Shown: positions 1 through 44,972 of the stretch, piece after piece
Layout of the letters: the number at the start of each line of letters is the position of its first letter
Position numbering within the stretch: the first letter of the stretch is position 1
Origin: Anaeroplasmataceae bacterium
GTDB lineage: Bacteria; Bacillota_I; Bacilli_A; Acholeplasmatales; Anaeroplasmataceae
Assembly: GCA_029051735.1 (NCBI GenBank)
Contig: JAIDKZ010000131.1
Coordinates: 1-44,972, forward strand
Direction of reading: 5' to 3'
Length of the DNA: 44,972 nucleotides
The notes under the pieces: generated by a model
The model's database searches: none
Seen by the model: only the letters and a program-made list of their open reading frames with translations
What the model was told of the DNA's origin: nothing
Program-made: the position numbers and the translations under genes

Positions 1-1
1 T

Positions 2-229
2 GAAAATATTAATGCATCCATATTACATTTCACTGATATTTTGGTTACTCCTTTTTTCTTCTTCTTTTTACATAAGGAATTTTATATTACCATTGGGTTA
101 TGTGGAATGCTTGTAATCACAATTTTAAATATCATGCCTGTAATGTTACAAAGATATTTAAGACCAAGATTTATCCGAATTTATAACAAACTTAAAAAGC
201 ACGAAGAACAAAAATTAAAAATGAATTGA
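2..229 (+). CDS. C-terminal end of a membrane protein (5' truncated by window; weak resemblance to the glycosyl-4,4'-diaponeurosporenoate acyltransferase-like family)
   Basis: Frame is open from base 2 (ENINASILHFTDILVTPFFFFFLHKEF...NIMPVMLQRYLRPRFIRIYNKLKK); hydrophobic segments then a basic tail with an 'xxQRYxRPR' ending. Confidence 0.5.
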   Translation, partial: ENINASILHFTDILVTPFFFFFLHKEFYITIGLCGMLVITILNIMPVMLQRYLRPRFIRIYNKLKKHEEQKLKMN

Positions 230-255
230 CTTAAGCATGATATTTGTGATATAAT
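226..255 (+). promoter_or_regulatory. Sigma-A type promoter for rpsD
   Basis: TTGACT (226-231), 18 bp spacer, TATAAT (250-255) with upstream TG (extended -10). Confidence 0.75.
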
Positions 256-261
256 TCTAAA

Positions 262-415
262 GCGTGGGTAAAAAGCAGCAGTCATTATAATTTATAGTTT
301 TTATCTCAAAGCCAAAAGGCATTACTAGTAATCTTCGCTGCTTCATGGTGAACGTATAATTTGAGATGACCTATAAATAGTGGCTAACATTTTACTCCAA
401 AATAAATATTAGGAG
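262..415 (+). promoter_or_regulatory. Structured rpsD 5' leader, probable ribosomal protein S4 autoregulatory leader
   Basis: About 160 nt leader upstream of rpsD. Complementary pairs: TTTATAG 291-297/CTATAAA 371-377; TCTCAAA 304-310/TTTGAGA 360-366; GCC-AAAA-GGC 311-320; and AAGCAGC 273-279/GCTGCTT 337-343, which crosses the others as a pseudoknot. Confidence 0.7.
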
Positions 416-425
416 GATATGACAA

Positions 426-1025
426 ATGTCAAGATTTACAGGTTCAACTTGGAAAGTATCTCGTCGTTTAAACTATTCCGTTAGTGAAACAGGAAAAGAA
501 TTAATCAAGAGAAAATACGCTCCAGGACAACATGGCGCTAAGCGCAAAAAATTAAGTGAGTATGCTACTCAGCAAGCTGAAAAGCAAAAAGTTAGATTCA
601 CATATGGTGTATCTGAAAAACAATTTAGAAAGACTTTCAATGAAGCATCTAAGTTAGAAGGAAAAACTGGTGTTAACTTCTTAAAATTATTAGAAGTTCG
701 CTTGGATAACTTAGTATATAGACTTGGATTTGCTGCTACTAGAGCACAAGCTCGTCAGTTAGTAAATCATGGTCATGTATTAGTAGATGGCAAGAAATTA
801 GACATCCCTTCTTACAGAGTTAAAGTTGGTCAAACAATTTGCATGAAGGAATCTTCAAAGGATTTAGTTGTTGTTAAGGCAGCATTAGAAGCAAAATTAA
901 GTCGTGCTGAATATTTATCTTTTGATGATAACACACTTGTTGGTTCTTTAGTAAGAACTCCAGAAAGAGATGAATTCTTACCAGAAATCAATGAACAATT
1001 AATTGTCGAATTCTATAACAGATAA
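426..1025 (+). CDS. rpsD: 30S ribosomal protein S4
   Basis: [18 protein letters not shown]...YAPGQHG...[13 protein letters not shown]-like S4 signature ([42 protein letters not shown]); SD aggagg upstream. Confidence 0.98.
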
Positions 1026-1029
1026 TATA

Positions 1030-1062
1030 AAAAACATCTTCTTTTTTGAAGATGTTTTTTAT
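1030..1062 (+). terminator. Intrinsic terminator after rpsD
   Basis: AAAAACATCTTCTTTTTTGAAGATGTTTTTTATTTT hairpin plus T-run. Confidence 0.85.
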
Positions 1063-1099
1063 TTTAATTACTATTGTTATTATAAAAGACTAGCCTAAA

Positions 1100-1462
1100 T
1101 TAGTCTTCTATTTCATCACTTTCATCATATGAAAATATTTTTTTGAAATTATGTTTCTTTTTGGATTTATGTTTACGTTTTGGCAAGAAAATTTCAACTA
1201 CTGGAATTGTTAAAAATATAATCCATCCTGGATGCCATAGATTCCAAACAAATCCCATAATTAAATAAGCTATGACTGTTACAAGCGGATATAGGCCTGC
1301 CAAACTATCAATTCCTAAAATCATAGGAACTAGTGGTATAGCAAAAAATACAATCCATCCTGGATGCCACGCATTCGCACAAAATCCTAATAATAAGTAT
1401 ACAATAATTGTTATCATAGGAGTTGCAGCGATGATTTTAGTTTTCAAATGCATACGACTCAC
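1100..1462 (-). CDS. Small membrane protein with two copies of a 'WHPGW' transmembrane module
   Basis: Internal duplication: YLLLGFCANAWHPGWIVFFAIPLV and YLIMGFVWNLWHPGWIIFLTIPVV; basic C-terminal tail. Confidence 0.7.
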   Translation of the reverse strand: MSRMHLKTKIIAATPMITIIVYLLLGFCANAWHPGWIVFFAIPLVPMILGIDSLAGLYPLVTVIAYLIMGFVWNLWHPGWIIFLTIPVVEIFLPKRKHKSKKKHNFKKIFSYDESDEIED

Positions 1463-1531
1463 CCTTTCTTATTTCCTAACTATTATTCTACCATATTTTT
1501 TTTAAATATGATATAATAAATTGGTGATATA

Positions 1532-2314
1532 ATGGAAAGAATCGGAAAAAATCATGAAGTTATAAAAATGATTAAAGATATTAACAAATCAAATCATTAC
1601 AAAAATTATATTGCTAGCGATGATTTAGAAGTTCTAAGAATAGTTATTAACAATCGTTTAGTGATTCCTTACCTGATTTATTCTTATGAAAAAGCTTATC
1701 AAGATGATACACAAATCTTATTGCAGCAACTTATTCAAAAGGCAAAAAATTGTTATGAGATTTCTAATCATACATATGATATGATAAAACAGAAAGAAAA
1801 TCATGCTGGAATCATAGCGATCATTGAGCTTCCACAATTCAATTTTCATGATTTAGGAGACTTTATTATCATATTAGATCATTTGGAAATTCCTGGAAAT
1901 ATTGGTACCATTTATAGAACACTTGATGCTTGTGGAGCAAGTGGTGTTATTTTAGTAGACTCTATTACAAAACGTAACAATATAAAATTAACTGCTTCTG
2001 CTCGTGGCACAAATCTTATTCTTCCTACAATAGATGCCAAGTATGAAGATACATTAAACTTTTTGCTTGAGAATGACTATACAATTTATTTAGGTGAACC
2101 TAAATTGGGAATTTCATATCATGATTATGATTATAAAGGAAAAATAGCTATAGTTGTTGGAAATGAACGATTTGGTATACATGAAGATTGGTATAATCAT
2201 TCCCATCAAAAAGTCTTTATTCCTATGAAAGGCAGCAATAATAGTTTAAATGTTGGAGTCGCTGCTTCAATTTTGGCTTATGAGGCAGCAATAAAGCGAA
2301 AAACATTTTTATAA
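1532..2314 (+). CDS. TrmH/SpoU family RNA 2'-O-methyltransferase
   Basis: SPOUT motifs: LDHLEIPGNIGTIYRTLDACGASGVILVDS, VVGNERFGI, IPMKGSNNSLNVGVAASILAYEA. Confidence 0.9.
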   Translation: MERIGKNHEVIKMIKDINKSNHYKNYIASDDLEVLRIVINNRLVIPYLIYSYEKAYQDDTQILLQQLIQKAKNCYEISNHTYDMIKQKENHAGIIAIIELPQFNFHDLGDFIIILDHLEIPGNIGTIYRTLDACGASGVILVDSITKRNNIKLTASARGTNLILPTIDAKYEDTLNFLLENDYTIYLGEPKLGISYHDYDYKGKIAIVVGNERFGIHEDWYNHSHQKVFIPMKGSNNSLNVGVAASILAYEAAIKRKTFL

Positions 2315-2320
2315 ATAATA

Positions 2321-2352
2321 AAAGGACACTTCATCAAAAGTGTCCTTTTTTG
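2321..2352. terminator. Bidirectional intrinsic terminator between convergent TrmH-family gene and tpiA
   Basis: AAAGGACACTT-CATC-AAAAGTGTCCTTTTTT. Confidence 0.85.
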
Positions 2353-3105
2353 TTATATTGCTTTAGAACATAATTCTATAAAGCTATCTGCATTTAGTGA
2401 AGCTCCACCAACTAATCCACCATCAATATTTGGCTGAGCCATTAACTCACTAACACTCTTTGTAGATACAGAACCACCATAAAGAATACGAATTTTTTCA
2501 CTTGCATTCTTTGAATATAGTTTTTCAATTAAACAACGAACAAAACCACAAGCTTCATCTGCCATTTCTGCAGAAGCAACCTTTCCAGTTCCTATTGCCC
2601 AAATAGGCTCATATGCAATAATGATATTTTCTAATTCTTCTTCTTTGATATCCTTTAATCCTAAAGTTATCTGCGTTTCTAAAACATTGTGAGTTGTACC
2701 ATTTTCACGTTCTTCTAAAGATTCACCACAGCATACTATTGGCTTTAAATCATGTGATAAAGATGCTTTGATTTTTAAATTAACTGTTTCATCAGTTTCA
2801 TTAAAATATGCTCTTCTTTCACTATGACCAATAATAACATATTCCACTCCTGTAGTAGAAAGCATAACTGGAGAAACCTCACCAGTATACGCACCACTTT
2901 CAGCAAAATGAACGTTTTGAGCACCAATCCTCAAAAAATCCCCTTGTCTTTTTACTAAGTCTCTTAAAACTATTGCTGGAGCACAAATAATAGAATCAAG
3001 CTTATCCTTACTAGGTAGCTTATCACTTACAGCATAAATAAACTGTAAAGCTTCATCTCTCGTTTTATTCATTTTCCAGTTTCCAGCCATCACTGGTTTT
3101 CTCAT
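2353..3105 (-). CDS. tpiA: Triosephosphate isomerase
   Basis: MRKPVMAGNWKMNKT, VIIGHSERR, AYEPIWAIGTGKVAS, ILYGGSVS, GGLVGGASL. Confidence 0.98.
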   Translation of the reverse strand: MRKPVMAGNWKMNKTRDEALQFIYAVSDKLPSKDKLDSIICAPAIVLRDLVKRQGDFLRIGAQNVHFAESGAYTGEVSPVMLSTTGVEYVIIGHSERRAYFNETDETVNLKIKASLSHDLKPIVCCGESLEERENGTTHNVLETQITLGLKDIKEEELENIIIAYEPIWAIGTGKVASAEMADEACGFVRCLIEKLYSKNASEKIRILYGGSVSTKSVSELMAQPNIDGGLVGGASLNADSFIELCSKAI

Positions 3106-3126
3106 AAATTTATTCTTCCTTTACAA

Positions 3127-3375
3127 TTATTTTTCAAGGATTGAAGCTATATCATTAATTGCAGCCTCAGCTTGATCACCGGTAGCCTCTATAACAACAT
3201 TCTCTCCCTTAGGAATTGCTAATGACATCAATCCTAAAATAGATTTAACATCAATAACCTTATTATGATAATGTAAATTAATATCAACAGAATATTTTGA
3301 TGCGGCTTGAACAACCTTTGCAGCAAGACTAGCATGTAATCCTACTGTGCTTTTTACAACAATTTGCTTTTGCAT
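3127..3375 (-). CDS. HPr-family protein (noncanonical; His site retained, Arg-Pro missing)
   Basis: 82 aa; GLHASLAAKVVQAASKYSVDI ... IDVKSILGLMSLAIPKGE matches the HPr fold motifs and the Ser46 region. Confidence 0.88.
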   Translation of the reverse strand: MQKQIVVKSTVGLHASLAAKVVQAASKYSVDINLHYHNKVIDVKSILGLMSLAIPKGENVVIEATGDQAEAAINDIASILEK

Positions 3376-3407
3376 AACTTCAATTCTCCTTTTTGTTTTT
3401 TAAAAAA

Positions 3408-4598
3408 TTATTTTTCATCTACACAATCAATACCTGGTAATACTTTGCCCTCTAGATACTCTAAAGATGCACCACCACCAGTAGATATATGTGAAAATTT
3501 ATCTGCATATCCTAAAGATTCAGCTGCAGCAGCAGAATCTCCACCACCAATAATAGTATTTGCATTCTTCAAATTAGCTAAAAGCTCACATACACCAATA
3601 GTTCCAGCAGCGTAGTTCTTCATTTCAAATACACCCATTGGTCCATTCCATACTACTGTTTTTGCACCTGATAAAACTGTAGCAAATAATTCTAAAGTTT
3701 TAGGACCAATATCTAATCCCATATCATCAGCCGCTAAATCATCAACAGATTTTGCAATACCAGGAACATCTGCAAATTCCTTTGCACAAACGGTATCCAC
3801 TGGTAATACAAGTTTATTTCCAGCTTTTGATAATAATTCTTTAGCTAAATCCAACTTATCATCTTCACATTTTGAAACACCAATATTTTTACCTAATGCC
3901 TTTAAGAAGGTAAACATCATTGCTCCACCAATTAAAATCTTATCTGCTTTTTCACATAAAGCTTCAATTACACCAATCTTATCAGAAACTTTAGCTCCAC
4001 CTAAAATTGCAATATAAGGACGAACTGGTTCATCTACTGCACCACCAATATATCTGATTTCCTTTTCTAAAAGGAATCCAGCTGCTGTTTCACTTACATT
4101 CGCAGCAATTCCTACATTAGAGGCAGCAGCACGATGTGCTGTACCAAATGCATCATTTACAAAAACATCACCTAAAGATGCCCAATATTTTCCTAATTCA
4201 GGATCATTCTTTGATTCCTTCTTACCATCTAAATCCTCATATCTAGTATTTTGGAACATTAGAATTTCACCCTCACCTAATTGAAGAGCTGCATCTTCTA
4301 AAGCTTTTCCTCTAGTAGCATTTACAAAATGAACTGGCTTTTTAATTAATTCTTCTAAGCGCTTTGCTACTACAGTTAAATCATTCTTCTTCAAATCTGA
4401 CTCTTCTTTAATTCTTCCCAAATGAGAGAATACGATAGCTTTACCACCATGATTTACTACATATTCAATTGTAGGTAATGCTGCACGGATACGTGTATCA
4501 TCAGTAATCACACCATCCTTCATAGGTACATTAAAGTCAACACGAATTAAGACTTTTTTTCCCTTTACATTTAAATCTGAAACAATTTTTTTAGCCAT
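3408..4598 (-). CDS. pgk: Phosphoglycerate kinase
   Basis: [49 protein letters not shown]. Confidence 0.98.
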
Positions 4599-4702
4599 AT
4601 TTATTAATCCTCCAAAAATAAAGCCTTTTTTAACGATAACATTATACCATTTCTATTTTTATATTTCAAATAAAATTCATAGAAAGCGTATTACATGCTT
4701 TT

Positions 4703-4906
4703 TTAAATTATAAATAAAATTACTAAAATGACAAGAAAAAACAAATAAAGAATATAGTAAGGATAAATATTATTTTTTTTATAATTATATTGGCATTTTA
4801 ATTGTTTTTTTTGACTTCTCATTATTTTAAAAAATGGATGGAATAAGAAAATCAGAATCAGCAATAAAATAAAAACGCCTAAAAAACATCCATATACAAT
4901 CTTCAT
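4703..4906 (-). CDS. Small two-TM hypothetical protein
   Basis: 67 aa with two hydrophobic helices; lies between genes on the same strand. Confidence 0.4.
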   Translation of the reverse strand: MKIVYGCFLGVFILLLILIFLFHPFFKIMRSQKKQLKCQYNYKKNNIYPYYILYLFFLVILVILFII

Positions 4907-4930
4907 AAAACCACCATTTTATTATATGCT

Positions 4931-6043
4931 TTAAACCTCTTTTTGTTTTGTGTAACGTTTTATCCTCACTTCATTATAAGTTTTTGGATGAGAATAATAT
5001 TCAAATAAAGCTTTTTTGGCTTGTGTATTCCCTAGTTTTTCTGAAAAAGATAGTAACTTGATATAATCATCTTCTATAATTTTATTTTTAACAAATTCAG
5101 CAAGTAAGTATCCACTTTCTGGATTATATTTTAAAGTCAAATAGAAATAAAATATTTTTTCTTTTAAAGTTTTACAAGGCATTGTGTAATAAGATAAGTA
5201 ATTTCTTTTTTTAAAATAAAAAATGAGTTTAGACAGGTAATCATCATGTTTTGTATAAGTTTTAAATTCTACATTTTTTTTCACTTTCTCTAAAAGTTTG
5301 GAAACGGGTATATATTTTAATTCTTCTTGTGTATTAGTAAATACTTGAAAAGCTATTTTATAATATTGAGATAAGAAATCTTTTGGAATGTGAACAATAG
5401 GATTTTTAAATCGTTTTAGAAAGTCATTAAATTGATTACTTTTTATATAATCAATGAAATAAAAATCCTCTTTAAAACTTGAATATAGACTGCGATATGT
5501 TTTTCTATGACCTCTTTCAAAATAATCAAAATAAACAATTTCCTCTAAATAAAATCTTTTTTTTAGTTCTGCAAATTCTTTAATTGGCGCAACATCAATC
5601 CAATTGTCCTTATTGGTTAAAATAAAATTATGTCTTTTACAAATTGCCTCTTTTGTTTTTTCTATTGCTCCTTCTATAAAAAAGGTTTCTTGTTTCTTTA
5701 TAATATCCTTATTAAAAATCATTATCTCATCTAAGTCTAATTTCTCTTCTATAAATTCTTTTGTCTTAAGTTCATGAATAATAAATTCTTTTGAAGCCAT
5801 TTGATATCTTGTATCAATTACTCCTGTTTTTTCTTTTCCTTTTGTAATGATAAGGTATTCTAAATTGCGAATTGTACCTTCAATAAATAGATAGACCATA
5901 TACCCTTTAGAAAGAGAAATTTGTTCTTCATTCATAAAAGATTCATACATTGAATTTGAAAGAACAGCTTTTTTATATTTCTCTATTATAACATCATCTG
6001 TTTCTTTAAGCTTATGGATATAGTAATTTTCCAAATTTATCAC
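4931..6043 (-). CDS. Hypothetical protein, downstream of dnaE
   Basis: 370 aa ORF, 22 bp after dnaE; no family recognised; C-terminal helical repeat-like end (SFSEKLGNTQAKKALFEYYSHP). Confidence 0.75.
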   Translation of the reverse strand: MINLENYYIHKLKETDDVIIEKYKKAVLSNSMYESFMNEEQISLSKGYMVYLFIEGTIRNLEYLIITKGKEKTGVIDTRYQMASKEFIIHELKTKEFIEEKLDLDEIMIFNKDIIKKQETFFIEGAIEKTKEAICKRHNFILTNKDNWIDVAPIKEFAELKKRFYLEEIVYFDYFERGHRKTYRSLYSSFKEDFYFIDYIKSNQFNDFLKRFKNPIVHIPKDFLSQYYKIAFQVFTNTQEELKYIPVSKLLEKVKKNVEFKTYTKHDDYLSKLIFYFKKRNYLSYYTMPCKTLKEKIFYFYLTLKYNPESGYLLAEFVKNKIIEDDYIKLLSFSEKLGNTQAKKALFEYYSHPKTYNEVRIKRYTKQKEV

Positions 6044-6065
6044 CTAATAAAAAATATGATAGAGA

Positions 6066-8999
6066 TTAACACTCTATCACACTTTTTATATAAAGCTTGT
6101 TTCGATTTGTCCGATTGTCCATTTTTATAGAAAATTCTATAAGATACAATTTATTTCCTTCTATATTTGTTATATTCTTATAATCTGAAGGGAAAATCAC
6201 AAATTCAAATGAAGTTTTCCCATCAGACAATTCCCCAACCAGCATAGGTTCATCTTTTTTTGTTTTTATTTCCCGCTTGTTTTCAAAAGCAACAACTGCT
6301 TTTCCTACTTTATTATTTATAAAAGATGTCTTAGTTTGAAAATGCTTTTCTTCAATCTTATTAAAAACATTATATTCTATATTAAAACCAAGATAATCAA
6401 ATTCTTTTTCTTGTAAATATTGATAATCATATTCTGTCTCATCATCTATTTTGTCTATTAAATGTTTAGCAAATATATCACTATATATCTCTTTCGTATC
6501 AATCATTTGTTTTTTTGTTAAACCAAAACAATCTAAAGCACCTGAAAATATTAAGCCTTCTAGATTAGAAGAATTTAATTTTGTTCTCGCCTTAAAATCT
6601 TTATAATCTTTATAAAAGCCATTTTGTGTTCTTTCTTCTACAATCAAATTTGTAATAGTTTCTCCTATTCCTTTAATCGTTTGAAATGGCATGAAAAGAC
6701 CAACTTTATGAACTTCAAATATATTTGATGAAATATTTACATTTGGCTTGTATACAGTCACTTTGTGTTCTTTTGCATAACTAATATAACTATATAGTGT
6801 TGATGAGGCGCCAATAACATTATTCAAAATTTTTGAAATGAAAATATGAAAATAATTTGCCTTCAAATAGGCCATTTGGTATACAAGCAATCCATATGCA
6901 ACTGAATGTGATTTATTAAAACCATAGTTCGCAAATTTCAAAATATAGTTATAAATGTCATTTGCAATTTTGCTTGAAAAACCTTTTTTTATTGCGCCAT
7001 CTAAAAAATGAGTTTTTAAATGTTTTAATTCATCTTCTTGCTTTTTAGAAATTGCTCTACGTAAAAGATCAGCTTCTCCTAAACTAAAGCCAGCAAATTT
7101 TTCAGCGATTTGCATAATCTGCTCTTGGTAAACAATAATTCCATAAGTGTTTTTTAATATAGGTTCTAATATTGGATGAAGATATGTGAATTTTTTTCCA
7201 TGTCTTCTTTCTATGAACTCATCTATATTATCCATTGGCCCTGGTCGATATAACGCTAAAACAGCAACAAGGTCATCAAAACAATCTGGTTTCAAATGAT
7301 ATAAAACCCTTCTTATTCCAGCAGATTCTAATTGAAAAATTCCTAAGGTATCCGAAGTTGCAAGGAGCGAATATGTTTTTTTGTCATTCAACGGAATTGA
7401 CCTTAAGCTTTCCATTGTAAAATTAGGAATTTGATGAATAACATCACTTAAAATTGTCAAATTTCTTATCCCTAAAAAATCCATTTTTAATAGACCGATT
7501 TCTTCTAAATCATGAGCTTCAAATTGAGATTGGAAAAGCCCATTTATTCCTTCTTGTAGAGGAACATTATCATCTAAATCATAACTTGATATTATAATTC
7601 CAGCTGCATGCGTTGTGATATGTCTAGGAAGATTTTCTAGTCCTTTTACAATAAATAATAGATGATATATATCCTCTCGATTTTCAAATTGATGTAACAG
7701 TGTTTCATAATCCTTGGCTTCCTCTGTCAAACGAATTAACTCTTCTAAGCGGTCTCCTTCAATTTTCATAATTCTTCCTAAATCTCGAATTGCAGAACGA
7801 GCCAAAAAAGTACTGAAAGCAGAAATATAACATACATGCTTATGTCCATAAAGATGATGAACATATTGAATCACTTTATCTCTAAAAATATCAGGAAAAT
7901 CAATATCTATGTCAGGCATACTAATTCGCTCAGGATTTAGGAATCGTTCAAACAAAAGATTATACTTGAGGGGATCAATCTCTGTTATTCCTAAACAATA
8001 TGCGACTAGTGATCCTGCAGCACTTCCTCTTCCTGGCCCTACGAATATATTATTTTTTTTAGCAAAAAGGATAAAATCCCATACAATTAAGAAATAATCT
8101 TCATATCCCATTTTATGGATTACTGAGAGTTCATAATGTAATCGATTCTGATAAACTGGAAGAATTTTTCCCTTTAATCTCCGATAAAGTCCTTTACTAC
8201 ACAAATTTTTCAAAAATTCTTCAGCACTTAAGCCTTTTGTATTAGGATACTTAGGCAGATTGGCTTTCTTTGAATATAATTTGATTTGAATCTTTTGAAT
8301 AAAATTAAAAAGTTCTTCTTCCATCACAGGGTTAGCATTGAAGCTAAAATCCTCTAGTTCTTTTATTTTCACTTCTTCCCCACCAATTTTTGTTAAAGCC
8401 TCATAAACTATCTTATCTTCTTTATTTAAATATCGGCAATTATGTAGAGGAAGAGTTTTAATATTTCTAGAATGAAGAAGTGTTAGCACTTCATTTATCT
8501 TTTCAGTCAATTGCAAATAATTAGTTGTAGAATAGCCTACATAATAATCTGTAAGTTTTTGATATTTTTTTAATTGTTCTTCTAGATTAGACATTTGATT
8601 TGAAAAATAATATCTTCCTAATATAGAGTTCTCAAAAACTGAAATCAAGGCTATGCCTTCTGTATAACCTCTTAGAAATTCTAAAGAAGTAGGTATAGGA
8701 TTTGTATTCAGATATGTGGTTAATTTTAATAAATTTTTATATCCTATATCATTAATACAATAAGCTAATAGCTTTGAATTATAATTATCCTCATCAACAA
8801 AAGTTATCTCCAACCCAATCACAGGCAAAATGTTATGTTTTTTACATGCTTTATAAAATTTATATACTCCATATAAATTCTTATCAGTGATAGACAAAAA
8901 AGTAAAAGATTTTTCTTTTGCTAAAGAAATATAATCCTCTAAACGTATTGTATTGTTTAATAAATTATATTCTGTTTGACCATATAAAAATCCTTTCAT
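6066..8999 (-). CDS. dnaE: DNA polymerase III alpha subunit (DnaE type)
   Basis: FVGPGRGSAAGSLVAYCLGITEIDPLKYNLLFERFLNPERISMPDIDIDFPD; FALYRPGPMDNI-like ALYRPGPMDNIDEFIERRHG; IIVYQEQIMQIA; NKSHSVAYGLLVYQ. Confidence 0.97.
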   Translation of the reverse strand: MKGFLYGQTEYNLLNNTIRLEDYISLAKEKSFTFLSITDKNLYGVYKFYKACKKHNILPVIGLEITFVDEDNYNSKLLAYCINDIGYKNLLKLTTYLNTNPIPTSLEFLRGYTEGIALISVFENSILGRYYFSNQMSNLEEQLKKYQKLTDYYVGYSTTNYLQLTEKINEVLTLLHSRNIKTLPLHNCRYLNKEDKIVYEALTKIGGEEVKIKELEDFSFNANPVMEEELFNFIQKIQIKLYSKKANLPKYPNTKGLSAEEFLKNLCSKGLYRRLKGKILPVYQNRLHYELSVIHKMGYEDYFLIVWDFILFAKKNNIFVGPGRGSAAGSLVAYCLGITEIDPLKYNLLFERFLNPERISMPDIDIDFPDIFRDKVIQYVHHLYGHKHVCYISAFSTFLARSAIRDLGRIMKIEGDRLEELIRLTEEAKDYETLLHQFENREDIYHLLFIVKGLENLPRHITTHAAGIIISSYDLDDNVPLQEGINGLFQSQFEAHDLEEIGLLKMDFLGIRNLTILSDVIHQIPNFTMESLRSIPLNDKKTYSLLATSDTLGIFQLESAGIRRVLYHLKPDCFDDLVAVLALYRPGPMDNIDEFIERRHGKKFTYLHPILEPILKNTYGIIVYQEQIMQIAEKFAGFSLGEADLLRRAISKKQEDELKHLKTHFLDGAIKKGFSSKIANDIYNYILKFANYGFNKSHSVAYGLLVYQMAYLKANYFHIFISKILNNVIGASSTLYSYISYAKEHKVTVYKPNVNISSNIFEVHKVGLFMPFQTIKGIGETITNLIVEERTQNGFYKDYKDFKARTKLNSSNLEGLIFSGALDCFGLTKKQMIDTKEIYSDIFAKHLIDKIDDETEYDYQYLQEKEFDYLGFNIEYNVFNKIEEKHFQTKTSFINNKVGKAVVAFENKREIKTKKDEPMLVGELSDGKTSFEFVIFPSDYKNITNIEGNKLYLIEFSIKMDNRTNRNKLYIKSVIEC

Positions 9000-9020
9000 T
9001 CTATCACTTCCTTTTAAAGT

Positions 9021-10445
9021 TTATTGTTTTGTTTCTTTTCTTTTTCTATATTTCATAAATACAATTAAACCTAATGTTATTAATGTAATACTTCCAAAAC
9101 ATATACAAAACAATGTCAATTTAAAATCAAAACTCTCTTTTTGATTTTCCGCATATATTGAAACAATAATAGTTTCTGTTGTAGATAAATTTGATGAGTT
9201 TACCACACTAACATTGACAAGATATGTTCCTTCTTTTGTGTAATCCACCAAAGAATCGTTCCACTGAATTTTAGAAGAAACTTGAGGGTCTGATGGATCT
9301 TGCACAGTAATATAATCTAAATAATTTGGCTTTTGCCCAATAGGAATAGAAATGTTCTGTACCAATAGAACTGGCGGCGTAACAGCAAGAAGTTTAACCT
9401 CACATTCAACTACTTTGCTTTTTTCATTTTCTGAAAAGCAATATCTAACTTTATAACTTCCAACCTCAGGTTTAATGTTAGATGCATCAATACTTATCAC
9501 ATTACAAATATCTTTTTTGCCATACAGAGCCTTCTTAATATTATTTTTTAAAGATTCTGTAATATCTTTATTATACTCCAAAATTAATTCTTGATGAAAT
9601 AATTCAATCTCAATTTCATCTTGATTTACAATTTCAACTGTCACAAGAATTATTGATTGATTTCCTTGGTTATCCTTAAAGCTAACCTCTAAATCAAATA
9701 TTCCTTCTTTTGATGTATCAAACTTTGGATACTGAATAGAATGAGTCACATCTCCATCTATTTGATCATAAGCAGTAAAATAATTTATAATATCAGGCAT
9801 TTCACCTTTAGCTAAAATTATATGATTGTTATCTCCTTTGAAAGTAATTATTGGTCCAATAGGGTCTTCTACTTCTAAATCTATTTCTACTATAGTTATA
9901 TTATACCCATCATTTGCTTGAATGTAAACGGGATATTTTCCAGGAATATCATATAAAACGGATGAATCATCTATTATGATTTCACAAGTATTGCTGTTAT
10001 CAACTGCTACTATCTTAGATTTATAATTAGGAAGTGCCTGGCCAATTAAATATTTCAATGATTTGGGATATAAAACAATTTCAGGAGGTTCCTTATCTAC
10101 AACTTTAAATGTGATTAAAGTTTTATAACCTTGACATTGCCCAGGTCTGTATTTCGTTTCAACTGCCTTATACCAAACTTGATATTCTCCAACCTTTGAT
10201 GTATCTACATCTGTTAAAAGATAAAGCCAGTCACCTGTTGGGATATATTCAATTTTAGCATCTGTTAATTCTTTTTGATCTTTAAGAAGCTTAGCCTTAG
10301 GAATATGTATATAATTTTGCAGTGTGCTACCCAAAGGTATTTCAATAGTTGTTGTCTCTTCATCCCAAACAAATAACCATGTGCTTGCTTCAACTTGAAG
10401 ACAAAAGACAAATATTATTAATAAGATTAACCCTACTTTTCTCAT
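9021..10445 (-). CDS. Signal-peptide, Ig-like-repeat surface protein with C-terminal TM anchor
   Basis: N-terminal signal MRKVGLILLIIFVFCLQVEA; repeats such as 'DQIDGDVTHSIQYPKFDTSKEGIFDLEVSFKDNQGNQS' (DUF5011/Ig-like style); C-terminal TM then KYRKRKETKQ; no LPXTG seen. Confidence 0.75.
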   Translation of the reverse strand: MRKVGLILLIIFVFCLQVEASTWLFVWDEETTTIEIPLGSTLQNYIHIPKAKLLKDQKELTDAKIEYIPTGDWLYLLTDVDTSKVGEYQVWYKAVETKYRPGQCQGYKTLITFKVVDKEPPEIVLYPKSLKYLIGQALPNYKSKIVAVDNSNTCEIIIDDSSVLYDIPGKYPVYIQANDGYNITIVEIDLEVEDPIGPIITFKGDNNHIILAKGEMPDIINYFTAYDQIDGDVTHSIQYPKFDTSKEGIFDLEVSFKDNQGNQSIILVTVEIVNQDEIEIELFHQELILEYNKDITESLKNNIKKALYGKKDICNVISIDASNIKPEVGSYKVRYCFSENEKSKVVECEVKLLAVTPPVLLVQNISIPIGQKPNYLDYITVQDPSDPQVSSKIQWNDSLVDYTKEGTYLVNVSVVNSSNLSTTETIIVSIYAENQKESFDFKLTLFCICFGSITLITLGLIVFMKYRKRKETKQ

Positions 10446-11629
10446 CGAAACTTATTCTTTGTTAACCGTTCAAATGCGCGATTGAAATTCTTATATTTCC
10501 CAAGATTAGAACAAATTCGACTTAATTCAATCAAAAAAAATTGAGCTTCAATAGCATTATTTGTTATGGCAAGATTTGGTATAATTACATCACTGATTTC
10601 ATTATAACATTCTATTTCATCTTTTAAAGTTAAATATTGCGCAATGCTTGGACTAAAATCACAATCATAAAATCGTCTTTTATCTAAAGATTCAAAATAT
10701 TTATTATAATTTATTTTATCAAATACATAAATGAAAATTAATCTAGCAAATGGGCGTAATTCCGTATAATAATGTGTTTTTGCTTTCAGATTATTTTCTT
10801 TTAAGTCTAGATAAAATTCTATTGTTCTTAGATAGACCTTTTTTTGCAAATTTTTCATCTGTTGCCTTGCATCATTTATCATAGAATTATTCATCATAAA
10901 AATACAAGAAAGATAGCGTACATAATCGGCCATCTCAAATTCTGTTGAATCCAATAACTCCTTTATTAATTGCTCTGATAAAATTAAGGCTCTTGGATTA
11001 TTAAGTTTTAGATAGCATTGCAAGCAAATCAAATATATAATTTTTTTAATCGTTTCTCCGGTTTCACTATAAGGTCTAGTCATTGTCAAATTATCTAATA
11101 CTTCATGATATTTTTCTTCATAGAAAGATAAAATTGAATGAAATACCATAAATATAATGAGTTCTTCACTAGACATAACACTTGTTATTTTAAAAAGATC
11201 ATTAACAATAAGTGATGCTTCATCTAAACGAAATGTTGCAATATAGAAAATAAGTTGAATCAACTTACTTCTATAATTTTCAAAGCCTTTACACTCCTCA
11301 TAAGCACGACTCAAAAATGTAATATTATTTCTATAAAATTTTTCTACACAATCCATTAATAAATTTTTTAAATTAAATAAAAGGTCAATTTTAGGAACTG
11401 AAAGGTCCAATTTTTTACATATCTCAGTTAGCATTGCTCGATTAGGCTTCATTTTTGCTGTTTCTATTTTACATAAATAAGACACAGAACAAATATTACT
11501 AGAAATCGTTGAGAGTGTCTGAGACTGGTTTATTCTTAGTCTTCTCAACTCTGCGCCTACCATACGATAAGCATTATCATCATTTTTCATCCTTCTTGAG
11601 AATTCATCAATAAAAATACTGTTTTTCAC
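10442..11629 (-). CDS. XRE-family HTH regulator with helical/TPR-like C-terminal region
   Basis: VGAELRRLRINQSQTLSTISSNICSVSYLCKIETAKMKPNRAMLTEICKKLDL HTH. Start revised from 11785 to GTG 11629, preceded by GAGGAG at 6 nt. 3' end overlaps the next gene by 4 bp. Confidence 0.8.
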   Translation of the reverse strand: MKNSIFIDEFSRRMKNDDNAYRMVGAELRRLRINQSQTLSTISSNICSVSYLCKIETAKMKPNRAMLTEICKKLDLSVPKIDLLFNLKNLLMDCVEKFYRNNITFLSRAYEECKGFENYRSKLIQLIFYIATFRLDEASLIVNDLFKITSVMSSEELIIFMVFHSILSFYEEKYHEVLDNLTMTRPYSETGETIKKIIYLICLQCYLKLNNPRALILSEQLIKELLDSTEFEMADYVRYLSCIFMMNNSMINDARQQMKNLQKKVYLRTIEFYLDLKENNLKAKTHYYTELRPFARLIFIYVFDKINYNKYFESLDKRRFYDCDFSPSIAQYLTLKDEIECYNEISDVIIPNLAITNNAIEAQFFLIELSRICSNLGKYKNFNRAFERLTKNKFR

Positions 11630-11668
11630 ATACAACTCCTCAATTAACCACGACCGAATACATTCCCT

Positions 11669-11696
11669 ATTATAAATGGATTTTGTTTGATTGCAA
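11669..11696 (-). promoter_or_regulatory. Promoter for the XRE / Ig-like operon
   Basis: Minus strand TTGCAA (691-696), 16 bp, TATAAT (669-674). Confidence 0.6.
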
Positions 11697-11741
11697 GCAA
11701 TACCTTGTTTGAGAAAAAAAACATTTTTTTCTATGTTAATT

Positions 11742-11927
11742 TTACTTGTAAAGTAATAAGCAAGAAAAAGAATAAATTTGCTCACTATTTATTGCAAAAT
11801 GACTGGTTTGATATAAAATATTTTTAATTTCTATTTTTGGATTCTCTGAAAAAAAATTATTTAAAGCATCTTCCAAATCCTTTTCATGTTCAAAATCAAA
11901 TAACTTTGCCTTCATATTAACACCCAA
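11742..11927 (-). CDS. Cse60-like small sporulation-associated family protein
   Basis: KAKLFDFEHEKDLEDALNNFFSENPKIEIKNILYQTS...EQIYSFSCLLLYK resembles the Cse60 pattern 'FDEEHEKDLE...IDIKY...EQIYCFSALVIY' (from memory). Confidence 0.65.
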   Translation of the reverse strand: MGVNMKAKLFDFEHEKDLEDALNNFFSENPKIEIKNILYQTSHFAINSEQIYSFSCLLLYK

Positions 11928-11964
11928 TATAGTTTATCCCCTGTGGTAGAAAAAAAAGATAAAA

Positions 11965-11989
11965 AAAAGGCGAACTAATGTTCAACCTT
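11965..11989 (-). terminator. Intrinsic terminator at nth 3' end
   Basis: Minus strand GGTTGAACATTAGTTCGCCTTTTTTTT. Confidence 0.6.
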
Positions 11990-12607
11990 ACAAAATTTTT
12001 TTAAACTACATCCTTCACAATTTGGTTTTATTGCTTTACAATGATATCTTCCAAACAATAAAAATAAATGATGTGAAATAATCCAGTCTTTTTCTTCTAT
12101 ATATTTTCTGAAGCTTTCTTCTGCTTCCTTTATGGATTCATGCTCTGCTATATACCCCAATCGTTTTGCCATACGAACTAAATGTGTATCTACTGGCATA
12201 GCAGGAATCTTATATCCTTCCACCAAAATTACACTTGCAGTTTTTCTGCCTACTCCACTTAATTTTTGTAGTTCTTCTAATGTGTTAGGGACCACATCAT
12301 TATATTCTTTATGCAAGGTTTTTGCCATTTCAATTAAATGAATTGATTTGGTTTTCGCAAAGCCTAGGGATTGTATAATTAAATATACCTCTTGTGGATT
12401 TGCTAGACTTAAATCCTTTGGTGTTGGATATTTAGCAAACAAAGTTGGGGTAACTTCGTTCACCCTTTTATCTGTTGTTTGACTTGATAAAATTACAGCA
12501 CAAAGCAACTCAAAAACAGATGTATAATTCAGTTCGCATTTAGGGTTAGGAATAATTTTTTTTAGTTCATTTATAATTTCATAAGACCGCTCAAAAGTCA
12601 TAATCAT
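11975..12607 (-). CDS. nth: Endonuclease III
   Basis: HhH LQKLSGVGRKTASVILVEGYKIPAMPVDTHLVRMAKRLG; 4Fe-4S C-X6-C-X2-C-X5-C (CKAIKPNCEGCSLKKFC). Confidence 0.97.
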   Translation of the reverse strand: MIMTFERSYEIINELKKIIPNPKCELNYTSVFELLCAVILSSQTTDKRVNEVTPTLFAKYPTPKDLSLANPQEVYLIIQSLGFAKTKSIHLIEMAKTLHKEYNDVVPNTLEELQKLSGVGRKTASVILVEGYKIPAMPVDTHLVRMAKRLGYIAEHESIKEAEESFRKYIEEKDWIISHHLFLLFGRYHCKAIKPNCEGCSLKKFCKVEH

Positions 12608-13203
12608 ATCCTCTTAATAAAATCTTGAAAAGATTGTGGAGCAATCGTATTTGCTTCAACTTTTGTCTTTTTGTTTGCTAAGGCTAAAGCAATCGTTTTT
12701 AAAGATAAAACTCTTTTAGAAGATTTAATTTGTTCAGTAACTTCAACAATTGCTTCATAAGTATAGTGCTCTTCTACCATAAGATTTTCTAGTATTTCAA
12801 GTTCATTTGCAGTTAAGACACGATTTAAATTCTTGCATAGAAACTGATTTGCTTTTTCTATATCATATGGATCTTTTGTCTTTTCTTGACTTAAGAGATT
12901 CTCCATTCTTAAAAAAAGAGGCTCAAAGGAAATACATTCAACACCCTTACCATTGTCATAGGAGAGATATACTTCATAATAATTTCGCTCCATCAAAGAG
13001 GCAACAATTTTATCTAATCGATTGGATTTAATTAGCACTTGTTTTTGTAAATCATCTAAAGATAACGTGTTTGTAGCCAAGTAATTGTCTAATATTTTAT
13101 TTAAAACAAAAGCTTCTTCTGCATTTAATCCTAATGCTTTAGAATACTCCAAAAGAATTTTTGAATAATTTAAAAATCCTTTTAAATATAATTCTTGTAG
13201 CAT
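12604..13203 (-). CDS. dnaD: DnaD-like replication initiation protein
   Basis: DnaD-like N-terminal winged helix pattern, second domain at ~120-170; 4 bp overlap with nth, as in dnaD-nth synteny. Confidence 0.8.
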   Translation of the reverse strand: MLQELYLKGFLNYSKILLEYSKALGLNAEEAFVLNKILDNYLATNTLSLDDLQKQVLIKSNRLDKIVASLMERNYYEVYLSYDNGKGVECISFEPLFLRMENLLSQEKTKDPYDIEKANQFLCKNLNRVLTANELEILENLMVEEHYTYEAIVEVTEQIKSSKRVLSLKTIALALANKKTKVEANTIAPQSFQDFIKRI

Positions 13204-13214
13204 ATTCTTACCTC

Positions 13215-13838
13215 CTAAATAACTTTACGTAACTCCTCATCAAAACCTGTTATGAATGCTTTTTTATTTATAATTTCATGGCGCAATATAACTCTTTCAT
13301 CTAAAGAAGAAAAAAGGATTTCATGTATTGCAGGTGCTTGATTAATTCGCAAAGACTGTATTTTATTTTCTGATATTCCAAGTTCATTTGCCAAAACTTT
13401 TGCTGTTCCACTTGGAGCATCCTTTTTTGTTGTTGCATGAACTTCTATAAAATCCAAAAGTTCAAATTCATTTTTGCAAGATTGTATTAACTTAGAAAAA
13501 AGTTTTATCCCTTTTGCATAATTTGCTTTCCAAACAAAAGGGGTATTTTTTTCTCTAGCTAATTGATTTAATGTATCAATTTCTTCGATTTTATAGCCTG
13601 TTGTTCCGCTTAATATTGGGATTCCTCTATTTAGTCCTTCAAGCAAAACATCAAAGCATTCTACTGAAGAAAAATCAACAATGACATCAACGTTTCCTTC
13701 ACATTCTTTTAGGCTGTTATAGGTTTGAACTACAGGATGCTTAATAAGATCTATTCCAATTATTGTAAACTCATCTTTATAATAATCATACATCCTGCTT
13801 CCCATTTTACCGCAGATTCCTATAATTGCCATTATCAT
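13215..13838 (-). CDS. dapB: 4-hydroxy-tetrahydrodipicolinate reductase (compact)
   Basis: GICGKMG nucleotide motif; LSGTTGYK; IEVHATTKKDAPSGTA. Confidence 0.92.
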   Translation of the reverse strand: MIMAIIGICGKMGSRMYDYYKDEFTIIGIDLIKHPVVQTYNSLKECEGNVDVIVDFSSVECFDVLLEGLNRGIPILSGTTGYKIEEIDTLNQLAREKNTPFVWKANYAKGIKLFSKLIQSCKNEFELLDFIEVHATTKKDAPSGTAKVLANELGISENKIQSLRINQAPAIHEILFSSLDERVILRHEIINKKAFITGFDEELRKVI

Positions 13839-13869
13839 ATAACATCACCATTTTATTATATGATTTAAA

Positions 13870-14535
13870 TTAATTTCTAGCTTCTTTTTTTAATGCTTCC
13901 TTTGCAGCATTTTGTTCAGCTTCTTTTTTGCTCTTACCAATTCCCTTTCCCATTAAAATCTCATCCATATACACAACTGCCTCATAAGTTTTATCATTTG
14001 CAGGTCCAGTTTCTTTGATAATCTCATAATGCAATGTTCGCTTGTCTGCTTGCACATGTTCTTGAAAGGTTGATTTGTAGTCTTTAAATTGTATAACTTG
14101 CTCAAAATAAGGAAATACAATTTTTTCAACAACCTGATAAACATTTTCATAAGATGAATCTAATAAAATTGCTCCTAGCATAGCTTCAAATGCATCAGCA
14201 ATTATAGCCGGACGTGTTCTTCCTCCACTATGCTCTTCTCCATTGCCAAGTATAATATATTCTCCCAAATTTATTTTTTTAGCATATATATTTAATGCAT
14301 CTTCACAGACAGCTTTAGCTCTTGTTTTTGAAAGTACACCTTCATCTAAATGTATATTTTTATATAAAAAATGGGACATACAAAGTTCTAAAACTGCATC
14401 TCCTAAAAATTCTAGTCTTTCATTGCATTCTACTCCATGCTCATTCGCATAAGAAGAATGTGTTAAAGCTAATTTTAAAAGATTTTTATTTTTGAAATAA
14501 TAATTTATTTGGTTTTCTAAACTTAAAAGATCCAT
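13870..14535 (-). CDS. rnc: Ribonuclease III
   Basis: NERLEFLGDAVLELC; DAFEAMLGAILLD; C-terminal dsRBD GIGKSKKEAEQNAAKEAL. Confidence 0.97.
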   Translation of the reverse strand: MDLLSLENQINYYFKNKNLLKLALTHSSYANEHGVECNERLEFLGDAVLELCMSHFLYKNIHLDEGVLSKTRAKAVCEDALNIYAKKINLGEYIILGNGEEHSGGRTRPAIIADAFEAMLGAILLDSSYENVYQVVEKIVFPYFEQVIQFKDYKSTFQEHVQADKRTLHYEIIKETGPANDKTYEAVVYMDEILMGKGIGKSKKEAEQNAAKEALKKEARN

Positions 14536-14546
14536 GTCATCATCTC

Positions 14547-15296
14547 CTAATATTTATCTTCATCAAAATCAAAAATATCCTCTTTTTTACTAAGAATATG
14601 TATCCTTTTTGGATTTTTAGAATCAATTTGAACTATCACTTTATCTCCAACCTCATAGTATTCTTTACTATAAGCAACTCTTTTTTGATTATTGATCCGT
14701 AAAAAAACTTTATAAGTAGTATTGTAAATACTTTTATGATATTCCCCTGAAGTACTTTGACTAGATAATCCTGTAGCTAAAACTGTAGCTGTAGCCTTTA
14801 TATAGTTTCTTTTTTTATTAGGTCTAAGAGAAATCCGTTCTGCTAATTTCACTACAATTAAAGCTATAATGATTTCTGCAAAACCTAAGCCAAAAAAAAT
14901 AAATCCTAATATCGTTTGTTTTAAAAACATACAAACCACAAATCCAAATATACATCCTAGAAAAAATAACAAAAACAAGGTTCCTTTTATTTTATCTGAT
15001 GAACTACTATTTTTCCATGTCTGAGTAACCATACGAACTTGTTGTACCTCATGTTCAAGCTGGTTATACCCATTTTGATGATTAATTTCTTCAATCACTT
15101 CATCATTGGATTTGTTTTCTTGTTGTTGATATTCTCTTTTAAATCTTTTAAAGTATAGGGGAATGCATAAAATGGATAAAAGGAAAAAGAATCCAAAAAG
15201 AATATATATAAAAATAGCATTTTTAGTAATTACTGATAAAAAGAAAGCACCAAACATCAAAAAGACTAAAAGAAAACTTATCCATCTTGGTTTCAT
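14547..15296 (-). CDS. Membrane protein, DUF3592-like C-terminal domain
   Basis: Four TM-like segments, then ATATVLATGLSSQ...YNTTYKVFLRINNQKRVAYSKEYYEVGDKVIVQIDSKNPKRIHI. Confidence 0.55.
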   Translation of the reverse strand: MKPRWISFLLVFLMFGAFFLSVITKNAIFIYILFGFFFLLSILCIPLYFKRFKREYQQQENKSNDEVIEEINHQNGYNQLEHEVQQVRMVTQTWKNSSSSDKIKGTLFLLFFLGCIFGFVVCMFLKQTILGFIFFGLGFAEIIIALIVVKLAERISLRPNKKRNYIKATATVLATGLSSQSTSGEYHKSIYNTTYKVFLRINNQKRVAYSKEYYEVGDKVIVQIDSKNPKRIHILSKKEDIFDFDEDKY

Positions 15297-16297
15297 TTTA
15301 CACTTTCTTCCTTTGGTAATTGTTCCACTACCTTTTGAATAATATTTGCTTTTACAAGATCGTAGGCTAACCGAATTGCATTAAAATATGCAACTGGATC
15401 TGAATTTCCATGAGCTTTCACTACTATTTTTGATAACCCAAAAAGCATAGCTCCACCAACCTCTTTAGTACTCATCCTCTTTTTAAATCTTTTTAAATTT
15501 TTCCGCATAAATAGATAACCAATTTTGCCACCTAAAGAAGATTTTATTTCATTTGAAAGCATAGTTCCCATAGTTTTTGCAGTGCCTTCAATAGATTTCA
15601 GACAGATATTTCCTGTAAATCCATCTGTTACAACTACATCACAAGGGCAATCCACCATTTCTGTAGGTTCTACATTGCCATAAAAATGAATACCATTCAA
15701 ATCTTTCAAATAAGCGTAAGCCTCTTTTTCATTTTCACGTCCTTTTCCTGGTTCTGAACCTATATTTAATAATCCCACCTTAGGCTCTTTTACTCCTAAT
15801 ACTTCTTTAGAAACAACACTAGCAAAGATTGCTAGTTCACCAAGATGTTCTTTTTTTAATTCAACATTCGCACCAACATCCAATAAAAGTCTAGGATGAC
15901 CATCTAAGTTTGGCACAAAAGGACATAATGCAACACGTTCCATTTGTGGTAATCTGCGAACTAATAAATGTGCTCCAACAACAACACATTGGGTTGGACC
16001 ACTTGTAACACAAGCATCAGCCCTTTGTTCTTTACATGCTTTCATTGCTAAGCATAATGAAGCTTCTTTTTGATGACGAATTGCTTTTACAGGATCTTTT
16101 TCTCCCATAGAAATTGTTTCTTTAGTATGAATCACTTGTATTCTTGTAGAATTTTTTAATAAGGGACGTATTTTCTCTTCATCACCATATAAATCTATTT
16201 CTAAATCTTTCAATTTTTGAACGGCCATCATACTACCTAAAACTGTAGTATCTACACCAAAATCTCCACCATTTGCATCAATTGCTATTTTAATCAT
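15293..16297 (-). CDS. plsX: Phosphate acyltransferase PlsX
   Basis: IAIDANGGDFGVDTTVLGSMMA; GNVEPTEMVDCPCDVVVTDGFTGNICLKSIEG. Confidence 0.96.
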   Translation of the reverse strand: MIKIAIDANGGDFGVDTTVLGSMMAVQKLKDLEIDLYGDEEKIRPLLKNSTRIQVIHTKETISMGEKDPVKAIRHQKEASLCLAMKACKEQRADACVTSGPTQCVVVGAHLLVRRLPQMERVALCPFVPNLDGHPRLLLDVGANVELKKEHLGELAIFASVVSKEVLGVKEPKVGLLNIGSEPGKGRENEKEAYAYLKDLNGIHFYGNVEPTEMVDCPCDVVVTDGFTGNICLKSIEGTAKTMGTMLSNEIKSSLGGKIGYLFMRKNLKRFKKRMSTKEVGGAMLFGLSKIVVKAHGNSDPVAYFNAIRLAYDLVKANIIQKVVEQLPKEESVK

Positions 16298-16347
16298 AAA
16301 TTAAAACCTCCAATTAAATTTATTTTAACATTTTCTTGTCGTAAAAA

Positions 16348-18336
16348 CTAGTTTATTTTCGTTTTTTTAGAGGAAAGCTGTTTAAAAATTGCATCAAATT
16401 TTTTATTTTGAATTGTTCCATTTAAAAACCTTGCAACAAATTCTTTGCTATCGTCAACTGCACATTTCCATATTGCCATGTCGTTTGATTCAAAATCAAA
16501 AGCAAGACTTTGAAATCCAGATTGCGCCTCTCCTAAATAATCACCAGGCCCTCTAAGTTTAAAGTCTTCTTCTGCTAATAAAAATCCATCTGTAGTTTCT
16601 TCCAATATTTTCAATCGTTTTACATCATCCTTTTTACTAACCAAATAACAATAAGACTGAATATTACCTCTTCCTACACGCCCTCTTAATTGATGAATTT
16701 GGGAAAGTCCATATCGTTCAGCATTCAGTATCACCATAACAGTGGCATTTTTCACATCAACGCCAACCTCAATTACAGTTGTAGAAATCAAACAATTTAT
16801 TTTACCAGTTTTAAAAGAATGCATGATCGTATCTTTTTCTATAGATTTCATTTTCCCATGTAAAATTTCAATTGAGGCTTCTGGCAATAAGTTTGTAAAT
16901 ATTTCTTTTGCTTGTTGAATATCTATAAAATCTAATGTTTCACTTTCTTCAATTAAAGGAACAACAACATATATCTGTTCTCCAACAATAATATGTCGTT
17001 GTAATACTTTTCTTAAACTGCCTAATTCATCTAATAATATTAATTTAGTAATTACTTCTTTGCGATTGTTTGGCTTTGTTTTTATTAAAGATAAATCTAA
17101 ATCTCCAAAAGTTGTTAGTCCCAATGTTCTTGGAATTGGAGTTGCAGTTAAATACAAGGCATCCACTTCTTGATATCGATCCATCAATATTTTTCTTTGA
17201 TTAACACCAAAACGGTGCTGTTCATCAATAATAAGTAATCCCAATTTTTTGAATAATACTCTTTGCCCTAAAACAGCATGAGTTCCAATAATTAAATCTA
17301 TTCGACCACTTAATAATTTTTCATATATGTGCTGTTTATCTTTTTCTTTTATTGAAGAAGATAAGAATTCTATTTTTAAGTTGGGAAATAAGAATTTACT
17401 ATTCTCAAAATGCTGCTTAGCCAATATTTCTGTAGGCGCCATAAGACATACCTGATAGCCAGCTAAAACTGTTGCATAAGCACCTATAAATGCAACAATA
17501 CTTTTTCCTGATCCTACATCTCCATTAATTAATCGATTCATTAAATTTTCAGAAGATAAATCATTTAAGATGTCTTGTACTGCTTTTTTTTGATCTTCTG
17601 TCAATGAAAAGGGCAATCTAGGTATATAATTCCATATCAAGTCCATATCAAATTTTTTTGAAATTTTATGATCAAACTTGCGTAAAACTCTAAGGCCCTC
17701 TAAAGAAGCGCCATACCAAAAAAAATCTTCGTAACGCATCCGTCTTCTGATTTGTATACAATCTTGAACATTCTTAGGAAAATGTGCAATTCGAACTATT
17801 TCATCCATTGTTTTTAATCGATATTTATTTATGTATTCTATAGGCAGTTCATCTTCAATATGAAAATTAGTATTGATAATTCGTTCAATTGCTTTATGAA
17901 TTGTTGCATTGCTTAAATCCGCAATTCCATAATCCAAATCAATTTTACATTCAAAGTCTTCAAAAAAAATATTTAAAAGGCTAAATTCCTTATTTATAGC
18001 TCTATATTTTCCATAACAAATGATCTCAGTGTTTGGCTGAAGTTTATACCTTAAATATTCTCCAGAAAAAATAATACATTTATGTTTTATATTTTTGAAT
18101 AAAATATAAAAAACAAATGCTCTAGAATTCTTTGTCATCTTTATAAGAACTGGTTTAGATATAATTTTGGCGCGGAAACACACATTTTCTCCTGAAAATA
18201 CATTGGTCTCATCTACCAAAAAAAAATGATATTTTTTTGGAAACAACAGCAGTAAATCCTTAGGAGTATAAACATGATTTGCATTTAACCGTTCTAATGT
18301 TTTAGGTCCTATACTTTTTATTTGTGCTAATTCCAA
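16348..18336 (-). CDS. recG: ATP-dependent DNA helicase RecG
   Basis: RLINGDVGSGKSIVA, LIIDEQHRFGVNQR, YLTATPIPRTL, HQLRGRVGRG. Confidence 0.97.
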   Translation of the reverse strand: MELAQIKSIGPKTLERLNANHVYTPKDLLLLFPKKYHFFLVDETNVFSGENVCFRAKIISKPVLIKMTKNSRAFVFYILFKNIKHKCIIFSGEYLRYKLQPNTEIICYGKYRAINKEFSLLNIFFEDFECKIDLDYGIADLSNATIHKAIERIINTNFHIEDELPIEYINKYRLKTMDEIVRIAHFPKNVQDCIQIRRRMRYEDFFWYGASLEGLRVLRKFDHKISKKFDMDLIWNYIPRLPFSLTEDQKKAVQDILNDLSSENLMNRLINGDVGSGKSIVAFIGAYATVLAGYQVCLMAPTEILAKQHFENSKFLFPNLKIEFLSSSIKEKDKQHIYEKLLSGRIDLIIGTHAVLGQRVLFKKLGLLIIDEQHRFGVNQRKILMDRYQEVDALYLTATPIPRTLGLTTFGDLDLSLIKTKPNNRKEVITKLILLDELGSLRKVLQRHIIVGEQIYVVVPLIEESETLDFIDIQQAKEIFTNLLPEASIEILHGKMKSIEKDTIMHSFKTGKINCLISTTVIEVGVDVKNATVMVILNAERYGLSQIHQLRGRVGRGNIQSYCYLVSKKDDVKRLKILEETTDGFLLAEEDFKLRGPGDYLGEAQSGFQSLAFDFESNDMAIWKCAVDDSKEFVARFLNGTIQNKKFDAIFKQLSSKKTKIN

Positions 18337-18359
18337 AAAAATACCTCCTTTTTATAAAA

Positions 18360-18383
18360 AATGGTTGGAATTTTCCAACCATT
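18360..18383 (-). terminator. Hairpin between fakA and recG
   Basis: Perfect inverted repeat AATGGTTGGAA-TT-TTCCAACCATT followed on the minus strand by T-rich sequence. Confidence 0.75.
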
Positions 18384-18391
18384 TGTTTATT

Positions 18392-20020
18392 TTATTCCAC
18401 TGCAATAATGTAAGAGTAAATATCCTGTCTTCCTTCAATAATTTCAACTTCAACTTCAGCATTCAATTCTTTACATATATCCTCTAAATTTTCCATTTCT
18501 GCTTCCTTAGCATCATTTCCACAGAAGAATGTAACAATCTGACTTTCCTCATCTACTATGTCATGAAGTAAAGTTTTTAATGCTTCATCTTGAGACTCCT
18601 TAGATGCAATAATATCGCCATTTGCTATAGCCATAAAATCACCTGAATTTATTTTTACGCCACCAATTTCTGTATCTCGAATAGAATAAGTGATTTCACC
18701 AGTCTTTACATGTTCCACTGCCTCACTCATTGCCTCTAAATTGGCTTCTAATGTCCCTTCTGGATCAAAGCACATTAAAGAAGCGTATCCTTGAGATATC
18801 GTTTTTGCCTTTAAAACTTCTACTTTGGCATCATTTATTAAATTTGCAGCTTGTTCAGCAGCCATAACTACATTTCCATTATTTGGAATAATGATTATAT
18901 TATCCGCATGAATCTTCTTACAAGCATCTACAAAAGCTTCTGTTGAAGGGTTCATGGTTTGTCCACCTTCAATAATATAGTCTACTCCTAAATCTTTAAA
19001 AGTCTGTGAAATTCCATCTCCAAAGCATACTGCAACAATGGCCATATTCTTCTTTGGTTCTTTTGGCTGTTCTTCTTTAGCGCCTTCTTTTAAATTTGAA
19101 TGTTGTAAACGCATATTCTCAATTTTTAAAGTGATAAATTCACCATGTTTTTGGGCAGCATCTAAAGCACGTCCAGGGAAATTCGTATGGACGTGAACCT
19201 TACAAATATTTTCATCTTTAACTACAACAAGAGAATCTCCCATCATAGAAAGAACAGATTTTAATGATTTTTCATCAAAGTTTTGTGGATCCTTTAAATC
19301 CAAAATAAATTCAGTACAATAGCCATACTTGATTTCCACATCTAAACTTCCAGCGGCTGAAGTTTGTTTAGCAGAATCTTCAGTAGCCTCAAGCATCTGT
19401 CCATTTAAAGCCATTATCATTCCTTGAATAATTTCTAAAAATCCAGCACCACCACTATCAACTACCCCAGCTTCTTTTAATACAGGCAAAAGGTTTGGTG
19501 TATTATTTAAAGACTTTTGTGCTTCTTGCAAATAATACTCTAATAATTCATTAATTGTTTTTAATTGTTTTAAATGACTTTTTGTATTTTCAGCAGCCTC
19601 TCTTACAACAGTAAGAATCGTTCCTTCAACTGGTTCCATTACTGCCTTGTATGCAACCTTACACCCTGAATCTAAACAATTCATGAAATCTTCTACTGTA
19701 AGTTCATTATGATCTAAATTCTGCATACCTACATACACACCGCGGAAAAATTGAGATAAAATAACTCCTGAGTTTCCTCTAGCTCCCATTAAAGCTCCAC
19801 GGGATAAAACCTTACCTACTTCTATAATTGAGGATGATTCACAAGAATTCATCTCTCGAACACCTGACATTACTGTCATAGACATATTTGTTCCTGTATC
19901 TCCATCTGGTACAGGGAAAACATTCAAATCATCAACCTTTTTATGGTTATTCTTTAAGTTTATAGCGCCATTCATTACCATCTTTTTAAATAAAGCTACG
20001 CTAATACTGCTTACAACCAT
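18392..20020 (-). CDS. fakA: DAK2-domain fatty acid kinase FakA-like (YloV family)
   Basis: NNHKKVDDLNVFPVPDGDTGTNMSMTVMSG; GARGNSGVILSQFFRG. Start revised to ATG 20020 (SD GGAGG). Confidence 0.93.
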   Translation of the reverse strand: MVVSSISVALFKKMVMNGAINLKNNHKKVDDLNVFPVPDGDTGTNMSMTVMSGVREMNSCESSSIIEVGKVLSRGALMGARGNSGVILSQFFRGVYVGMQNLDHNELTVEDFMNCLDSGCKVAYKAVMEPVEGTILTVVREAAENTKSHLKQLKTINELLEYYLQEAQKSLNNTPNLLPVLKEAGVVDSGGAGFLEIIQGMIMALNGQMLEATEDSAKQTSAAGSLDVEIKYGYCTEFILDLKDPQNFDEKSLKSVLSMMGDSLVVVKDENICKVHVHTNFPGRALDAAQKHGEFITLKIENMRLQHSNLKEGAKEEQPKEPKKNMAIVAVCFGDGISQTFKDLGVDYIIEGGQTMNPSTEAFVDACKKIHADNIIIIPNNGNVVMAAEQAANLINDAKVEVLKAKTISQGYASLMCFDPEGTLEANLEAMSEAVEHVKTGEITYSIRDTEIGGVKINSGDFMAIANGDIIASKESQDEALKTLLHDIVDEESQIVTFFCGNDAKEAEMENLEDICKELNAEVEVEIIEGRQDIYSYIIAVE

Positions 20021-20295
20021 GGTAATCCTCCTAAATATCAAATTAAATATATGTATTATAGCAATTTGCTATATATCGTCAAAACTAATAATTTTTTAAA
20101 AACTTCTTCTAAAAATGATTACAAATTTATTGTTAAAATCATCACCCCTAGATTTAAAATGTTTAATTCATTTAACATTATAGCACTAAAATAACAAAAT
20201 GTAAAATAAATTTTGCATTTAGAGGCAATAACCTTTAAAACTATACCAATTTTTTTACGAAATGTCAAATACTTTGAAAAAAAATAAAAAAAACC

Positions 20296-20324
20296 TTGCA
20301 AAACCTATAGAATTAAGGTATACT
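20296..20324 (+). promoter_or_regulatory. Promoter for rpmB
   Basis: TTGCAA (296-301), 17 bp, TATACT (319-324). Confidence 0.7.
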
Positions 20325-20371
20325 AATAAGGCTTGATGAAATAATTTTATCGTCATAAGGAGGTAAAAACT

Positions 20372-20560
20372 ATGGCTAGATGTTATGTAACTGGAAAAAC
20401 CACAGTAACAGGAAATAAAAGATCACATGCTTTAAATGCTACTCGTCGTACTTGGAAAGCAAATCTTCAAACTGTACGCATCAAAGACGAAAACGGAAAC
20501 GTTAAGAAAGTTAAGATTTCTGCTAGAGCTTTAAAGAGCGGCAAAATTGAAAGAGCATAA
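20372..20560 (+). CDS. rpmB: 50S ribosomal protein L28
   Basis: [35 protein letters not shown] aaggagg. Confidence 0.97.
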
Positions 20561-20606
20561 TTCCTAAACTTATGATTTTAAATATGTGATATTTGATTTC
20601 ACAAAT

Positions 20607-20629
20607 GAGGCTAAAAAGCCTCTTTTTTT
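20607..20629 (+). terminator. rpmB terminator
   Basis: GAGGCTAAAAAGCCTCTTTTTTT. Confidence 0.85.
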
Positions 20630-20645
20630 GTTTTTTATAAAAAAA

Positions 20646-20665
20646 AGATAAGACATTACTTATCT
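20646..20665 (-). terminator. Terminator of metal-efflux operon
   Basis: AGATAAG...CTTATCT hairpin with T-run on the minus strand. Confidence 0.65.
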
Positions 20666-22545
20666 TATCTTTCTTTTTTCTTTTTATAGTTTCCACAACG
20701 CATCGCATTTAATATAGCTAATATAGCAACACCTACATCTGCTAAAATTCCTAACCACATATTACTAATACCAATTGCAGATAAAATGAGTACAGCTAAT
20801 TTTATTCCTAACGCAAATATAATATTTTCCATTACAATAAACATCGTTTTTTTCGCTATGTTCTTTGCAGTAGATATGCCTGTTAAATTATCTGTCATTA
20901 ATACTATATCAGATGCTTCTATTGCTGCATCAGATCCTACGCCACCCATAGATATTCCAATATCTGATCGCATTAATACTGGAGCATCATTTATGCCATC
21001 TCCTACAAAGCATAAGAGTTCTTTTTCCTTTTTCTTGTGAAGAAGTCTCTCTACTTCTTCTACTTTATTCTGAGGTAGTAAGGAAGCTTTATACTCAGTA
21101 ACTCCAATTTTTAAAGCTACATTGCTAGCAATTTTTTCATTATCACCAGTTAACATAATTGTCTTGCTTCCTAACTGGTTTAATCTTTTTATAACATCCT
21201 GGGTTTCAGTTTTAATTTCATCACTTATTAATATTGAGCCTAGATAAGTAGAATCCTTTGCCACATAAATGATTGTCCCCATACTCTCCACTTTTTTATA
21301 GGAAATATGTTCTCTTTCCATAAGCTTTTCATTTCCACATAAAATAATAGAATTCTCTTTTCTAGCAATGATGCCATAGCCTGCTATATTTTCTAAAGTA
21401 TAGTCCGTATCCACAGAAGGATAAGCCTCTAAAATAGACTTAGCAATTGGATGATTAGATCCAACTTCAGCGATTGCAGCATATTTTAATATTTCTTCTC
21501 TTTTTTCTTTTGGAACAACCTCTGTTACCACAAAGTTTCCTTTTGTTAAAGTACCTGTTTTATCAAACACAAATATATTTGCTTTATTTAACATTTCTAA
21601 ATAATTGGATCCCTTAATTAAAATCCCTTGTTTAGAGGCAGCACCAATTCCTGCAAAAAAGGAAAGTGGGATGGAGATAACTAATGCACAAGGGCAAGAT
21701 ACAACTAAAAAGTTTAAAGCTCGATAAATCCAATTCGTCCAATCATGTGTAATTATTCCAGGAACTATAGCCAAAATTAATGCAGAAAGAACAACAGCCG
21801 GAGTGTAGTATTTGGCAAATTTGGTAATAAAGTTTTCTGTTTTAGATTTGTGTTCAGAAGCATTTTCTACAAGTTCCAATATTTTAGAAACGGTAGAATC
21901 ATAGAAAACCTTAGTTACTCTTATATGAAGTGTTTGTGTCATATTGATACAACCACTAATGACATCTTCGCCTTCCTTTACTTCCTGAGGCAACGATTCT
22001 CCAGTTAATGCCTTAGTATCTAATGTAGAAGACCCCTCTACAATAATACCATCCAAAGGAATTTTATCCCCTGGCTGAACAACAATAATTTCATCAATTA
22101 AAACTTCTTCAGGATCAACAGTAACCATCTCACCATTTCTCATTACATTTGCAAAATCAGGTCGTATATCCATTAATGTTGCAATTGACTTTCTAGATTT
22201 ACCAACTGCATAATTTTGAAAAAACTCTCCAACTTGATAAAATAAGATAACCGCAACAGCTTCTGGGAAAGACTCTATCGCAAACGCTCCAATTGTAGCT
22301 AAACACATTAAGAAATTTTCATCAAAAATTTGTCCATGACAAATATTACGTATTGCCTTCCATAACACATCATAAGCAATTATAATATAAACAAAGAGAT
22401 AAAGTCCTGCTGGCAACAGCCAAGAAATCTTTTCATTTGGAATGATTGTTTCTAAATGAACAAGACAATCAACTAAAAATAATACGGCAAATAAAATAAG
22501 TGAAATACAAATGCGAATTAAATTCTTCTTTTGTTTTCTAGTCAT
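20665..22545 (-). CDS. Heavy-metal translocating P1B-type ATPase (Zn/Cd/Pb type likely)
   Basis: CPC motif in VVSCPCALVISIPLSFF, DKTGTLTKG, TGES, HP motif (SNHPIA), GDGINDAPVLMRSDIGISMG. No N-terminal HMA domain. Confidence 0.94.
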   Translation of the reverse strand: MTRKQKKNLIRICISLILFAVLFLVDCLVHLETIIPNEKISWLLPAGLYLFVYIIIAYDVLWKAIRNICHGQIFDENFLMCLATIGAFAIESFPEAVAVILFYQVGEFFQNYAVGKSRKSIATLMDIRPDFANVMRNGEMVTVDPEEVLIDEIIVVQPGDKIPLDGIIVEGSSTLDTKALTGESLPQEVKEGEDVISGCINMTQTLHIRVTKVFYDSTVSKILELVENASEHKSKTENFITKFAKYYTPAVVLSALILAIVPGIITHDWTNWIYRALNFLVVSCPCALVISIPLSFFAGIGAASKQGILIKGSNYLEMLNKANIFVFDKTGTLTKGNFVVTEVVPKEKREEILKYAAIAEVGSNHPIAKSILEAYPSVDTDYTLENIAGYGIIARKENSIILCGNEKLMEREHISYKKVESMGTIIYVAKDSTYLGSILISDEIKTETQDVIKRLNQLGSKTIMLTGDNEKIASNVALKIGVTEYKASLLPQNKVEEVERLLHKKKEKELLCFVGDGINDAPVLMRSDIGISMGGVGSDAAIEASDIVLMTDNLTGISTAKNIAKKTMFIVMENIIFALGIKLAVLILSAIGISNMWLGILADVGVAILAILNAMRCGNYKKKKER

Positions 22546-22557
22546 TCTATTTTCTCC

Positions 22558-22776
22558 TTATCTTTTTATTATGCAATCAGGCTCTACTTTTTTACAAACT
22601 TTAATTACCTCATCCATAATTTCTTCAAAGCGATCATCCTCTGCTTCAATCGTCATCTTTTGAGATAAAAAACTAACGGTTGCTTGAGATACACCATCAA
22701 TTTTTAAGATTCCTCTTTCCATTTTTGCCGCACAATTTGCACAATCTAAATTTTCTAAACGATATACTTTTTTCAT
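22558..22776 (-). CDS. Stand-alone heavy-metal-associated (HMA) domain protein
   Basis: VYRLENLDCANCAAKMERGILKIDGVSQATVSFLSQKM: CxxC metal motif, 72 aa. Confidence 0.9.
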   Translation of the reverse strand: MKKVYRLENLDCANCAAKMERGILKIDGVSQATVSFLSQKMTIEAEDDRFEEIMDEVIKVCKKVEPDCIIKR

Positions 22777-22777
22777 A

Positions 22778-23149
22778 TTACTTTTCCTCTTCTTTCTTTT
22801 CTAATACATGTTCTAATGCTTTTTCATAAATTAGTACTACATGTTCATCTGCAAGAGAGTAAAATACTTCCTTGCCCTGCTTTCTAAATTTTACGAGATT
22901 AAAATCTCTAAGCACTTTCAATTGATGCGATATTGCTGACTTCGTCATATTTACAATTTTACAAATATCGCATACACATAATTCATGCTGAAAAAGTGCT
23001 GCTAAAATTCTCGTTCTAGTGGAATCACCAAAAACCTTGAATACCTCTGCCACCTCATAAAGATCATTTTCATTTGGCATGAATTGCTTTACCTCTTTCA
23101 CAATTTCTTTATGAGGATGATTGGTTTGACATTCTTCTAAATCGTTCAT
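22778..23149 (-). CDS. ArsR/SmtB-family metal-sensing repressor (CadC-like)
   Basis: VFKVFGDSTRTRILAALFQHELCVCDICKIVNMTKSAISHQLKVLRDFNLVKFRKQGKEVFYSL; ELCVCD and DxHx10HxxE motifs. Confidence 0.94.
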   Translation of the reverse strand: MNDLEECQTNHPHKEIVKEVKQFMPNENDLYEVAEVFKVFGDSTRTRILAALFQHELCVCDICKIVNMTKSAISHQLKVLRDFNLVKFRKQGKEVFYSLADEHVVLIYEKALEHVLEKKEEEK

Positions 23150-23166
23150 TCATACACCTTCTTTTT

Positions 23167-23222
23167 AGTTGAATATCTGTTCAACTATCATTATTATAGT
23201 TGAATGTATGTTCAACTGTCAA
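23167..23222 (-). promoter_or_regulatory. Promoter with two ArsR-type operators
   Basis: Minus strand TTGACA (217-222), 18 bp, TATAAT (193-198). Operators AGTTGAATATCTGTTCAACT (167-186) and AGTTGAATGTATGTTCAACT (198-217). Confidence 0.85.
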
Positions 23223-23382
23223 GTCTTTTTTTAAAAAAAATAGAAATTATTCATAAAATAATTTCCACTTTAAAAAGTATTTATTTTTTTCTTCTAAAGA
23301 TAGATAGAAATCTAACTAAGAAATTGGGTAACGTAATAATTAGAATTTTAATAATATCACCTTTAGTAAAAGGTATGAACTC

Positions 23383-24027
23383 CTATGAGGAAATATGCAT
23401 AAGTTTTTTTAAATTCTCTTGAGGATCTAAAGCTTGTACAATATAAGAACCACTAACTGCCAAATCAATATAAGGAAAGACAAGAGGTAGTGTTTCATCA
23501 TTAATTCCTCCATCAATACTAATTAAATAAGAATAATGCTTCTCTTCTTTTTTACTCTTTAAATACTTAACCTTATCAATTGCTGAAGATAAAAAGGCTT
23601 GCCCACCATGTCCAGGATGAACAGACATAATTAAAACCAAATCGACATAAGGTAATATATCTTCTAAGACTTCAACACTTGTATTAGGATTTATACTTAT
23701 TCCAGCTTTAACATGATAACTATGAATAAGTTCAATTATTTCTTTAGGGTTAGTCACTGCTTCATAATGAAATGTAATCATATCACTTCCCGCTTTAACA
23801 AAATCTTCTACATATTTTTCTGGATTACAAATCATCAAATGAGTATCAAAAATAAGATGACTGTTCTTTCTTAAAGATTTAATTAAAGCAGGCCCAAAAC
23901 TAATATTTGGAACAAATCTTCCATCCATCACATCTAAATGTAAATATTTTATATCATTAGAAAACTTGTCTAGATTTGTTTTTATATTTGCATAGTCAAT
24001 AGATAAAATAGATACAGAGATTTCCAT
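23383..24027 (-). CDS. rpe: Ribulose-phosphate 3-epimerase
   Basis: SILSIDYANI, LHLDVMDGRFVPNISFGP, DTHLMI, LIMSVHPGHGGQAF, IDGGINDETLP. Confidence 0.96.
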   Translation of the reverse strand: MEISVSILSIDYANIKTNLDKFSNDIKYLHLDVMDGRFVPNISFGPALIKSLRKNSHLIFDTHLMICNPEKYVEDFVKAGSDMITFHYEAVTNPKEIIELIHSYHVKAGISINPNTSVEVLEDILPYVDLVLIMSVHPGHGGQAFLSSAIDKVKYLKSKKEEKHYSYLISIDGGINDETLPLVFPYIDLAVSGSYIVQALDPQENLKKLMHISS

Positions 24028-24944
24028 TATTTTTTCTCCTTAGTCATAATTTGTTCTAGCATTTTTAAATAATTATTGTATCGCGTAGATAAAATAGATT
24101 GTTTTGCATATGCCTCTTTGATCTGGCATCCTAATGCATTTTTTTGATGAAGGCAATCTTTAAACTTACAATGATAGTTTTTAAATTCCACAAATAAGTC
24201 AGATAATTCATTTTTAGCAATTCCCAAAACATCTAATTTGGAAAATCCTGGAGTATCTCCAATATAGCCTCCCTTATAGGCATACAAAGTAGTTTCTCTT
24301 GTAGTATGCTTTCCTCTTCCAAGAGCAAAACTAATTTCTTGTGTTTTCAATTCAAACTCTGGTAAAATAGCATTAATTAAAGTTGATTTTCCAGCTCCTG
24401 TTTGTCCAGATAGTACTGTGATTTTATTCTCAAGATGCTTTGCTACAATTTCAGTTCCTTCTTTTGTCTTACTATTCACATATAATACATCATATCCTAA
24501 ATTTGTATAATATAGCATCTTTTGTTTTAGTTCATCTAATTCCATTTTCTCAAGCTTATCTATTTTGGTAATTACAATTAATGGTTTTATGTTTTGTCTT
24601 GTTATATTAACAATAAATAAATCTAAAAGATAAAAAGAAAAATCAGGCTCCTTAGCAGCAAAAACTAATAGAATTTGATCTACATTTGAAATATCAGGAC
24701 GAATCAATTCATTTTTACGATTTAAAATGTCAGCAATCATATCATTATCAATACGCACAAGATCTCCAACCTTTGGAGAAAGTTTAATTGTTCGCAAATC
24801 TTCTTTCTTACTAATAGCTTTTTGATTTACTGCTTGCATCTTAATGCTTCTCAGTTTCCCTCTTGCTTTAACACCAATCGTATTTCCATTTTCTAAATCT
24901 ACTTGATATACTCCACCATTTAAATTCGTTATTCGCCCTATCAT
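24027..24944 (-). CDS. rsgA: Ribosome small-subunit GTPase RsgA
   Basis: VITKIDKL, SGQTGAGKSTLINAILPE, DTPGFS, C-X..-CxxH zinc region (YHCKFKDCLHQKNALGCQI). Start revised to ATG 24944. Confidence 0.95.
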   Translation of the reverse strand: MIGRITNLNGGVYQVDLENGNTIGVKARGKLRSIKMQAVNQKAISKKEDLRTIKLSPKVGDLVRIDNDMIADILNRKNELIRPDISNVDQILLVFAAKEPDFSFYLLDLFIVNITRQNIKPLIVITKIDKLEKMELDELKQKMLYYTNLGYDVLYVNSKTKEGTEIVAKHLENKITVLSGQTGAGKSTLINAILPEFELKTQEISFALGRGKHTTRETTLYAYKGGYIGDTPGFSKLDVLGIAKNELSDLFVEFKNYHCKFKDCLHQKNALGCQIKEAYAKQSILSTRYNNYLKMLEQIMTKEKK

Positions 24945-24952
24945 AATTGCTC

Positions 24953-25840
24953 CTATTTCGTTATCCAAAGTATATATTTTGTTCTATTATTATCATATAA
25001 CTTTTGAACCTGAAACGCAACTAATTTATTTGAAATTTCTGAAGAAGAAACATAATTTACTTCTAAATCAAAGTTTAATAATTCAATAACTTGAATAAAC
25101 TCATCTACATTCACAACTGTTGTTTTATCTAAAGATTTTGATACATATAAATCAATTATAGAATTATTATATATACTGATAATTGTATTAGGGGCAGTCG
25201 ATTGATATAAAACTATATCCTCTTCAATTGGTGTTTGATAATAATTAATATTTATTTTGATTTTTGTTTCTTTAAATAAAGCTAATGCATCATCTAAATG
25301 CATTCCTACTAAATTAGGCATAATAAAACTATTTTTGTTAGAAACAATTGTTAATATGAGTTCATCCCCATGATTTAAACTACTTCCATCTACTAAAGAT
25401 TCCCTAATGATGGTTTGTCCTGGCATATCATTATGCTCCTCATACTCAATTTTCAAAATCAACCCATTTTCTTTACACATGCGCTCTATATCTTCTTGAA
25501 CTAATGCATAAATTTGGCCTAAATAACTATGATATGAATTTGGCATGATTTTACCTATATAAACTTCAATTCTATTCCCTTTTTTTATTTTTGTTCCTGG
25601 ATAAGGAATTGTCTTTTTCACAACCTCATCCTTATCTTCTAAATAAGTTATTTGATATTCTATTTTATTTTCTTTTAACAAACTTATTGCTTCTTCTTCT
25701 TTTAAATTCACAATATTTGGTATAGTTAAAATTGTATTATGAAAAATTTTGGGAGAAATAAAGATAAAATATATCCAAATAATAATAATCCCAAAAATCA
25801 CAAGCCACAATCGATAAAAAAGCTTCACATATATCACCAT
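24953..25840 (-). CDS. Single-TM protein with extracellular PASTA-type repeats, no kinase domain
   Basis: N-terminal TM LWLVIFGIIIIWIYFIFI, then PASTA-like repeats: IPNIVNLKEEEAISLLKENKIEYQITYLEDKDEVVKKTIPYPGTKIKKGNRIEVYIGK; FIMPNLVGMHLDDALALFKETKI...; two more divergent repeats. Confidence 0.85.
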   Translation of the reverse strand: MVIYVKLFYRLWLVIFGIIIIWIYFIFISPKIFHNTILTIPNIVNLKEEEAISLLKENKIEYQITYLEDKDEVVKKTIPYPGTKIKKGNRIEVYIGKIMPNSYHSYLGQIYALVQEDIERMCKENGLILKIEYEEHNDMPGQTIIRESLVDGSSLNHGDELILTIVSNKNSFIMPNLVGMHLDDALALFKETKIKININYYQTPIEEDIVLYQSTAPNTIISIYNNSIIDLYVSKSLDKTTVVNVDEFIQVIELLNFDLEVNYVSSSEISNKLVAFQVQKLYDNNRTKYILWITK

Positions 25841-25871
25841 TACTATTATTTTGCAAAATAAAAAAGTTTAT

Positions 25872-25916
25872 GAAAAAAGATGCCTATAAACAGCACTTGT
25901 TTATAAGCATCTTTTA
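25872..25916 (-). terminator. Terminator after rlmN
   Basis: AAAGATGCcTATAAACA-gcact-TGTTTATAaGCATCTTTT hairpin. Confidence 0.75.
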
Positions 25917-25918
25917 TA

Positions 25919-26944
25919 TTATTTCATATGCTTGCTTCTCAGTTGACCACAAGCAGCATCAATGTCTGAGCCTTGTTCTCTTCTCAGTGTAACATTTAAA
26001 CTTCTTTTTTTTAATTGATCATAAAAAGCATGCATGGCGTCTAAGGAAGAACGTTTATAGTGTTTCTCTTTGACCTCATTATAAGGAATCAAATTGATAT
26101 AAACATTTAATCCATGTAATAAATCAGCCAGTTGGTTTGCACATTCTAAAGTATCATTAAAATCCTTTAATAAAATGTACTCTATTGTTACCCTTCGATT
26201 TGTTTTTTTGATATAAAAAGATATCGCTTTAACAAGTTCTTCTAAAGGATAGGCCTTATTAATGGGCATAATCTCATTTCTAAGCTGATTTGTAGGTGCA
26301 TGTAAACTTATTGCTAAATTTACCTGTAAATCAAAATTTGAATAAGAATAAATTTTATCTACTAATCCACAAGTAGAAACTGTAATATGTCGAGCTCCAA
26401 TTTCTAATCCTAAAGGGTAATTGATAATGTGAAGAAATTTCAACACATTTTCATAATTATCAAATGGTTCCCCAATTCCCATAACAACAACATGAGAAAT
26501 TTTAAGACCTGTGATTTGTTCTACCATAAGGATTTGTAAAATCATTTCATATGTTTCTAAATTTCTAAGTTTTTTCTTCATTCCAGATGCACAAAAGGCA
26601 CATCCCATATTACACCCTACCTCTGTAGTCACACAAACACTATATCCATAAACGTGTTTCATTAATACAGTTTCAATTAAATTTCCATCTATTAATCTAA
26701 ATAAAAATTTCATGGTGCCATCTGCACTATTTTGTTGCTGCACAAGTTGAAGTTCATCTAAAACAAAATCATTTTTTAGTGTTTGAAGAAATTCCTTTTT
26801 CATATTTGTGATTTCATTAAAATCTTTTATCTTGTGACGATATAACCACTCAATCAATTGGTTTGCACGAAATGGTTTTGCCTGTATACTTGCTAGATAG
26901 TCTTTTAAATCCTCTATTGTATATCCATAAATGTGTTTCATCAT
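25919..26944 (-). CDS. rlmN: 23S rRNA (adenine2503-C2)-methyltransferase
   Basis: Radical SAM CNMGCAFCASG, VVMGIGEPFDNYENV, SLHAPTNQLRNEIMPIN, REQGSDIDAACGQL. Confidence 0.97.
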   Translation of the reverse strand: MMKHIYGYTIEDLKDYLASIQAKPFRANQLIEWLYRHKIKDFNEITNMKKEFLQTLKNDFVLDELQLVQQQNSADGTMKFLFRLIDGNLIETVLMKHVYGYSVCVTTEVGCNMGCAFCASGMKKKLRNLETYEMILQILMVEQITGLKISHVVVMGIGEPFDNYENVLKFLHIINYPLGLEIGARHITVSTCGLVDKIYSYSNFDLQVNLAISLHAPTNQLRNEIMPINKAYPLEELVKAISFYIKKTNRRVTIEYILLKDFNDTLECANQLADLLHGLNVYINLIPYNEVKEKHYKRSSLDAMHAFYDQLKKRSLNVTLRREQGSDIDAACGQLRSKHMK

Positions 26945-26946
26945 TT

Positions 26947-29322
26947 CTAATCTCTTAATTTAGCCTGGAAATGAAACTCTAGGCGATTTAATATAGAATG
27001 CATCATCTTATCTACATCTGCTGATTCTAAAGTTTTAGTCGCATCCTCTAATGTTAATTTTATAGCCATAGACTTTTCATCTTCTGCTACATTTTCCCCT
27101 GTGTATAAATCAAATACTTCTACAGAAACTAGCATTTTTTTAGCTGTTGATCGAACAACATTTAATATATCTTCAGCAGGTATGTCTTTCTTAACTACAA
27201 TTGCTAAATCTCTAGTTACTGTTGGAAACTTATTTAACGCTTTATAATTAAATTCTGTTTTATCATTTAAAATATGCTCTAATTCAATTTCAAAAGCTAC
27301 TGTACCTGTTAAACCATTTTCTTTAGCAAATTTAGGGTGTAGTTCCCCTAAAACACCAATCAATTTCCCTGCCACATATAATCCTGCTGTTCTTCCAGGA
27401 TGAAAACTAGATAAAACAGAATATGGCTTATAGGTTACTTCTAAATTCATTTTTTCAAAATAAGAATCTAAGACGCCTTTTAATAAATAAAAATCAGATG
27501 CTTGTTGATGTCCTCTCCATAAATGAGAACTAAATAAACCTGTTATTGCTCCAGCAAGCTTTAAAGTTTCTGTCTTTGTTGTATAGGTGTTGCCAATTTC
27601 AAAAAAGGATAGATTTTCTACTTTACGTGCTCGATTATAACGGATTACCTCTAATACACCATTGAGCAAACTTTGTCTCATAACAGCTCGATCCTCTGTC
27701 ATAGGCATTAAAACCTCAATAGGATTCTCTTCTTTTAAGGTATATAAATTCAAGTCCTTTTTTGCAACTAATGAATATGTCACCACCTCATTTAAGCCCA
27801 TAGAGGATAAAATCATACGAGTATTCCTTACCCTTTTTTGTTTAAAGGATAGTCCTCCTACTTGTTCTGTTCTTGCTATGGTAGTAGGAATAGAATCATA
27901 TCCGTTCATTCTAGCAATATCTTCAATTATATCCTGATAGCTTGCTTCTAAATCCATTCTTCTTGAAGGAATTGTTATTTGATATGTTAAATTATGCTTT
28001 TCATAAGAAAATGCAAGTCGATTTAAAATGTTTTCCACTTCCAAATCAGATAATGAAGTACCTAAAACATGATTTACCTTATCTGCTGAAATTTCTACAG
28101 TTTTTAATGGCATTTCCTTTTGGATAACTCCAGCAACGCCACTACGTATTGTTCCTCCAGCAATCTCTGCAATGAGCTGAGCAGCATAATCTAAAGCTCG
28201 ATCAAGGCGATAATAATCAATTCCTCTTTCAAAACGAATGGAAGATTCACTTTTCAACCCCAAGCGAGCTGAAGTTTTTCTTACTTGATAAGGTGAGAAA
28301 TACGCTGCTTCTAAACAAATTGTTTTTGTTGTATTTTCAACCTCAGAAGATAATCCTCCCATCACACCTGCTAAACAAACTGCACCTTTATCATTCGCAA
28401 TTACAATATCTTGTTCTGTTAGTTTACGCTCAATCCCATCTAAAGTAATTAAGGATTCATCTTTAAAAGCATTTCTTATAATAATATGATTTCCTAACTG
28501 CTCCTTATCAAATGCATGTAATGGCTGTCCCATTTCTAATAGGACATAATTAGTAATATCTACTACATTATTGATAGGACGGATTCCACATGCAATCAAT
28601 CTCGCCTTCATCCACTGTGGAGACTCATCAATCGTTACGTTATCAATCACTCGTGTTAAATATTTAAAACAGCCTTCTGTTTTAATTTCTACAGAAACAT
28701 CATTTCGTAATTGTCCTTCTTCAAACTCTGGCAATATTGTCAATACTTTTTGATTTAATGCAGCCCCCAAATCAAAGGCAACACCCTCTATTGAAAGAAG
28801 GTCAGAACGATTTGAAGTTAAGTCTAAATCAATAACGATATCATCCAATCCTAAATAATTTAGTGGACTTTCACCAATAGGAGCATCCTCATCTAAAAGT
28901 TGTATTCCATTTTTATATTTTTCATCAATATACTTTTCTTCTATCCCAAGTTCTTGTAAGGAGCAAAGCATTCCATTAGATTCAACTCCTCTAATCTTTG
29001 AAGGCTTAATTTTGAAATCTCCAGGCAATACTGCCCCAACATTAGCAACAATAACTTTCTTACCAGCAGCAACATTAGGAGCACCACAAACAATCTGTTC
29101 CATCTTTCCTTTAGATACTTCAACCTTACATACATGTAAATGGTCACTATCTGGATGCATCTCACATTCATGGACATACCCAATAGTCAGATGAGATGCC
29201 TCTACTAATTTTTTATAAGATTCAATCTCACAAATATGAGCATTGATTTTTGCAAATAATTCTTCATCAGAATAGTTGTCTAAATTCAAATATTCTTTTA
29301 ACCAATTCTTAGAAACCTTCAT
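26947..29322 (-). CDS. pheT: Phenylalanine--tRNA ligase beta subunit
   Basis: MKVSKNWLKEYLNL; tRNA-binding domain VCGAPNVAAGKKV; SNRSDLLSIEGVAFDLGA; B5/FDX-ACB regions. Confidence 0.97.
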   Translation of the reverse strand: MKVSKNWLKEYLNLDNYSDEELFAKINAHICEIESYKKLVEASHLTIGYVHECEMHPDSDHLHVCKVEVSKGKMEQIVCGAPNVAAGKKVIVANVGAVLPGDFKIKPSKIRGVESNGMLCSLQELGIEEKYIDEKYKNGIQLLDEDAPIGESPLNYLGLDDIVIDLDLTSNRSDLLSIEGVAFDLGAALNQKVLTILPEFEEGQLRNDVSVEIKTEGCFKYLTRVIDNVTIDESPQWMKARLIACGIRPINNVVDITNYVLLEMGQPLHAFDKEQLGNHIIIRNAFKDESLITLDGIERKLTEQDIVIANDKGAVCLAGVMGGLSSEVENTTKTICLEAAYFSPYQVRKTSARLGLKSESSIRFERGIDYYRLDRALDYAAQLIAEIAGGTIRSGVAGVIQKEMPLKTVEISADKVNHVLGTSLSDLEVENILNRLAFSYEKHNLTYQITIPSRRMDLEASYQDIIEDIARMNGYDSIPTTIARTEQVGGLSFKQKRVRNTRMILSSMGLNEVVTYSLVAKKDLNLYTLKEENPIEVLMPMTEDRAVMRQSLLNGVLEVIRYNRARKVENLSFFEIGNTYTTKTETLKLAGAITGLFSSHLWRGHQQASDFYLLKGVLDSYFEKMNLEVTYKPYSVLSSFHPGRTAGLYVAGKLIGVLGELHPKFAKENGLTGTVAFEIELEHILNDKTEFNYKALNKFPTVTRDLAIVVKKDIPAEDILNVVRSTAKKMLVSVEVFDLYTGENVAEDEKSMAIKLTLEDATKTLESADVDKMMHSILNRLEFHFQAKLRD

Positions 29323-29323
29323 A

Positions 29324-30361
29324 TTACTTTACCTCCTTGAACTGATTTAAAAATCTAATATCATTTAAATAAAAATTCCTTATATCGTCAATATGATATT
29401 TCAACATAGTCACACGTTCAACACCAATTCCAAAAGCATATCCTTGAATTTCATTAGGATCATAACCACACATTCTTAAAACATTATTATTTACCATTCC
29501 AGCACCTAAAATTTCTATCCAACCTGTATTCTTACACATAGAACAGCCTTTTCCACCACAACGAGAACAAGATACATCAACTTCTACTGATGGTTCTGTA
29601 AATGGGAAAAAAGATGGACGAAGTCGTATATTTCTTTCCCTACCAAACATCATTCTAGCCATTTCTAATAAAGCTCCCTTTAAATCAGAAAGCGTAACAT
29701 CTTTTCCTAGTACTAATCCTTCAAATTGCATAAATTGATGAGAATGTGTTGCATCATCTGCATCTCGTCTATATACCTTACCAGGACAAACAATCTTGAT
29801 TGGTTTTCCTAATTCATTTAGCATTGTTCGTACTTGCACAGGTGAAGTTTGACTTCTAAGCAATAATTCTGCGTTGATGTAAAAAGTATCTTGCATATCA
29901 CGAGCTGGATGTCCTTTTGGTAAATTTAACTTTTCAAAACAGTATTCATCTGTTTCAATTTCTGGACCTTCTGCAACTGTGTATCCCATAGATATATATA
30001 AGTCCTCTAAATCCATAATTGTTTTTTGTAACGGATGTATTGCTCCTACATTAAACTTCACACCAGGTAATGTGACATCAATTGTCTCATTTGCTAACTT
30101 GGCTTGAACAATTTTTTCCTCTATTGCTTTCCGTTTAGCCTCAAATCGTGTTTCTAATGCCTGTTTAACTTGATTTGATTTCATTCCTAATTCTTTTCTT
30201 TTCTCAATGGTCAAATCTTTTAAATTGGCCATCAAAGAAGCAACAAATCCTTTTTTTCCTAAGTAATTTGCCTTTAACTGTTGTAAAGCATTTAAATCCT
30301 CTACTTCCCTCATTTCTTCTTCTGCCTTATCACAGACTTGATCTAACTCTAAATCTTCCAT
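29324..30361 (-). CDS. pheS: Phenylalanine--tRNA ligase alpha subunit
   Basis: HPLQKTIMDLEDLYISMGYTVAEGPEIETDEYCFEKLNLPKGHPARDMQDTFY. Start revised to ATG 30361 (SD ggaGGAaaat). Confidence 0.97.
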   Translation of the reverse strand: MEDLELDQVCDKAEEEMREVEDLNALQQLKANYLGKKGFVASLMANLKDLTIEKRKELGMKSNQVKQALETRFEAKRKAIEEKIVQAKLANETIDVTLPGVKFNVGAIHPLQKTIMDLEDLYISMGYTVAEGPEIETDEYCFEKLNLPKGHPARDMQDTFYINAELLLRSQTSPVQVRTMLNELGKPIKIVCPGKVYRRDADDATHSHQFMQFEGLVLGKDVTLSDLKGALLEMARMMFGRERNIRLRPSFFPFTEPSVEVDVSCSRCGGKGCSMCKNTGWIEILGAGMVNNNVLRMCGYDPNEIQGYAFGIGVERVTMLKYHIDDIRNFYLNDIRFLNQFKEVK

Positions 30362-30379
30362 ATTTTCCTCCAAAATAAA

Positions 30380-30605
30380 AATCCTTAAGATTACTCCTAA
30401 GGACGAATTTTTCCGTGGTACCACCCTAGTTCTATACATATGTACAGCACTCATTTTTCGTTAACGCCTGAATACGGGTGCGATTAACACCACTCCAAAG
30501 GTGAATTCACCAAGACTACACGTATGAGGTTTCCACCAATTCCTCTTTCTCTGTTCCGCAAGCTCCTCAGTTACTATGCCTTCATTATCATTTTCATATA
30601 TTTTA
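30380..30605 (-). promoter_or_regulatory. T-box leader (tRNA-Phe responsive, UUC specifier)
   Basis: Minus-strand T-box sequence AGGGTGGTACCACGGAAAAATTCGTCC, terminator TCCTTAGGAGTAATCTTAAGGATTTTT, candidate specifier TTC within GAATTCACC (codon 30503-30505). Confidence 0.9.
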
Positions 30606-30606
30606 T

Positions 30607-30635
30607 ATTCTATCAAATTTTTTTAAATTTGTCTA
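30607..30635 (-). promoter_or_regulatory. Promoter of the pheST T-box operon
   Basis: Minus strand TAGACA (630-635), 17 bp, TAGAAT (607-612). Confidence 0.55.
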
Positions 30636-30646
30636 GAATCTAACCA

Positions 30647-31519
30647 CTATTCCTTATAAACTTTAATCTTGTCCAAAACGCCTATTGTATCTGTAAAAGC
30701 ATTATGTTCTGTTTTTCCTAATTCCTCACCTAAAACTCTGAATTTAGAGTCAATTGTGTCAATATACCATAAAGCAATAGCCTCAGGAGTCATAGGACGC
30801 TTTGCAGCACCATATAAAGGCTGCCCATGATGAGATATAAGCATATGCTCAAGTAGTTTCACTTCTTGATTATTTTGATATCCCAATTCATTTGCAATTT
30901 TATGAATTTCTAATGCACCAATAACCAAATGGCCAAGGAGCTGCCCATCAAGAGAATACTCTGTAGATTCTACCCCTGTAAGTTCTACTGTCTTTCCTAT
31001 ATCATGTAAAATAATACCCGCATACAAATAATCCTTTTTTAAATATGGATAATTCACTAGAAAAGAATCTGCAAGTTTCAACATACCAACCGTATGATAA
31101 GCAAGACCTCCTACATATGCATGATGCATACGTGTTGCAGCAGGAAATAAAAAGAATTTATCTCCATATTGCTTTAGCATAACTTCTGTAATATTTCTTA
31201 TACAAGGATTTTTAATTTGATCTAAAGCATGATAAATAATTTTTTTTGTACTTGTTGCATCCATAGGGGCAGATGGAAAAAAGTCTTTATATATCTCAAA
31301 TGCATTTTCTTCCAATGCCACACTTTTATATTCTTTTAAGATATAACTTGTTCTTTCTCCATAACTTATCTCTACATCAAATTGATAAACATGTCCTACA
31401 GAAAAATTCTGTATATCTTTTGTTTTTATATTCAATTGCTCACTTTTTTGATTTACAACACTTAAATTAATTCCACCATCAGAGGTATTAATTCCAATAA
31501 TTTTTCCTATAACTTTCAT
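30647..31519 (-). CDS. yhaM: YhaM-type 3'-5' exoribonuclease (OB-fold + HD domain)
   Basis: HHAYVGGLAYHTVGMLKLADSF...LYAGIILHDIGKTVELTG...LISHHGQPLYGAAKRPMTPEAIALWYIDTIDSK. Confidence 0.88.
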   Translation of the reverse strand: MKVIGKIIGINTSDGGINLSVVNQKSEQLNIKTKDIQNFSVGHVYQFDVEISYGERTSYILKEYKSVALEENAFEIYKDFFPSAPMDATSTKKIIYHALDQIKNPCIRNITEVMLKQYGDKFFLFPAATRMHHAYVGGLAYHTVGMLKLADSFLVNYPYLKKDYLYAGIILHDIGKTVELTGVESTEYSLDGQLLGHLVIGALEIHKIANELGYQNNQEVKLLEHMLISHHGQPLYGAAKRPMTPEAIALWYIDTIDSKFRVLGEELGKTEHNAFTDTIGVLDKIKVYKE

Positions 31520-33591
31520 TATTTTACCTCCTTAAAAATATAAACACCTTTATCCATTAGTTCAAATTCATTTCCATAAATAGAAGATTTACGAGCTCCA
31601 TCAAATATCATCTCACAAGGATTTAAAATAAATGTATCACTTTCTTTTTTATTCTTAATGATCATCATTAACCGATACTCATTTCCCTCTAATCCATAAC
31701 ATAGAACATGTTCACCACAAAGTCTATCGATTAAAAACATTTTTCGTTCAATATCATAAAGATTTGTCATTCTAAATTCTGGATACTGCTTACGAATTTG
31801 CAAAATATCCTTTAATCCTTCAATATCCTCTTTATAAAGATCTCTTCTTTGATAATCAAAAACATTAATATCATCACTAGCATTATAAGAATTCTCTACA
31901 CCTTGTTTTGTTCGATAAAACTCCTCTCCAGCATGAATAAATACAACTCCCATGGAGATTGCAATGACTTGTAATGCAAGCTTTGCACCTTGTATAATCT
32001 CTTCACGTGGTAGTTTCAATTTCTGAAAAGCAAAATCATAAAGCGTATAATTATCATGACATTCCACATAATTTATTGTTTGATTTGGATTAGAAAATTT
32101 ATAATTATTTAACACACTTCCACTTAACAAATGATACATATCATAATTATAATTGGATTGCCCAAAACAAAAGCCTAAAGATCCTTCCCACTGACTTCCC
32201 TTAACAATGTCTCTATACTTGTCATTAAAAAAAGCATAGTTAGGCATCTTATAGTGATTATATGAATGAGGTCTAAATGCGTCTGGAATTGTATTAGGCA
32301 TATTCCAGCCCTCACCATAGACCATGCAATTCGCATCAATTTTCTTTAATTCTTGATAAGCATTATTTAGTGTCTCTATATCTAAGAGTCCCATTAAGTC
32401 AAAACGAAATCCTGAAATATGAAATACTTTTGCCCAATATTTTAAATTATCTATAATCAATCGAGCGGCCATTCTTTTTTCTGTAGCAAAGTCATTTCCA
32501 CAACCAGAAGTATTTGTATAATTTCCATAAGCATCCACTCTGAAAAAATATCCAGGTACTAATTTTTCATAAGGAAATTGTTCTCTTTCATAAACATGAT
32601 TAAAAACAACATCCATAACGACTCTCATCCCACGACCATGTGCTTCATCAATTAATTCCAAAAATTCATTCAAACGAGAGTAAGGATCCTCTGGATTTTC
32701 AGAGTGCCATCCACTAGGAACAAAATATTGTTCTGGATTATATCCCCAGTTATATGCCTTTTCCTTTTCTAAATCATCAACTCCGCCAAAATCGTAAACA
32801 GGCATAAGTTGAAGATGGGTAACTCCTAAAGACTTTATATAGTTCAAACCATAATCAGCTCTTTCATCTATCAAACCTAAATAACATCCTTTTTTAGAAT
32901 CATCTCGGTATAAGGTCATATCTCTGATATGAGCTTCATATATTACTGCATCAGTATAATACCCTGAAAAATATGGTTTTTTATTTTTCATTTTATAAAG
33001 TTTTTTTATATCAATGACATAACTCCACTCACCATTAGCACTAGAAGAAATTGCATAAGGATCTGGAATTCTTTCATATTTATCAAATAATTTGACATAA
33101 TAAGCATATTTAAATCGTTCTAAATTCCCTTTAATCTCTACAATCCAAACTCCATTTGGCAGATGGGTAAGCTCCCTTCTATCAATAGAACCATCTGGTC
33201 CTTCTAAGCAGATAAAGATAGATTTAGCTACTGGGCTCCATACTCTAAAAATGGTTTCATCTTTTGTGTATTCAAAACCTAATGGCCCATCATAATAGAA
33301 TTCAGATTCAAATTCAGTTGTACGAACAATTGATCCTGAATATACAGCTACACTATTATTTAAATCATCTAAAATGGAATAATTATGGTGTAAATTTAAT
33401 TTGGATTTTACCTTTAATCCTATTTTAATTAAATTGTTTTCGATGCTTTGATAATTTACCTTTAATTCTTCTACTAAGTCCTCATCATCATAAAGGTAAA
33501 AATTTTTCCCTTTGTATCTTGCTTTTCTACTTCGTACTAAAAAGGTTATTTCATCATAATTATCTATAAATGCCATAAAGGTTTTTTTCAT
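31519..33591 (-). CDS. pulA: Type I pullulanase
   Basis: FRVWSPVAKSIFICL, YEAHIRDMT, YNWGYNPEQYFVPSG, VVMDVVFNHVYE, GFRFDLMGLLD, NYVECHDNYTLYD. Confidence 0.95.
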   Translation of the reverse strand: MKKTFMAFIDNYDEITFLVRSRKARYKGKNFYLYDDEDLVEELKVNYQSIENNLIKIGLKVKSKLNLHHNYSILDDLNNSVAVYSGSIVRTTEFESEFYYDGPLGFEYTKDETIFRVWSPVAKSIFICLEGPDGSIDRRELTHLPNGVWIVEIKGNLERFKYAYYVKLFDKYERIPDPYAISSSANGEWSYVIDIKKLYKMKNKKPYFSGYYTDAVIYEAHIRDMTLYRDDSKKGCYLGLIDERADYGLNYIKSLGVTHLQLMPVYDFGGVDDLEKEKAYNWGYNPEQYFVPSGWHSENPEDPYSRLNEFLELIDEAHGRGMRVVMDVVFNHVYEREQFPYEKLVPGYFFRVDAYGNYTNTSGCGNDFATEKRMAARLIIDNLKYWAKVFHISGFRFDLMGLLDIETLNNAYQELKKIDANCMVYGEGWNMPNTIPDAFRPHSYNHYKMPNYAFFNDKYRDIVKGSQWEGSLGFCFGQSNYNYDMYHLLSGSVLNNYKFSNPNQTINYVECHDNYTLYDFAFQKLKLPREEIIQGAKLALQVIAISMGVVFIHAGEEFYRTKQGVENSYNASDDINVFDYQRRDLYKEDIEGLKDILQIRKQYPEFRMTNLYDIERKMFLIDRLCGEHVLCYGLEGNEYRLMMIIKNKKESDTFILNPCEMIFDGARKSSIYGNEFELMDKGVYIFKEVK

Positions 33592-34688
33592 AGTATTCTC
33601 CTTAATTCTAAAGCAATATCTTCTGTATTATTTTTCAATTCATTATTTAAAAGTTTTTTTTCAATTGTTGCAACAGCAACACCTATATTGCTTTTGTCTA
33701 ATGTATTAAAATCAAAACAAATATCTTTGATTCTTTGGATAGGTAAAGTGTGATATTTATTCCATACCTCACTTTTGTTAATTCTTTTTTTAATTTTATT
33801 ATAAATTTCAATACTTGGTTCAAGAAGTTCTTTATTTCCATAATAAAGAGCTTCATTACTAAATTCATTACGAACAAAATAGGAAATATCTTTAGCTCGT
33901 TTCATTTGCTCCTTAGACAATTTTACATTACTTGGAATAAAGTTATGAAGACAATAAAATAATGCATAAGCATCCATGCAAGAATAAGCTAAACATTCTT
34001 CTACGACAACCTGATAAAATGGATATCCTCTAAGCAATTTAAAATCACGAATATAACATAACCCCTTTTGATATGGAGCTTGTAAGATTTTACTTAGTAT
34101 AGAAATAATATATTCTTCTTTTAAATTTGCAACATAGTCCTTAGAGAAACTTTTTTTAATTTGCTCATCTAAATCAAAATTATACCTAGAAGCTAACTCT
34201 ACTGCCCGCAATACTCGGTAGGCATCCTCTTCAAAACGAAGTTTTGGATTACCAATACACCGAATGGTTTTATCATTTAAATCCTTCAATCCATTATAAA
34301 GATCTATGAGATTCAAAGAAGAATCTAACGCTAAAGCATTTATAGTAAAATCTCTTCTTTTCAAATCTTCTTCAATCGTTTGAACTGCTTGTACAACAGG
34401 ATGCCTATGATCCAAATAGGCGATATCTTTACGAAAGGTTGTTACTTCAAAACAGAAATGATTCAATTCTATTCTAGTACTTAAATAAGATTCTACTATT
34501 TCTATTTGTGGAAAAATCTGACTTAGTTCTTCTGGTAATGCATTTGTTGTGATATCTACATCTAAAATTGGATTACCTAAATAATAGTCTCGGACTGCTC
34601 CTCCTACAATATAGGATTTATACCCATAATGATTTAATATACTTAATAATTGTAATCCTGTTGTCCATTTATCCATGTTAAACACCAC
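33588..34688 (-). CDS. cca: CCA tRNA nucleotidyltransferase / poly(A) polymerase family
   Basis: YIVGGAVRDYYLGNPILDVDITTNALPEE; RRDFTINALALD; RFEEDAYRVLRAVELASRYNF. Confidence 0.94.
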   Translation of the reverse strand: MVFNMDKWTTGLQLLSILNHYGYKSYIVGGAVRDYYLGNPILDVDITTNALPEELSQIFPQIEIVESYLSTRIELNHFCFEVTTFRKDIAYLDHRHPVVQAVQTIEEDLKRRDFTINALALDSSLNLIDLYNGLKDLNDKTIRCIGNPKLRFEEDAYRVLRAVELASRYNFDLDEQIKKSFSKDYVANLKEEYIISILSKILQAPYQKGLCYIRDFKLLRGYPFYQVVVEECLAYSCMDAYALFYCLHNFIPSNVKLSKEQMKRAKDISYFVRNEFSNEALYYGNKELLEPSIEIYNKIKKRINKSEVWNKYHTLPIQRIKDICFDFNTLDKSNIGVAVATIEKKLLNNELKNNTEDIALELRRIL

Positions 34689-34772
34689 AACAATTATAAA
34701 TCAAAATCTTTTAAAAATCCATCCCAATTGAAAAGAAAAAACAAACATTGTATAATAGAATTGGTGATTTTG

Positions 34773-35387
34773 ATGAAATTGATACAAGGAAAATATGAAA
34801 ATACCATTATAATTCAAAAATCTAAATTTATAGGTCAAGCTTTTCGAGTGAACTCCATAGAAGAAATTGAAGATATATTGGCCAAAACTAGAAAAAAATA
34901 TTATGATGCAACGCATAATTGCTATGCCTACAGACTAGGAAATCAAATCCAAAAAATGAGTGATGATGGAGAACCTTCAAAAACAGCAGGTGCACCAATT
35001 CTAGATGTATTAATAAAACAAGACATTGAAAATATTTTGGTTATTGTTACTCGTTATTTTGGAGGTATCTTATTAGGAGCAGGCGGACTTGTAAGAGCAT
35101 ATAGTCAAGCTACTACTGCCGCATTAGAGCATGCAAAATTTTTTCATTTAGAACAACAAACTCAATTTCGCTTGACAATATCATATTCTGCTTATCAGAC
35201 CCTATTAAAAATGATGACTTATATCATAATAGAGGAAACCTCCTTTATGACTGATATCATAATTCAAGGACATACCAAAAATGAATTATATCATCAAATA
35301 AAGGAGGATGCTTATAAATATAAACTTGGAGATATCAAATTAACTAAGCTAGGGGTATTTCCGATTGAGATTCCTTTTGATATCTAA
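34773..35387 (+). CDS. YigZ/IMPACT family protein
   Basis: SKFIGQAFRVNSIEEIEDILAKTRKKYYDATHNCYAYRLG...MSDDGEPSKTAGAPILDVL...VTRYFGGILLGAGGLVRAYSQA. Start revised to ATG 34773 because TTGAAA/TATAAT promoter lies inside the longer ORF. Confidence 0.92.
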   Translation: MKLIQGKYENTIIIQKSKFIGQAFRVNSIEEIEDILAKTRKKYYDATHNCYAYRLGNQIQKMSDDGEPSKTAGAPILDVLIKQDIENILVIVTRYFGGILLGAGGLVRAYSQATTAALEHAKFFHLEQQTQFRLTISYSAYQTLLKMMTYIIIEETSFMTDIIIQGHTKNELYHQIKEDAYKYKLGDIKLTKLGVFPIEIPFDI

Positions 35388-35607
35388 GTCTTGTTGCTTC
35401 TCCGCCTCTTAAATGGCGGACTTTTTTATTATACTCTAATAAAGATTTCACTTCATTATATAACGTATAATCCATTCTCTTTAGTTTTGTTGTCAAGTCA
35501 TGATGTACAGTAGATTTAGAATACCCAATAATTTTTGCAACCTCCCGAACAGTTCTTCTGCCATCAATCATGAGATACGCCATTTCTAATACTCTATTAT
35601 TTTCCAA
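35344..35607 (-). CDS. spoIIID: Sporulation transcriptional regulator SpoIIID
   Basis: DGRRTVREVAKIIGYSKSTVHHDLTTKLKRMDYTLYNEVKSLLEYNKKVRHLRGGEATRLRYQ; TTG start with AGGTGA. Confidence 0.93.
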   Translation of the reverse strand: MENNRVLEMAYLMIDGRRTVREVAKIIGYSKSTVHHDLTTKLKRMDYTLYNEVKSLLEYNKKVRHLRGGEATRLRYQKESQSEIPLA

Positions 35608-35624
35608 TGAGAATCACCTAGTAT

Positions 35625-35653
35625 TAAATATGCAAAATGATATCATAATATGA
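35625..35653 (-). promoter_or_regulatory. Candidate sigma-E promoter for spoIIID
   Basis: Minus strand TCATATT (647-653), 14 bp, CATATTTA (625-632); compared with KMATATT-N14-CATACAMT from memory. Confidence 0.45.
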
Positions 35654-35657
35654 AAAA

Positions 35658-35680
35658 AAAGGCACAATTCTTCTGTGCCT
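35658..35680 (-). terminator. spoIIQ terminator
   Basis: Minus strand GGCACAGAAGAATTGTGCCTTTTTTTT. Confidence 0.8.
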
Positions 35681-35688
35681 AATATCCC

Positions 35689-36366
35689 TTACTTGCTGGA
35701 ACTTACTTCTTCAATTTCTTTTCCAAATAAAGTAGAAGGATTTACAAATTCATTTTTAACTTTTACTTCTAAATGAACATGTACACCTGCTTCAACATCT
35801 GTAAGAGAAGTGGATGCCTTTCCAATGACTTGTCCAACAGTTACTGTATCATTTACTTTTACAGTTACATTACTTAAAGATGAATACATAGAAACAATTT
35901 CGTCAGAATGCTTAATAGTTACACATACACCATTAAGTTCATCTTCTTCTACTGATGTTACAGTACCATCGTAAATTGAACATACATCAAAAACAGCATT
36001 ATCAGATTTTGCATAACTAATACCCTTTGACTGAATCATATAGCTACCATTCATAATAATAGCAGATTCTAATTCTTCATCAGTTAAAGATAAATCAAAG
36101 AAGGTTCTAACAACTTCATATTCTCCAGTAACAGGAACCATAAATTTGGATTTTACAACTGGAATATTTGGCTTGTTTGAATCATCTGGGTTAAGTACTG
36201 GACCATTTGAATCATCTGGTACATCAGGGGTAGGTTTTGTAACTGGTGTATCTCTTAATGCTAAACTGGCAATAGTAATCACTGTCGCAAATACCACAAC
36301 CACAACTGCTATGAATACTAATAATTCCTTCTTGTCTATGAAAAATCTTTTAATTTTATCTTTCAT
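35689..36366 (-). CDS. spoIIQ: SpoIIQ-like LytM/M23-domain protein
   Basis: N-terminal TM, linker, then degenerate LytM domain (SKGISYAKSDNAVFDVCSIYDGTVTSVEEDELNGVCVTIKHSDEIVSMYSSLSNVTVKVNDTVTVGQVIGKAS...GVHVHLEV); adjacent to spoIIID. ATG 36366 preferred over GTG 36375. Confidence 0.88.
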   Translation of the reverse strand: MKDKIKRFFIDKKELLVFIAVVVVVFATVITIASLALRDTPVTKPTPDVPDDSNGPVLNPDDSNKPNIPVVKSKFMVPVTGEYEVVRTFFDLSLTDEELESAIIMNGSYMIQSKGISYAKSDNAVFDVCSIYDGTVTSVEEDELNGVCVTIKHSDEIVSMYSSLSNVTVKVNDTVTVGQVIGKASTSLTDVEAGVHVHLEVKVKNEFVNPSTLFGKEIEEVSSSK

Positions 36367-36383
36367 TTCTTTCACCTCACTAG

Positions 36384-36413
36384 TAGTATGGTCCTAATCC
36401 CATGAGGTTATAC
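36384..36413 (-). promoter_or_regulatory. Candidate sigma-G/sigma-F promoter for spoIIQ
   Basis: Minus strand GTATA (409-413), 18 bp, CATACTA (384-390). Confidence 0.6.
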
Positions 36414-36432
36414 AAAGAAAATAAAAATTTTT

Positions 36433-36645
36433 TTATATTATAAATAAATGCACAATATAGTTTAATCCGTATGTAATAATAAATGCAATTACAAAGGATA
36501 AAAAAAAGTATGCAATTTGAATATGGATTGTCTTCCCTTTTTTAAAGCATTCTTCTAATCTTGAAGATTGAAGAACTAAAAATGTCACCACAAAAAAGAT
36601 ACAAAATCCTGTTGAAAATAAAATTCCTTGTGTCATTTTCTTCAC
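36433..36645 (-). CDS. DUF1146-family small membrane protein (YwzB-like)
   Basis: 70 aa, two TM; located directly after atpC, as in other Bacillota. Confidence 0.7.
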   Translation of the reverse strand: MKKMTQGILFSTGFCIFFVVTFLVLQSSRLEECFKKGKTIHIQIAYFFLSFVIAFIITYGLNYIVHLFII

Positions 36646-36670
36646 CCAACCTATTCTAAAATAGATAGAA

Positions 36671-36690
36671 AGGCGTAAACGAATACGCCT
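36671..36690 (-). terminator. Hairpin after atpC
   Basis: AGGCGTAAACGAATACGCCT inverted repeat between atpC and the DUF1146-like gene. Confidence 0.55.
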
Positions 36691-36694
36691 TTTT

Positions 36695-39365
<2,671 letters not shown>

Positions 39366-39376
39366 AAAATCACCTA

Positions 39377-40882
39377 CTAAAATTTCTTTTTAAATTCTTT
39401 TATATACTGGTCTAATTGTTCATCTTCAGGTAAAACCTTATGCTCCTTTATATAAGCAGCAATTCTTTTACCTTCTTCTGAAACCTTCATATCTAAATAA
39501 AGCTGTTCTTCAAAACGAGCCAAATCCTCTATTACTATAGTATCTAAATAGCCCTTAGTTAAGCAATACAAAATTACAGCTTCTTCTTCCATAGATAAAG
39601 TCTTATGTAATCCCTGTTTCAAAATTTCTTGTGTACGACGACCTCTATCTAATCGAGCCTTTGTAGATGCATCCAAATCAGAACCAAACTGAGTAAATGC
39701 TTCAAGTTCACGATAAGCAGCCAAGTCTAAACGTAATGTACCTGATACTTTTTTAATTGCTTTTGTTTGAGCAGCACCACCAACACGTGACACAGACAAT
39801 CCAGCATTAATTGCTGGACGAATTCCCTTATAAAAATAATCTGACTGTAAGAAAATTTGCCCATCTGTTATGGATATAACATTTGTAGGAATATAAGCAG
39901 AAATATCCCCTGCCTGAGTTTCTATAATAGGTAAAGCTGTAATACTTCCACCACCCAATTCCTTTGAAAGTTTTGCTGCACGCTCTAATAAACGGGAATG
40001 TAGATAAAATACATCTCCTGGATAAGCTTCTCTTCCTGGTGGGCGATGTAATAATAATGACATCTCACGATAAGCAACTGCGTGCTTAGAAAGGTCATCA
40101 TAAACAATTAAAACATCTTTCCCCTGATACATAAAGTATTCAGCCATAGACACTCCTGAATAAGGTGCTAAATAAAGCATTGGTGCTGGATTAGAAGCAG
40201 ATGCTGATACTATAATAGAATATTTCATTGCATCATAAGCTTTTAAAGTTTCATAAATATTTGAAACTGTTGACTCCTTTTGACCAATAGCTACGTAAAT
40301 ACAAATTACATCTTTCCCTGCCTGATTTAAAATTGTATCAATTGCAATTGCAGTTTTTCCTGTTTGGCGATCACCAATAATTAATTCACGTTGTCCACGA
40401 CCAATTGGCACCAAAGCATCTAATACTTTGATTCCTGTCTGTAATGGAGTATTTACACTAGAGCGATCCATAACACCTGTAGCTTTCATTTCAATTGGTC
40501 TGGTCTTAGAAATTTTTATTGGACCATTTCCATCAATAGGTTGTCCCAAAGCATTTACAACACGACCAATAAATTCTTCACCTACTGGAACCTCTAGCAC
40601 ACGTCCACTGCATTTTACAATGTCTCCTTCTTTTACCTTAGAACTTTCACCTAAAAGAATAACACCTACGCTATCCTTTCTTAAATCTTGGACCATTCCA
40701 TAAACACCATTAGGGAAAATTAAAAGTTCTGAATACATCGCATTATCTAATCCATATACTACCGCAATGCCATCACCAACTTCAACTACTCGACCAACAT
40801 TTTCAGTATATATCTGTTCTTTATATGCCTTAATCTGTTCTTTAATAAGGCTTGAAATTTCAGATAAATTAATATTTGCCAT
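39377..40882 (-). CDS. atpA: ATP synthase alpha subunit
   Basis: [72 protein letters not shown]. Confidence 0.99.
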
Positions 40883-40895
40883 ATATTTATCCTTT

Positions 40896-41417
40896 CTATA
40901 GTGATTCCTTCAATTTATATAGTCTATTTTTCAAACTCATATCTAGGCTTTCGCCATTACACATAATTTGTAAACCATATAAAATTTTAGGATCAACAAT
41001 GTTTTCAATAATCAATTTTTGATTTTTATATTTTAAAGCTAATTTTTCTTCAATTTGATTTAAACGATTGGCTGTTAGTTTTTCAGCACTTATCACTTCA
41101 ATTTTTAAAATCCTATTATAAGATATTTGTAGCTTATCATATTCTTCCTTTATTATAGCTATAGAATTAAATCTTTGATTCTTTACAATAAGCTTTAAAA
41201 ATTCTACAAATGTTAAATCAAAAGATGCAAAAACCTTCTTTATAATTTTAATTTTTTCTTCCAATTCTAAACTTGGGGAGGATATCAATTTTAAGAAATC
41301 CTTTTCTCGATTTGTAACATCTAATATTGCATTTAAATAATCAGTAAACAGCTCAATCTTCTTTTCTTCTAATGCTAAATCAAACAATGCTTTAGCATAC
41401 TCATATTCCACCATCAA
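40896..41417 (-). CDS. atpH: ATP synthase delta subunit
   Basis: [19 protein letters not shown]...[33 protein letters not shown]; position between atpF and atpA. Confidence 0.94.
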
Positions 41418-41965
41418 TTGCTATCTCCCTTCAATATCTCATCTACAACATGCATATATTGATCTTGATCAATTTCTTTAGCAACAATTTTTTCTGCTGC
41501 TGCAAAAGCAATATCAACAATTTCCTGGCGAATTTCTTTTTGCATACTATGTTTCTCTTGTTCTAATTCAAGCTCTAAATTATCTAAACGGCGCTTTGCT
41601 TCTTCTCTAGCTTCCATAATAATTTGTTCTCTTCTCAAATTACCATCCTTTTCAGCTGTAGATAACATTTCTTTAATCTGGAGCTTTGCATCAGAAAGTT
41701 TTTGAGCAAGCTCTTCTTCTAATGCTTTAGCAGTTTCCTTAGAATTTTTAGCCTCCTCTAAGGCTGTATCTACTGCCTCTCTTCTTTTTTCCAATATATT
41801 TGTTATTGGCTTCCATAAGAAGATTCGAATGACAACAAAAAGTAAAATAGTAGCACAAAGCTGAATGAGTAAATCTCGAATATCAGAACCTGTAACCTTT
41901 AGACCATTTAAAGGTCCAAGACAATTATTTACGACCTCGGCAATTTTTTCTAAAATCTCATTCAT
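41414..41965 (-). CDS. atpF: ATP synthase b subunit
   Basis: One TM then long charged helix (FLWKPITNILEKRREAVDTALEEAKNSKETAKALEEELAQKL). Confidence 0.95.
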   Translation of the reverse strand: MNEILEKIAEVVNNCLGPLNGLKVTGSDIRDLLIQLCATILLFVVIRIFLWKPITNILEKRREAVDTALEEAKNSKETAKALEEELAQKLSDAKLQIKEMLSTAEKDGNLRREQIIMEAREEAKRRLDNLELELEQEKHSMQKEIRQEIVDIAFAAAEKIVAKEIDQDQYMHVVDEILKGDSN

Positions 41966-42009
41966 TTTTCTTTTATTTTGCCTACTATGGCATAATTCCT
42001 TTCTTTATA

Positions 42010-42291
42010 TTATTTACCTAAAAGCATTAATGCAATAATAAATCCATAAAGACCTGTTGTCTCTGATACTGCTTGTCCAATTAACATTGTAAGACGGATA
42101 GATCCAGCAGCCTCTGGCTGACGTCCTATTGCTTCTACAGCTTTTGCAGCTACATTACCTTCACCTATAGCGGCACCAACACCAGTAAATACAGCAATAG
42201 CAGCTCCTATATAAGCCATACCACTTTTGAAAAACTCATTGTACTGAACTCCCTCAGCTAAAAAATTCATAATTGTTGTTAAAATTTGCAT
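42010..42291 (-). CDS. atpE: ATP synthase c subunit
   Basis: Two-helix hairpin with RQPEA loop; carboxylates in GAAIGEGNVAAKAVEAIGRQPEAAGSIRLTMLIGQAVSETTGLYGFIIALMLLGK. Confidence 0.97.
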   Translation of the reverse strand: MQILTTIMNFLAEGVQYNEFFKSGMAYIGAAIAVFTGVGAAIGEGNVAAKAVEAIGRQPEAAGSIRLTMLIGQAVSETTGLYGFIIALMLLGK

Positions 42292-42305
42292 TTTCTTTTT
42301 CTCCT

Positions 42306-42995
42306 TTAAATACTAAATATTTTATCTTCTTCTTTTATTTTCATCGATGTGAATATGATCGATAAAATAACAAATACAGCGGTTTGTATTAAACCAAATC
42401 CTATGTCAAACACAATATTAATAAATGGCATGACTGGAATAGAAAACCAACCCAAAAAGCCTTTAATTAAAATCGCAATTACTGATCCACTAATTACATT
42501 ACCAAATAAACGTAAACAAAGCGAAATAGGCAACGAGAATTCACTAATGATATTCATAGGCAACATAATTGGGTTTGGATCTAAAAATCCTTTTAAATAT
42601 CCTAAAAATCCATTAGAAACAATTCCCGCACTTTGAATAACAAAAAAGGAAGTTACCGCAAGAGCTAATGTTACCATTACATATCCTGTTGGGTTTTCTA
42701 ACAAGAAAACAGCAGACATATTTGAAATAAATATAAATATAGAAATACTCAAAAACCATGGGGCATAAGATTTCCATCTCTTCCCTATATTTTGTTTAAT
42801 AAATGTATTTATCATCTCTACTATCATCATTAGAGGGACCAACCATAAAGGCGTCTTCTTTAATGGATCTACTTTTTTAATTCTAAAGCTTAATATTATA
42901 CATATCATGCACAGAACTAATGTAATTATAATTGTTGATAGTACAGGTTTAGAAATTGTACTCAAATCACAAAAGCTGCGCCAAAATTCATTCAC
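42306..42995 (-). CDS. atpB: ATP synthase a subunit
   Basis: SLPISLCLRLFGNVISGSVI with the essential Arg; multi-TM. Confidence 0.96.
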   Translation of the reverse strand: MNEFWRSFCDLSTISKPVLSTIIITLVLCMICIILSFRIKKVDPLKKTPLWLVPLMMIVEMINTFIKQNIGKRWKSYAPWFLSISIFIFISNMSAVFLLENPTGYVMVTLALAVTSFFVIQSAGIVSNGFLGYLKGFLDPNPIMLPMNIISEFSLPISLCLRLFGNVISGSVIAILIKGFLGWFSIPVMPFINIVFDIGFGLIQTAVFVILSIIFTSMKIKEEDKIFSI

Positions 42996-43411
42996 TATTC
43001 ACTCACCTTCCTTCTAAATATCAAATAAACAATTATCAATACAATTTTAACAGTAGCATATCCTCCAAAAGCAATGGCAAGACTCCAAATGCCATTTGGA
43101 TTTCCATATGCACGTTTAAAAAATATTGCGATAAACACACCTAGAAAGACAAGAAGCCGAAGAAATAATCCAAACCAGGCTTGTTTTTTTGCAACAATAC
43201 CTGCATGTTCAGGATCTAATTCAGCCATTCGAACAAATCTTCTATTAAATTTTAACATCAAACCAAAATTAAGTAACCCTGTAAAAACACCAATTAGATA
43301 ATAAATCCAATCTTGTTTACACACACCTAAAATAATTGCCACTATAGCTGCAACTATCCAGGTAATAGGAACAACCAAAATGCTAATCCTTTGGTCCAGA
43401 GGTCGATTCAT
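42995..43411 (-). CDS. AtpI-like ATP synthase accessory membrane protein
   Basis: Four TM segments; immediately upstream of atpB. Confidence 0.6.
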   Translation of the reverse strand: MNRPLDQRISILVVPITWIVAAIVAIILGVCKQDWIYYLIGVFTGLLNFGLMLKFNRRFVRMAELDPEHAGIVAKKQAWFGLFLRLLVFLGVFIAIFFKRAYGNPNGIWSLAIAFGGYATVKIVLIIVYLIFRRKVSE

Positions 43412-43613
43412 TCTTCTTTTCCTCCTCTTTTATTAATTTTAATAGCGTTCCAATAAAACTTATTACTCCACAAAGCGCTCCAATTGCTGCTAAGAACCCT
43501 GGCCAAAAAGAATTCTTATCAATTTTTGTTCCAATATAATATCCAATTAGCAGCAATACGACTATAGTCAAAATCCCTTGTGTTGCAATTGCATATAGTT
43601 TTGCATGTTTCAT
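43383..43613 (-). CDS. AtpZ/AtpI-like accessory membrane protein
   Basis: 76 aa, two TM with GYYIGTKID motif; overlaps the following gene by 29 bp. Confidence 0.6.
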   Translation of the reverse strand: MKHAKLYAIATQGILTIVVLLLIGYYIGTKIDKNSFWPGFLAAIGALCGVISFIGTLLKLIKEEEKKNESTSGPKD

Positions 43614-44236
43614 TATTTAGTACCAAAAAGACGATCTCCACAATCTCCAAGGCCTGGAACAATATATCCTTTTTCATTTAACTTTTCATCTAATGAAGCT
43701 AAGTAAATGTCTACATCTGGATGACTCTTTTGAAGTAATTCTACACCTTCAGGAGCACCAACAAGTCCTACATAACGAATATCCTTGCAACCTCTTTTTT
43801 TAAGCATAGTTATTGCAGCAGAGGCACTTCCTCCTGTGGCTAGCATTGGATCTACCACTAAAACAATAGAATCAGCAATTGTATCTGGGAATTTTGCATA
43901 ATATTCACAAGGCTCTAAAGTTTCTTCATTTCGATATAAGCCTATAAACCCTACTTTAGCAGTAGGAATCATATTACGAATACCTTCTACCATTCCTAAT
44001 CCTGCTCTTAAAATTGGAACAATTACAACATCATTTGCCAGTTCTTTTTGGATTGATTTGCAAATAGGCGTTGTTATTTCAACATCTCGCAATGGAAAAT
44101 TTCTAGTAATTTCATAAGCCATAAGTCCTGCAATCTCTTCAACGCTTTGGTAGAAATCCTTTGTTTTTGTTTCTATTTTACGAATAATTGTTAACTTATG
44201 CTTTATCATAGGATGATCTAAAATTGTTAAACTCAT
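43613..44236 (-). CDS. upp: Uracil phosphoribosyltransferase
   Basis: [56 protein letters not shown]. Confidence 0.98.
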
Positions 44237-44682
44237 TTTTCTTTCTCCTCATATTGAATTATCTTATCTATTCTTCTTTGATGACGTTCATGATTTGAAA
44301 AAGGGGTATCTAACCACATTGAAACAATTTGTTTGGCTAATGAGATATCTGTATACTTTGCACCCAAAGCTAAACAATTTGTATCATTGTGCTCCCTTGT
44401 AAGCTTGGCAGCATCTAAAGAGTAAACAAGTGCACATCGCACACCCTTTACCTTATTGGCTATAATAGACATTCCAATCCCTGTAGAACAAATAACAATA
44501 CCACGATCAGCTTCTTTATTTTTAATATCTTTTGCAACATTGTAACCAAAATCTGTATAATCACAACTATCCTTAGTATACGTTCCACAATCAGTTACGA
44601 TATGACCTAATTCTTTTAAATAATTTATCAAATTCACTTTTAAATCAAGTGCTGAATGATCACATCCAATAGATATACGCAT
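44233..44682 (-). CDS. rpiB: Ribose-5-phosphate isomerase B (RpiB/LacAB family)
   Basis: [13 protein letters not shown]...[26 protein letters not shown]...AREHND-like [16 protein letters not shown]. Start revised to ATG 44682 (MRISIG). Confidence 0.95.
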
Positions 44683-44877
44683 AAAATCATACCTCCTGTA
44701 CAATTTAGCACAACAATTATATCACATCTAGTAATTTTTTTTAAGTATTTTCCATTCATATTTTTATTTTTTTTGTAAAAAAAGAATTTGATTCCTCCTA
44801 TATTTATTAATTTTCCCAAATAGAAAAAAACTATTTTATCTCCATGTACTTTTCTTTATTTTTCATGAAAAAAATGA

Positions 44878-44883
44878 TATAAT
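44878..44883 (+). promoter_or_regulatory. Extended -10 element upstream of the right-edge CDS
   Basis: TGATATAAT, -10 TATAAT at 44878-44883. Confidence 0.45.
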
Positions 44884-44912
44884 TTTTATATAAATTTCAA
44901 CAGGAGAACTAA

Positions 44913-44972
44913 ATGATGTGTACAATAGATATTATTATTCCACAATTTAAAGAAAATACAAATATCTTAGAA
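44913..44972 (+). CDS. N-terminus of a probable family 2 glycosyltransferase (3' truncated by window)
   Basis: ATGATGTGTACAATAGATATTATTATTCCA = MMCTIDIIIPQFKENTNILE; SD aggaga; resembles GT2 start 'VSIIIPxYNE..'. Confidence 0.45.
   Translation, partial: MMCTIDIIIPQFKENTNILE

Follow-up and report, generated by a model that had tools for sequence, protein, structure and literature searches.

A PASTA membrane protein without a kinase occupies the PrkC position in Anaeroplasmataceae that carry peptidoglycan genes

Introduction

Peptidoglycan fragments and lipid II are known ligands of PASTA domains, and kinase-free PASTA proteins as such are annotated in other phyla. Whether PASTA ectodomains are a mere switch for their kinase or work on the wall themselves is a matter on which mutants of model species have given conflicting results. 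The family Anaeroplasmataceae, to which the DNA analyzed here belongs, is classed as wall-less.

The closest described systems are the PASTA kinases PrkC, StkP and PknB (NF033483), proteins of about 570-650 aa in which a kinase and a juxtamembrane domain are joined, through a transmembrane (TM) helix, to a tandem PASTA ectodomain, and which have PrpC as partner. In Bacillus subtilis PrkC, the TM helix alone suffices for septal localization, while, as a counterpoint, the PASTA domains are dispensable for location and activity during exponential growth (PMC5786024). Arg500 in the third PASTA domain of this protein is needed for muropeptide binding (PMC5786024, PMC3601408). In StkP, septal wall thickness is under the control of the PASTA repeats (PMC5786024), which also bring LytB to the septum (PMC8262956). 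A second known type comprises the class B penicillin-binding proteins (PBPs) SpoVD and PBP2x, which likewise bear extracytoplasmic PASTA domains behind one TM helix. Searches of the open-access literature returned nothing relevant on kinase-less PASTA proteins, and going by those searches a kinase-less PrkC remnant at its native locus is a new variant of the known PASTA kinases.

The presence of wall genes in Anaeroplasmataceae was described by Field et al., according to whom 40-60% of the family's genomes contain mur genes. They regarded the wall genes as mainly vertically inherited and lost multiple times, leaving open whether those of Anaeroplasmataceae stand for walls or vestiges; PASTA and PrkC go unmentioned in the main text of that study (PMC10868615).

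Results

The window, i.e., the whole stretch of 44,972 nucleotides analyzed here, contains the gene row pheT, rlmN, a PASTA protein, rsgA and rpe, with the following features:

23383..24027, minus strand: rpe, next gene downstream (Pfam)
24027..24968, minus strand: rsgA, downstream neighbor (Pfam RsgA_GTPase); its start may be ATG 24944
24953..25828, minus strand: membrane protein of 291 aa with PASTA repeats and no kinase, starting at GTG 25828 (ribosome-binding site, fixed length, PASTA, dN/dS)
24956..25129, minus strand: fourth, C-terminal unit with PASTA-like topology, residues 234-291 (AlphaFold2 strands and helix, alignment)
25130..25336, minus strand: PASTA unit 3, residues 165-233 (Pfam, AlphaFold2)
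25337..25546, minus strand: PASTA unit 2, residues 95-164 (Pfam, AlphaFold2, fold match)
25547..25732, minus strand: PASTA unit 1, residues 33-94 (Pfam, AlphaFold2)
25742..25825, minus strand: transmembrane helix, residues 2-29 (hydropathy, AlphaFold2, genus alignment)
25833..25838, minus strand: Shine-Dalgarno-like GGTGAT a few bases before the start, kept in most relatives
25875..25915, minus strand: terminator hairpin after rlmN (-21.1 kcal/mol, z -7.2)
25919..26944, minus strand: rlmN, upstream neighbor (Pfam RlmN_N, Radical_SAM)

A first-pass annotation, made from the sequence alone, had described the open reading frame at 24953..25840 (295 aa from ATG 25840) as about 11 residues and a single TM helix followed by PASTA-like repeats, lacking a kinase domain. 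The frame is present and the helix stands, but the leading residues are fewer: the conserved GGTGAT ribosome-binding site lies just upstream of GTG 25828, and from this codon all ten intact members of the genus encode exactly 291 aa (the eleventh is split over two contigs). Since GTG 25828 is the real start, the predicted cytoplasmic tail comprises only ~6-8 residues (MKLFYRLW), of which RLW is invariant in the genus alignment.

The repeats were borne out by both profile search and structure prediction. Pfam PASTA (PF03793) matched the frame in three stretches with 86.4 bits (E 1.2e-24, gathering cut-off 23.2), and the Pfam scan found no other family in it and no Pkinase, while the NCBIfam PASTA kinase model PknB_PASTA_kin (NF033483) aligned through its positions 340-563 only, that is, the TM helix and PASTA part, scoring 101.9 bits where the cut-off is 450. 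The AlphaFold2 model (mean pLDDT 78) consists of a helix at residues 2-29 and four alpha/beta units, and its pTM is just 0.38, as expected of a flexible rod. The top fold matches in Foldseek were the ectodomains of Staphylococcus aureus PrkC (3m9g, E 1.4e-10) and Mycobacterium tuberculosis PknB (5e12, 2.3e-10), and sequence profiles concurred that PASTA-kinase ectodomains are the nearest relatives. The fourth unit, an eroded addition relative to these kinases, was missed by Pfam and has a pLDDT of about 65-79 over most of its length; it is highly conserved in the genus alignment (NKLVAFxVQKLYD...KYILWIT), and in a distant relative (L044) it retains a recognizable PASTA-like start (IPDFVG). Thus, a kinase-less PASTA gene at this position is confirmed, and its product differs from PrkC, StkP and PknB in having no kinase, no juxtamembrane domain and no PrpC partner, and from SpoVD and PBP2x in having neither a transpeptidase nor a dimerization domain (its SpoVD match reached only 27.9 bits).

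The gene is under purifying selection, with pairwise dN/dS values of 0.05-0.11 among four close species. Mean pairwise identity is highest in the tail (0.77) and the TM helix (0.74), compared to 0.62-0.69 in the ectodomain, within which the C-terminal unit ranks first (0.69). No invariant or nearly invariant arginine was found in the ectodomain across the genus alignment.

Upstream, the gap to rlmN measures 78 bp from the ATG, as first noted, or 90 bp from the GTG, and holds the terminator hairpin and no gene. A consensus promoter scan gave matches no more frequent than in shuffled sequences, and phage relatives were looked for and none found.

It had further been proposed that the gene stands in the ancestral order rlmN-prpC-prkC-rsgA-rpe, from which the kinase domain and the PP2C phosphatase gene were lost while the wall-side half was kept, and synteny, Pfam and genome-wide profile searches all agreed with this. 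In an outgroup genome (G161) the row is complete, with rlmN, PP2C, kinase-PASTA, rsgA and rpe overlapping or touching, and its PrkC is matched by our profile A1 at 4.5e-36. In ten of 12 other class-level PrkC loci, prkC lies in the same order between rsgA-rpe and an rlmN far enough away to accommodate prpC; locus L096 has both flanks with a longer rlmN-prkC gap, and at L103 the rsgA-rpe side alone was observed. Full-length PrkC is common in the other families of the class (113 of 397 genomes above cut-off) and was found by profile search in none of the 161 genomes of the order, so the loss of the kinase is neither recent nor local and is older than Anaeroplasmataceae. The simplest account would be that the ancestor of the order lost prpC together with the kinase and juxtamembrane half of prkC, and that the TM helix and PASTA ectodomain were retained as a separate small protein, which we infer to have arisen by truncation rather than replacement.

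Other Bacilli families have kinase-only PrkC-like proteins that are also half a PrkC, but the mirror image of this one. Their frames, families f8, f11 and f21 among them, are about 290-322 aa long and match the kinase model at positions 2-279 only (e.g., G177:C17:28904-29719 and G188:C1:246529-247371).

The first-pass annotation had also suggested pairing with a kinase encoded elsewhere, and called for a search for prkC and prpC outside the locus. This search, by profile, found neither a Hanks kinase (PF00069) nor a PP2C phosphatase (PF13672) in the genome of the window, a draft of 174 contigs that is ~96% complete. Counting this genome and 19 of the 21 others, a Pkinase match was absent from 20 of the 22 genomes carrying the PASTA protein, and the two exceptions, G004 and G023, hold divergent kinases near PP2C genes in cassettes unrelated to PrkC (L167 and L166/L168), which leaves the proposed pairing unsupported. 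In G004, a vWA-like frame, the PP2C gene and the kinase gene lie in a row.

We then surveyed the 161 genomes of the order, counting as carriers those in which the PASTA protein was matched at E below 1e-40. Every one of the 11 genomes of the genus has it, as do 6/28, 3/3 and 1/1 genomes in three further genera of Anaeroplasmataceae, and it is also present in the one genome of another family (G160), in which the gene precedes rsgA and the upstream neighbor differs. Most carriers with enough flanking sequence show the order rlmN-PASTA-rsgA; in G046, ~5.4 kb separate the PASTA gene from rlmN, and in G049, rlmN lies on another contig. PBP transpeptidases (PF00905) were found in exactly these 22 genomes, and the other 139, most of the genomes being draft metagenome assemblies, have neither by profile search. 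Mur-ligase matches number 4 to 17 in the carriers and one in most of the other genomes (two or three in a few), the single match presumably being FolC. In the wall-less relatives the absence is clean, as it could also be read from synteny: rlmN directly adjoins rsgA in 35 of the 35 non-carriers whose locus was read. 'Walled' refers here to the possession of PBP and Mur genes, and in that sense the source genome belongs to a putative wall builder within a group of gut bacteria most of which otherwise lack walls.

Since the 161-genome table is phylogenetically non-independent, we used a tree built from rlmN, rsgA and rpe, on which the joint state switches 7 times, and supported branches force no fewer than five of these switches. 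On well-supported branches alone, an independent-pairs sign test gave p 0.0625 with 5 pairs. We infer loss rather than gain as the direction of the joint changes, in line with Field et al. As a pattern of gene presence, the co-occurrence indicates dependence on peptidoglycan, not mechanism.

Two further families of the order, f2 and f4, gave weak A1 matches (best 3.3e-10) and were set aside, as the loci opened held mostly lipoprotein-like PASTA nucleases elsewhere in the genome and one small lipoprotein. The proteins concerned (L042, L043, L045-L049 and L051) are lipoprotein-like PASTA proteins from PBP-free genomes, and Pfam found PASTA, a lamin-tail domain and a Staphylococcal-nuclease domain in L042, L046 and L048. 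They share with the window's protein a PASTA part without a kinase, but differ in their lipoprotein-like start, lamin-tail and nuclease domains, locus and lack of PBPs in the genome; perhaps the PASTA domains of these apparently wall-less bacteria bind foreign peptidoglycan. Near a small PASTA lipoprotein, L050 (1044-2156, genome G090) encodes what reads in sequence as a Rep-like replication protein with a P-loop.

As for the wall machinery, a single class B PBP was seen in the window's genome; its frame runs off the contig end, SpoVD is its best match (638.7 bits), and it bears a PASTA domain. A close relative (G048) has one SpoVD-type class B PBP and two PBPs assigned, by reading their sequence, to a transglycosylase-transpeptidase-like class, and the window's genome shows the same three kinds of match. 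Within the window, downstream of the atp operon (35689-36375, minus strand), lies the gene of an M23 peptidase-like protein whose nearest model is SpoIIQ (NF053738, 133 bits, below the cut-off of 250), noteworthy as a sporulation gene in a genome affiliated with Mollicutes.

Discussion

The proposal that the protein has a kinase-independent muropeptide or peptidoglycan role was supported in its direction, because the gene co-occurs exactly with PBP genes across the 161 genomes, which links it to peptidoglycan. The muropeptide part fared less well: B. subtilis PrkC needs Arg500, and the lack of any conserved arginine in the ectodomain of the genus alignment would weaken this reading, so that we do not favor an antenna relying on an Arg500-type site. 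From the known biology of the TM helix and PASTA domains in PrkC and StkP, the retained piece is the one able to locate and contact the wall alone, and this, taken together with the PBP set, leads us to favor a factor that scaffolds or positions the synthesis or splitting of septal peptidoglycan. In such a scheme the TM helix would place the protein, probably at the septum, the PASTA rod would contact nascent peptidoglycan or peptidoglycan enzymes, possibly the PBPs, and the protein would thereby adjust where, or how much, synthesis or splitting takes place at the septum. We consider it probable, if by no wide measure, that the protein is a kinase-independent, wall-dependent PASTA scaffold, probably acting at the septal peptidoglycan machinery, and hold with similar moderate confidence that it is a truncated, still working descendant of PrkC.

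The main rival, prompted by the SpoVD-like nature of the sole class B PBP and by the SpoIIQ-like protein of the window, is a spore or germination role, in which the wall genes and the PASTA protein would be kept mainly for endospore peptidoglycan, the protein acting on the cortex or sensing germination muropeptides. Most genomes of Anaeroplasmataceae have been reported to contain sporulation genes (PMC10868615), and B. subtilis PrkC mediates germination in response to muropeptides, though via its kinase activity (PMC5786024), which is what is missing here; the two additional, bifunctional-looking PBPs fit a vegetative wall, and the PASTA locus itself is without sporulation genes, so that we regard this role as unlikely, if worth keeping in mind. 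The superior conservation of the tail and TM helix, with its invariant RLW, could instead point to a sensor passing a peptidoglycan signal to a non-Hanks cytoplasmic partner through the helix or the short tail, but the few cytoplasmic residues, the lack of Hanks kinases in nearly all carriers, with unrelated cassettes in the remaining two, and the absence of PP2C from the window's genome make such a sensor rather improbable.

The missing catalytic half and the erosion of the fourth unit away from PASTA might also suggest a non-functional remnant of a decaying prkC. Such decay is contradicted by the low dN/dS, by the length fixed in ten intact genus sequences and by the retention of the gene across several genera and two families (22 genomes), and we deem it very improbable. 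Hardly any credence is left for an assembly or frameshift artifact that conceals a kinase part still present: the genome is indeed a draft, but the same architecture recurs in all 22 genomes, the 78-90 bp gap to rlmN holds a terminator, and PF00069 is found nowhere in the window's genome.

Returning to the favored scaffold role, it may be taken a step further, and here we are tentative and lean slightly against committing ourselves: the TM and PASTA half of PrkC could be an autonomous, wall-obligate morphogenesis factor, in effect a natural delta-kinase allele, strongly selected wherever peptidoglycan remains and discarded each time it is lost. If true, this would mean that the ectodomain has a structural role it can fulfill independently of phosphorylation. 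The two halves of PrkC have been separated naturally at the native locus in these 22 genomes, and the retained half has been lost along with peptidoglycan genes in what appear to be several separate episodes, which makes the protein a compact marker of the wall-bearing members of Anaeroplasmataceae. The low dN/dS of this extracellular protein also favors working walls over vestiges.

Three other genes of the window drew our attention. A DapB of just 207 aa (13215-13838, minus strand) has both Pfam halves present and points to DAP or lysine synthesis and, possibly, to a DAP-type peptidoglycan. The proteins of 370 and 447 aa encoded at 4931-6043 and 10442-11785 (minus strand) are without a Pfam match, and the latter contains an HTH-like stretch.
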